This document shows positions 1 to 64,000 of a DNA stretch of 64,000 nt, piece by piece (the first letter of the stretch is position 1; each line of letters opens with the position of its first letter). The stretch covers positions 124,001 to 188,000 of the forward strand of contig JAKOGH010000681.1 in the NCBI GenBank assembly GCA_024811115.1. The letters run 5' to 3'. Both the position numbers and the translations under genes were made by a program. The notes under the pieces are model-generated. The model ran no database searches, was not told the origin of the DNA, and saw nothing but the letters and a program-made list of their open reading frames with translations. Origin of the DNA: Terana coerulea. Lineage: Eukaryota > Basidiomycota > Agaricomycetes > Polyporales > Phanerochaetaceae.

Positions 1-653
1 TCCTCGCACGTTCACCCAAGAACGGCATCAACTGGGGCAACGTCGAGAACGGAGAGATTCTGAAGAGCCTCTACCACCGCCGCAACGACGATGAGCTCCT
101 CGCCCGCTCGCCCAAGAACAACCTGAACTGGGGCAACATCGAGAACGGCGAGATCTTGAAGAGCCTGTACCACCGCCGCAGCGACGACGAGCTCCTGTCC
201 CGTTCGCCCAAGAACGGCATCAACTGGAACGACCTCGAGAACGGCAAGATTCTTGGCTCCCTGTACCACCGCCGTGGTGACGACGAGCTCCTCGCTCGTT
301 CCCCCAAGAACGGTATCAACTGGAACGACCTCGAGAACGGAAAGATCATGGGCTCCCTCTTCCATCGCCGCGGAGACGACGAGCTTTTGTCCCGTTCACC
401 GAAGAACGGCATCAACTGGGGTAACATCGAGAACGGCGAGATCCTGAAGAGCCTCTACCACCGTCGCAGCGACGATGAGCTCCTCGCTCGTTCGCCGAAG
501 AACAACCTGAACTGGGGCAACATCGAGAACGGCGAGATCCTGAAGAGCCTGTATCACCGCCGCAGCGAGTGAGTTCCTGCTCATTTGTCTTTCAATTATT
601 CTCAGAGCTGATCCTGAAGCTTTAGGGCGCGCAGCCTCAATGAACTCGACTAG
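1..653 (+). CDS. KEP A: repeat precursor of secreted peptides (5' truncated)
   Basis: Reading frame 3 is open from the left edge to 568. A 57-nt intron (569-625, GTGAGT...TTTAG, phase 2) joins it to a last mini-exon encoding E-ARSLNELD and TAG at 651-653. The visible part has six 32-residue units, each with SPKN(G/N)(I/L)NW, an acidic-amide helix-like stretch, a dibasic end (SLYHRR or SLFHRR), and a spacer (S/N/G)DDELL(A/S)R. Repeated cores separated by RR sites are the mark of kexin-processed repeat proteins in fungi, which yield many copies of secreted peptides. The signal peptide and gene start lie outside the window. KEP B at 4.9 kb is a clear paralogue with the same last intron and tail. 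What the peptides do is unknown. The repeat reading is direct; secretion of A is inferred from B. Confidence 0.85.
12..568 (+). repeat. Six 96-nt tandem units coding for KEP A cores
   Basis: TCGCC(C/G)AAGAAC recurs at 12, 108, 204, 300, 396 and 492, an exact 96-nt period with no frame slip. Units alternate between a GEILKSLYHRR class and a GKI(L/M)GSL(Y/F)HRR class. Confidence 0.95.
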
Positions 654-1340
654 GTGCGACACTTGGTGGAGGGAATATTAGTATGATTTGTTTTACTCGC
701 GTATGATCTTGAAAGTCGATCAGTGAACAACTTAATGACAACGAATTTGTGGCTCGCTGAGGAGCTCACCTTACAAAATCAGCACGCATGCACGAATTTG
801 AATGAGTACGGCTACATTTATAGGATAAGTCGCAATATTTCTCTATCTTCTTAATGCAAGTACCTTTCACGTCAGACTCCGAGGATGAATGCGATACCGA
901 GATCTGACTTTACGGCGCTCGTAAATAGTGCGCGCGCTTATGATTGGCTTTGTGGCGCTCGGCAACGTCGGCGCTCTCGGACGTGGGCTGGCTCTCCCTG
1001 ATGAGTACAACCATCTGCCCAAACAGAACCCCTTCGGTCATACAAGAAGACACACATATCGATCTACTGAGGCTAGCCTTCATTTCACAACCAACGCTCA
1101 CGTATATGTGAGATTTTCTATGGGATGTTCGCCGTGCTTCTTTGGTCAGCCGCATGCGCTGACCAGCTGACAACGAAATGTTGAGAGGCTTGCCCGCCAC
1201 CAACGTAGTGTCAGCCGTCAGCCCTTATAGCACATACTACTCGAGCAGAGACATGCGTTTTCTCCTTACCCTTCGCTCTTCTTCGCCACCATCGCCACCC
1301 TCAAGGCCTCAAGAACTCCATCGCCTTTGCATCGATCGTC
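654..1340. other. Intergenic, no supported gene
   Basis: 3' flank of KEP A. Short open frames on both strands (for example 928-1170) have no recognisable motif or splice support. Nothing else was seen. Confidence 0.5.
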
Positions 1341-3124
1341 ATGATGAACGCCACTCCCCCTCGTCCTCTCTTCGCACCTTCCACAAACTCGTACAACAAG
1401 TGGGCAAAGGTAGCCAGAACCCCGCCGGCCACTTATGCTGCCACTCGCCAGCTCGATCTAAGCAATGAGAAGCCGAAGTTCCCTCGCTGAGGAAGTATTC
1501 GGTCCCAGTCAAAGTCTCTAAGACCATCGCGGCTACCAAGGGGCCCAAGGCAAACCCATTTTCTGCTCAACAAGTCGACACCAAGGGGAGGGTCAACGCA
1601 AGCAAGAGGGCTCCTTCGCCGGCCTCACCAACGGTCAAAAACTCGAAGCCAGCTATCAAGCTCCCTCGATACAGGCTGCCAACACCACCACCGGAAACCA
1701 GGCCCCCTCTGCACAAGGCTTCTTCGGTACCGACCACAACTCAAATTCAGGCCAAGCCTGCTGTCCACAAGGTGGTCAACCCGCCCGAGAAGTCGTCCCC
1801 AGTCCTCAGGCTCAAGCCACTGCTGTTGGTAGAGAAGATATTCGGCATCCAGTTTCAAGAGCAAAAGGTAGAGAGAAAGAACCCCAGTACTACACGTCCC
1901 AAGCGTCAGCTTCTCACTCCACCTCCATCGCCGCCTTCTGGAGTCACATCCCAAACAGCCGCGTCCGAGACCAAGCCCGTTCGTAAGCCCATCGCACGGA
2001 AAGCCAGGAAGTCCAACGGATCGCCGACGCCGCCACCTCGTAGCGAAGTGGTAGTAGCGAAGACTAGCAAGCGCCAGGGAAAGACGACAACCACTGTGAA
2101 GCTGCAGCTCGTCGGACCCGCCAAGATCCAGTCGCGGACGAGGTCGATCGAGGCTGGCAAGCCACCGACGGATAGCGCCCGAGTCGACGTTTCTGTCTCC
2201 ATGGTTGCGGTCGTCGAAGAGAGTACAATTGCGAAGAGCTCGGTGCAGGGCTTAGAGGATGTTCGCGAAATGGCAACGATGACCAGGGTAACAGTGAGTA
2301 TCACATTCTCCTAGCGTATAGTAGTAGTATGTTCATGGCTCGAAGTCACCCAAGGTCGAGGAGCGCGAGACCGCGACGATTGCCGTCCACACGAAGAGTG
2401 TAAGGGCAGTTATTGGCGACGGAGTGGTCCATCATAGCCGTTCTGTTGACCATTCCGTGGACGAAGATCTGAGCCTATGTGCTGCTTTTCGGTCATCGTC
2501 GAAGAGGTCGACAGTACAGATTGCTAACGAGATTATCGGGTATGTGCCAAGCGCGGAGGATTGTGTCGCATATACTGACTGACTGGGTCAATCAGGAGGC
2601 CCGCTAAGGACTGTCCTAATTCGTCGGAGGCACCAAAAGACATTGGACGCGAGATCAGGTTCGTCATCAGCTCTTGCCCAGGTCCCGGTGACAGTCGCTA
2701 ACTTGTCGCACATTTCCTGTAGTATTTGCAGTCAGTTGGACGACAAAATAACACAAAAACTCAAAAGGAGGAGGATAAGACCATAATCGCCGGCAGCATC
2801 CAAGCCCGGATGGCAGCTCTTTTCGCCAACGCAGGAGTCTCCGAGCTTCAGCCCACAGGCGCTGCCGGCGCATACGTCCGCAAGCTCAGAATTCCCGAGC
2901 TGCTCGACGGTACCCGAGTCTCGCGCAGTGAGGAGGTCCAACGAGAGGTGGAGGGCCTTCGCATGATGAACCGTGTCGGGAAAGGGGGCGTGCAGATCGT
3001 CAAGACGAAGGCTTTCGGTGGCGATGGGCCGGCAAATTCTGAAGGCGGAGATTTGCCAGAGCTTCCGTTGTACTGCTTGGGTGCTCTAGAGCGTCTGAGG
3101 AGAGACAGTCTGAGCATGCTGTAA
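1341..3124 (+). CDS. Hypothetical Lys/Pro/Ser-rich basic protein, multi-exon
   Basis: I do not recognise this protein. ATG ATG at 1341 opens a basic, disordered-looking protein (MMNATPPRPLFAPSTNS...). A probable intron at 1410-1495 (GTAGCC...GAAG, phase 0) joins it to a long open stretch from 1496 to about 2300, rich in K, P, S and T (TPPPSPPSG, KPIARKARKS). Good junctions follow near 2298 (GTGAGT...CTCCTAG), 2551 (GTATGT...TCAATCAG) and 2659 (GTTCGT...CTGTAG). The last part, up to TAA at 3122-3124, encodes a more ordered segment (SIQARMAALFANAGV, AYVRKLRIPELLDG). I could not join the last two exons in frame, so either an intron is mis-placed or a base is missing near 2720-2770. Its charge suggests a nuclear or cytoskeletal scaffold protein, but this is only a guess from composition. 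Confidence 0.45.
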
Positions 3125-4604
3125 AAGCCGTAATAAGTAAATCACATAAAAAGTAGTCCGATGGAAAATTGAATAATACCTACAAATGCTAGTATGCCTT
3201 GATGTGTTTCGCACTGAGAGTGAAAGACATTCTGCCAAAGATGCGTACAATATAGTCCGTTCGTTCGGGTGTACTCAGCTGTGTCGATTCGCGACATGAC
3301 GGAGACGGGCTGCGGGGACAGGAGACGCCTTGGGTTGGACTGAGAATGACCGCGCGCTTAGCGCCAAGTCGTTCAGCACAACCGCCATGTCGCTCTCATC
3401 GTCTGGTGCCCATACCATTCTTTCTTGAACCAAAGTCCTCTGGAATATCCATGTCTCAACTATCGAGGCTCGTACTTAGCCATCTCTCTTCGCAAGTCAT
3501 CTGCTGTTCGAGAGCTTGTATATGTACCACATCATCCAGTGGTTAGATGTACAAATCACCGGATGCGAAGTACCGACCTGCCTCGGAGGCGGTGGAACTT
3601 TAGAAACTTCTCCATGCGTACCATTAGTCAGGCGAGGAGACCCAGGTGTGTGGAAAGTAGCAAGCTCTCAATCTTCGCGCTGACGAGCATTTTCCAGGTC
3701 CAAATGCAATCTCGCGCAGAGCCACCGCACGAACCCATCCAGACGATGACAGTTGCCATCGAGTGGCTCTTGCGACACGGAGACTTCCCTTCCAACTGGT
3801 TTATCCGTAGCCAGTCATCATAGATGGTCTTTGGCGTACGCCTCTGCCAATGACTGCGAAGAACATCAGCAATGTCGGTTTCAAGGGGAGCCGGACTGGT
3901 ACTCCGTAGCGTTTAACTGCAACTTGCCTTACGGCCCCTATAATTATATATGACATACCTCAAACGTGATCGCCTCGCGTCATGGATCTTTTTCACCGCC
4001 TTGAGACCAACGTAATTTCCACGAGTTTTTCCAACAACATCGCGCTGTACGGCAGTCCGTTCGTTGGGCATAGCTCAAATTTGCCAAGCTTGATACACGC
4101 TGAATCTCTGATGTCTGCGCAGATGAGCTACTGAACTATCATCACATCTTAGGTTCACGTTGGGTCTGGTGACAGTCTGGCCTAGACCCGACGTCAATGC
4201 CTTCACGCTTACCAGAAATATACCTTGCCTAGCTGCGAAAGAGGAATCACAACAGGATCGGATTACTCTTACGTGGATACAGCGTGGACTCATTGCGCCC
4301 AAGCTATGCAAGGCGGCGCATGCGACGTGAGTACTTCATCGATTTCGGGCCATGCGACTCATTGCTGACTCGAGTAGATGACTAGCTGGCTCCCTGCACA
4401 ATGTTTGCGATAGATGTGTAACCACCACTTCTTTTACAAGGGAACAGACGGCGATACTTCACATGGTCGGTCATGGGCGAATACTTGTTTCAGATGTCAA
4501 GTACTGCCATAACCGAACGAGGGCAAGATTGAGGGTTTACTTAGTAGTCATTTGGCTCACTTGGAAGGTTGTGAAAGTTTCTATTTTGGGGGGACTGGAC
4601 TGGG
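3125..4604. other. Intergenic, no supported gene
   Basis: Several short open frames (for example 3425-3823) overlap in different frames without family motifs or convincing splice sites. I see no transposon ends, tRNA or long repeat. The last 150 bases lead into the KEP B promoter. Confidence 0.4.
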
Positions 4605-4612
4605 TATTTAAG
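4605..4612 (+). promoter_or_regulatory. TATA-like box of KEP B
   Basis: TATTTAAG lies 277 nt before the KEP B start and is followed by a pyrimidine-rich leader (4630-4690 and 4790-4880). A GTGAGT at about 4704 and an AG near 4719 or 4759 could form an intron in the 5' leader. Confidence 0.5.
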
Positions 4613-4888
4613 GGTAGTCCCAGGCTGGCGTTTTCCCCAGCTCCTCAGCTCCTGGTTCTTCTCTTCAGCCTCTTTTCGTTTCTCCAAGTTTAGGTGCTGG
4701 TTGGTGAGTGATCGCTTTTAGCCTCTTAATGAGTGAATGCTCATATGACTTCTCATAGCCTAACTTGTTTATTTTGTTTACTTTCATCCACTCGACTTCA
4801 CGACCCTCGTACCACCCACCCTCCTTAACGACGTCTTTTACGACCTAATTCTTTACACTACGCTATCACCTATCCTCCCTATTTCGAC

Positions 4889-6535
4889 ATGTACACCGCA
4901 AAGACCGTCGCTGCTCTTGCTATCCTTGCTGCTGTAGCTCCATCGCTCGGTGCCCCGTGCGTTTCCTCTATATCGTCATCATATAGCAGTCCCTGACTCG
5001 GAACTTGTTTTCATTCAGCACCATTGTCCGTGACGACCTCGAGGTCGTTGCACGTTCTCCCAAGGGTCCAAGCAAGCAGGACCTGGAGAGACAGGAGATT
5101 GTCCAGGAGCTGTTCCCCAAACCTCACCGCCGCGAGGGATGAGTTGTTCGCTCGGGCCCCGAAGAACGGCATCAACTGGGGCAACATCGAGAACGGCGAG
5201 ATCTTGAAGAGTCTCTACCATCGCCGCAGTGATGACGAGCTCCTCACCCGCTCGCCCAAGAACGGCATCAACTGGGGTAACATCGAGAACGGCGAGATCC
5301 TGAAGAGTCTCTATCACCGCCGCGAGCTGTCTGCCCGCTCTCCGAAGAACGGCATCAACTGGAACGATCTCGAGAACGAGAAGATTCTGAAGAGCCTCTA
5401 CCGCCGCGGTGGCCCGAACTTCAACGACCTCGAAAGGGCTGACGTTGTCGAAAACCTCTTCCCGAACAAACACCACCGTCGCTCGCCCAAGGGTCCGAGT
5501 TTTAACGACCTGGAGCGCGCGGATGTCGTCGAGAACCTCTTCCCCACCAAGCATCACCGTCGCTCGCCCAAGGGCGGACTCAACTTCCCTCAGCTCGAGA
5601 CGGCTGTCGTCATGAAGAGTATGTTCGGCCGTGACGCCAACTCCACCACCCCCGCCCAGAACGTGACGGCGCCGGCGCACAATGGCACCGAGACGCACGA
5701 GCACAAGCACGAGCACTACCACTCGACCATCGACGACCTCGAGAAGGCCGAGTTCCTGAAGAGCGTGCTCAATCGTAGGGACGAGCAGCTGTACGCCCGT
5801 TCGCCCAAGAACGGCATCAACTGGGGCGATGTCGAGAATGGCGAGATCCTGAAGAGCCTCTACCACCGCCGCGGCGACGACGAGCTCCTAGCCCGCTCCC
5901 CCAAGAACGGCATCAACTGGGGCGATGTCGAGAACGGCAAGATCCTTGGCTCCTTGTTCCACCGTCGCGCCGATGACGAGCTTCTAGCTCGTTCGCCCAA
6001 GAATGGCATCAACTGGGGCAACATCGAGAACGGCGAGATCCTGAAGAGCCTCTACCACCGCCGCGGCGACGAGCTCATCGCCCGCTCTCCCAAGAACGGT
6101 ATCAACTGGGGCGATGTTGAGAACGGCAAGATCCTTGGCTCCTTGTTCCACCGTCGCGCCGATGGCGAGCTCCTCGCTCGTTCTCCCAAGAATGGCATCA
6201 ACTGGGGCGACGTTGAGAATGGCAAGATTCTTGGCTCCCTATTCCACCGTCGCGCCGACGATGAGCTTTTGGCGCGCTCGCCCAAGAACAACCTCAACTG
6301 GGGCAACATTGAGAACGGCGAGATCCTGAAGAGCCTCTACCACCGCCGTGGTGACGACGAGCTCCTCGCTCGCTCTCCCAAGAACGGCATCAACTGGAAC
6401 GATGTTGAGAACGGCAAGATCCTCGGTTCTCTCTTCCATCGCGAGGACGCTCAGTGAGTGACATCTGCTCCTATTCATTCGACAATACGGCTAACACATA
6501 CTTGCAGGGCCCGTAGCCTTAACGAACTCGACTAG
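4889..6535 (+). CDS. KEP B: secreted kexin-type repeat peptide precursor
   Basis: Exon 1 (4889-4956) encodes a signal peptide, MYTAKTVAALAILAAVAPSLG. Intron 1 is 4957-5018, exon 2 is 5019-6453, intron 2 is 6454-6507 (phase 2), and the last mini-exon (6508-6535) encodes Q-ARSLNELD. About fifteen cores follow. The early ones are divergent (NDLERADVVENLFP, ending KHHRR); the later ones are SPKNGINW units ending SLYHRR or SLFHRR. Between them lies a linker with three N-glycosylation sequons and a HEHKHEHYH cluster. One extra G in the GGG run at 5136-5138 breaks the frame after LFPKPHRRE; without it the coding length is exactly 1530 nt (509 residues). Product role is unknown; kexin processing is inferred from the RR ends and the family pattern. 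The final core ends in HRED and has lost its RR. Confidence 0.88.
5150..6441 (+). repeat. Coding repeats of KEP B
   Basis: Two blocks of SPKNGINW-type units (about 5150-5405 and 5796-6441, close to a 96-nt period) flank divergent units (5415-5620) and a unique His-rich linker (5626-5735). GEILKSLYHRR and GKILGSLFHRR ends alternate in the second block. Confidence 0.9.
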
Positions 6536-7426
6536 ACGGCGTAATACCCGGTGCTGCCAGTCTGAAACAGCAAATACTGGATTGGATATCGTGTGCAAAA
6601 GGATTTCTCATTTTGTAGTCGAGTAGTGAACAAAGTAATGACAACGAATTGGCTTGCTGAGGAGCTCAATCACCATACCCATCGAACGCGAGTGTTAGCT
6701 AAGCCAATGAGAATGGCTACTGCACGGATGAACTTGCATATTGCCTGGAAAACAGCGCAAATCGTGCAACGAGCAGAAGAATCTCCTCCACAGGCCGTGC
6801 TGTGCCTCCGTGGGCCCGTGCACATATTTGTTGTGATTACAATCGCTTCCTCCTGATAATCATCACTACTATTTTCATTTCAACGGGGTCAAAATCATGC
6901 ACTAAGCCCTAAACATAGCTACTTACCATAACGCAAGGAGCTGCATCGAATCCGATTGAAGATGATTTTATGCGATGATAATGGCTATAGGATAGCTGAG
7001 GCTGGTTTGTATCATGGCCCACGGACCAAAACATCGAATATTAATGGCGTTGGGACTGTGCGAGTGTTTGACGAGCCAGGACGTGGAAGAGGAGCTGTTT
7101 TCTGCCAATGACTCGCCGTCCATATGATACGAATGGTGAAAAACCCCGATTTCCCAATTTCATTCTCATTCTGAAAGGCTGAAATCACAGGAAATCATCA
7201 GCTTCGTTCCGTCTTTCCCGTACATAGCCAGGTATAATGAGGACGGAAGAAAATCATGGACGGTTCCTTTGCTAGAGGCTCTAACCAAACGATGGTCGGG
7301 CGTGTAACGAGACAACCTTAATGCAACACACCTTCACATTTTCCGACACTAATATACAGATCACCCGTAAACCTAGGCAAGTCCAAGCAGAGCCAGTGAC
7401 GAGGATGCTCAAGCCCAAGCCGGCAT
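6536..7426. other. Intergenic between KEP B and LSM7 3' ends
   Basis: Convergent 3' flanks. The open frame 6593-6856 has no motif or splice support. Nothing else was seen. Confidence 0.45.
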
Positions 7427-7970
7427 TCAAGCTTCTTGCGCAACGAAAGGATTCGCGATCTCTTCTAGGCCATCCACGGGGCTAAGCAAGGTGATTGTTG
7501 GCCCTCGCAGCACGACAAGACCCAATTGTCGCGTTGTCAGTTCACCATCTGCCTTTGTGTGAGTCGAAAAGGCTGCATAACTCCACTAGACACGTACCAG
7601 TTTGCAACTCCTCCGCCACATCGTCAAGCACTAGATTCAGTAGTTGGTCAAAACCCTTCAGTACTCCGGTCACTACGCAGAAGCCTCAGCAAAATGGGAA
7701 ATATCTCGAGAAATAGGCTTGCGACTCACCTTCTCGGCCTCCTGTGAATTTGACTCTTATTCTCTCATTAACATACTTAGTCAAGTCGAGGATAGCCTCG
7801 CGTTTTGGCTTGTCCATCGTTGGTTGAGGGCCCTTGCCACCGCGGACTGAGCCTGCACCTCCGCGAGCACCTCTAAAACCTGCCCCACGTCCCTAATGTC
7901 GAAAAGAACCCTCAGTTTTAGTTCTATCGGTTTACTGAAATGAACCAAACCGACATACTCGATCGGCCAT
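7427..7970 (-). CDS. LSM7: U6 snRNA-associated Sm-like protein LSm7
   Basis: Four exons read on the minus strand: 7959-7970 (only 12 nt, MADR), 7730-7892, 7598-7672 and 7427-7548, total 372 nt, 123 residues. All junctions are GT-AG. A Gly/Arg-rich N-terminus (GRGAGFRGARGG) is followed by the Sm1 motif (ILDLTKYVNERIRVKFTGGR, then GVLKGFDQLLNLVLDD) and the Sm2 motif (TTRQLGLVVLRGPTITLLSP), ending ANPFVAQEA. This matches LSm7 of the LSm1-7 (cytoplasmic mRNA decay) and LSm2-8 (U6 snRNP, nuclear) rings. Length is normal for the family. The gene is divergent from KAP95, sharing a 330-nt intergenic region. No exon is long enough to stand out as an open frame, so it is easy to miss. Confidence 0.93.
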
Positions 7971-8300
7971 GATTTGCGAATGGATTTTGACCAATATGGC
8001 TCAGCCGAAAAGGATTATGGAAGCCTTCAAAAGAAATTGCAAGCAATATAACCCTTTTGTCAGCTTTTTGTGGAGAGTGCGACGAAGAGGATAATACCTG
8101 CAGGCTGCGACAAGGCTGCGATGGCGTTTGATGCAAGTGCGTTGGGCTTGTTTGACTCTGAAAACACGCGCGGCTCGTTTCCCTTAACCCACCACCACCC
8201 TCACTTTGTACGTACAAAAACATCTCTCACCCGCCCACCACAACACTCTTTTCCAACTCTTAAAACCTTTGCCTTCAGCACTACTTCCAATATCGCCACC
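7971..8300. other. Shared divergent promoter of LSM7 and KAP95
   Basis: This 330-nt stretch separates two start codons facing away from each other. No clear TATA box was seen, as is common for housekeeping genes. A CACC precedes the KAP95 ATG. Confidence 0.5.
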
Positions 8301-11300
8301 ATGAACGCCAGTGAACTGCTCGCCAATACGCTATCGCCAGGTGCGCCTACCTTCCTTTAACGTGTTGCCATCCGCGTTCTCGACGATATCCATTCTAATT
8401 CGCATCTTTCGTCGCTCTTGCAGATCAACATACGCGTCAGGATGCTGAAGAAAAGCTTGAGGGAGCTTCTAGGGAGAACTACGTGCGTGTAGACGTTGTC
8501 TCGCGAAAGGTGGCCATACTAATTATCTTTCAACGGCAATGTAGCCTGCCTACATGATGATGCTTTCCTCAGAACTCGTCAATGAGGCCACTCCACCACA
8601 TGTCAGAAACGCTGCTGGTCTTGCCCTCAAGAACGCTATTTCCGCCAGGGTGCGTTTTCTACCACATAAACTCTCGCGTGTCTGGACTCGTCCTAGGATG
8701 CCACAAGACAACAAGACTACTCAAACCGTTGGCTTGCATTGGATGCGACTGTCCGGAACAAAATCAAGGAGGAGGCCCTCCATGCATTGTCGTCCACTAA
8801 CCCCAGGGTTGGTCAGGTTGCGGCGCAGTTTGTCGCAGCTATCGCTGGAGTAGAGCTGCCGGTCGGCCAGTGGCAAGATCTGATTGAGCGACTTTTGGGT
8901 TTCGTGAACAACCAAGCGAATACTGGGGCTGCGAGTAGCAACCTTACAAGCGATTGGTTACATTTGCGAGTCGATAGTAAGTCGCTGTCTATCTCCAGGT
9001 CCTCGATATAGACTGATAATGGCATGGAAAGAAACCGGAAGTTCTTGCCGTCCGCTCCAATGAAATCCTCACCGCAGTCATTCATGGAGCGCGAAAGGAA
9101 GAGCCATCAGTCGAAGTCCAGCAGGCAGCTATCATTGCGCTATACAACTCGCTGGAGTTCGTTCGAGACAACTTCGAGCGTGAAGTACGCTTATCATATA
9201 TTTAACTCTCAGGGTTACGGGTGCTAACCTTAGGTCAGGGAGAACGCAACTACATCATGCAAGTCGTCTGTGAGGCTACTCAAAACCCTTCCACTTCAGT
9301 ACAAGTCGGTGCTTTCGAGTGTCTAGTCAAAACCATGACCCTCTACTACGAGAAGATGGCGTTCTACATGGAGCGTGCACTATTCGGGGTACGGTTTATA
9401 TAACCACGCCTGGTGATCAAGACATTTACACCTTTCGTTTAGCTTACCGTTATGGGTATGAAGCACTCGGAAGAGACCATTGCTCTTCAGGCGATAGAGT
9501 TTTGGTCTACTGTCTGCGAAACCGAGACTGAGCTCGCTTGGGAAGCTGCAGAGGTACGTCTCATGGATGAGTTCCCATATTTCTCTGATGTCTTTGAAGG
9601 CCCAGGAATACGGCGAAGTCCCAGAGAATGAGAGCAAGTTCTTTGCCAAGGTTGCATTGCCTGAAATCCTCCCCGTACTCCTCCAGCTCTTGACTCACCA
9701 AGAAGAGGACGCTGACGACGATGAATGGAACGTGTCCATGGCTGCCGGAACCTGCTTGGGCCTCCTTGCGCAGGCTGTTTCTGACAACATCGTCCCGGCC
9801 GTCATTCCATTCATCGAGGCCAACATCCGCTCACAAGATTGGCATCAACGTGAAGCCGCCGTTATGGCATTCGGCTCCATTTTGGACGGTCCCGACCCAA
9901 CCGTCCTCACGCCCTTGGTCAACCAGGCCCTGCCCATCCTGCTTGACATGATGACCGACCAGAACGTACACGTCCGCGACACCGTTGCCTGGACTCTCGG
10001 CCGGATATGTGACGTCCTCATTAGCGCCATCAAGCCCGATGTCCACCTCCGACCACTCGTTGCAGCGCTTGTGAACGGTTTACAGGATAACCCGCGCATC
10101 ATCTCAAACTGCTGCTGGGGTCTCACGAATCTTGCTGACCAGCTTGCCTTCTCTGAGGACGAACAGCAGGCTCCCCAGGGCAATCCTCTCGCGCCATTCT
10201 ACGAAGGTATCGTCCAGGCGCTTCTGCACACCACTGAGACGTGAGTCCTTCTGACGAGGCCAGCGCCTTCTATGCTAACTAACTTCATTTAGTGCATCCA
10301 ACGAGGGCAACTACAGGACCGCCGCATACGAAGCTATCACGTCGTATGTGACTCACGCGACACCGGAAACCATTCCCGTCGTGCAAAACACCGCCGTCAC
10401 CATTCTTCACCGAATGGAGCAACTCATCGGCATGCATGTAAGGCTCATATCCTCTGCAACATGCGATTAGATTAACTCAATACTTGACAGGGTCAAATAT
10501 TGGGCACTGATGACCGCAACAACTGGAATGACCTGCAAAGTAACTTCTGCAGTGTGCTCATTAGCGTCATCCGCAAACTCAACGAGGGCATTCAACCTTT
10601 GGCGGACCGAATCATGACCCTCGTCTTGCAACTCATCCAGACCGGCGGAAAGACCACGACTGTTTTGGAAGACGCCTTCCTGGTCGTTGGCTCATTAGCG
10701 TCCGGCAAGTCTGATCCTCACTCCCGAGCACATACGGGCGCTTAACGTATATTTTTGCAGCTCTGGAGCACAACTTCGGGCCGTACATGCAGGCATTCCT
10801 CCCGCTCCTGTATCCCGCACTAAAGTCGCACGAGGATTCGCAGCTGTGCACCGTCGCTATCGGTGTCATTGGTGATCTGTCGCGTGCCCTGGGCGAGCAG
10901 AGCTCTCAGTATGCCAACGCATTCATGAGCGTGCTCCTCGAGAACTTGCAGAGCGAAGTCCTGAACCGCAATGTCAAAATCACTATCCTGTCGTGCTTTG
11001 GTGATATCGCTCTGGCAATTGGCCCCGCCTTCGAGCCATACCTCACGACAACTGTCGGTGTCCTTCGCCAGGCTGGAAGCATCATGCCCAACCCAGTATG
11101 TACTCTTGCCTTACATGTCATAATGATTACTAACGCTACCCACGAAGTTGGACATTGAGCTCGTTGAATATGTTTCGCAGCTTCGCGAGGGCATTCTCGA
11201 GGCCTACACTGGCATTGTTGGCGGTGTCAAGAACACCGACAAGGTCACCCTGTTGCTACCCCACGTCCCTACTATTCTGGAGCTTGTCCAGAGGTCCTTG

Positions 11301-11559
11301 GCGGACAGCGAGCGTACCGACGCGACCGTCAAGCTCGCTATCGGCCTTATCGGTGACCTTGCCGACTCGTTCCCGAACGGCGAGATCAAGCAGTACTTGT
11401 TGGCGGAATGGGTAGCCCAGGAGCTGCGCTCGAGGGGCGTCATCCGGCAGAAACCAAGAAGACTATCCGTTGGGCTCGTGAAGTAAGACCAATTAATTCT
11501 GTTTGAAGCCAAGCCATTGACCTAACGTTTTCTAGGTCGTGAAGCGCGCGACTGCATAG
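8301..11559 (+). CDS. KAP95: Importin beta-1 (karyopherin Kap95)
   Basis: Exon 1 (8301-8340) encodes MNASELLANTLSP; further exons include 8424-8482, 8545-8649 and 8697-8976, with short GT-AG introns. The protein is a chain of HEAT repeats: the N-terminal Ran-binding part (PPHVRNAAGLALKNAI, YSNRWLALDATVRNKIKEE), the acidic loop (QEEDADDDEWNVSMAAG), HEAT helices (VRDTVAWTLGRICDV, NCCWGLTNLAD), and the C-terminus (TIRWAREVVKRATA). It carries NLS cargo through nuclear pores with importin alpha and is released by Ran-GTP. Two single-base breaks interrupt it: one G too many in the GGGG at 8925-8928 (exon 4 is 280 nt, one more than the frame allows), and one G too few in the GGGG at 11434-11437. Both are probably sequence errors, because the protein on either side is highly conserved. 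Confidence 0.96.
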
Positions 11560-12114
11560 ACTGCGTCGAGTCGGCCATTTTCCATGCTCTGTTATGGCTC
11601 CTTTCCACATACGCAAATATCTGTTCTACCATTATGTTTGATGCCCATAATGCCCACCACGTCCGCCTCTGAAGGAGGCATATCATGCATGCAGTAGAGT
11701 TCGTGGCACGATGCCACATTAGGCAGGACTTGTTTCGTTTTGCTTTTTGCTCCCCTTTTCTTCCATCCCATATCCCGACTATCCCACACGCGCCTGTCAA
11801 CAATGTATCATTGGGCTTTGCAATCCTGTTTTCAACTACATCCCTCTCACCGTGGTTCTGGCGATGCATTTTATTACTCTGAATAATCCGAATAGCATTC
11901 TATGTACGCCTTTTCGGTCCGGGTCCATTAGCTCCTGAAGGGAGACATCATTTAGTCATGCCGTCATCAACATGTATCTTGTTGTTCAATAGTATCATTT
12001 ATCCACAACTTCATTTCACCTCTGCCACCTTCACATTGGATATGGTTGTTAGACTTCCTATTCGCATTGTGCTACACTTCGCAGTCTGTCCCAACCTGCT
12101 CACCACCGTTCACC
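11560..12114. other. 3' flank of KAP95, no supported gene
   Basis: T-rich 3' untranslated-like sequence. Short open frames on both strands show no motif. Nothing else was seen. Confidence 0.45.
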
Positions 12115-12940
12115 ATGATTCGCTCGTCCTCGCAGACTCAGCAAGCACGGACTAGTTCAACGTGGTCGTCGCCGCAATTGGAGCACTCCGGTGCTCGCCT
12201 AAAGAAGCACGGTAAGTCGCTCAATATGATGCACATATTGTCCGTATTCACTCTCAATTTCAGTTTCGGCCTCTTCTTACGAGGCTGTTTCTATCTGCCA
12301 ACCTGCAACGGCAGCCCGCTCGCAAGCAACTGCCAGGCAGCACTTCAACGACGGCACCCGCCTCTTCTCCAATGACACCAGCTTTGGCTCCTCCGCGTTC
12401 GCCTCAGCCAGCACCTTCAAAGTCGATGCAGGCGTCACCTACACGACTGGGCGTCCAGCTGGACCATACCTACGACTTATGCTGGTACATGCACACCGTC
12501 CGCAACGACTGCCAGAGCAACAACTTGTTTGGGGCTTCGTCAGTCCGCTCGGCTGCAATGTTGACGGAGACCCGTCCGCCGGCCACAGGTTGCAGTGCTC
12601 TCACGTAGGTATGTGTGCTCTCAGCGGTTTGCATCCCTCTGTTTGGAATATTCTCACCGCAGCTAACCACCTCGAGCCAAGTAACCTTCAGTCAGCCTAT
12701 GCTCGCCCCCGCGGCCCGTCTGCTCGTATGTGCAGGTTCTCTGTAAATTGTCAATCTTACGTGTCACACGTACTAGTATTTCCTGTTGCGTTGAAAGCTT
12801 ACATACGTAAAGCGACGCTGAGAAGTGGATATATGCGCTGGATGCGTACGGAGTGTATGAAAGGAATGTTCGAACTCGGAGCCTGGCAACTGCAAGAAGA
12901 GAAGTGGCAGCCACTGGCTGAGCTCGGCACTCCGACGTGA
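12115..12940 (+). CDS. Hypothetical protein, two exons
   Basis: ATG at 12115 follows CACC. Exon 1 (12115-12211) encodes an S/T/Q-rich start (MIRSSSQTQQARTSSTW). A clean intron 12212-12263 (GTAAGT...TTTCAG, phase 1) leads to an exon that stays open for 225 codons to TGA at 12938-12940, total 257 residues. The middle (FSNDTSFGSSAFASASTF) looks ordinary, but the last third has no recognisable fold and odd codon use, so the true end may lie at another intron. I do not recognise a family. Confidence 0.35.
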
Positions 12941-13097
12941 GGAAGGCTGAAGCTGAGCCTGCGAGCGCCAGCCCGAGCGGCGGGCCGCGTGCGGGGCGGA
13001 TCAGTGCAACAGCCGAATTAGGCAGGTGTTTGAGATGGTTTGGTCGTCGGCGTGACCCCGTTGATTGTCAGTAAACGGACTGTCAGCCGCAAAAACA

Positions 13098-13176
13098 TAT
13101 AAATACCCAGCCCACCTCGCTCTCTCTCTCCTCACTAGCCTTCTCTCCCTCCCTCTCTTCTTCCCCTTCCCCAGGC
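13098..13176 (+). promoter_or_regulatory. TATA box plus pyrimidine-rich leader without clear gene
   Basis: TATAAATA at 13098-13105 is followed by a long C/T tract (13120-13176) of the kind found just upstream of strongly transcribed basidiomycete genes. A GTGTGC at about 13184 could start an intron. I found no convincing coding exon downstream. Confidence 0.4.
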
Positions 13177-14507
13177 CTCCCCAGGTGTGCGACGGCTGGA
13201 CTTTCCGGCTCTGTGTCTCTGCGGGTAGCACCTCGCCACCTCTCCCGTCGTCTACGTTCATGGGTCCACCAACACAACACAAGTGCCAGTGGTGGCACGG
13301 ATGCGCCAGGGGCCTCGGTGCCCCTAAACCTCCGCGACCTTGTGTACCCACCGTAGGCGGTCGGCTTGACGGCGGCGAGCGTGTCCATGGACCTCCTTTG
13401 CCCGCGTCCTCCCACCAGTCCGTGCACCCGAGGCTCCTCCGACAATTCAGCTCCCTCTCCCCTCCTTCTGACGGCTGCGATGTATGGCAGGTATGTGTGG
13501 CTCCATGGCACAGGTGCAGGTCGTGACAACCCCTCGTCGTCCGGGCGTGCGAAACCATACTTGTGCTGGTGACTGGCCTCAGTCGAGTATGGCGGTCTAT
13601 GGCCATACGTTTCCCGGGCGAGCAGCGACTTGTCCCCTGCACTTCCATGGGGCGAGCTACCTCGCTGTGCATTGCGCTTACGCCGCCTTTCGACTCTCAC
13701 CGTGTCGTGGTATAACTTAAAGGTACGTCCCGAGGGAGGGCTGGCATCGTTCTGATGCTCGTCCTGGCGTGGACCTTTGCGCGGTCCTCGGGATAAGTAC
13801 TCGAAGCTATAAGCTTGCAGAGGAAACCAACTCACGCCTAAAATTTCTTTGCGCTTTTCTATTGCTTGAAGTCACATGTATCCTGTTTGTTGTAGTAGTA
13901 TGCACGCAATCTCAAAGCATGTTATGTGTACCTCAGACAACCCCGACTCGAACTATCATTGAGCTGTGAGATTAATATGACGCCGTCTAAGTACTTATAT
14001 AAGTTCCTTCACCAGTGGAAAGGTGATATATTGTTACGCACAGCATCAATCGGATGCTACACGTCCGACACTTCACCAACTGGTTCCTCAAAGCCTCAAG
14101 GTCAGTAGTGGGCTTGAATTTTGGTTTGTGTCTTGGAACATCGCCACATCACACCGTCATGCCACGTACTCAATGGCCTCAGTCACATGCCGCAAAAGAT
14201 TACGTTTTGCGGGCCAGGAGCAGTTTGAACTGGACAGGCGTCTCTAAGAGAGTAAATAACATAACTATCTGCACTACTACTAGCACAAGATGATTATATA
14301 TTAAAGGTGGGCATAGGCATACAGTAAAGGGTTGCGCTAACAATACACAAAAATATTGAGCCGAATCCGAAAGCAAATAGGTAATACATCCACGATCAAG
14401 CACAACAACGGCGAGCACATCATACCGCTACGGGAATCCCAAATTCAACAACAACGTCCAAAATTCAGAACAAAAATCGACAACCGTGCGACGCACAGCC
14501 TCGTTGA
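13177..14507. other. No supported gene
   Basis: 13200-13700 is GC-rich and open on both strands (minus 13083-13835, 250 codons; plus 13065-13526), with Arg/Ser/Pro-rich, low-complexity translations typical of chance frames. 13840-14507 is AT-richer and holds the 3' flank of the Lon gene. No RNA gene or repeat was recognised. Confidence 0.4.
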
Positions 14508-17500
14508 CTACAACCTGCTCTCCAGCAGCACATCCTTTGGTCGCCAGCCAAGTGCTCCGGCACCGAAGGCGGCTTCCAGAGCCTCTTCCACGGTGCGGAC
14601 GAACACAAACTCCATGACGGAGCGCACCTCGACGGGCACGTCGTGCTCGACGTCCTTGCGGTTCGCCCAGGGCAGTATGACCTTCGTGACGTCCGCGCGG
14701 TGGGCGCCGAGGACCTTCTCCTTAATGCCACCCACCGCGCCAACACGTCCCCGTAGCGTGATCTCTCCGGTCATGGCGATGTTTGGTGGAACGCATGCAC
14801 CCGTAAGTAGAGAGACGAACGCGCACGTCTGTGGTCCGTACATTAAAAATTGGGAGGTAAGGTATGAGCTAGGAATGGACTTACCATAGCGATACCCGCC
14901 GAAGGTCCATCCTTCTTCACCGCTCCGCTCGGTAGGTGCAGATGGATATCGATGCTATTCGGCACCCTCAGCGGGTCCTGCGACCGGGTATTCGTGATGC
15001 ATAGATTATACGCATGTGTCTTCACCCAGCTCAGCGCGAGCTCGCCGCTCTCCTTGATCACGTCGCCCAGGCTGCCCGTCAGCCGGAGCCTGCCCTCGCC
15101 GGGCACCGCGATGGTCTCGACCGGCAGGATGCCGCCCTCGCCCATGCCGGTGACGACGAGCCCGTACACGACGCCGCGGCGCTCCTCGCGCTCACGCTCC
15201 TCCGCGTCCCAGCGCGGTACGCCCAGGATCGCCTCGAGCTCGTCCTCCTCGACGACGTCCTTGTACTCCTGCCCGATCGCGTCGTCGTCCATGCGCTCCG
15301 CCCACTCAACGGCCTTGTACCGCACGACGGCGCCGATGGCGCGCTCGAGCGACCGTACGCCGGCCTCGCGGGTGTACCGCGTCGCGACATGCATCAGCGC
15401 GGGGTCCGTGAGCTGCAGGTGCTCGGGGGCGATGCCGTTTGCTTGCAGCTGCTTCGGGAGCAGGAACTTCCGCGCGATGTGCATCTTCTCGTTGTACGTG
15501 TACCCCGAGAGTTGAACGATCTCGCAGCGGTCCAGTAACGGCGCGGACATGGTCTCGAGCGTGTTGGAGGTGCAGATAAAGAGGACTTGACTGAGGTCGA
15601 TGGGCACGTTGATGTAGTGGTCGTTGAATGTGTGGTTTTGCTCTGGGTCGAGAACTTCAAGCAGAGCCGCGGCGGGATCGCCGTGGAAATTACTCTGTCC
15701 GACCTTGTCAATCTCGTCACTGGAATCCGGTGAGTACTATCAATGACACAATTGGTACAAGCCAACTCACAGCAGGATGACCGGGTCTGACCGTCCTGCC
15801 TTGCGCAGGGCTTGTACAATCATACCAGGGCCACTGGCAACGTACGTTCGGCGATGACCCCTGATTTCCGCTTCGTCACGAACGCCACCCAACGAAATGC
15901 GCTGAAACGGTCTGTCCAATGCACGAGCGATGGACTGTCCTAATGATGTCTTGCCTGTTCCCGGAGGCCCAACGAACCTGAATCAAAACCGTTAGTTCCT
16001 CAGAAGGCCACATCGATAACGTGAATAATACTTACAGCAGTATCGGGCCTTTGACAACCTTCCGTTGAGGTGCTTTCGCGGCGGGGGTGGGGACAGGAGT
16101 GACGGATCTGTGGTCCTTCGTCGTCGTGGGTACCAGAGCTAACTGCGCTTGCAGTGCCTCTTGCTCCTGTTTCGCTTCGTGTTCTGCTTGGAGTGTCCGA
16201 AGGCGGACGACGGCAAGGTACTCGATCAACCGTTTCTTAATCTTGTCCAGACCAAAGTGGTCAGAATCAAGCTGCTCGCGTGCATTCTTCAGGAAGGCGC
16301 GGTCACGGAGGGTGTCCAAAGCTGTCGAAGGGATGGTTGTGGAGGAATTCGGCCATGGTATCGAGACGAGCCATTCGAGCTGCACACAGGTTATGAGCAT
16401 TGTGCGAGCGCATGTGAGGAATAAAACGCACGTAGTTTCGGATAACGCCATGCTCAACGCTCCCCTGCGGTATCCGTTTCAGTCGCCTCCATTCCCTCAC
16501 CGCCATCTTCCTCTCCTCGCTCTCCTTCGCCATGGCTTCAATCTTGGCCTTCACGTCCGCCATCTCCTCGACTTCAGCCTGACTGTCATCATCCAACTCC
16601 GACGGTGTTCCGGACTGATCCTTCTCGTCAGGCATGCCGCCGTGAGGACTTGAGGCAGAGTTTGTGCGATGAAGGTTGTTGAGTTCGCGTTGGATGGCGG
16701 CGAGCTGCTGCCGGAGGAAGAACTCTTTCTGCTGCTTCGAGACGGACTCGTCTACGGATTGCGCTATGCGCTTGGAGACCTCTGAGATGGAGGACTGTTT
16801 GATGAAGATAGAGGTCGCACGGCGGAGGCGGTCGTCTGGGTCTGCTGCAGACAGAAATTCTGGAATGCAAAGGTCAGTATATGAGCTGAGACGCGAGTAG
16901 GGAATAGAGCGGCATCTGAAGCTTCCGTGTTATCTGGAGAAGCCTCTCTATGCAGTCATAGCTTATCGTGGGACCAGAGAATGTGAATTGACAGCGGTGT
17001 CGGCTGTCCACCACCATGTCATTGCTCCCACCCCGCACTCTGCTGGCAGTGAAAGCGAACCGGAACAGGACCCCGGCTGCTCGCAGTAGTGGATGTCCGC
17101 CTCGATAGCGCGGAGAAATTCGGGCGGACATCCGATATCACGAGCAGTCGGGGTCCTACCGGAACGAAGCACGAATAAGAAGAGTATAGAGTCGAAAATT
17201 CACTCACCCAGCTTGTCAGCATACTCCCCATTGGTGCTCGAGATGATGACGTCCGCCATCCAAGCGGCGCGGGCGGGCGAGACTTCCTCCACCAGCCCCG
17301 CGACTTTGCTGTAGGAATCCCGCTTCGTCTGCTGAGTGGTGTCCCGCGCAAGCTGGTCGAGAAGCTTCAAGGCTGCGGCTTTGAACTTGACGACCGCTTC
17401 TGGCGACGGCAGGCCGTTAACACCGCTCGGGTACTCGACCTTGCGGTAGGTGATTCCAGAGCTGATGACGAGAGGCTCTGGGAGGTCGGGACCATTGTCC

Positions 17501-17802
17501 AGAACGCGGATGCGTGTGATGCCGCTGAGGGACAGCAGGTAATACTGCTTCAGGTTGTTCGTGGCCGGCTTGATCAGTCGTAGTATCCGTGCTGCGGTGC
17601 CCCATTGGAAGACGGAAGCATCGTGGGCGGTCTGTGGGACGGCGGCGACCAAAGGTTGTTCCTCAGACTCGCGCACCAGAGCAAGCAGGGCTTCGCCGAC
17701 TGACTTGGACACCGGGAACGTTATTCGACCTGTAGGAATGAGAATAAGCGGGTGCGGAAGGGCGAGGAGGGGCAATGTCGAGCTCGACGCGGCAGAGGAC
17801 AT
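14508..17802 (-). CDS. Peroxisomal Lon protease (LONP2/Pln type)
   Basis: Six exons on the minus strand: 17208-17802, 16432-16859, 16036-16379, 15771-15977, 14885-15719 and 14508-14828. They sum to 2730 nt (909 residues) in frame. Order: Lon N-terminal substrate domain ([20 protein letters not shown]), coiled helical region ([20 protein letters not shown]), AAA+ ATPase with Walker A GPPGTGKT and Walker B VILLDEIDK, sensor region ([18 protein letters not shown]), then the protease domain with the Ser-Lys dyad in [10 protein letters not shown] and [14 protein letters not shown]. The protein ends in SRL, a type-1 peroxisomal targeting signal, and has no mitochondrial presequence. It is therefore the peroxisomal Lon that removes damaged or unassembled matrix proteins. 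Its first intron (348 nt) is much longer than the other introns and holds a large hairpin. Confidence 0.95.
17061..17163. repeat. Large imperfect inverted repeat in Lon intron 1
   Basis: The left arm (about 17068-17101) contains GGACCCCGGCTGCTCG and GGATGTCCGCC. The right arm (about 17123-17156) contains their reverse complements GGCGGACATCC and CGAGCAGTCGGGGTCC. About 26 of 34 arm bases pair, with an internal bulge of six, a loop of about 21 nt, and a further match (CCGGAACAGGA against TCCTACCGG) outside. Confidence 0.8.
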
Positions 17803-18670
17803 CGTGGTCGCCGGTAAGATCTTGTAAAGCAGTTGGGAGGCAGACGCTTATGAAGTCACTAACGTGCTACTAACTGAGCTTAGACCTTGGTTAGTGGAAG
17901 CGGTCGCGGTGGTGACCGTGAGACAGCAACGCGCTTATCTCGGTAAGCTTTCGAGCTAGTGGCAATAAGTAAAGTGCCGTTATCACATGCGCTACACCGT
18001 TTCAGGCACGGGAATGGTCAGCACATTTCCTCGATTGGGTCTCAGTTCCCACGCTTAGCTTGCCCTTCCCCAGCACCGTGGTTTACTGTTCGAAATACGT
18101 TCACGGTCGCAATTCTCTGCTATGACCTGTGTATCGAACACGTTCACTTCTCAATGATATGGGCCCCGCACGATAGCGTGCTCTCTCTGAGAAGCCTGCC
18201 CGAAATTCGAACCCTTACGGCGCCTTCAATCTGTTGCCTGTACCGTCGAACGACCTCAGAGCCTCGCCAGTGCACCGCGTGCTAGGAGAGCTTGGTGGAG
18301 GCTGAAGTACTTAGGGAGTGCTACGTGGGGATGTTGTATAAACGGGTGGTGAGTTGACCTGTCCGTCTGAGGCATGTTTTTCGCTGATCTGGGGATTTGT
18401 AGGCTGTAAGGTGGTCCGAAACCAAATGTGCTCTTGCTATGCTCTCTTGCGTCTGAGGACAAGTTTCGCGGCCATCGCCATCTGTCAAAGACCAATGAGA
18501 TTCTGCAAGAGGTTGTCTGCCGTCCGCCCTCTCACTTGTTCGAGGATAGGCTGAGGGTGCACAGGGTCATATCGGAATGTCAGCGGACCCCATGCGCCGA
18601 TCTTCCGTCTGAGAGTGCAGAAGCCCTCACGCCTTCGATCAGGGACTCGGCCAACTCCGTCGCAGCGCCC
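17803..18670. other. Divergent intergenic region between Lon and F-box gene
   Basis: Holds the upstream region of the minus-strand Lon gene and the plus-strand F-box gene. Short open frames show no motifs. No repeat or RNA gene was recognised. Confidence 0.45.
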
Positions 18671-18678
18671 TATATAAT
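18671..18678 (+). promoter_or_regulatory. TATA box of F-box gene
   Basis: TATATAAT lies 90 nt upstream of the ATG at 18761, inside CCCTATATAATGCGAGG. Confidence 0.6.
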
Positions 18679-18760
18679 GCGAGGTGACGCTGTCTCACCT
18701 AACGAATCCTTCGCCTACCACGTCCATCTTACAACACAAAGTCACCACCTTACAACCATT

Positions 18761-20011
18761 ATGGACGTGGGTGCTTCTTCGTACTGAATGATGGCATTAA
18801 CTGACCTTTACTTTTATCTTTCAGGAACTGCGAGACGAAATGACTCGACTACAGGTATCGAGGAGCCAGACAGATAGAAAGCAGTTACCTGCGGAATTGT
18901 TCAGGGACATATTCCAACATGTCCCCTCGATGCGGGACCTCTGCAGTCTCAGTGTCGTTTGTCGCAAACTCCAGGGCGAAGCCGAGCACTTCATCTACCG
19001 TTCCATCGAGTCTTCTCGCCGGGCACACACGGAATATCTGTGCGACCTTATCGCGTCTTCACCTCATCGTCATTTACTCGTGCGCTCCTTGCGTATTTCC
19101 AACGACGACACCGACCTGCATATCTCCGACGCAAGGGACAAAGACTACTGGGAACGCATCGCTCGCCTTCTCCACGACCTGCCCCACCTGGAGGAGCTGA
19201 AGATCCACGACGACATGGCGGTACCCGCGAAGAACAAGAACGCCTGGGTGTTGTCGCGGTGCACCTTTTCCTTGCAACACTTTGACTCAGACTTTGTCTT
19301 CGACGAGGACCTCTTGGCTTTCCTGCGCTCGCAACGTTCCCTGCAGCGATTGTACTGGACAGAGAGTTGGTCAGACGACGAGTCTGTGAAAGCGTTGGAC
19401 GACATGGACGTCGGACCCGCATCATCCTCTCAGTTGGCGCCATCCGTTTCTCTGCTGAACACCAACAGCCCGCGGTTCGTCTTTGAAGTGCATGCCGAGT
19501 GCCACGCTCAGTCATGTGTGGATCTGTGGCCCATGCGCCCACGAGGACGACGGCTGGATGCACTACATCCAGCAATTTACTGATGGGGGCGGCGCGACGA
19601 GCTTGAAATCTTTACGGATGAACCTACCGTACCGGAAGAGGACGTTGATATCAGTACTCGCGTCCCTCGCCAGGGGGCACCGGAACTGCGCTCGCTTGGA
19701 TTCGTCCCTTTCTTCAATGTCACGGTGCGCATATATACACTCGTGCAATCATGGCGTTTACTGACGTGATACAATAGGACAAGGAGCTCATCGACACTCT
19801 CGCACAGTTCAAGCATCTGCGTTGTCTCGTTACCTGGAACGTTATTGGGCGCGACACATCTCGAGCAATTGCTCAGGCTTGCCCGTCGCTCCGCCTCATT
19901 GCATGCCTGCACTATTCTTACTCGCATGAATATGTCGTCCTTCCAGTCAATCCGCTAGGCACTCCCAAGCCTCTCCACGATCCGGAGTACTTGTTGTGGA
20001 AGGATGCTTGA
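18761..20011 (+). CDS. F-box protein, basidiomycete LRR-like type
   Basis: Exon 1 is only ATG GAC (18761-18766). Intron 18767-18824 (GTGGGT...TTTCAG) leads to ELRDEMTRLQ, then an F-box (LPAELFRDIFQHVPSMRDLCSLSVVCRKLQGEAEHFIYRSI, broken here across helices 1-3), then leucine-rich spacing (LLHDLPHLEELKI, LLAFLRSQRSLQRLYW). A last intron near 19731-19777 precedes KELIDTLAQFKHLRCLVTWN and the end LLWKDA. F-box proteins link substrates to Skp1-Cul1 ubiquitin ligases. The frame changes near 19475-19490 and again at the GGGGG run 19585-19589, where the coding pattern resumes as RRDELEIFTDEP if one G is missing. The substrate cannot be told from sequence; such genes are numerous and fast-evolving in Agaricomycetes. 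Confidence 0.8.
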
Positions 20012-20254
20012 ACGCGTACACATCGGTGTGCAGGCTCGCGGTACGTGATTGGCTAGATGCTGATCTGATCGGTCACCTTATCTTTGATATTCCCTTTATA
20101 GCCAGAGATCAGAAATGATCTCACAAGTGCTTCACAAACGTCATCGAGTGGACCCCCTTTGGCGACGATGAGCTTTATAACTTCAGCCAGCTAATCTGCC
20201 TGCTAATTTGCAACGACCTCCACGACTCCCAAGACAACTTCAACAGCCAAAACA

Positions 20255-21593
20255 ATGTCTCAGAACATTTTCCGTCTCAAAGCCTCTGTCAACCATTATG
20301 CCTGGGGCAAGAAAGGCTCAGCTTCACTTGCAGCGCGACTGTCGAGTAATGCGATAGGGCCCGACTTTGGCTTGGAGGAGGACAAGCCATACGCTGAGGT
20401 GAGTACAGGATTGACTATGTGCGAGCTGGTAGTTAAAGGTGTAGGCAGATCTGGATGGGTACACATCAGAATGGACCAGCTTCCTTGTTCGACGACCCGA
20501 ATAAGCCACTACTGGACGTGATCAAGTCGAACCCAAAGCACTACCTTGGCCAGACCCTCCTCGACAAGTGGCCAGGCACCAACCACGTTCCCTACCTCTT
20601 CAAGATCCTTTCGTTCGACAAGGCACTCGCCCTCCAGGTTCATCCAGACAAGGAGATTGCGCAGGAGTTGCAGAAGAAGGACCCCGACAACTTTGTCGAC
20701 CCGAATCACAAGCCCGAGATTGCCATCGCCATCGGCGAGCCTTTGGGCGGCGGATCGTGGGGACCGAACGTCGCTTTCACCGGTTTCGTCGGGTTCCAGC
20801 CGCTAGAGCACATCCGGGACTATCTGAACACCGTGCCCGAGCTGAAGAAGGCTATTGGGGACGACAAGCTTGTTGAAGAGTTCGCGGCGAGCCCATCGAA
20901 GGATGGCCTGAAGAAGGTGTATACCGCGCTCCTGAGCCGATCTCAGGATGCAGTCGCACCATGCATACAAGCCCTTGTCGACCGCCTCCAGCACGACGCC
21001 GGCCGCTTCCCGCCAGACATCGTTCGGCTCGTGCAGAAGGTGAACCAGCAGTATCCCGGCGACGTCGGCGTGCTCTCCACCACGTTCTTCATGAACTTCG
21101 TCAAGCTCGCGCGCGGCGAGTCGATCTATATAGGCGCGGACGAGATCCACGCGTACCTCGAGGGCGACATCATCGAGTGCATGGCGGTCTCAGACAACGT
21201 GCTCAACGTCGCCTTCGTCCCGCCGGAGGAGCGCCAGGTGAAGGACTTCGTGCGCGCGCTGACGTTTACGGCGCGGGACAAGGACCACTGGAGACTCGGG
21301 CGCAAGAAGTACCAGAAGAGCAAGGCGGGCGTGACGCAGGTGTATGCGCCGCCATTCGAAGAGTTCGTGGTGCTCGGCACGAGCCTGGAGCAGGACTCAA
21401 AGGAAGTGTTAAGCGCGGTAGGGGCCCGACCATTGGTATCATAACGTCTGGGCAGGCGAAGGTCGCGGTGAAGGAAGAGGTGGTCACACTGGACGAAGGA
21501 GCAGTGGTGTACGTCGTGCCGGGTCACGACATCTCGGTCGAACTTGTGGGTAGTGGCAAGGGCGAAATCTGGTGGGCCGCTTCGGCAGTATAA
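20255..21593 (+). CDS. Mannose-6-phosphate isomerase, type I
   Basis: Exon 1 20255-20400 (MSQNIFRLKASVNHYAWGKKGS), intron 20401-20450, exon 2 from 20451. Corrected length is 429 residues, normal for fungal PMI. The enzyme interconverts fructose-6-phosphate and mannose-6-phosphate in the cytosol, feeding GDP-mannose for glycosylation and wall mannan. Zinc ligands are visible: Q and H in ALQVHPDKE, E in NHKPEIAIA, and H in IGADEIHAYLEGDIIECM. The frame breaks in the GGGG at 21421-21424; one more G restores VGGPTIGIITSGQAKV and the end GEIWWAASAV. The start is supported by a run-in without upstream ATG and by the conserved FRLK N-terminus. Confidence 0.95.
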
Positions 21594-22823
21594 AGTCAAG
21601 TCAGAAAATATCATAGACCTCATATGCATCTTTGTATCGATAGAATTGTACACACTTACGCACATCTCTCGAATGTGCGGTTTGTTTCCGCTGCTTGTGC
21701 GTGTCGACCATTTTGAGTTTTTGATGGATGGTATGCCAGCGCTTGCGTACGCTCGGGCCCGGGGACGCGACCTCCAGAACCTGTCCCACCATGAGCGCGT
21801 GCGGCCTACGCTCGGGCCCGGGGACGCGACCTCCGAGAACCTGTCCCACCACTCCCAGCTCCAAGCGATTCTTCCCCTGCACAATCGCCATAAATTCATG
21901 TCGAAAATACTGTTTGCAGGCTCTGGCCCTGGTTGTCCCCCTCCGCAACGCGCTGCGTTGGTAACGGCGGGCTTGTTTCGCTGAACGAAGACCAATCGTA
22001 GTCCGTAAACGACTCGTGCCTCGACGTAATGGACACGATTGGCCGCGCGACGCCGCCTTGCACTGTCAACGCAACCGGACTGGTCAAGGGAGCCAAGGTG
22101 CAGGCATTTCTTGGCCTTACACCGCTCCCCCCCGATGTACTGTTGAAGCCATCGCGATTATGATACGGTCATGATTGGCGACTGCACGTTCGCTTGGTGC
22201 GTTGAAACAATTGCATGCAGATGGAACGAGCTTGACAAGGTTAGTAGGCGTGTCTTCATGTCCCGCTTCCTAGAAGAGCTATGTTACGAGGACCAAGACG
22301 AGCCCGTCCGTGTTCACGCCCTTTGTATGTCGCGAGCTAAGGACGCGGGACGCTGCTGCGCTCCTCAACTAAGTCCCTCTCCGACGCTCGGTGGTCTCCC
22401 GTCCCTCACAACCTGCCGCTTTGGGCGTACATGCACATCAAAGGCGTGAAACGATGCGACTGCTCGAGGCGGGAGCACCGCCTCTCATTGGCTTGGCCCA
22501 GTCTTGGCCGCCAAGCATCCGAAGAGTCGTCATGTTCAAGCGTTCGAAGCACCTAATATAAGGACTTCTTTCGCTTCTTCACCCTTTTCCTGCCCTCCCT
22601 CGCTTATCTTCATTTTCTTGTGGCCATCCGGGACTTCGCTACTTAAGCGTCTCCCTTTTCTTCTTCGAGGCTGGTCCTCACCCACTTTTAGTGAGCACGC
22701 TGCGCGTCCCACTGGTGTCACTTTTCTCTCTTTCTCTCTTTCTTTTGCTCTCGCCTTGTCTCGTCTCGTCTCAGGACACATTCCGGTCTCTACCCTACAC
22801 ACTACTCTATCTCGGCTTATAGC
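21594..22823. other. Intergenic with short GC-rich tandem repeat
   Basis: Apart from the tandem repeat at 21748-21852, I see only short open frames (such as 22171-22449) without family motifs. 22570-22800 is a C/T-rich leader with TCTCG repeats near 22757-22775. TATAAGG occurs at about 22556. Confidence 0.5.
21748..21852. repeat. Two-copy GC-rich direct repeat
   Basis: TACGCTCGGGCCCGGGGACG followed by CGACCTCC(G)AGAACCTGTCCCACCA occurs at 21748-21792 and again at 21807-21852, differing mainly by one inserted G. GGGCCCGGGG gives each copy a palindromic core. Confidence 0.9.
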
Positions 22824-24504
22824 ATGTCGCAAGAGAACACCGAGGGACCTCGGGTTGGACGCCTTGCTCGTCGTATCCATGGATGGTCATGGCAAGCTGT
22901 GAGTCCTCTTGAGCAGTGCTGCGTCCTCTGCTAACTGCTTGCAGTTTCCCATTGGAATGGGGACTGGCGCGGTTTACGTGACCATGTCTGGCATAAAGTA
23001 CCACTCGGCGGCGCTGACTACCGTGGAAACCATATTCTACTTCATCAACATGGCGCTTTTCCTCCTCAACGTCACGACGCTGGCTCTGCAGGCGATCTGT
23101 GCGTATCCGTCTCGCTATCAAGTAATCCTGAACGACTGTAACTAATTTCGTGCAGTGTATCCAAGGCAAGCTTGGCGTCTCCTTCAAGATCCCGTCAAGG
23201 GCATCTTTGTTCCTCTCGTGGTGCGTGCGATTGGTTTAGTTCAAGGATTCTTCAGCTCACAGTACGCAGGTTCTGTCGTTCGCCACCATCATCATCGGAA
23301 CTATCAACTACGCGGTGCCGTCTGGACATGTCCACCCAGAATTTATTTATAGTATATTCTGGTACGACCTCAGTGCACATTTCTTGCTGTGCGACGCATT
23401 GAATAGGCATACAGGGTCTATGTTGCCTTTGCGATCATAGTCTGCTTCCCGATGTTGATGATATGGTTCAACAAGCCGCATGATCTGACGACCTTCACTC
23501 CGGCATGGGCCTTCTTGGTCTTCCCCATGGTCAGCTGTCCATTTGCTACTGTCACATCCCATTTTTCTAACGACTTTGCACTGATGGTAGATGCTTGTCG
23601 GTGTGATATCGTTCAACGTCCTCAAGGTGATGTCTCCCGACGACCCACGGACAATCGGTGTGCTCCTCGTGGGATACGTCTTCCAAGGTACGTGTATTAC
23701 TGGCAGCATGGCGAACAAGGCTGACGTAGTCGGTGTAGGACTTGGCTTCTTCATGACGTTCTTCTACATCTGCATCTACATCATCAGGATTATGATGGTC
23801 AGTCCTTTTGGTGGTTTGCATCTCTGAAAGCACGCTCACCTGCAGTTTTAGACGGGTTTCCTTGACGGTCATCAAGCGAACGGTGCATTCGTGGCTTGCG
23901 GCCCACCCGGATTCACTGCCCTCGCTCTCATCAACCTCGGAAAGAAGGCGCAGGAGATGTACGTCCGCCGAACTTTAACCTTGTATAAGCTCACTGAATA
24001 GCGTATGATAGTCTCCCCAAGCACGGCCTCGTCTCTCCCGCCGCTGGCGAAATTTGGTATGCCTCGAGCGTCGTCGCCGGGCTCATGCTGTTCGGCCTCG
24101 CGGTGTTCTTCTTCGTATTCGGCGTCCTGCCGTACTGGTTCAAGCTCCACAAGCACCTGCACGAGATTCTCGGCTGTAAGCCCCTTTGTTCGCTCGATGC
24201 TAACTGCGATTCTGACGTGTGTACCATCTCAGGCTGGGCGCTGACCTTCCCCAACGTTGGGTGGATATCGACCATCCGGGTGCTCGGCGACACTTTCAAC
24301 CTGCCCGGCTTCTTCCGCTGGCATCTCGCCATGACCATCATCATGTGCATCGTCTGGGTCGTCCTCATTGCCCTCACCCTGCTCGCGTTCTGGAAGGGCA
24401 AGATCTTCATGGCCAAGGACGAGGACATCATCAAGGACATCACCTCCGAGACCTCGACGATGTACTCCAAAGAGGAGGACCTAGAGAAAGGTGGGCATCA
24501 ATAG
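22824..24504 (+). CDS. SLAC1/TehA/Mae1-family anion (malate or sulfite) transporter
   Basis: At least eight short exons splice in frame from MSQENTEGPRVGRLARRI to KEEDLEKGGHQ. After a short basic N-terminus come WSWQAFPIGMGTGAVYV, the first helix signature of the tellurite-resistance/dicarboxylate (TDT, SLAC1-like) family, and about ten hydrophobic helices, including LSFATIIIGTINYAVPSG, VYVAFAIIVCFPMLMIW, VGVISFNVLKVM, and FFRWHLAMTIIMCIVWVVL. GPPGFTALALINLG is the typical mid-protein motif. Members are plasma-membrane channels or exporters for C4-dicarboxylates (Mae1) or sulfite (Ssu1); sequence alone does not settle which. The acidic C-terminal tail would be cytosolic. Export of organic acids would fit the ligninolytic setting of the nearby manganese peroxidase, but that is inference. 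Confidence 0.9.
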
Positions 24505-25640
24505 GTAGACCACCTGCCACGGACTTAGACTCTTTACATTGAGCACTGTACGCACAGCTTGGACTTCATCACCATCATCCTGATTACATAGAGCACTGCC
24601 GAGATTTAGATTAGACTTAAGTAGGTTCGCACTCCGTAATGCATTGGCGACCAAGCGTTGGGACCCGGACATCGCGAAGGTTTCAGTTAAGTCCTGAGTA
24701 GACTTAACACCATGGCAAGCACATTTCAGTGACGACCCGACAAGGGCCCTTAAGGAAGTAGCGGCTGGTTGGTTCGTATATAGTCACCGAAGTCGTGGGA
24801 CCCGAGCCCCTGGCCTCGACATCCGTCTGAACATAGGCACCACTTGCCGTTTTCTTCGCCAATGGAGGCTGCCGCCGACTGTTGAGACACCCTTCAGCCT
24901 GCGCACGGTCGTCAATGAGAGTAAGCCACGGTACTATTCCTGATACACTCAGCCTGATTGGAGAACATGGCAAAATATCCGGAGGTCGAGCTCGCGAGGT
25001 GCCTATGCGAGTCCGACTCGAAATTGCATCGAAATCCCTAAGTCATTGACCGATTGCACCTATACAGCAGCCATGAGCTGGTACCCAGCCGGAGCTCACA
25101 AATCATAAGTTAGCTGGAAGGGTCTCTACAGCCGTAGTCTAATTGGGTCGCACAGGAGTGCGCACAAACATTATCAACAACACACCCTATAAGTTCAACA
25201 AAGGTTATATATCAGCTGAGGTAGTCCTTAAAATGTAAAATGATTGTTCAATCCTTCGCATTGCGCAAGCACAGGATGCTGTCCTCAATGCCAGACACCT
25301 CGCGAGCGCCTAACCTTGGCATAATTTGCGCTCTCTGCACTCTCACGAGGAGCATATTCACAGCTCTAAAAATGCAGCTCTAAAAATCATGCAAATGTTA
25401 TGTATCAGATAGCAGACAATAATGCACAACCTTTGACATGCTAGGCCCCCTTATTGAGCAGAATTTACAGCCAAAATGTGCAAAATAGGGTTAGGTGTCT
25501 GAGTTCCCAACAAAACACTGTAAGGCCAGTTGTAATAAATTCTATCGACATGAAAAATGGAGAGTGTGTACTGTTTAGTTATGTAGACAGAATTCAAAGA
25601 ATAGTCATAAACCACGAAAAAGGAAGAATTTTTCGATCTA
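24505..25640. other. Gene-poor intergenic DNA
   Basis: No open frame with motifs. A short direct repeat (GCTCTAAAAATGCAGCTCTA) lies near 25366-25386. The region is AT-richer than its surroundings. Confidence 0.45.
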
Positions 25641-25728
25641 TCCCTCGAGCCGGGATCGAACCAGCGACATCAAGATATGAAGTGTAACCATTACAGTCTT
25701 GCGCTCTTCCAACTGAGCTATCGAGGGA
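25641..25728 (-). tRNA. tRNA-Tyr (anticodon GTA) with a short intron
   Basis: On the minus strand the sequence runs TCCCTCG (acceptor), AGCTCAGTTGGAAGAGC (D arm), anticodon stem CAAGA with loop CTGTAA, an intron of about 14 nt (TGGTTACACTTCAT) after position 37, closing stem TCTTG, a short variable loop, T arm GCTGGTTCGATCCCGGC, and CGAGGGA pairing with the acceptor 5' strand. A and B promoter boxes (TAGCTCAGTTGG, GGTTCGATCC) are intact. Nuclear tRNA-Tyr genes nearly always have an intron here. Confidence 0.95.
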
Positions 25729-27654
25729 TGTGCATTAATCTTATGTTATAATACCTATTGTCATTTGAAACCGGGAGCGGCACGCACACGTTTAGCGCAA
25801 GCAATTGTGGCAAGCTAAGTTCAAGTTACAGCTGCACTGGGAACCTACGCATTGACCGTACTCCCGCTTGCACTTTATAAAGCTCCTGTCGGGTTAGCAT
25901 ACTCAAGGATGAGGTCCGTTATATCTTGTGGGGGCATGAACTTACCACCTCACTCCGAGTCGTGGTTGTGCGGTCGCTGGCAGCCGTCACGGCGTGCTGC
26001 ACGACTGTACACCCCAGTGCCCATTACTGCCGTTTGCATAAGTCCGTGAAATCGCAGAATTTCCCGAGTTTGTTTGGCCCTGCTTGGCTGCAGCACGTGG
26101 CCCTTCGCAGATTCCTCTTCCAGCCATAGCTGAGAGCATGAATATTAGTAGAAAAATGGAGTAATATCTTACCGACATTATTAACACCTTCGGATACTCT
26201 CCAGCTCAATATGGGGACGAAGGTGCGATAGCAATCCACCCTTAGACGAGAGACGCTGACTTCGAGAAGCGCTCACTTGGCTCTGGGTCCATGCGCTTGG
26301 GCGTCTACACGAAAGGAGACTAATCCTCATAAACTAGGTTATGGCGTGGTGAAAACATGGAAGGGTACTCCTGTAAGACATTAAAATGCATGTAGGTAGC
26401 TAATTGATTAAATCGACCTGAAAACGCGGAGGCAAACGCGTACTCCGCGCTGGTCACGGGGTGAGCCAAACAGGGCCAAGCAAACCCATCGAAATTCTCT
26501 GATTTCACGGACTTATGCAAACGGCAGTACCTCACTCTTGCCCATTGCTCTGGGTCTTTCCGTGGAACGCTAGGCGCTTATCAATGGGCCCTTCAAATTT
26601 GTGGACTGTGAGTACCATCCTGCCGTCGGATACGAGCCTATTAATAGCTGTTTCCCACTGAGACCTCGGGCTCACACCCTGGTTGCTGCGCCACGAGTAA
26701 AGGTCTCTCTCCGGCTGGGATTAGATTTAGCGGTGATAGACAATGATCATCAGCACCGGGAATCCAGGACCTTGTTATGGCTAGTGTTGACCTCACTTGT
26801 GAAATAAGAACTTACGCAGTTTTCACAGCTCCACTTGTTCCCTCGAGGAATCCAGTGCTATGGATGGCTCAAATCATCCTCTCATGCTAACAAGTCGACC
26901 TCGAGGGCACAGTCTTCGTCTCTTCGCATACTAATGCATGAGCATATCTAGTGGAGTAGCGTCGTCCTCGTCTCGGACCCGTGCGCGGTGTCTCCGCGGC
27001 TTAAGCTTCTTGGTGCAGCACTCGTCCCAGGTGCGTTCTACTACAGTAGGGTACATACTACGGTGCCGTTGTATTAATTGAGTACCAGGCTCATGTAATT
27101 GGCGTCGGCAGCCCCTGGGAACCCCTCATTCCAAGAGTCAATTATAGCATCGCCATCCACCCATTCCTCTGGTTTCGCGTTCATCAATACTCCCTTCTTG
27201 TCCTTTCATCGCTCGCAGATGCTCACGCACGACGATACCGACGTCGTCTCTCCGGACCCGGGACGACACGTCCTTGCAACCGGTGCCCGCCAAAGGCTAA
27301 GCGCGATGGCCGACCCGCGAGCGACGTCTGTGAAGCAGTCCGACATACTGGTATTCCGAAATGTGGCACCCACTCCCCCTGTGAATTATCGAAACGGCAT
27401 GCTCGCCATTGGCCGGCACGTCCTGTCGGTATTGCCTGAAGTCATGATTTGCGCATGGCCGCCGTCCAACATACGGGATCCAGTAACGGTGTCGGCACTG
27501 CAGTGAGAGCCTCCGGCCATGGCACCACGACGACCACTCACGGTCCTGTGATTCCGGCCGCACCAGCCTTGTTTCTTTGTTCAAATACGCAACAGCCTGG
27601 AAAATATTGGAAAGGAGTACATCAACGACGGATTAATGCCCGCCAGCTGAACGA
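25729..27654. other. Gene-poor intergenic DNA upstream of the peroxidase
   Basis: Contains the inverted repeat described separately (26025-26529) and an open frame at 27099-27506 without motifs. I found no convincing gene. 27000-27655 is likely the regulatory region of the manganese peroxidase. Confidence 0.45.
26025..26529. repeat. Inverted repeat pair, about 80-nt arms
   Basis: The arm at 26025-26100 (TACTGCCGTTTGCATAAGTC, then CGTGAAATC) recurs in reverse complement at 26450-26529 with roughly 80 percent identity, including TTGGCCCTG(C/T)TTGGCT. The 350-nt interior holds no long open frame. It could be the ends of a small non-autonomous element or two opposed copies of one repeat. Confidence 0.75.
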
Positions 27655-27662
27655 TATAAAAG
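27655..27662 (+). promoter_or_regulatory. TATA box of manganese peroxidase
   Basis: TATAAAAG lies 116 nt before the ATG at 27771. Confidence 0.7.
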
Positions 27663-27770
27663 GCTGGATGTTGCAGGCTGTGGACCTTAGGACATCCGAG
27701 TTCTACTCAGGTTACTCCCCTCAGGACATCGAGTTCGCTCTCGCTCGCCACCCTCCTCGAGACATCTGAA

Positions 27771-29270
<1,500 letters not shown>

Positions 29271-29629
29271 GCTGTTCATTGTACTCCCTGCGCATCTTGT
29301 GGGACGTTTATTTATCCGTAATTTTGAGCTACTGTTCGCACTATCATGTATCGACATTGAAAACCCAACAAATATTTTGTTCAGCCTTCCTTTGATTTAA
29401 TTTGTACAGGTCAGAGCTTTCGTGATGAAGTGGTACATTGGCTGGTCGATGGCTTTGTGGCGTTCGGCGCCGCGTGGCCAAATGATCCGGAGGGTAGTGT
29501 ACGGAAATCTTACACAACATTTCATGTTATCGCTTACAACCTCCACAGACGCAGCATAGGATGTAATTGCGATGGAATGAACAAGGTGAAATATATCCTC
29601 CCATATTTTGGGAGTGTATTTGCACAGCA
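29271..29629. other. Convergent 3' flanks of peroxidase and JmjC gene
   Basis: 359 nt of AT-rich sequence with no supported feature. Confidence 0.5.
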
Positions 29630-31160
29630 TCATGTCCTACTCTTTTTCTTCGCCCGCTTGGTTTCGCCATCCCCTTTTCTCTTCTTCGGCACATCCTCAA
29701 GGTGCCCTTGAATTTTGGGATCTTTCGACTTCAAGTAATCCCAAACCAAAACGTCTTCATACGGCTGCTGGAAGTTTTCGAGGTCGCTCGGCGGGTAGAA
29801 CCAATAGTTGAAGGCCATATGCACGTCGTCGCCGCCTGCAGACGACGAGGTAACTTCGTGCCACCACGATGCCGGCAGGTAAAGCATCTCGCCCGCCGAA
29901 AGCTCGAATACAAGCGGCTTTCCGACGTTGTCGAGGTTAGGGAAGTCTGTGGTCGAAGCGTTGCTTGGAAGAACGGCGGTCGTGAGCACACCGACGTGTT
30001 TGTGGATGAGGGCAGTAGGTATACGCGAGAACGAGGACGGCTCATCTCCAAGGCGCTCGCCGTCGTCGCTTTCGTCTCCGTCGCCACTGCCAAAGGCAAG
30101 ACCACCGTCTTCCTCCTCTTCTTCACTACTGTCTGCCCCCTCACTAGCGCCGTCAACTCCCTCTAGAGCACCCTCCATATCTTCGTCACCCTCAAAGCCT
30201 ACCATCAGCGCATCGAAGTCGTCTACTTCCTCATCAACCTCCACGCCGTCCGCCGCGTCTAGGGTGAACTGAGCAAGCTCATCAAGGGCCTGCTCGTGCG
30301 CCTCGACGAGCACTGCTCGCTCTCGCGTATCTTCCCGCCCCTTGCCTTTGCCTTTTGGCGCAGCGTTGAGCTTCTCTTCGAGAGCGTTGACCCGAGCCTT
30401 CAGGGCGACGCGTAGGGGCAAACCGTCGGACCGAACGGGCGCATCTTGGTACGAGATCAGCCCGTTGGCGTGGAGGGTGTCAAGCCTGCCATGCGGATAC
30501 AGGTTCTGGATTTCCGAAGGCGGGAAGAGCAAGAAACGTTTTCTCCCTTTGAGTAAGCAGTAGAGGTTGTCGTGGAAGTCATGGTGCTGTACGACGATCA
30601 GTCTTTCGAGAAAGCCATTGGTAGGGATAGTGCGCACCAGGCCAGATGTCGACCCGTTCTTCGACTTGCCTACCCACAAATTCACCTGCTGCAGACATAG
30701 GTTTCCCATTAACTTCGGGATGCGAGGGAAGTCATCTTCGAGCGCGTCCGCCGGCGGAGGAAGCACTGTCAAAGCCTCCAGATCTTGCTCCGCGTACTGC
30801 GTAGTAAGATAATGCTCTGGTTCGTCGTCGCGTTGCAAGCTTTTGAGGAAGTCCTTGAATTTCATGGACACTCTTTCGATATCGGTGCCGTATTGCTTTG
30901 AGGTAGGGTGTATGGGTTCGACAAGTACGGACGTGTCACCGGCTTTGGAAGCCAGATGGTCGAGATCTGCCTTCACGCGTTTGGTATGCGTGAATACACA
31001 GGACAGAATCATGGTTACGTACCCATTGCCGAGCCTTGAAAGCTTCATCTTCTAATAATCCTTCGAGTATAACCGGCCTCCGTTTGGACACGTATTTTGA
31101 GAAAAATTCCTCGGGCGGAAGAGACGGAGATATGGCCTCCGGTAGGTTGTATGGAGGCAT
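29630..31160 (-). CDS. JmjC/cupin-8 domain Fe(II)/2-oxoglutarate dioxygenase, nuclear
   Basis: Exons 31023-31160, about 30638-30970, and 29630-30586; the 51-nt intron 30587-30637 keeps the frame open if unspliced but interrupts SGL|HHDFHDN. The N-terminus (PPEEFFSKYVSKRRPVILEG) is the usual start of the JMJD7-like fold. Iron ligands: HxD in LHHDFHDNLYC, distal His in PASWWHEV; KGRKRFLLFPP is the 2-oxoglutarate strand. Between them lies a strongly acidic insert (30060-30260; SSEEEEEDGG, DGDESDDGE), unusual in size. The C-terminus is a bipartite nuclear signal (PKKRKGDGETKRAKKKS). Related enzymes hydroxylate proteins or demethylate lysines; the substrate here is unknown. The acidic insert suggests binding to basic partners such as histones or ribosomal proteins, which is inference. 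Confidence 0.88.
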
Positions 31161-32281
31161 GGCTGGCTCTCCTGGCCTTGTAAGCTAGGAGTAGATGCGG
31201 GCTCTAGAAAGGTGAGGGTGGTGGTGTCAGTCGAGTGGAAGTGCGGGGTGGGACTGTCAGACGGCAAGCGCTCTGCATGTTGTTTCTGACCACCACCACC
31301 ATCGCCACCTCGAATGCTCACACGAGTCCTCTCATAGTCTTGCTCAGATTCAACTTTCACAAGCTATTGGCGTATTCGCAGAACATGACGAGGATCGGCT
31401 TGAACTCGCTCGCGAAACACAGTGCGAACCAGGTGCGAATCACGCTGGGTATGTTTGATGGCGGCCGGAGTTGTCGCAACCATCTCTGCACGCTCGCAAG
31501 TCAGTGAAGGTCTAGGCCGATGGTCTTCATGTCCGGTGTGTCAATGTTTAAACAAAGCGCTGCGTTGTGTTACCCCTCATGGATAGCGGTGTATTCCACT
31601 GTCTATGCGACGTCAACCCGCCAAGCTGATATTTGAGGATCACGGCGGGTGTTGCGGACACTGCCCTCATTGATTCCATCAATCCCGCAAACCACCGCAC
31701 CAGGGGCAGAGATCGTCGCTTGGGGCAACATCATGTCGGTCTTGCTGTGGACAAGTTTCCGGATGCCCTTCTGCCCACTGTGAAGAGCTATGCAAGCTGC
31801 GAACCTGGTAGCAAGCACCAACGCAATGTACCTGCTATTTGCCTCTGGGTAGCTGCCACACAACACGCCGGGAAGTTTCCTCAGTGCAAGGATGTGCACG
31901 CTTATTTTGTTCGATCCGGTCAACGTCCCGACAAAAGCTGTGCGGTTGCGATCTGTATCTGTTTCAGCTGATCTGCACGCTGCATTGACATCGGAAGCGG
32001 GATCAAGCCTTGGCGTCCTGCAGGCCATAAAGCGTTGGAACGCAATCTCTGATTCTCCAGCTCCTCACCTTTCGTTCGAGCCCACTGTCCCCAAGTTCAG
32101 GCGCTGGCAGGTGAGCAGGTCTCTGCAACACACTGGTATGTGAGGATGCTGACCGTGTTCTCTCGCAGCCCACTTGTTTCACCTTCGTTCCAGTTTTTTC
32201 TTTACGATACACCAAGCTTCCTTTCACGACATCTAATCTTCCACTTAACGTCCACTCATTTCCCCCACTCCCCAACCCAGC
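31161..32281. other. Divergent intergenic region, JmjC gene to KEP C
   Basis: Short open frames on both strands (31603-32028 minus, 31633-31971 plus) overlap each other and have no motifs. The final 80 nt before 32282 are C/T-rich, as expected for a leader; no clear TATA was seen. Confidence 0.45.
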
Positions 32282-33281
32282 ATGCGTTCCACTGCCGTTG
32301 TCGCTCTCGCTCTCGCCGCCGCTGCGGCCCCCGCTATCGCATACCCTACCCCGTATGCGGCGTACAACGCCAAGCGCTCGGAGCTCAGTGCCCGCGAGAT
32401 CAACGACATCCTTGCTCGATCTTTCGCCTCCGATTTCTGGGGCGGGTTCAAGAAAGGCTTCGTTGGCACTCTTGAGACCGTCGGGCCCGTCGTAGCTAGC
32501 GTCCTGAAGCGCGAGGACCTCGAGCTCCTCGCTCGCGATGATGACCTGATGGCTCGCAGCTTCGGATCCGACTTCGTCAAGGGGTTCAAGCAAGGCTTCG
32601 TTGGCACCCTGAAGGCGGTCGCTCCCGTCGCTCTCAGCTTCTTGAAGCGCGAGGATCTGGACCTTATGGCGCGTGATGCTTTGGCGTGCGTTCTCCTAGT
32701 TCTGCATCCCGAGATGGTTGCTTACGATGTGGAATTGATAGCGCGCACCTCGCTCGCCGGGGTGAAGTCGACGCCCGCAGCTTTGGGTCTGACTTCGTCA
32801 AGGGGTTCAAGGAAGGCTTCACGGGCACCCTGAAGACCCTCGGCCCCGTCGTCGCCAGCTTCCTCAAGCGTGAAGACCTTGAGCTGCTCGCCCGCGGCAA
32901 CACGGATGAGATCCTTGCTCGCTCGACCGCAGGGGACTTCTGGAACGGCTTCAAGAAGGGCTTCGTTGGCACCATCGAGACCCTCGGCCCCATCGCGGCG
33001 AAGTTCCTGAAGCGCGAGGACCTCGAACTCCTGTCGCGTGCCGAGCAGGAGGAGCTCCTGCTCGGTCGTTCGCGTCTGACTTCTGGGGCGGCTTCAAGAA
33101 GGGCTTTGTCGGCACCCTGGAGACCGTTGGCCCAGTTGTTGCCAGCTTCCTCAAGCGTGAGGAGCTCGAGATGTTGGCTCGCGAGTATCCGTGAGTTCCT
33201 TTTTCAGCAATACTGTTTATTTTTACTGATAAAACATTGCGCAGTGAATTCGCTGCTCGGAGCATTAACGATCTGGACTGA
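32282..33281 (+). CDS. KEP C: repeat precursor of amphipathic Gly/Lys-rich peptides
   Basis: Exons 32282-32685, 32742-33190 and 33245-33281, with GT-AG introns of 56 and 54 nt. A signal peptide (MRSTAVVALALAAAAAPAIA) and short propeptide (YPTPYAAYNAKR) precede five 31-residue cores. Each begins S(F/T)(A/G), continues (D)F(W/V)(K/G/N)GFK(K/Q/E)GF, then GT(L/I)..(V/L)GP, and ends (S/K)(V/F)LKR. After KR comes ED(L)(E/D)L(L/M)(A/S)R and a variable acidic spacer. The last mini-exon encodes PEFAARSINDLD after a phase-2 intron, as in KEP A/B. One base (G in CTGGCTCGG) is missing between 33060 and 33061; with it the coding length is 891 nt, 296 residues. The cores look cationic and amphipathic, a shape shared with membrane-active peptides; activity is not established. 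Confidence 0.85.
32410..33180 (+). repeat. Five coding repeats of KEP C
   Basis: TTC(A/G)(A/T)GA..GGCTTC(G/A) recurs five times. Unit spacing varies (about 141-180 nt) because the acidic spacer after KR differs in length, unlike the strict 96-nt period of KEP A/B. Confidence 0.85.
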
Positions 33282-33506
33282 TTTAATGACTATCACGGTG
33301 GAGATTCATGTTTGTTCATTCGGAGCTTGTGTATCGTATCGTACTTTCCTGGTGAAATGACGAATGAATTGTTGAGGGGCTCATCAAAAAAAATACAGGA
33401 GCGATATGCAAGAGAAATAACATAATCTGATACGTATAAGTCGTGGCTGACATGGCTACAATGATTGACGCAGGAAGAGTCTCAGTCTCTAAGTCACCCA
33501 CAACAC

Positions 33507-34521
33507 CTACTGGTCAACCACCAGAACAGGCTGCCATGCTCTGGCTGATACCTGGCGCATCTCCACCATCCTTAGCTTGTCGAATGGAATCAAGTGGATG
33601 TCCCACTCAGAAGAACTAGGCGTCTCATTCTTCATCTCCTGAATTCGATCTGATGAGTCTCCGTCGACTACTCAGTGATCTGAAGTCACTAACCGACATC
33701 CATGTATAGATTTGCGTCGCGACCTTAGCAGCAATACCTCCGCGCGTTTCCAGGTTGACATCGTTGCCAATTGTGCGCGGCTTGTACCCAGGCCACTATG
33801 TGTCAAATACGATCAGTTCCTCGAAATTTCCGTATGGCGAGTGAAGCAGCTCACATTCAGGCAAAGAAACCACTTGACATCTTGAGGTCCAGGCTTGGTG
33901 TGATCATACTCCCACTCCAGCTGGCACAGACGCTTCTGGGGCTCGACGAGCATGTCCACGACATGTTCGCCCATCGCGTCTGTCAGGAGGATGCCCGGCA
34001 CCTCTGCGGCATCTCCGCGCTCTGGCAGACTGGCAAACTCGATGACGTGCAGCTTGTGCGGGTGCGGCCGCCGCACGGGCTGCGGGACGACCACGCCTCG
34101 CAGCGCCTTGCCGTGCAGACTGGGGTCGTCCGCGCCGTGCACGACGCGCTGTGGATTGTCCTCGGGCTGCGGAGAGCGGTACGAAGCAGGTAAATAAATC
34201 AAAGCTCAATCGCCAGCGAATTAGGGGTACTAACCGCCAGAATTTCAGGCAGGCCGCATATATTCAGAGGGTCCACCAGCTCGAGGACATCCCACCGATG
34301 CAGGTCCTTGAGGGCAAACTTGAAGGGCACCGTCTCGACGACGCCTTCCGCCGTCATCCATCGATTGCTATCCAAGACCACCTCAGCCTCCGGGTCGAAG
34401 GGCCATTCTCCGTCCTTTGCCTGCAATGTTAAGGTCAATATCCTGCTTCCACAGACTTGCGTGATTGACGTACATCCTGATGCGCCAAAAAATCAAACGG
34501 CGGGGTGTTGGCGTCCGACAT
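33507..34521 (-). CDS. Hypothetical protein, paralogue of the 35.1-35.8 kb gene
   Basis: Five exons on the minus strand (34474-34521, 34235-34420, 33855-34166, 33694-33795, 33507-33638) join in frame to 780 nt, 259 residues. It starts MSDANTPPFDFLAHQD and contains KDLHRWDVLELVDPLNICG, LPERGDAAEVPGILLTDAMG, WFLCLNWPGYKPR, and the end SSEWDIHLIPFDKLRMVEMR, then WQPVLVVDQ. I do not recognise the family. The next gene shares WPGY, the (S/P)EWD motif, a leucine/methionine heptad (LR(M/L)(V/M)E(M/L)R) and WQP, so they are tandem paralogues. No signal peptide, membrane segment or catalytic motif is visible; it is probably cytosolic. A TATATATT lies about 90 nt upstream of the start (34609-34616). 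Confidence 0.75.
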
Positions 34522-35060
34522 GCTGTATCTCTGGACGACGTTGAGGAGGAGGCGCACCTTCGTCGCTCAGGAGATGGCAAGGTGAGCCTATGGGTGAGCT
34601 TGCTCATGAATATATAGTGGCCGGACACTCGCCGCCTCGCGATAGAGGAAGGTGGCCACAACCCAAAATGTCCAAGCTTCGCCATCTGCCGGGCGTCCCA
34701 AGCTGACGAGGACGGTCAAAGAAAGGCTGCGGACTGACATGTTTTTATTTCGAGAGTGCGGAGCCCTGGCCAAAGACCCGCATGTCACACCACCTGCAGC
34801 CCAAGGGCAGGACTCCGGACATGTCTTACATAACAAAGGACCGATCGCACCCTCAACGAGCCTAAGCCACATTCGAGCCGATACAGTAAGACACCAAGGA
34901 ACAAGTGAAACACATTGTATGCAGGTCCAAACATATTGTCCAGGCTACGACTGTCATTAATGGGGACCCACGAGATGGGTTGCCTTAGGTGCGCATGGAA
35001 CTTTTGGAATGACATCGACCTCTATACTACTGCCACACCAGAGATCTTCTGGCGTCGATG
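34522..35060. other. Intergenic between the two paralogues
   Basis: Contains the TATA-like box (34609-34616, minus) of the downstream gene. Other open frames are short and without motifs. Confidence 0.45.
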
Positions 35061-35847
35061 TTACAACGCTGCGCTCGACTCAGGCAGCCATTTCTGTGCC
35101 TTGTGTTCACGGAACCGCTCGTATTCCGCCCATTGCTCGTCGACATGGACGTGCAAAAGAGGCTGCCACACGCCAGTGGACGTCTCCCGGAGCTCCATGA
35201 GGCGTAGGCTGTTGTAGTGCACCCTCCTGACATCCCACTCGGGCTGTGTACACTGGGCGCGACTGAGTTCCTACGTGCGCTATGTAAGTCGTCGAGTCCT
35301 CGGAGTGGCAATTTGGGGCACTTACAATCCGGAACTGCCCTATAGCCTGTGCGACCTGACTGACGACTTGGCTTCGGGTGAAGCCTCGATGATCGGCTTG
35401 AAGCTCGGCCCTGATCCCGCGGTAGCCTGGCCACTGTGCGGGGTCAGTCGACGGTCAGGCCAAGCTCATGACAGCGGTGTACCACTCACTTGGACCCGCA
35501 GCATGCAGGTGTGCGCGCCATTCTTCCCGAGTCCCAACACGTCGTCCGCACCAGATAGCACCTCTGCGGCGTCGCTCTCGGTCTTTGCCATCCACAGGGG
35601 AACGCCAGGCCCGGGCTCGAACTTCTGCGCGCCGTTCTCGTCGTACGGAGCAATGCTGGTAAACTTAACTCGAGGCAACGGTTTGGAGTCGCCGCGGCCT
35701 GCCCAGTGCAGAGGAATGGTACGAACAGGAGGCTTCGCCGACTGCGTCGGGTTTGGTTGCACGCGCGCTGTGGGTGGCTACAGCAACGTTATCACGACAT
35801 AAAATATTAAAATTATTCACAATACTCACAGGAATGCTGGAAGCCAT
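35061..35847 (-). CDS. Hypothetical protein, paralogue of the 33.5-34.5 kb gene
   Basis: Four exons (35830-35847, 35490-35777, 35326-35433, 35061-35270) give 624 nt, 207 residues. The first exon is 18 nt (MASSIP). The protein runs PPTARVQPNPTQSAKPPVRT, then HWAGRGDSKPLPRVKF, LGLGKNGAHTCMLRVQWPGY, VVSQVAQAIGQFRI, PEWDVRRVHYNSLRLMELR and WQPLLHVHVDEQWAEYERFR. The WPGY and EWD...LRLMELRE...WQP blocks align with the neighbour, but it lacks that gene's first 90 residues and has a longer, charged C-terminus. No recognisable domain. TATATATA at 35943-35950 sits about 96 nt upstream. Confidence 0.75.
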
Positions 35848-36595
35848 CGTGCAAAAAGGGCGCTGGGTGAGGAGGGGTGCTCAAAGTTTGCTGTGCGAGG
35901 TAATGAAGACGGAGTTGAGAGTGGCCAGTGCGACCTTCACGTATATATACATCGCGGCGGGACGAATGCCACCGGCAGTCTGCGGTATACCCCCTCGGCC
36001 ACTCGATTGTCAGTGGCGCGTGAGGTAGAGACAAGGTAGGAAAGCATAAAAGTCGCCGGAGTGGTGACTCAGACCTTCGAGTACGTATTGGAGACTGGCA
36101 TCTAGAGTCTGCGAGCAGTAATTTGTGAGTAATGGGTTCAATACGGGTTAATAACACCTCGGTCATACCTGCTGGCAGCACGGCCCTATGTCTTCTGATG
36201 ATATTCGAGCTTGAACTTGAACTTGGTTATGGCGGAGCAGAGTGGAATGACCGTGGGAAAGTGTGGGGAAATAGGCAATTTCATCATCTGCTCGTTTTCA
36301 CTCGCCCACGTCGTCGCTGAGGTTCCAGGAGTCGCGGTAAATGTATATCTATGGCTTGAGCGACCTTGGTGTACTTGTGAAGCACCAGGATACAGTAGCA
36401 TGAAGCCGCCGCCGCTGTCCTGCTTTCTGTCTATTCATTTTCCTCCTGATAAACGCTAGTACACGCACACCGGCCTCCTGAGTTCGGCGCTCCACAGCAC
36501 TTAGGAAGAACGCATACACACAGTGTTTACACTCAGAAGTGAGCGTTCCCTCTTCTATCCTTACTGGCTGAAGTTTTCTCTAGTTTCTCTCCCGG
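35848..36595. other. Divergent intergenic region
   Basis: Contains TATATATA (35943-35950) of the minus-strand gene and the upstream region of the BTB gene. No other feature was recognised. Confidence 0.45.
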
Positions 36596-38135
36596 ATGGA
36601 GGTCAACGCACCGTTCACGGCCCCGTCTCCCTTCGACAAGCCGTCCGCCGACTTCATCCTCCGCACCTCCGACCAGGTGCACTTCTACGTGCACACCGCG
36701 ATCCTGTCGCTCGCGTCGACGTTCTTCGAGGGCATGTTCGGCCTCACGCTCCCGCCAGACGGCCAGGCCGACGGCCAGCCGATGCACGCGGGGAAGCCGG
36801 TCGTTGACGTCGCCGAGGACAGCGCGACGCTCGATTGCCTGCTGCGCTTCCCTACCCCGTTCGCGACCCCGACATCACAGAGCTGGCGATGTTTTGGACC
36901 GGGTGCTGGAGGCGGCGACCAAGTACGCGTTCGAGCTTGCGGCCGAGCTTTTAATGAAGCAGCTGCGCAGCTTCGTGGACGCGCGGCCGCTGCAGACGTT
37001 TGTCATCTGCTGTCGGCACCGCTACGAAGCGGAGGCGAAGCTGGCGGCCGCCAGATGGAGGGAATCTGTCTCCTCGCTTACATACGATTCGGTCAAGTTC
37101 AGCTACATCCCTGAGATGCAAAATCTCCCTTCGGGCGTCTTCTTCCGTTTCCTGCAGTACCTCAAGGACGGCCAGGAGACATCGTTCTGCGATCCCATGC
37201 AAGCCGTCGTGCCGCCCATGTATACGGAAGAGGACCATGTGTCTTCGTCGACTGATGAGGTCGTGGAGGTGGATCCCTGGGATAGGTACCCCTTCAGCCA
37301 GCCGGGTTCGGATGTCGTCTTCCAGTCGACCGACGAGGTTCAATTCCGGGTGCATCGCGTGATGCTCGACATGCACATTGCTTCCACTGCCTTTTATCCT
37401 CTTCAGGCTCTAATAATGAAAAACACACCCGATTTCAGCGTCGATGACATGCCCGGCTTCAAGGTTCCGGAGGCAAGTGCCGTGCTCGGGCAACTGCTGG
37501 AGCTCTGCTATCCCCCGAGGCCCGGTATGGCAGTGGCGGATTGGGCGGCCGAAAAGGCGTGCGAGCCCGTTGTTGTTACCACCATGTTCGCTGCTATGCG
37601 GTACGGGCTGGTACCGGTGGTGGAAGGGTATCGTAGACGCTTGAAGGACGTCATCCCGCACAGCCCTCTGGCCTTATTCTGCGTCGCCGTCCGACTAGGA
37701 TTTTACGACGAAGCGCAGGCCGCGGCGCGCAAGCTAGGAGAGCGGCCAAGCATCCACGACCTGTACACCGCCGAATTGGAGACAATCCCGACGCATGTCT
37801 ACTACCAGCTCCTGGGACACCATTACCGCTACCGAGATGCCATGATCGCGGTGATACTGCTGCACGGCAACGCGAAGCACTGCGAATGGAAGGCGCACGA
37901 CAGCCTGCGCTCTTCAGGCGGGCTTTCTTATGCCATCGTTGAGCGGAAGGCGCACGCCGCATACAAAGCCGGTAAGAAGAGCGCTGAGAATGAGGACCAG
38001 TCGTCCAGACGGAGGACCGGATACAAGTTTCATTTAAATGACTGGGTGTCGGAATCATTGTCGTTGGAGGGAAAGCTTGCGCTCGCACTGGACCGGGTGA
38101 GCATTGCGCATCGACCTTCTCAGAATATACAGTAA
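36596..38135 (+). CDS. Protein with two BTB/POZ domains
   Basis: A single exon, 513 residues once two missing bases are allowed for. BTB-1: DFILRTSDQVHFYVHTAILS, FFEGMFGL, then LLRF-YPVRDPDITELA. BTB-2: DVVFQSTDEVQFRVHRVMLD, followed by VLGQLLELCYPPRPG and helices to the end. Agaricomycetes carry many such genes; BTB domains dimerise and often bind Cul3 ubiquitin ligases, but no Kelch or MATH domain is present here to name a substrate. The frame breaks near 36851 (one base short in CTTCCCTACC; LRFLYPVRD is expected) and near 36890 (one G short before TTTTGGACC; AMVLDRVLEAATKYAFE is expected). The two repairs bring the length to a multiple of three, so these are probably sequence errors and not decay. 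Confidence 0.85.
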
Positions 38136-38270
38136 TCGCTCATGTTTCTATAACGTTCCAAGGTGCAAATGAATTTCTCGCAATGAATATTGCTATTTTG
38201 TATTGTTACACTCTTCTTGTTGTACATTGTAGGTTTTTGGCTTCCCAAGCCGCTGCTATGTACGTGTCCA

Positions 38271-39933
38271 TTACTGGTGACCAAAGACGGTTACCGGCTT
38301 ATAGGGCTCGTCCAGAGACTTGATCTCCTCCTCGGTGAGCTTGACGTCCAAAGCATCTAAACCGCTGTCAGCCGCTACTCCTCTCGTACAATCCGCAAAA
38401 CTAAGCATACCGATGATTTCTTGGAGGTTCTCGAGCTTGGTAGTGCCAACGATCGGTGCGGTCACACCGTCCTTCGCGAGACTCCACGCGGTGGCGATCT
38501 GCGCCATCGACACGCCCTTCTTCTTCGCGAGCTCCTCCACCCGGGCGACGATGTCGGCCGAGCCAGGGCCTGTGTAGCCGTGTGCCCACCTGGTGTATGT
38601 TCGGTGAGAACCTGGTGCAATGGGGTCAGGAGATGAGGTTGTGCTTACGGGTCGCTCTGGGACCGGCTGGTGGACTTCAGCTCCGCGACCGGCCGAGTGA
38701 GGGCACCGCGGGCGAGGGGCGACCAAGGGATGGCGCCGACGCCGAAGAGCTGTAATACAAGGGTCAGCGCTCGAGCGCGGGAAGAGAAAGTGGGGAGCAT
38801 GCCTTCAACGTCGGGAACATCTCGCGCTCTTCTTCACGGTAGAGCAGGTTGTGGTGGTTTTGCATCGAGATGAATGGGGTGAGCTTGTTGTTGATGGCAT
38901 AGTCTGACGTTTCGGGGGTTCATGTCTTAGTGATCTCTGCCTGACATAGAGTTATAGGATCTCACTCTGCATCGCATGGACTGGAAATAATGTCGGTTAG
39001 TGAGGTCACTCGTGAGGATAGCTCGTCACTTACACTGGTACGCATGGCAAGAGCTCATCCCGATGTAACGAACATACCCTGCCTGCACCACGTCATGCAG
39101 AGCCTGCATAGTCTCCTCAATCGGCGTAGTGTAGTCAAAACGGTGGCCTAATCCATCCATTATCAGTTTGAAGGCTCGGTTTCTTGGATGTTCTGGCACG
39201 CACATTGCAGGACGTCAATGTAGTCGAGTTGAAGACGCTTGAGGCTGGCCTTGACTGAGTCGAAGATATGCTATTCCACATATTTGAGCGTTGCAGGGCA
39301 AGACAACGAAGTCGCCGGACCCACGGACCTTGCGATTCAGCCCTTTCTGGTTGATGATACCGAATTCCTCAGACGTTTTGCCCGAGCGCATGATGTTGAT
39401 GTTCGGGTCGGGTGAAACGGCCCCAGTGACCTAACGAGAGCGTCAGCGAGCGGTTTCTGCGCGGCGTGTCTCGCAGCTTACCTTCGTCATGATGACAAGC
39501 TCCTCGCGAGGCAAGTTCAGTTTCTTGATGACATTGCCGAGGATGACCTCGGAGTGCCCGTTCGAGTACACCTGCGGAAACGATGTCATCCCGGGTGCAG
39601 CCATCTCACGCCAAGCGTGGTGCTCACGTTCGCAGTGTCGAAAGTCTGGATGCCAGCCTCGTAGCTACATCGGGAGAGTCGAGGGTTAGCAAAGAATGGC
39701 CTGTCCAAACCTAATACCTACGCGTATTTGATATGCTCGAGGGCCTCGTCCTCGCCAAGGACCCAGTCGGCCCAGCCCTTGAGGCCGTACTGCATGCATC
39801 CGAGGATGATTCTGGAGACCTTCAGTCCGGAGTTACCCAGACGGACTACAGAAGTAAAGCACCATGAGTTCAGAACAAGAAAGAGATATGAATCATTACC
39901 GTAGGTCATCTTCTTCTTGGGTGCGTCAGTCAT
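38271..39933 (-). CDS. Aldo/keto reductase 1 (versiconal hemiacetal acetate reductase-like)
   Basis: About ten short exons run from [12 protein letters not shown] to [10 protein letters not shown]. The family core is intact: [20 protein letters not shown], the catalytic Asp and Tyr in TFDTANVYSNG, Lys in LVIMTK, His in [12 protein letters not shown], and the NADP(H)-binding end [21 protein letters not shown] (here [20 protein letters not shown]). These enzymes reduce aldehydes and ketones with NADPH in the cytosol; the closest named fungal group works in polyketide metabolism, though many act in detoxification. First of four minus-strand copies in tandem. TATAAAAAG about 90 nt upstream (near 40021-40031) suggests regulated expression. 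No polyketide synthase is in the window, so a biosynthetic role is unsupported. Confidence 0.9.
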
Positions 39934-40457
39934 GATATCTTACTGTGATTTAGCAACGCTCAAACGCGACTTTGCGGTACGAGAGCAAAGTGTGAGAACT
40001 TAAAGTCGAGTAGTAGCTGCCTTTTTATATGGTGACGTCTGTGCCGCCACGGGCTTCCGAGGGAGTGCTGATCATGATGCCGATAGTGGCTAGTCACAAG
40101 CCTTGCTGACGAATGCTCCATGGGAGTTTGATCTTTTCAAAAGGGACTCTGTACCGGCAAGTTGGAAAGCTTCATGCGGTTAACGCAGGAAGTGCTGACG
40201 AACTTGGCGGCTCGGATTCCTGGAGGAATGCCGTGGGAAAGCAGTCAGACGCCCAGCGAATATTCATGCTCAGCGATGTCAAGTCTGTTCATGTCCTGAT
40301 GAGCTTGTACTACTAACGGCGAGCATTTGGCCTCAGTAATGTGGATGTAGAACGAGGTCTGCTTATCATAATTGTTTTTCTCGTCAATAACACAAAATAC
40401 CTCATCTTTACCTAGGCTCGAAACTTGATAAACAAGAGATTCGACGACGACGTATCC
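39934..40457. other. Intergenic between AKR 1 and AKR 2
   Basis: AKR 1 promoter and AKR 2 3' flank; nothing else was seen. Confidence 0.5.
40021..40031 (-). promoter_or_regulatory. TATA box of AKR 1
   Basis: TATAAAAAG on the minus strand, about 90 nt upstream of the start at 39933. Confidence 0.65.
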
Positions 40458-42147
40458 TACTGGTGCCCGAAGACAGCGGTGGGCTGATACGGCTCCTCGA
40501 GATAATTGATCTCTTCCTCCGAGAGCTTGATGTCCACGGCGTCTACACTCAGGTCAGCTCACCTACTTGTCGCCAGAAGAAATGGACATACCGACGATCT
40601 CCTGAAGGCTCTCGAGCCTCGTAGTGCCGACGATGGGTGCAGTCACGCTGTCCTTCGAGAGGTCCCACGCAATGGCGACCTGAGCCATCGTCAGGCCCTT
40701 CTTCTTCGCAAGCTCCTCCACGCGGCTGATAATCGCCTCCGTGCCGGCGCCCCGCATACTTGTGCGCCCATCTACGGCACAACCATTATTCTCAAGTAGA
40801 AAAAAACCAGACGCAAGGGAAAGAGTGCTTACCCGTCATGCTGAGAGCGTGAAGTTGTCTTTGCTTGACTCTCGGCAACGGGCCGCGTTAGCGCACCGCG
40901 GGCGAGAGGTGACCATGGAATAGACCCCACGCCGAATAGCTGCAATATATATTTAGCCATTAGGTCTAGGGAAGTGAAGAAAACATACCTTCAACGTCGG
41001 GAACATCTCCCGCTCCTCCTCGCGGTAGAGCAAATTGTAATGGTGTTGCATCGAAATGAAGGGCGTGAGCTTGTTGTTGATGGCGTAGTCTAAGAAAGCA
41101 ATGTGTAAGCTCGTGTTGACTGCCACTGTCGGTAAGAGTGGTGGTACCACTTACTCTGCATGGCGTGGACTTCAATGAAGCTTGTCAGTGTACCTGCACG
41201 CCGACAGAGCTGAGAACATACATTGATAGGCATGACAGGAACTCATCCCAATATAGCGAACATATCCAGCCTTGACTACGTCGTGTAGGGCCTGCATGGT
41301 CTCCTCTAATAGGCGTGTTGTAGTCAAAGCGATGACCTGATAAATGTTCGAGTTAAGACGAACGATAACGAGTCGACGTGCTTACACTGCAACACATCAA
41401 TGTAGTCCAGCTGAAGACGCTTCAGACTCGCTTTCACCGAGTCAAAAATATGCTAAGACCCCGGGCATGTAAGCACAATTGCGCAGGTAGATGTATATTG
41501 CGACAAACACAGACCTTGCGGGACAGCCCTTTCTGGTTAATGATACCATACTCTTCGGGCGACTTGCCTGTTCGCATGATGCTGACGGTGGGGTCGGGCG
41601 AAACGGGCCCACACAACTATGAAGGGCATTGGTGAGCATATCGCGTCTCACATACAGGTAAGGGAAGGCTCACCTTCGTCATTATCACAAGCTCCTCGCG
41701 AGGCAAGTTCAATTTTTTGAAGATATTTCCTAGAATAACTTCGGAGTGGCCATTGGAATAGACCTACAGATGGCGCAAAAAGTTGAGCGCAACAGCAAAA
41801 ACAACCAGCGTCGATGAGCATGAACTCACATTAGCGGTGTCAAATGTCTGAATACCAGCGTCGTATCTAACTAAACGTATAGGCATCTGGTAATGCTGTC
41901 GGGTTCAAAGATGGGAACATACGCGTATTTAATGTGTTGGGTAGCCTCGTCTTCATCCAGGACCCAGTCTGCCCAACCCTTGAGGCCATACGACATGCAT
42001 CCAAGTATAATTCTCGAAACCTTCAGCCCTGAATTGCCGAGACGAACTACACGAGAACAACGAGCCTTGTATCAGATGCGGCGAGCTAAGCTTGACTCAG
42101 CGATGGCACTTACCGTAGGTCATCTTTTTCTCGGATGCGTCGGCCAT
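40458..42147 (-). CDS. Aldo/keto reductase 2
   Basis: Starts MADASEKKMTYG and ends KTAVFGHQ-like (FGHQ, TAG at 40458-40460). It shares with AKR 1 the exon pattern and blocks [41 protein letters not shown] and INQKGLSRK. One extra base (T at about 41306 on the plus strand, CTCCTCTAATAGG) breaks the frame inside the exon encoding [19 protein letters not shown]; neighbours read CTCCTCAAT there. With that base removed all exons splice in frame. TATAAAT at 42218-42224 lies about 70 nt upstream. Nearest relative by motif is AKR 1, then AKR 5. Confidence 0.87.
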
Positions 42148-42547
42148 CTCGTATTCTAGTGTCTCCTATGAATAGCTATGTGGGGAGGGTGTAAGACCAG
42201 TCGGATGCTACCAATCGATTTATAGATTCTCAACGACCGCACCGCGAGGGTGACCGGGTCTGATGGAAGTTGTGTAATGAAAAAGCACAAGCCCTGCTGA
42301 CGAGGCGGCCCGTCTGTAAGCTCAGCTTGCTTGTGAAGCGCTTCGGAAATTCTCAAACCGCGTTGAATGACCGCGCAGTCACGAAGATGACGTTGACGGC
42401 GCGGACAGTCGCGAAAAGAGGCTTAGCGCCCTGTCCTGCCGATGCTGTACGTATTCTCTGCAGGACCATACATCACAGGATATGCTTTCACATCCAAGCT
42501 ACCAGAACCACCAACATGATCTGAGCTTGGTAAATCGCTGCTTATGA
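42148..42547. other. Intergenic between AKR 2 and AKR 3
   Basis: Holds the AKR 2 TATA box (TATAAAT, minus, 42218-42224). No further feature. Confidence 0.5.
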
Positions 42548-44124
42548 TCACCGGTTTCCGAGGACTTTGACAGGCTGGTAGGGTTCCTCGAGCAGTTTCT
42601 TCTCTTCGTCAGTCAGCTGGACATGGATCGCAGCTGAGGGACCACTCAGTAAGACAGGGGGAAAGCTATGCAGTCTGTCACGTACCAATGATATCCTTTA
42701 AGTTGTTCAAGTTCGTCGTGCCTACGACGGGAGCGGTAACGCCGTCCTTCGAGAGCAGCCACGCGATGGCAATCTGCGCCATGCTGACGCCTCGCTTCTG
42801 CGCAACTTCCTCCACTCTAATTCGACATGTAAATCACTGTTATGTCTGGAAGCTATGCAGTGCTCACCGTTTGATGATGTCGTTTGTACCGCCCTGCTGA
42901 TAGTTCTTGATAAACCAGTCGGTGTCTCCTCTGAGAGACTGTTTCTCGAGAGGCCGACTGAGCAATCCTCGAGCGATGGGCGACCACGGAATGCTACCGA
43001 CCCCGAAGTGCTGTATACCGTAGTGTAAGCTTAGATGTGCATCAGAACCAAGGCACGCTAACGGACCTTTAGTGTTGGGAACATTTCGCGTTCTTCCTCG
43101 CGGTAGACGAGGTTGTAGTGGTTCTGCATTGAGATAAACGGCGTGAGCTTGTTCTGAATGGCGTAGTCTAAGCGAGCCTTAAGCAACAGATAGCTGTTGA
43201 AACATTATGGCACATACTTTGCATAGCATGGACTGCAGATGAAGAGTGTGAGCGCTGTGGTTCCTGAGCCACACAGAGGGAGGCATCGTACATTGATACG
43301 CATAGCAGGAGCTCATGCCGACATAACGCACATAACCAGCCTTGACAATGTCGTGCAGGGCCTGCATGGTCTCCTCAATCGGAGTGTCATAGTCGAACCG
43401 GTGGCCTAAGGGATATATCAGCCACTGAGGCCCCTAATGAGAAATAACGGGAAATCGTACATTGTAGTACATCAATATAATCCAGCTGAAGACGCTGGAG
43501 CGAAGCTTTCACCGAGTCGAAAATGTGCTGATTTCACATTTCAGATTAGATACGGGTAAGCTCGCAGGGGGACAGACCTTGCGACTAAGTCCATATTGGT
43601 TCACCAGCCCGAGATCATCAGGCTGTAGGCCCTTGAGCAAGGATGTTGGTGCCATGATCCTTGTTATGAGGCAAGCATGTCTGCATGGTGATTAGCTCAA
43701 GTCAGGTGCCTGGAAATAGCATTTAATGCCCACCTTGGTCAAGATCACGAGCTCCTCACGAGGGAGGTTGTGTTTCTTGATAGCCCTACCGAGAATAATC
43801 TCGGAAAGGCCGTTGGAGTAGACCTGCCAGCCAGCTTGACTGTCAGCTGTCGTGACCAGAATGCGGAAACATAGCCTACGTCCGCAGTGTCGAAGGTCTG
43901 GATACCCTGGTCATACGCGAATTTGATGTGCTCCATGGCCTCTTCCTCCCCAAGGACCCAGTCTTGCCAGCCTTTGTCGCCGTACTGCATCGTTCCCAGG
44001 ATGATCTTGGAGACTTTCAGACCAGAATTCCCAAGACGAACTACCAGGACCGTGTCAGCGAGACAAACGAAAGACCTGTGGACTCCAACTCACCGTACTG
44101 CATCTTCTTCTGCTCTGTGGACAT
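42548..44124 (-). CDS. Aldo/keto reductase 3
   Basis: Runs from [11 protein letters not shown] to [10 protein letters not shown]. It differs from AKR 1/2 in [19 protein letters not shown], in the substrate-loop exon ([18 protein letters not shown] replaces INQKGLSRK) and in the final residues, LGNR and not FGHQ. Catalytic residues remain: TFDTADVYSNG, the Lys after LVI(L)T, and HRFD. It pairs with AKR 4 as a second subfamily inside the array. TATATAAG at about 44211-44219 is 87 nt upstream. Subfamily-specific loops imply a different substrate range, which is inference from loop position. Confidence 0.88.
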
Positions 44125-44543
44125 CGTACTTGCTTTCCGAACGGTGAATGAGGAAGTGCGGTGAGGAGAAACTTGCAGGAAACGAGACAACTTCGAGGCT
44201 TGAGACCCCTTATATACGCTCAGGCAAGTGAGATGAATTGTCTGATGAAATCACCAGGCATGTGAACAGTTGGAAGGACACCTACAATCGCTTACGGTTC
44301 CGACGCGGAAGGGTAGTGGGAGTGACTCGATGTGGTGCACGGCAGAAGCGAGTATCGGACAGACTGAGACGCCACAATTTCGCAACTTGCCGGCAGGAGA
44401 CGCCGGTTGCTTCTCACAATTGGTGTGGAAAGCCAGTGGAAAGCGTTGACCCTGCAAGACATCAGGTACAGGCGAACATATGATTTCATTTCAACGTGAA
44501 TGACATGACTGATACACCTCAAGGCAACTCCTAACTTGAACGC
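44125..44543. other. Intergenic between AKR 3 and AKR 4
   Basis: AKR 3 TATA box (TATATAAG, minus, about 44211-44219) and the AKR 4 3' flank. Confidence 0.5.
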
Positions 44544-46157
44544 TCACTGATGGCCGAATACGCTACGAGGTTGGTAAGGCTCCTCCAAATACTTCTTCTC
44601 ATCGTCGGTCAACTTGATGTGGATCGAGGCTGGCGAGTGGTGAGCATGTCACTTTCAACATCATGAGGACGCGGACATACCGATGATATCTTTCAGATTG
44701 TTCAAGTTTGTTGAACCAACGACGGGAGCCACGACGCCTTCGTTCGAGAGTATCCATGCAATGGCGGTCTGGGCCATGCTAATGCCTCGTTTCTGTGCAA
44801 CTTCCTCCAACCTAGAAGACAAATATGAGCCAAAAATGTACCTCGGGCAAGCAATAACTGACCGCTTGATGATATCCGCTGTGCCGCCCTGCTGGTACCT
44901 CTGAATGGCCCAGTCAGTTTCGCCTCTGAGAGACTGCTTTTCAAGAGGGCGACTCAGCAAGCCGCGAGCGATAGGCGACCACGGGATACTGCCGACGCCA
45001 AAGAGCTACAGGCAAATCAGCTGTGGTATAACCGTGTAAGAGTGATAAAAGACCGACCTTGAGCGTCGGGAACATCTCGCGTTCTTCCTCACGATAAACG
45101 AGGTTGTAGTGATTCTGCATCGAGATGAACGGAGTAAGGTTGTTCTGGATGGCGTAGTCTGGGATAGGGTGTTCAGCAATGTCCCTGCCGCATACATATT
45201 GAACGTACTTTGCATGGCGTGGACTAGAGAGATATGGATCAGCGCTGTGTCAGTCTGTAGGTTGGAATGGCGTACACTGGTACGCATGGCAGGAGCTCAT
45301 GCCGATGTAACGGACGTATCCAGCCTTCACAACATCGTGGAGGGCGTGCATAGTCTCTTCGATTGGAGTGTTATAATCGAACCTGTGACCTATATCCGAT
45401 GTCAATGATCGCACAACGATATAGCAACGATCTCGTACATTGTAGGACATCGATATATTCCAATTGAAGACGCTCCAGAGAAGCTTTGACAGAGTCAAAT
45501 ATATGCTAAGAAGAACGGTCAGACATACCGAGGCACCTGGTGAAATCCAAGAATACCTTTCGGCTGAGGCCCCACTGGTTCACGAGGCCAATTTCGTCAG
45601 GGTTCAAGCCAAGAGCGATGAGGTTCTTGCTATAATCGTCACGGGGGAAGGCCTGGGATGTCTACATATGGGATATCAGACTTTCATGACGCCGCGAGAG
45701 ATGAGCTATAAACACCTTTGTCATGATAACCAGTTCCTCGCGAGGCAGGTTAAGCTTCTTAATGGCGTTTCCAAGAATGATCTCAGTAAAACCATTGGAG
45801 TAAACCTGGAAGTGGTGCGTCAACGAGGAACGGTCACCATAACTGACATCCAACTCACATCTGCCGTGTCGAAGGTCTGAATACCCTGCTCATAACTAGG
45901 CGACATCAGGGAAACTTCGAATTGTGGCTGGTGAAAGAGACTCACGCGAACTTAATGTGCTCAACTGCTTCTTCTTCGCCTAGGAGCCAGTCTTGCCAGC
46001 CCTTATCACCGTATTGCATGGTGCCCAGAATAATCTTAGAGACCTTCAGGCCAGAGTTACCCAGCCGTACTAATATCATCGCGTTATAATGGTGGCAAGA
46101 GATAATTTGAGCCATCAAAGGCTTACCGTATTCCATCTTTGTCTTGTCTCCAGACAT
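44544..46157 (-). CDS. Aldo/keto reductase 4
   Basis: Runs from [11 protein letters not shown] to [10 protein letters not shown]. Blocks: [102 protein letters not shown], and [20 protein letters not shown]. Closest to AKR 3 by loop sequence. TATAAAGG (about 46244-46252) is 87 nt upstream. It is the last minus-strand copy; beyond it the PP6-type phosphatase gene is divergent, with 637 nt between starts. Confidence 0.9.
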
Positions 46158-46794
46158 CGTGACCGTCTTCAAGCGTCGACTGAGGTTCAAAGGGTACCGT
46201 GTGCAGAAAGTGTTCGTTAACTCGTTCGCGCAGCACCTCCTAGCCTTTATAGGTCGAGTATCCAAGCTGAATAATCCTCAAGCCGCAGTCTCATGTGAAG
46301 GAGCTCTTCGTATTGTTGTCATGATGGCGACTATCGAGCGGATTTAGCACTTAACGCATTGAGCGGTGACAGAGTGTATTAAGTCAGAATTCTGAGAGTG
46401 AAGTGCAGAGCTATGACTTGGTCAGCTCAGGCGGTGGTGTTGTCCGGATCCGACGTGCTTGGCGGCGAGATGGGTGTGAAGTTCATGAAGTCTGTCCGAT
46501 TCGCGAGGAAGCCCGGGACGTCCGGGCTATCGGCGTCAATCACTCCATCAAAGCGACCTGAGCTCATAGACGCGCGTGTGCTTGGAGGAGACGCCGGTCC
46601 GTTCACCAGGCACCTTCTCTTGACTCTCTTCCGACCTTTCACTTCGCTTTGCTGCGGCTTTGCTCTGAAATCACTTCATACTGTCCATATTCTGTGTTAT
46701 TCTGCATACATTCTTACCGGAAAACGAATCAAAGTCCACAAGCCAAACTGCATCAACCTGTCTTGAGTCTCGCGCCAAGTTCTAGTTCTGCGCC
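46158..46794. other. Divergent promoter region, AKR 4 and phosphatase
   Basis: TATAAAGG for AKR 4 on the minus strand at 46244-46252. The phosphatase side shows no clear TATA. Short open frames are without motifs. Confidence 0.5.
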
Positions 46795-48089
46795 ATGACG
46801 ATCACCGTGCCGGACCACTGGATAGAGAAGCTTATGAACTGCGAAAACCTTACGGAGCCAGAGATGAAGACTCTCTGCGAGCGCGTACGGTGCATTTTGA
46901 TGGAGGAATCAAACATTCAGCCCGTCTCAAGTCCAGTCACCATCTGCGGGGATATCCACGGGCAGTACTGGGACCTGCTCGAGCTGCTTCGGAAGGGGGC
47001 AAACCGCCAGACACGAGCTACATCTTTATGGCACGTAGGTGCTCTTTTGGCATGGCATCACTGGCCCGCTCAAACTCTCCCAGGGCGACTTTGTCGACCG
47101 CGGCCACTATAGTCTCGAGACCGTCTCACTGCTGCTCGTGCTGAAAGCGAAGTGCGTCTATTTGCTCTTTTCCGGGCTAGGGTGGCGTTGAGCGGAGATC
47201 TAGGTACCCTGACAAGATCACGCTACTGCGAGGGAACCACGAGAGCCGGCAGATTACGCAAGTGTACGGATTCTACGGTGCGCGTCGCTTTCGGTTGAGT
47301 TGCCCGAGCGTGACTAAGACTCCGCCAGATGAATGCCAGCAGAAGTACGGCAGTGCACTTGTGTGGAAAGCATGTTGTAGTGTGTTCGACTACATGAATC
47401 TGGCTGCGGTCGGTATATGCTCCAGCTCCTTATCTCAGTTTCTCACAAAGTATACAGATCATTGACGGCGAGACGCTATGCGTGCATGGTGGATTGTCCC
47501 CGGACATAAGGACGCTTGACCAGATCAGAGTACTTTCTCGTGCACAAGAAATCCCACATGAAGGCGCTTTCTGCGGTCAGTTCGTCAGCGAGCTGTCTCG
47601 AGCGTATCTCTGATAGTCTGTCTGCAGATCTGATGTGGTCGGACCCCGACGACGTAGAGAACTGGGCAGTAAGCCCCCGCGGAGCAGGTTGGCTGTTCGG
47701 GTCCAGCGTCACGCAAGAGGTCCGTCTGTTACGCACAACACCTCATACACCTCAGCAACTGACCCATTGCACAGTTCAACCATGTAAACTCATTACGACT
47801 TATTGCAAGAGCGCATCAACTCGTGCAGGAAGGCTACAAGTACATGTTTGACGAGCAACTGGTCACTGTCTGGTCGGCGCCGAACTACTGCTACCGGTGC
47901 GGCAACAATGCCTCAATATTGACAGTACGCGAGGATGGTACGCGGCATTTCACCGTCTATGAGGCAGCACCGGAGAATGCGAATGATAAGGGGCAGAGGA
48001 ATCGGAAGATGGTACGTCAACGACAGCTCCCTTCGTCGGACAAAGGCTGACTTCGTTGGATTTAGGGCTCGATGCAGTACTTCGTATGA
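46795..48089 (+). CDS. PP6/Sit4-like serine/threonine phosphatase catalytic subunit
   Basis: Starts [20 protein letters not shown]. Metal and catalytic motifs: [104 protein letters not shown], and [16 protein letters not shown]. The wording is that of the PP6/Sit4/Ppe1 branch of the PP2A family. Two oddities: the protein ends YFV where the family ends YFL, losing the Leu that is carboxymethylated; and the second intron (47031-47083) appears to use a GC donor (ATG|GCACGT...CAG). A G is missing from the GGGGG at 46995-46999 ([14 protein letters not shown] is expected). It may be a diverged second copy and not the essential one, since it sits within an AKR array. Confidence 0.87.
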
Positions 48090-48400
48090 TCCATCATGAC
48101 TACATTGGTCGGGTTTCCGCGTAATTTATACATTTTCTTGCTCGGCGGCGTGGCCACCGAGGGCTCATCAAGACCGGGCTACCATGCAAGTAGGTGCAAG
48201 AGATGCACGGGGACCATGCGGGAGACAATCTTTATTGCAATGCCTCGCCGACGTTTAACATCCTTGCGGCGGTTTTGTGCGACATACAATACACCAGCTT
48301 CCTTGCCGCCTCTTTACTTGCGAACGTTAACTTTCTAGGACTACATGCTCTGACGTTGGTCAGCAAACAGTGAAGCAAATTGAAGCCCGCTTCGTGGTCC
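48090..48400. other. 3' flank of phosphatase
   Basis: No supported feature. Confidence 0.45.
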
Positions 48401-49284
48401 CTACCAACTAGCGGAGCTTTGTTTTACCCACGCTCTTGCTATGCATGGCAATGTGAGCTCTTCTCGCAGATCGTAACAACCCGCTCATTCATGTCTTCCT
48501 TCTACAATCCATGCGATGCAAAGTCAGTGCCGACCAGACTATATGCGCCTTTTCCCGACTCTGACGCTTGCCGGCAGACTACGCTATTAATCATAGATTG
48601 ACACCGTTTATATCTATGCAAAACCACTACAACTTGGTATATCGTGAGGAGAAATTGTGAGATGTTCCCAACGCTGAAGGTTCGTCCAATTTTGACTCCC
48701 TTCATCGGTTTGAAACGCCAATTGTTGTATCGATGACAGATGTTCGGCGTGGGCGCGATCACTTGGTTGCCTCTCACTCGCGGCCTACTCAATCGCCCTG
48801 CCGCCGAAGGAAAGAAAAGCACCAGAGCTCAGATCGACTCGTACGCACAGAGCGATCGAGCCACTTGCCCCGTTGCTGACCAAAATCACCTTTAGGTGGG
48901 TTCACAGCTATGCTGGACCTGGGACCTCGGAGGCCATCAAGAGGTCAGCGCTTGCTTCGCTCGTGCCGCATAGCTTGTAGACAATTTACGTAACTGCAGG
49001 GTCGAGGAAATTGCAAAGAAAAAGGGCCTCACCATGGCGCAGGTTGCCATCGCTTGGAACTTGTCCAAGTAGCACGTTACGGCCCGATCATGGGTACCAC
49101 GTCTCTGGATTACTTGAAGGAAATCATCGGTATGTCACTAACTCTCACCAGCTACTGGTCTTTACCCGAACGTCAATGCTGACCAGTTGCTCACTTAGCG
49201 GCAGATGACGTCAAATTGACTGACGAAGACATTGCATATCTCGAGGAGCCGTACAAGCCCACTGCTGTTTTCGGACACGTCTAG
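48401..49284 (+). pseudogene. Decayed aldo/keto reductase copy
   Basis: Only the second half of the gene survives: CYAWQ near 48440, [20 protein letters not shown] near 48580-48645, a frame break at YREE(K)L*, FGVGAITWLPLTRGLLNRPA, a Tyr/Gly exon (WVHSYAGPGTSEAIKR), VEEIAKKKGLTMAQVAIAWN followed by a stop (SK*), and the end [13 protein letters not shown]. The N-terminal exons with the nucleotide-binding start and catalytic Asp, Tyr, Lys and His are absent. The pattern of a stop, a break and loss of the 5' half differs from the single-base breaks elsewhere and looks like real decay. It lies in the same orientation as AKR 5. Confidence 0.85.
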
Positions 49285-49929
49285 ACACAGGAGCTTCAGG
49301 CAAGAAGTTCTTACATACGAGTTTGCAAATACAGACACCTCAAATATTTTCATACCGCGAACGCTAGGTTAGCACCCACTCGGTCTGGGATAAGCACGAT
49401 GATTTTGTATTATCATCTCTCGCTGCGGCTGCGGGGCTGGCCAGACGCTCTTCGTGACTTACGTAGTAGGTGAGCTGCACAGGACCGATGCCAGGGGTTA
49501 GTGGGTACGCCGCCCAGTGGGAGTCACTGCTGGTTGAAAGCGACCTTCGGATCAAAGAGTCAGCCGAGGCCTGGGACCTTTGACTTTTCTTCCACAGGGG
49601 ATGCGTTGCCCTGCGGCATGGCTTACGGACTACTTGCTGACTACGCGTCTGGATGTACGTGTCGTGTCGGCGCAGCCGCCGGCCCGGAAGAATATACGAC
49701 TCGGAGTGTGCCACTCACGACAGCGTGGAGCTTTTCGAGGGTCAAGATGAAGACCTGTGACTTTAGCCCTACGCTTGGCTGAGTGTTATTACCGAGTCAC
49801 ATCGGGATATGCCATCGGGATATGTGAACGTGCAGTAAAGTATAAAAGTGCGGGCTCGTAGGAGGGACCTCTAGCTCAATCCTTCTGATTTCAAGACCGG
49901 CTTCTCTCCAGAACTCCAACGCCACCGAT
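49285..49929. other. Intergenic upstream of AKR 5
   Basis: TATAAAAG at 49841-49848 is 89 nt before the AKR 5 start. Other short open frames have no motifs. Confidence 0.5.
49841..49848 (+). promoter_or_regulatory. TATA box of AKR 5
   Basis: TATAAAAG, 89 nt before ATG 49930; the same spacing as at AKR 1, 3 and 4. Confidence 0.7.
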
Positions 49930-51633
49930 ATGTCTACCGCGGGTACCAAGAAAATGCAATACGGTACGAGAGTCTCACGGCGAGGTGTCATTGAGACGCT
50001 CATATATTCTATTGCAGTTCGTCTGGGAAATTCCGGACTCAAGGTCTCCAAAATCATCCTCGGGTGCATGTCGTATGGCCTCAATGTGTGGCTAGATTGG
50101 GTGCTCGAGGAAGAAGAGGCAATCAAGCACATTCAATTTGCGTGTGTGATGTGTGTCATTCAACGTCTTGGTCTAATAATTCTCTCGCATCAGCTATGAC
50201 AACGGGATTCAAACGTTTGACACTGCCAACGTGGGTAAATTTATGTCCTTTTGGAGCATTTCGTTGTAACGTTGTTTGCGTACAGATTTATTCCAATGGT
50301 CATTCCGAGATTGTTCTCGGCAATGCTATCAAGAAATTGAACTTGCCTCGGGAAGAGCTTGTAATAATGACTAAGGTTGGTCGTAAATCGCGCGTCTGTG
50401 CCCACTTGCATTAATGCGATATGCCATAGGTCTTTGGCGCAGTCACTTCTGATCCATCCCTCCAAGTATATGGGACAGAAGCGGAGCAAGGACAAGGCAT
50501 CATCAACCAGAGAGGCCTCAACCGTAAAGTACTAGCCTTACATTCGGATATGCCGTTCTGTATCTGACATCCTGCCACAGCACATCTTCGACTCCGTGAA
50601 GGCCAGCCTGAAACGTCTGCAGCTGGACTATATCGATGTCCTACAATGTATGCTCCCTCTATCAGTATTCTCAGTTCTTCAGCTAAAACGACTCGTAGGC
50701 CACAGGTTCGACCAGGATACGCCCATTGAGGAGACCATGCAGGCCCTTCACGACGTCGTCAAGGCAGGATATGTCCGCTATATTGGCATGAGTTCTTGCT
50801 ATGCATGGCAATGTGAGTCGTATCCACCTCGCGGAAGCTTTTATGGCTTACGATAGTCTCTTCCGACAGTCAACGCAATGCAAAGCACGTAGTACGTTTT
50901 AAGTTTCAAGTGTTACTTGCTGATGCCTTCACTGCTATTGCTAGACTATGCCGTCAATAACAAGCTCACGCCGTTCATCTCGATGCAGAACCATTACAAC
51001 CTCGTTTACCGTGAGGAGGAACGCGAAATGCTCCCCACGTTGAAGGTACGGCTACAGCGCCCCCTATTACAAACCGCAAATGAAACTTCGTGCTCTTGTA
51101 GCTGTTCGGCGTCGGAGTGATTCCTTGGTCGCCTCTCGCTCGAGGCGTTGTCACACGGCCCAACTCGAAACGCAACGATACTACTCGATCGCAATCTGAC
51201 ATGTAAGTAATCTCATGCACGCTGTCACGAACTGCAAGTTTAATATAAATGTAGCTGGGCCAAGGGGTACACTGGCCCGGGAACTGAGGAAATTGTCGAT
51301 CGGTTCGTTTCCCGCATCGCATACAACCGCGTTGAGCTCATGATAGTCCATGGATGTAGCGTTGAAGAAATAGCCAAGAAGCGGGGCATCACAATGGCCC
51401 AAGTTGCACTTGCTTGGGAACTCTCGAAAGACAGCGTCACCGCGCCTATCGTCGGTACCACCCACCTCGACAACTTGAAGGAGCTCATCAGTCCGTTCAC
51501 TGCCGGAAACCTTCTAGAATCTGTAGAGCTGACTGCGCTTGCTGTAGATGCCGTGGATATCAGGCTTACTGAAGAGGAGATCAAGCATCTTGAAGAGCCG
51601 TACAAGCCTACCGCTGTCTTCGGACACTGGTAG
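49930..51633 (+). CDS. Aldo/keto reductase 5
   Basis: The only intact plus-strand copy, from [12 protein letters not shown] to [10 protein letters not shown]. Blocks: [112 protein letters not shown] and [13 protein letters not shown]. Loop sequence puts it with AKR 1 and 2. Cytosolic NADPH-dependent carbonyl reductase by family. Residue FGHW replaces the common FGHQ terminus. Exon-intron layout matches the minus-strand copies, so the array arose by duplication with one inversion. Confidence 0.9.
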
Positions 51634-51837
51634 ATCATCTTGCGGTCGAGTACAAGTGCTCTCACGGTGGATAGCCTTCCTGGGAGTTGGAATGCATTTG
51701 CCAGAAAAATCTTGTAGCATTCGGGGTTGTGCTCGAACGGTGTGTGCGACAGTCAAGTATCCAGCTAATATTTGTTACATCGTAATTTCAATCTGAACCC
51801 CGACGTGACCTGCTAGTTTATGCTTTACTCCTATCAC

Positions 51838-52462
51838 TCAGTTGATACTCCATGTGATCGGAATGCGTCCCGCGGCCAACGGAGACAGCTCCTGGAAGGC
51901 AGCAGGAGACATGTCCAGGTCGGTTGGACCCGCGCAACCACCGCAACGGTCAACGAGAGTCACAGTAATGGTCTTGCCGGCATCTAAGAAAAAGTCAGCA
52001 CGTTCAAGAACGTTACGGTATGCACTCAAGCTCACGGTGAACTGTGGCCTTCTTGCCGCAAATTGGGTTCCTAAATAAGATTTGTTAGGTTCCAATCGCC
52101 AGGGTTTAAACAGCCGCGACGGCAGCGATGGTACTCACTTGTTTGGGTTCGCGCCCGCTCCACTGCAGCATTACATTGATAAGAAATTGCAAAACTCAAG
52201 GCCTATATAGGAAAGAGCTTACGGGAAGGTATCGAAGAATTGGTGAGATACTGCGGCGATGTGATCCGTGTCGTGGTTCGTAATGCCGCATGCGCCAAGC
52301 CCGGTGGCGTAATATGTACCTGGTCAACTAAATCAGTAGATGACAAGACCCAGAACGAGTGAACGGAAGCATACCGTCTCCGTTATGAACGCCGGCAGGG
52401 GCGCCGTAAGTAATGCCAGTTATGGCGAGCAAGGTATAGAGGGTGGCTGTCTTGAAGAACAT
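51838..52462 (-). CDS. Small secreted double-psi beta-barrel (RlpA/barwin-like) protein
   Basis: Five or more short exons on the minus strand, about 120 residues. Signal peptide MFFKTATLYTLLAITGITYG, then APAGVHNGDG, the barrel start TYYATGLGACGITNHDTDHI, AAVSHQFFDTF, NPICGKKATVH, and the end TVTLVDRCGGCAGPTDLDMS followed by PAAFQELSPLAAGRIPITWS. This is the DPBB fold of expansin-like and RlpA-like fungal proteins. The catalytic-type Asp (VDRCGGC, LDMSP) is present. No carbohydrate-binding module. Such proteins are secreted and bind or loosen cell-wall glucans, or act as effectors or elicitors. CTATATAAG (52598-52606) gives a TATA about 140 nt upstream. Confidence 0.88.
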
Positions 52463-53250
52463 CTTGGAGTTCGTAATGGTAGAGATGTGGAAGACTTAGT
52501 GGTCGTAAAAAGAGGGGCACCTGGCCGAAGAAGATGAAGGTGAAGGAGCGGTGTTGGGAGAGGTCAACTCTGGAGAGCATAGTCCACCATGACTTCGGCT
52601 TATATAGCCTGTGGCCTGTGAGCGATCAGCTCTTACAAGCAAGTAAATAACGTTGATGCAGCAACTCACCATCGATTCATCAAAGCACGAGTGTAGCTTT
52701 GAGATGGCCTTCGGGTACAGATGTAGCTGAGTATTTACTGATGTAAGCAGATGCGTCCCGGCAGTTCATACCACGTAACACGGGCCACTGGTGGAAGTCT
52801 ATTTACTTGTTGAATTTGATATGAAGTGTGAGGGCCAAAGGTGCTTACTCATTCCGTCGTCCACAGAGTAACGCTACCGGTCATCATGATGCCCAGAGCA
52901 AACTCGAGCTCGACGTTTCATGTGATTTCCACGTGCGGGAGCATTCGGTTCATTTCTCAGTCGAGCGAGGTAGCGACGAGTATGACTTGGGTTTGTGAGT
53001 AGGCTGTATCGGCATCTGGAGTGTCAAGCAAGCAGTAGTCAAGGACACAGCCGTGTCGCTCTCAAACACTAGGGGAGGCGCTGCGCTTTGTTTGCATCTG
53101 TTAGGTTCCGAAGTCGCCGGTTACCAAATGCGGATATGTGGCTACCATCACAGCTGAATTTAGCAGTATCGTCAGCGATTACGCTCAATTGCATATCGAC
53201 TATAGTACAAATTCAAACTGGGGTCTGCGTTGCAATAGTTCCAGATGGTT
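52463..53250. other. Intergenic
   Basis: TATA box for the DPBB gene at 52598-52606 (minus). The remainder shows no gene, RNA or repeat that I can support. Confidence 0.45.
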
Positions 53251-55690
53251 TCAAGGGGCGATTTCGATGCGTTTGAGCAGTCCTTCGATGTGCTCAAGCT
53301 TCTTGTCCTGTATCTATGCCAGCTACTGAACGCCAGTTTCAAAGCGGAGTAAGGCAGAGCAACATACTGGAACAATGTTCTCCGTCCCAATTGTGTCTTC
53401 TATCAGAAGACGATAGATATGTACTTCCTTTTCTTGTCCCATCCGGTACACACGACCTACGGCTTGTTCCTGTGAAGCTTTCAAGTTTCAACCTCAGAGC
53501 CTTCCAAATCAGTGTTGGCGGACTTACCTCAAGATAGGGGTTCCACCATGGCTCTAAGAATATCACACGGTTACAGGAGGTGATGTTCAGACCTGAACAT
53601 CTTACGGTTTAGGGCGATTCCAATCATACAACGCAACTGGAACTCACCGACACCGCCGCTCTACATTGTCATGAGGAGAATCTTGCACTTGTCGTTGTTT
53701 TCGATGCCCCGAAGGGCGTCCGTTCTTTTAGATTGGCTCATTTCCCCATAATCTAAGGACGAAGATAAGAACGCTATGGATCAGATATTGCATGGCTACG
53801 TACAAGCTCCGTACTGCCGACCCGCAGCCTTCAAATGTTGTTCGAGTATTTGGAGGGAAGATTGGAAAGTTGACTGTTACCAAATGGTTAGGTGTCATGG
53901 GGATGACATAATGCCCTAAACTCACAAAGATGATGACCTTGTCGCGACCGCGTGATTCTGTCTCAATGTCGTCCAGCAACTTAAGAAGCAACCGCAGCTT
54001 CGTGGAGACGAAACCAGTATTGAAGAGATCTGTAACACTTTGGAGAACTCGGGGTAGGTGCTGGTCAGTAACGATGACGTCGGACATCTCGTCTGCCTCG
54101 TCCGCGAATGCAGGACCGAGGCTGGCCAGACTGCAATAGACCATCAAAACTCGGCTCATGTAATTGAAGAGTGAGAAATTGCCTGACCTTTCTGCGACCG
54201 CGAAGACGTCCCCATCATTGTAATCCCGGTTACCACTGGTTCCCTCTTCGAGTATGTCGCCGTTTGCCTCAGCCTGAGATAGCGCTCGTCAACAGACTCG
54301 GATGGATGCAGGCTATGGATATGAGTAAGCGCAAGCAGGCTCGGCGGAGCGCCAGGAACTCACTTTGCCTCAGTCGGGTGAACTTTGCAAACCGCCCGCG
54401 GTGTACATGATCCTTCAAGATATAGCGATAAATAAGTTGCTCGTCGCGAGTGAGGCGTGCCTTTGACGTATGGTTGTGTCGCGCGGGAAGCCCGATCAAC
54501 GCTCTTTGGGTGAGACTAGATATTTTAGGTCTTTATAACAAGCCTTCCTGGAGAATCGCCTGTGGAGCATTGTCAGTCGATCAGTCGCTTCACGAGCTCA
54601 ACGAGGTCGAAGTGTACCTCGAACGTGGTAGATTCTTCTCTCCCACCCGGTATGCTCTTAACGAATGACGCTGTGCGAAGACGCTCGAAGCTGTCGAGCT
54701 TGGCGAGTCCGGCGAACTCCCGGCCGAGGAGTTTCAGCTGCACATACAAATCCATTGGGCAGTTCTGTGAGACCAAAAACTCAGAACAGTTGCTCGATGT
54801 AAGAGGCCCAAGTTTCAGACGTATCTGCATGGGAGTTGCAGTCAGACAGAGCGCCGTGCTGACTTCCAAATCTAAACAAGCTTCACAGGTCGCTCCCTTC
54901 GAGCCTCTAACGGTATGCGATTCATCGAAGACGACGCGGCCCCACTGCATGACAAAGAAAGGAGCATGGGACTGCAGAAATTCCGGAGAAAAGCTCAGGT
55001 TCGGGTTCCTTCATCTCTTCTCTCACTTTTCGACGCTGTTGATTAAGTTGGGCGTAGGTAGCCAACTGAAAGAAATAAACTCCGTTAAATGATATCGTTT
55101 GGCAGGTACGAGTATCTAACCCACCACAATGTCATAGTCTGTCATACGCCAGGATTCTGAAGAGACAAGATAAGTGCTAGGGTGGTACCTCAATGAAATG
55201 GCCTCACCTATCCTAGACCAGACCCATCCAGAACTAGAATTATCTGAATGATAGAACAGGACTTTCAAGCCAGGCGCAAACCGCTTGATCTTGCTTTGCC
55301 ACTGTCTCATCATGTCGAGGCTGGGACAAAGGGTGCTGCACGAAACGCATATGCGGTGAGTGTCATAACGAGTACAGCATGGTGATCGTGCTTACAGAGT
55401 AGGTTCCCGAAGCTTTCGCGCATGTGAGCCCGGTGAAGCATATCAGAGCGATGGTCACGACCGACTTCCCAAGACTGACCAGACCTCAAGTGAGTAATGC
55501 ATCCATAATGGTCACAACCGGCGAAATTACCCTGTATCCCAAGCAAACAACGTTCCAACCTAACCCATATTATGGTTGGACCTGAGCTCCCTGCGCGCTT
55601 TGTTTTCGCGAGCCATGATCGTCCGCAAGTCTCGTCTTTGCCACTCATGCAGTTCTCCGCGAAATATGAAGTCCTTTCCACCAGGGAGGC
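53251..55690 (-). pseudogene. Degenerate SNF2-family DNA-dependent ATPase
   Basis: Read on the minus strand, the order of SNF2 blocks is kept: DFIFRGELHEWQRRDL, DTGLGKSVVTIALI (Walker A), DMMRQWQSKIKRFAPGLKVL, WGRVVFDESH (motif II, DESH), LCLTATPMQ (III), CPMDLYVQLKLLG, LRLLLKLLDDIETESRGRDK followed by VIIFV (IV), KILLMTM-SGGVG, NRVIFLEPWWNP (V) and QAVGRVYRMGQ-like (VI), ending HIEGLLKRIEIAP. A TAG lies in frame just before the Walker A exon (about 55560), the exon after it cannot be joined in frame to the next, and several splice sites are weak. It is a paralogue of the gene at 61.2 kb, in opposite orientation. Either a decayed copy or a gene with more sequence errors than its neighbours. 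Confidence 0.7.
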
Positions 55691-56806
55691 ACGCCCAGGG
55701 CTTCGTTCGGAACCGCACGTCGAGGCGTAGACCGGTTTCTGTGCGTTGTGCGCCCAGATGTGGCGGAGATCGTTGCTTGTGGCTCCGTTTGGCCTTGGGT
55801 AAACATTCCTGGATGCAATATGGTTTCTTGCCGGAAGGTAGTACTCGTCATCATAGACTTCAACATCATGAACTTCACTGAAGCCAGACCGGGAGCCTTG
55901 ATTGCGACAACCCGTGTCAGCGCATCTTCTCTATACCATGTCGAGAACCCCTCACCTTCCAGCCAAGTTGTGTTATGGGTGGTTGAGAGATATGGATAGA
56001 TGTAGGAGCGAAACACAACCCATGCCAGTACCGCCTATAGCAAGAGACCGAGCCACAGAGCTAACTCAAAATCTCGTAGATGAAACTGCCAAACGAAGGC
56101 TTTCTTGTGAGTTGGTAAGTCACTATGCATGATTCTGATTTCACGCACCTCTGAAAGTCCCACAGGCTGTGTATCCGACATTATATGAACCGCGATAGTC
56201 TGCAGAGGTATAAAAAGTTACACAGTGAGAGGCAATTGCGTCGGGCCCGTCATCCGTACTGTTTCAGTGTCCAGTTTGCAGAATCAGAGTGTCAGAGCGC
56301 CTTTATCGTCCGTGACGCTCAGTAGCTCTCACGGAGGACAATAGGGGTAGTAGCGCCATGTCGCGGGACAATGAAAGACTCGTCTGGAGGCGACGTGGAG
56401 GCAGGACAGGGCAGCGGCTCTAACCGGACGACGGAATGCGCGTCGTTTTTGTGAGCCCTCTTCTGCTATGGAGACAATCAGTACACGACATCTAATCAAC
56501 TCAGCCAAGCCACGTACTTGCATATCCATAGGAGTTTGCGGACTGTCTGCAGCGTTAGAAGGTGCAAGAACCTGAGTCACACTGGTATCGGGAGTGAGCT
56601 GATTGAAGCATGCGTATACTTCAACCGGTTCGCTCCCATAATGGCGACGCCAGCTTGGCCAAGGACTCCAGACATAGCTCAAACGCAAAACACAGGTCAT
56701 CCTCCCCCGAGCGTCGGAGAGAAACACGGTAAACAATATCAAGAAAAGATACACAAAACTACATCATCGAGACCAAAACGCTAGAATGAATAAGAATAAC
56801 ATGGCT
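55691..56806. other. Intergenic; possible 5' remains of the SNF2-like gene
   Basis: 55691-56000 may hold N-terminal exons of the degenerate SNF2-like gene. Beyond that there are only short frames (56329-56754 minus) without motifs. Confidence 0.4.
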
Positions 56807-59800
56807 TCAGTGCCTGACGGCTCGAGGCCGAGCCCGCTCCAACTGAGGCGCCGCTTGTCCGCTTCCACGCGCCCTCGGCTGCGCCTCAGCTTTGACGGCG
56901 GCGCGGGTGCGTGGGCGATGAGCCTGTGGCGCGGGCGCGGCGGGCCTCGCCGGCGGATGCACGCGTTGAGCGGCCGGCGCCAACGCAGGGATCGCAGGGA
57001 GCGCGCCCATCCCGATGCCCACCTGCCACACGCCAGGTGCCCCGCCGCGCTGCGCATGGCCGAGCGGGAGCGGCGCACCGTTGGGTGGGAGCATCGGCGC
57101 CATGGGAGGCACGAGGATGCCGGGGACAGCGCGGGCCGCGTTGGCGGGGCCTGCGGCGAGGTGGTTGTAGACGAACTGCCGATCCGCCGCGACCCGTGCT
57201 CGCACTCGTGCATCCGCTATCGCCTCTTCTCGCGCATGCAGCTCGCGCACTATCCGCTCCCGCTCCCGGGCCCGCGCGTCCGCTGCATGGAGTTGCAGCA
57301 TCCGCTCCCGCTGGGCGGCCCAGCCGCGGTCTGCGTTGTTGACGAGGTTCTGTGGAGGATGGTGGTGATGGTGGTGGTTGGGGTTGGTGCATATCGCCTG
57401 GAGCTGCGGGGCCTTGGGGAGGTCGACCTTGAGATCGGCGTCGTCGGCCTCGGGGTTGGTGCGTTTGTACTCTTCTTGCGCTTTACGCGCCGCCTCCGCG
57501 ACCTCGTCCGCGTGTCGCTTCTCCACATCCGTGTCCCACAACGCGCATTTCTTAGGATCCTTCGGGCCGTTGTACGGGGGTGCCTTTGCAGATGTCATAG
57601 CGGTGTCAGTCAAGTGGGTGCTAGGACGAGAATAAAAGCGACTGACTTGATTGAAGTGGTCATAACCTTGAATGATCTCGCGACACACATAACACGACAG
57701 CGTGCGACAGTGTGGACAGACAATTTTGTTGCACTGAGGAGCAAAACGTGAGCATTCTGAGGTGAGTTATATTGACGGATTACAACGTACACCAGATTCT
57801 TTGACGAAAGCCTTGTGACAACTTGGACAGTTGCGCATCAATGCCCGAGCTGGAAAAGATCCACTATCAGTAAAGATGATGAATAGAGGAAGTCACAAAC
57901 TCACTCATAGCCTCCTCGATAGTATGCCGCGCGTCAAGTTTCTTATCCTCATCCGCTTCTACAGCCATATATTAGCGATTAGCTGGCGAGGAAGTGTTTT
58001 AGTGATCATACCCTCGCAGCTCTTCGGCAGATGGTCCTAAGGGTCATATCAGCACGACTGCATGAATCAATTCGCCCAGCCTCACATCCACTCACCAACT
58101 TCTTACACTTCCGGCACGACACCGCGCCACAGTCCTCCCGCTCACACCTAAACAGCTTCTCCTGATCGTTCTCGATCACGACCTGGTACTCGCAGAACGG
58201 GCACTCCTCGAGCCCCTCGAGCCCCGCCGCCTCGAGCTCCTTGCGCTGGCACACGCGGTCATACAGCTCGAGGAGCTTCGGCGACAAGATGCGACGGAGC
58301 TCCTGCGGCGCGAACAACAGCTTGCAGCCGGATTGGTCGATGCACTTGATGTGGTGGTTGTGCTCGCCGAGCAGCGTCGACGCGTAGTTCGTGATGCAGT
58401 CCACGCAGAAGAGGTGCGTGTCGGGGCATTGGGTCATTTTGCTCTGTGTGCGGTCAAGCGTCAATGAGTCAATGAAGAATGCAGTTGGAGAAGTAAAGAG
58501 GCGCACGAAGGAGCAGTCCGAGAAGCAGCAGCCGCATTCGAAGCCTTCGCCTTCGTCCTCGACCTGGTCCCCGTTGAGCGCATCCGCGTGGAGTTTTTGC
58601 ACGAGCCACGCCCGCTCCTTCTCAAACTCGGCATCCGACCGCTGCGCTGCCTTTCCTTTCCCTTTCCGTTTCTTGACAGACGATGCCTTCCCGCCGCTGC
58701 CCCTAGCATCGCCAGGCGCGCCGTCAGCCTTGCCCTTGGCCCGCTGCTCGGCCCTAAGCGTCAAAAACGTCGGCGCATATAGCCGGTTGTTCTGCACGTA
58801 GTGTTGCTGCACGTGGTTTACCGGGATGTCGGGAAAGTCGTTGGAAAGCTGCAGCTATGGAAGAAAGACGCGGCCACTTGAGCTCGAGAAGGGTGACGGA
58901 AGACTGAGCACGTACCAGAGTCGTCTGGTCGTAGTACTTCCCGCCACTTCGCGGCCTGTCCTTACTCCCATAGTCCACCTCCTCAACCTTCCGCACCTTC
59001 GTCGCAGCCGCATGCTCACTCCCATCCGACGAACGCTTTCGTTTCCTCGAGCGCTTGGGATAGTCTGACTCCAGGAGCAGGTGTAGTACCGTTTGAAGGA
59101 CGCGTTCATAATCGGGTACGTCCGGCGCAACCACGCCGTCCTCCCCAACGAACCGTGCACTGAGTCGCTCATTGACGAGTTTGAGGACGTGCACCGGGTC
59201 GGCATCCTGAAAGATCTCGAGCACGCGAGCGACGGTGAGTGAGGTCGGGTCAACTTCTGGCTGTTCGGCCTGTGGCGGTGGAGCGAGCATCTTGCTCTTG
59301 CCTTTAGCTGATGTAGAGGGCCCCTCTGCGACGAGTGGCATGGGTGGGTTTCCAGGTGCAGCTTCGGCGCTCTCGCTCAGGAGGCGAGAGACGTCCTGCT
59401 CAGACCGACTGTGACGTAGATTGGGTTTCGCCTCTGCTGGTGGAACAGGCGCAGGCGCATTTGAGGAGCCAGCCACTTGTAGTACTGATACTGTGTCAGG
59501 CTGCGGCGCGTTTGAAGTGCTATCTGGATTTCCGGACGGGTGAGAAGGACTGGTCAATAGTGTGTTCACCGCCTTAGGGTAGCTTGGGCTTTCTATTAGT
59601 GTTTGTACCACGGTTTCAACGATGCGTTCATTCAAGAGTTCGCGCTCCTCATCTTCCTCGTCGTCATTTTCGCTGCCTAGAAGGTCTCTCTGCAAAACTA
59701 TGAGGGTGTCCAGATACTCGCGGTCGACGTCGGGCAGAATTTCCAATACCTGGGCAACGATGCGGTCGGTGCCGTTTGCAAGCATGGGTACGTCCTGTGG

Positions 59801-60340
59801 CTCTGGTGGGCGACGTTGCAGAGAGGATAGTTGAGAGGGACCACCGAGTATATGGTCCGTCTGGCCCAAGGCAGGCTCGTGGGCCGGCCTTTTGCCTTTG
59901 TCTCTGTTGAGATGATTCGAGGCAGGCGGGTTGGAAACAGCGGCTGGCACGTTGTTATCGCCATGCCCGTCCTCGTCTGAGCTCGGCTCTAGATGACTCG
60001 GCGTGTCGGACAATGCGGGGTTATGCAAGTTCAAGGGTTACTTACCCGCATCTCCGTCCGGCAGAAACAAAGGCGTCTTTGGCCCTCCTCCAGAACCCAC
60101 GACCTCCGTGCTGCTCCTCCAAGCCTCTATCACTTTTGCCTGTCCTTTCGCAAGCTTTCGTGAAGGACCAACGAGCTCGTCATCTGAGTCGGGGATTTCG
60201 ATGATCTCGTTGTGGACGGTGGTTGTCTTGCGCTTCGGGGCCGGCCCCTTGCGACGTCGTTTGTCTGTCGCCGGACGAGCTTTTGAGGGACCCGCGACGT
60301 TGAAGTCGATGAACTCGATAGAGTCGTCGTCTGGGAGCAT
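56807..60340 (-). CDS. RBR E3 ubiquitin ligase, RNF216/TRIAD3-like
   Basis: Minus-strand gene with a long disordered N-terminus (MLPDDDSIEFIDFNVAGPSK; a SIM-like EIIEIPDSDDE), two helical CUE-like segments (VAQVLEILPDVDREYLDTLI; VARVLEIFQDADPVHVLKL), then RING1 (CGCCFSDCSF-KMTQCPDTHLFCVDCI), IBR (CPFCEYQVVIENDQEKLFRC, SCRKCKKLDHLPKSCE) and RING2 with the catalytic Cys context CNKIVCPHCRTLSCYVC and GYDHFNQ, as in RNF216. The C-terminal third is charged, contains a natural HHHHHH run, and ends Ala/Pro/Arg-rich. RBR ligases pass ubiquitin through a RING2 cysteine. RNF216 relatives make K63 or K48 chains in immune and degradative signalling in animals; the fungal role is unknown. Exon borders in the RING region are short GT-AG introns (57650-58100). 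Confidence 0.88.
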
Positions 60341-61177
60341 TCTGCTCGCAGTCCACGAAAGTCAGGAGAGTGTGTAGGACCTCCGAAGTGCGCACGTCGT
60401 TCCGCGGCCGAACATTGCGGTGTCATGGGTCCGCCCATGCTCGCGTGCCAGTGGCGCAGTGCCCAGACCGTCTTGTCTTGTCAGTCCTAGCTACGTAGGT
60501 ACTGCCATGGGCTCGGTGTAGGAGTCTTACCATACATGTTCACTCACGTCTCTGAAGTAATGCGTTTTTTTGTTGATTCGGATGGAGCAAGCTGCGCAGT
60601 ATGCCAATCGTTGAGTTGGACGTTTGATGCCCGGGGTCCTGCGGCGCGAACGCGTCGCGCTGGTGTCATGCCTCTTTTCCCACGCTTTCTTCTTGTTTGT
60701 TAACGCAGGCCTGTCCTGGGAGTCCTTGTGACGATGCAGTGTGAGCCCGTTCCTTTAATCACCAGTGTTTGAAACTAATTACACAAAGTCTCATGAAGTG
60801 ATCAGTGGAAGGTTAGTACACGACGGTAACGGGAGTCATTTGTCCAGATGTGCACTTATCCCATGTGGTCCTTGTTCTCACTGTTGATACGAACGGAACC
60901 GTGGTCTGACTCGACAATGAAGTACAGGGAAAACAATGCCTACGCTTATCGTAAACAAGCAGGTATATATCAACGAGTAAATCGGCCCCTCTCGAGGTGT
61001 TTTCCTCTCCCACCACCTTCTCGTTACACACAGACAATCGCGAGCACACACCCGCTGGGCATCACCTGCGCTCGGCGGTGTCACCGCACAAGTAAATGAA
61101 GGCTCGGAATCATGGTGCGTCAATTGACACGCATGATGGCCCGCTCGCAAGCTTACTGTCTATAATTTGGTTAGTCA
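60341..61177. other. Divergent intergenic region, RBR and SNF2-like genes
   Basis: No TATA is clear on either side. Short frames 60813-61150 have no motifs. The start of the SNF2-like gene may lie upstream of 61178 (an ATG|GTGCGT at 61110 could be a first exon). Confidence 0.45.
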
Positions 61178-64000
61178 ATGACTGGGTATATCTGGGGAAC
61201 GATCACGTACCTCTTGAGATTTAGTGAGGATGATCCTCCGACAAACACCTCTGGCTCTGGAGATGCGGAGTCAGACTCTCCGTCTAGCCCAGACGAGGGA
61301 GCTCCAATCCACTACAATGATCAACATGCAGCCAGCGATTCTGGTCCGGATGGTCCCGCATCGCCCTGGAGTGAGGTAGCTGAACTAGGTGCTGCCTATC
61401 GCATTTCGTCCATTCCTGTAGAAGACCCCTTGCCCCCTTACGACGAGATACGCCAGTCTTCGCCTCGCCAGAACCGTCGAAAGAGTCCAGGGTCATCTAG
61501 CGCGCAGTCTCCTGGAGTTCGTCGAGGAAACAGCAGTCGCGGCGAAACTCCTGGAGAACGTGAGACACAGCCCACTACCGCCACTCCATCGACGGTCGAC
61601 AATGGATTAGACTGTGATACGCCTCTCGCTCAAAGGCATTCGACTAGAGTAAACTCTGCTAACTCCGGGAGCACATCCACTGCCACACCCGCCGCGCCGG
61701 CGCCATCGAGCAGCAAGCCATCAAGCAACGGTACACGACCCGCCCTGCAGCCCATCCGGACTTCCAACCCATTCCCAACACCGCCTACCACCGTGTCCCC
61801 GCCACAGCTACCCAACGCCACTCGTCCGCGTGCAAACCGCGGGACACCTGCACGCACACCGGGGCCGGAATCTGTAAGCGCCGATCCAGTGGCTCCTCCC
61901 ACGCGAGCCAGGTCGACCAGCGCAGCGACTCCAGTCAGTAAGGGCAGACGGCCGCCAGCTCAGCATGTGTCCAATTCCGACCCACTCCATTTATCTCCTC
62001 CTACTACGCCGGCGCGTTCGCCAACCACCGGTCGTAAGACAAGAAAGCCCAGGGCGTCTGGTCCGGGGTTAGTTACAGAAGAATCGGCTGCTGGTCCTGC
62101 ATCACCTCCCGCTACTCCGCGTTCTGGACCCTCCACTAGGACACCCGATGACACAGTCGGTAACATCTTCCAGCTGGGCGCGCGAGGCATATCAAACACA
62201 ACTACGCCTGCCTCACCCGCTCGCCTGGCATCTCCTCCTACTACTCCACGCTCCAGAACCTCCGCGGTCGACGATGTTGGCAACGTATTCCAGTTGGGTG
62301 CGCAAGGGGCGGGCAGTCCGAGCCCGCTCACGTCCCCGCCGACCACGCCCTGCGTCACGCAAACGCCCTCCTGCGAAACCGAGACACTCCGACCCGCCGC
62401 TGCCCACGTACACGCCCTCCGAAATCGACGAGGGAAGCGTGCTGGCGCTCGATGGCTCCCGCGCCGGCGGCTGGATCGAGGACGAGGAGCATGCGCACAG
62501 AGCGCCGCCCGGCGAGAACGACTTCAAGTTCGTCGGCGAGCTTCATGCGTGGCAGCACGAGGACCTGGAAAAGATCGTCCAACGCGAGGATGAGGTGTGG
62601 GAGTGGGTTAAGGAACACGAGTTGCTCGCATCACCGACTATGTGGGTCGGGATGTTGGTGGCTTGGGCTACTGGGTAAGTACGCCGTGTGATCTGCTGAT
62701 GTTCTCTGTTAATATTACATGGCTTAGCCTCGGGAAGTCCGTTCTCACCATTGCTCTCATATGCCGCAACGGTGCGCGAGCGCGGTCAGACCACATGCCA
62801 ACTCTGTACGCCGTGCGTTTCTGACTACAATTGCGACTAAACCGAACATATTTCCCGGCTGGTTTTCAGTGTCATATGCACGAACGTCGACATGATGCAC
62901 CAGTGGCACTCCGAGTGCAAACAGTTTGCGCCCGGCTTGCGTATCCTGTTTTACCACGCCGAAGACTCTAACGCCACGGAATATAAGAAAGGTCACTACG
63001 TCTGAATCCCCTCAAGATCTTTCTTTGGACGCTAACCATGGTTTCGCAGATGCCGCAACTATCAGAGATTACGATGTCGTGGTACGTTATGTCGCATTCA
63101 TTACAGAGATCTGGCCACTCAATGCCTCATAGCTTGCGACTCACCGCCAAGTCATAAGGCAGTATGGGGATACACCCAAGCCAAACACTGGCACGCCGTC
63201 TCCTTTCTTCGACGGCAGGCTCAAGTGGGGCCGCATTGTCGTGGACGAATCACACGAGATCAGGAACCCCAAGTCGGTGCTGGCGAATGCGTGCTTGGCC
63301 ATGCGGACGTGCAATACGCTGTGCTTGTCCGCGACTCCGATCCAGGTCAGCTGCAATTAACCGCGCGTGATCTTTGAAATAGCGGACGCTCACGCTTGAC
63401 CACACAGAACTGCCCCTCGGATTTCTATCCGCAGCTGAAGCTTGTCGGTAAGGACTTCCCGGAACTGGCGAAGATGGACGATGCGAAGAATTTCGATAAT
63501 CTGAGCACCACAAGTTTCTCTGCCGTGAATTTCATGGCTGATCCAAGCCCTCTCGAGGTATGTCTCATCACTATCACGCACAGACCGTACATATCGTAGA
63601 CGTACGCCGTGTCAGGCTATTCTCCGTGATTCCATGATCTACCGACCCAAGATATCGAGCACGGCGGGGATAGCTCTCATCGGGCTCCCAGAGAAACATG
63701 AATCCACGGAGACCGCGGAGCTTTCGGACACCGAGAAGGTCGTGTACCGATATATGGTAGAAAAGCACGCGCACCGTAACGGGTTCGCAAAGTTCACGCG
63801 ACTGAGGCAAAGTGAGTAGTTAGCCCTGTCTTTACTGTGTTAGTTGTTGATTTGAACACATTCGTAGCCGTAATCCACCCGAACATGCTGTTCAATCCCC
63901 TGACACAAGCTGAGTTTGAGGGCGACCCGTCGGATGAAGATATTGACCTCAAGTCGTTCGCGTCAACGTAAGCAGGATTTTCAAACACATTTCATGGTCC
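61178..64000 (+). CDS. SNF2-family DNA-dependent ATPase/helicase (3' end beyond window)
   Basis: A Ser/Pro/Thr-rich disordered N-terminus (61178 to about 62400) contains two copies of DD-VGN(I/V)FQLGA(R/Q)G and repeated SPP(A/T)TPR motifs. The ATPase follows: FKFVGELHAWQHEDLEKIVQ (Q-motif region), ATGLGKSVLTIALI (Walker A, split by intron 62675-62728), PTLVICTNVDMMHQW (Ia), FAPGLRILFYHAEDSN, WGRIVVDESHEIRN (II, DESH in place of DEAH), LCLSATPIQ (III), then YPQLKLVGKDFPELAKMD and HRNGFAKFTRLRQ. A frame change near 62347 probably reflects one wrong base. Helicase C lies past the right edge. SNF2 enzymes move along DNA and remodel chromatin or act in repair; the DESH box and missing RING within view leave the subfamily open. 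Confidence 0.85.

Follow-up and report, generated by a model that had tools for sequence, protein, structure and literature searches.

A short C-terminal tail that looks common to hypervariable Kex2-processed precursors in Terana coerulea and other Agaricomycetes

KEPs are a known class of fungal precursors (Le Marquer 2019, PMC6339444; Umemura 2020, PMC7329392; Vogt 2022, PMC9769878). They are common in fungi yet difficult to sort into families, since cores that evolve so fast defy alignment. Linear, little modified peptides have been detected in agaricomycetes (Vogt 2022, PMC9769878); 20 KEPs of one type have been described in Peniophora sp. CBMAI 1063 (Umemura 2020, PMC7329392); and in one discovery pipeline the C-terminal fragment was initially put aside (Le Marquer 2019, PMC6339444). 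The precursors discussed here resemble KEPs in having a putative signal peptide and tandem cores with dibasic sites in between. Individual genes among them may well be listed already in published KEP supplements, and the family as a whole may be one or more of the published KEP types. In the article texts searched on KEPs and related precursors we found no C-terminal motif common to different core types and, as the original prediction had supposed, no name for the tail described below; its letters do occur in print, in the parts of the literature covered, close to the beginning of the precursor of a mating pheromone (PMC5473757).

The window, that is, the whole 64-kb stretch of DNA analysed (contig C526, 124001–188000), contains three repeat-precursor genes, KEP B, KEP A and KEP C, all on the plus strand. 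KEP B enters from the left, its start lying outside the window at contig position 123084. The repeat part of its central exon (1–568) is followed by a predicted 57-nt last intron in phase 2 (569–625) and a 28-nt last exon that, on predicted splicing, ends in ARSLNELD-stop (626–653). KEP A lies approximately 4.2 kb beyond. It is predicted to begin with a 68-nt exon encoding the signal peptide MYTAKTVAALAILAAVAPSLGA (4889–4956) and a 62-nt phase-2 intron (4957–5018), which lead into a central exon of Kex2-site repeats with INWGNIENGEILKSLYH-type cores (5019–6453). The interval 6454–6535, with which we are chiefly concerned, is exactly its last intron (6454–6507; 54 nt, phase 2, predicted) plus its last exon (6508–6535), 28 nt that again end, on predicted splicing, in ARSLNELD-stop. 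KEP C, at 32.3 kb, opens with an exon encoding the putative signal peptide MRSTAVVALALAAAAAPAIA, spacers and the first cores (32282–32685). An internal 56-nt intron in phase 2, picked by eye and checked for frame (32686–32741), precedes a second exon with FWGGFKKGFVGTLETVGPVVASFL-type cores (32742–33190), a predicted 54-nt last intron in phase 2 (33191–33244) and a 37-nt last exon, for which predicted splicing gives the end AARSINDLD-stop (33245–33281). Spliced as predicted, the three proteins end ...HRRSE-ARSLNELD (B), ...HREDAQ-ARSLNELD (A) and ...REYPEFAARSINDLD (C), and all three last introns have the donor GTGAGT and an acceptor of the form YAG. This common ending, a phase-2 intron and a tiny exon, is what had been noticed at the outset, and splice prediction bears it out.

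The precursors have hydrophobic N-termini that, by inspection and by homology, resemble signal peptides, and at least three repeats divided by KR, RR or KK are present in the KEP A and KEP B arrays and among the KEP C cores. KEP B reads open as one gene in this assembly. Frame breaks near 5140 in KEP A and near 33070 in KEP C mean that neither is one uninterrupted gene here; these breaks, like those in several relatives, may reflect either mistakes of assembly or genuine damage. A neighboring importin beta-1 gene (8300–11560), matched in two pieces, also seems by eye to shift frame, near 11440 in its conserved end, which would fit assembly errors. The window further contains, on the minus strand, a gene for a Lon-type protease (14840–17850), with matches to the C-terminal proteolytic, lid and AAA domains and a match to the substrate-binding domain that falls below the cut-off.

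Within the window the tail is confined to the three precursors. A six-frame scan finds it only at 627–653, 6509–6535 and 33255–33281, and a scan with a DNA pattern, allowing up to two mismatches, returns the same three sites against an expectation of 0.00 from 100 dinucleotide shuffles of the window. When the 48.4 Mb of the genome are scanned with a degenerate DNA pattern of the tail, 14 matches appear, compared with one for the reversed pattern; 12 of these lie within loci of the family, and those on C497 and C838 are not precursors. A pattern that tolerates up to two mismatches gives 48 matches versus 37 for its reversed control. Twenty of the 48 have at most one mismatch, and 19 of these were read, C434 being left out: 18 belong to the family and one (C121) to a different repeat protein. 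Among the 28 with two mismatches, five belong to the family, one (C497) was read and does not, and 22 were left unread. After reading, the tail loci number 21, distributed over 12 contigs (C19, C113, C121, C486, C526, C590, C591, C604, C659, C769, C779 and C822), with near-identical extra copies on C591, C487, C434 (matched, its locus unread) and C780.

Signal peptides offer a second route to the family that is independent of the tail pattern. A search by signal peptide alone recovers 17 genes, 16 of which are followed on the same strand by a tail, or 14 of 15 once two near-identical pairs are removed. The sole exception is on C35 (713500–715099, minus strand), where a signal peptide and ESGA-like cores are present without a recognizable tail, possibly because the gene has decayed. 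The family is not uniform, nor is every gene model complete. An unbroken model from signal peptide to tail was not obtained for KEP A, C659, C486b or C822b, and the models of C590b, C604a, C113, C591b and C486c include doubtful stretches. Three tail loci, C113, the copy C591b and C590c, have one clear core or none and so fall outside the KEPs as defined by repeats. Precursors on C590, C591, C822 and C779 carry long His-Gly-Lys leader repeats (KHHGHKHHGHK, for example), a segment that is possibly metal-binding or a spacer.

The exon structure of these genes is regular at the front and less so at the back. In all 17 signal-peptide genes the first splice donor lies exactly 68 nt from the ATG start, in phase 2. 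At the 22 tail loci examined, the last intron is in phase 2 in 15 and in phase 1 in two (C779a and C779b); for C590b and C604b the second-ranked intron was adopted, since it suits the spacer reading frame. In the remaining five (C19, C659, C822a, C822b and C121) there is no intron candidate within 105 nt of the stop codon, and in C822a and C121 candidates occur only farther upstream. The separate mini-exon thus stands as a prediction for A, B and C, and does not hold for the family at large. Because the core array mostly occupies a symmetric 2-2 segment, it could change in length or be exchanged without a frameshift, and we infer that exchange of core arrays really happened.

The GTGAGT donor of the last intron occurs in the window at 569–574, 6454–6459 and 33191–33196, and at eight other loci. 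In phase 2 it creates an immediate in-frame TGA, so that a retained intron would yield a precursor without a tail. Such an optional tail is possible at these 11 loci; as a general mechanism we dropped it, because other loci have no nearby intron or a different donor. The same regularity could mean that selection acts on the RNA, the last intron and exon steering splicing or 3'-end processing, to which the peptide would be incidental. This seems very unlikely to us, for the tail is kept in the five of 22 loci that have no close intron candidate, none of the 17 first introns has a GTGAGT donor, and third codon positions in the tail vary.

That variation can be quantified. Among the 20 of 24 own-genome tails that were compared—the near-identical copies C591b, C487 and C780, and C121, having been removed—pS is 0.63 and pN 0.15, and three kinds of stop codon are used; since a pattern served to find most of the 20 tails, the pN/pS ratio is biased toward low values. 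Identity at codon positions 1, 2 and 3 is 0.80, 0.94 and 0.52, and falls to 0.27 in the upstream flanks and 0.29 in those downstream. Evidence from the signal-peptide route and from other species is less biased. When the C591 gene, which itself bears a tail, was used as a protein query, 33 proteins were found at E≤10 and 23 at E≤1e-3, among 7999 candidates scored. Of the 23, 15 have the strict end [ST][LIV][NDEG]xLD, two have variants of it (RSWVLDELD and, in P0015, REFADLD), and six do not end in LD. The six look like open reading frames or gene models that end in an intron or in a core and so never reach the last exon: P0002 and P0013, for example, stop shortly past the point EMRYV, where P0001 runs on to SSRSLNELD. 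Species with strict tails at this threshold include three of the Polyporales (Cerrena zonata, Antrodiella citrinella and Hermanssonia centrifuga) and one of the Agaricales (Cristinia sonorae). The matches are mostly named 'hypothetical' or 'uncharacterized', with single entries under an EF-hand or a beta-lactam-type name.

Aligned at their ends, the 25 of the 33 proteins that finish in LD have pairwise identities of 0.42–1.0 over positions -1 to -7 (0.52 at -7), L at -2 and D at -1 being fixed by the selection rule and -3 to -7 being free. Beyond the tail identity drops to 0.24 at -8 and to 0.05–0.09 from -9 to -30. Taken together, the consensus is (A)-R-S-[LI]-[NDE]-[ED]-L-D-COOH, and the tail has the look of a C-terminal motif under selection in a hypervariable family of Kex2-processed precursors that, to judge by sequence comparison, T. 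coerulea has in common with other Agaricomycetes. Might the tail, instead, have been inherited neutrally, and be common merely by descent after recent gene duplication? The genes are evidently paralogues, since the signal-peptide exon, the spacers and the introns are common to them too. But synonymous sites have diverged widely (pS 0.63), as have the flanks (identity 0.27–0.29), while the residues were kept, and the tail recurs at E≤1e-3 in proteins of other species that have no more than 30–51% identity with the C591 query, so we consider this quite improbable.

What lies in front of the tail varies far more. Six kinds of core carry it, the C121 repeat apart: INWGNIENGEILKSLYH cores in KEP A and KEP B; LNWGDLTNEKVLNGLF cores in C486; FWGGFKKGFVGTLETVGPVVASFL cores in KEP C; ESGAFNFGSIIKALGSFL cores in C591a, C659, C590a, C590b, C604a and C822; ESGAITLEQGANIASIGSSIVSAVEPLVKDIYNHF cores in C19 and C769; and a SEALGLSTIFKIGSGLFHGAEALFG core in C604b. 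In Pfam, the cores of L009 (on C19) bear a very weak likeness to phenol-soluble modulin beta, at E 5.2 and far below the cut-off. The C121 protein (431335–432884, minus strand; L073 and L075) consists of many HGDSKERSGSRSALTRRR units behind a possible signal peptide and ends in RSLNALD; its repeat is unlike every other core.

The cores of KEP C had been thought unlike those of KEP A and KEP B, and for A/B versus C this stands, no link rising clearly above shuffled sequences. It does not follow that KEP C is an isolated swap. A profile built from 161 ESGA-type cores fails to distinguish the KEP C cores directly, since 14 to 58 of 200 shuffled sequences do equally well, and pieces of KEP C or ESGA, used directly as queries with their spacers included, give weak cross-matches only (E 0.007 to 0.06). 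The same profile scores the cores of one further protein, P0023, at 12–21 bits, a score equaled by none of 200 shuffles, and a P0023 profile in turn finds all five KEP C cores at 20–31 bits (E 1.8e-5 to 7.7e-9, for 1000 sequences), the best decoy reaching 13.7 bits among the 3559 reported of 4400. P0023 itself ends in ARSLNHLD. By profile comparison, then, the KEP C cores are distant members of the ESGA family, connected through this one intermediate. For the seven units of KEP A/B, 3 to 51 of 200 shuffles reach the score of the ESGA profile, and for the C486 cores 0 to 83 do; no link to other cores was demonstrated for either, or for the C121 repeat.

Other searches for relatives were unproductive. 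Protein searches with KEP A and with an alignment of KEP B and a C486 gene piece (E≤1e-3 and E≤10) brought up no relative of the A/B-type cores outside the T. coerulea genome, a weak result in that approximately 8000 candidates were scored in each. No Pfam domain exceeds the cut-off in KEP B, the C591 gene, the first KEP C piece or the C19 piece, and a PDB search with the C591 gene gave no meaningful match (best E 0.011). A Coprinopsis KEP core has no match in the T. coerulea genome, an empty outcome that carries no weight. Were they helical, ESGA and KEP C cores would be amphipathic (0.526 and 0.576, compared with 0.377 and 0.403 when shuffled), and those of A and C486 would not (0.394 and 0.275, compared with 0.404 and 0.378). 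Mean core charge is -0.3 for ESGA, -0.4 for A, -1.8 for C486 and +0.8 for C, values that do not suggest charge as a means of self-protection, one of the roles proposed for the tail at the outset.

Here and in other fungi the same tail is found with several core classes and one core class with different tails, so the two do not simply co-vary. The conserved frame around changing cores that the original prediction described in three genes is supported, in this genome and beyond it, and invariable pairing of tail with core, which it named as one possible disproof, is not what we see.

If the tail is not tied to the cores, is it simply one more spacer? In 40 sequences we found 138 acidic spacers, each running from a dibasic site to a single R, of which 101 are distinct; their mean charge is -2.6, the final two residues left out. 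LLA, expected from the first reading of these genes, is the commonest choice at the end of the 63 distinct eight-residue spacers, the search pattern itself having required an ending [LIMV][ASTMV]R. The tail could be no more than the last acidic spacer, a C-terminal cap kept to give the final core a soluble acidic end and a cleavage site, for which a specific binding partner would be superfluous. It is likewise acidic (-2 to -3), it likewise stands mostly behind an R, and the REFADLD end of P0015 is close to the spacer REFEELLAR. We regard this explanation as possible, though rather doubtful, for the spacers vary freely whereas the tail does not. Nor does the tail match the spacer profile in a way that convincingly sets it apart from permutations of itself: against the eight-residue profile 54 of 360 permutations do as well in the best case, SLNELD, and 85 of 360, 29 of 180 and 28 of 180 in the others, other lengths being worse. 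Finally, the hexapeptide is C-terminal in all 26 of its occurrences and internal in none (40 sequences, 15,251 residues). This argues against the idea, raised early on, that the tail is the relic of a truncated repeat, and for a motif that is read at a free C-terminus.

What might read it? Probably the tail helps the cell to handle these precursors and does not belong to the product. Our preferred reading, to which we would give roughly an even chance, is that the motif is bound on the intact precursor, acts as a common sorting or processing tag, and is removed after the R. In the ER and Golgi the tail of the intact precursor would be bound by a common factor—a cargo receptor, a chaperone or the processing machinery itself—that requires the terminal L-D carboxylate and the preceding S-L-N. 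Binding would bring very different and poorly folded repeat proteins to one Kex2 compartment, where a cut after the R that precedes S would remove the tag, a role akin to that of a follower peptide. Between the phase-2 introns, meanwhile, core arrays could expand, vanish or be replaced, with signal and tail undisturbed. The genome encodes three matches over the cut-off to the Kex2-type P_proprotein domain, and a DPPIV domain is present. Cleavage at single arginines has been inferred for Coprinopsis precursors expressed in Pichia (PMC9769878).

The same cut could be put to a different use. Suppose that the tail is the message: a Kex2-type cut after R would free S-[LI]-[NDE]-[ED]-L-D as a common extracellular signal or marker, and the cores would be a second product. 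The tail is by far the best conserved part of the last 30 residues, it stands behind an R in 18 of the 25 LD-ending proteins, and it calls to mind the C-terminal domains, likewise conserved, of the precursors of plant peptide hormones; short C-terminal peptides, moreover, were detected from Coprinopsis KEP 497993 in Pichia (PMC9769878). Lineages have their own variants, however, such as SIDELD and SLEELD, and the R before S is absent from seven of the 25 cross-species tails and from two of the 20 own tails (one has G, the other S), so that release of the exact hexapeptide is not always possible. We think this use unlikely. Variants such as SLDELD also hold DEL near the end, as would a KDEL-type ER retrieval signal. 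What the KDEL receptor recognizes is a terminal L; all 20 own tails end in D after that L (as the pattern used to find them favored), the 25 LD-ending relatives have the final D by selection, and none has a terminal [HK]DEL-COOH. Retrieval of this kind is scarcely credible here.

Whatever its function, a seven-residue motif that is kept across species is a simple handle on one large KEP family, and helps to complete gene models that lack the small last exon. With it, a single truncation could probe how repeat precursors are guided along the secretory pathway. Should the tail prove to be read by a receptor, fungi would have a new C-terminal signal for sorting or processing, of practical use as a tag in peptide production; if it were the message after all, mushrooms would own a common peptide message hidden at the ends of unlike precursors.

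The arrangement has parallels elsewhere. In MSDIN precursors, the source of amatoxins and phallotoxins, constant flanks likewise surround a hypervariable core, and the constant C-terminal follower is thought to serve processing. Those precursors have an MSDIN-type leader without a signal peptide, and a core flanked by proline; the tail precursors, in contrast, combine a putative signal peptide with tandem cores and Kex2-type sites, and have no MSDIN start—KEP B, for instance, begins with a hydrophobic, signal-like stretch and has cores flanked by RR. Dikaritins of the ustiloxin type, marked by a UstYa/DUF3328 gene beside the precursor gene, also come from a secreted repeat precursor cut at Kex2 sites. 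Of the 22 matches to UstYa/DUF3328 in the T. coerulea genome, none shares a contig with any of the tailed precursors found, as would be expected if the products are linear, though in an assembly of 896 contigs neighbors beyond a contig end are possible. Ece1 of Candida albicans is a Kex2-cut precursor too, and its product, candidalysin, is similar in size to the amphipathic helices predicted for the ESGA and KEP C cores; the likeness is a general one of amphipathicity, and does not extend to the A/B cores, which are non-amphipathic. A further parallel is found in the precursors of frog skin peptides and conotoxins, in which a conserved frame likewise holds hypervariable mature peptides. There the conserved part is N-terminal, whereas the family described here has added to it a conserved tag at the C-terminus.
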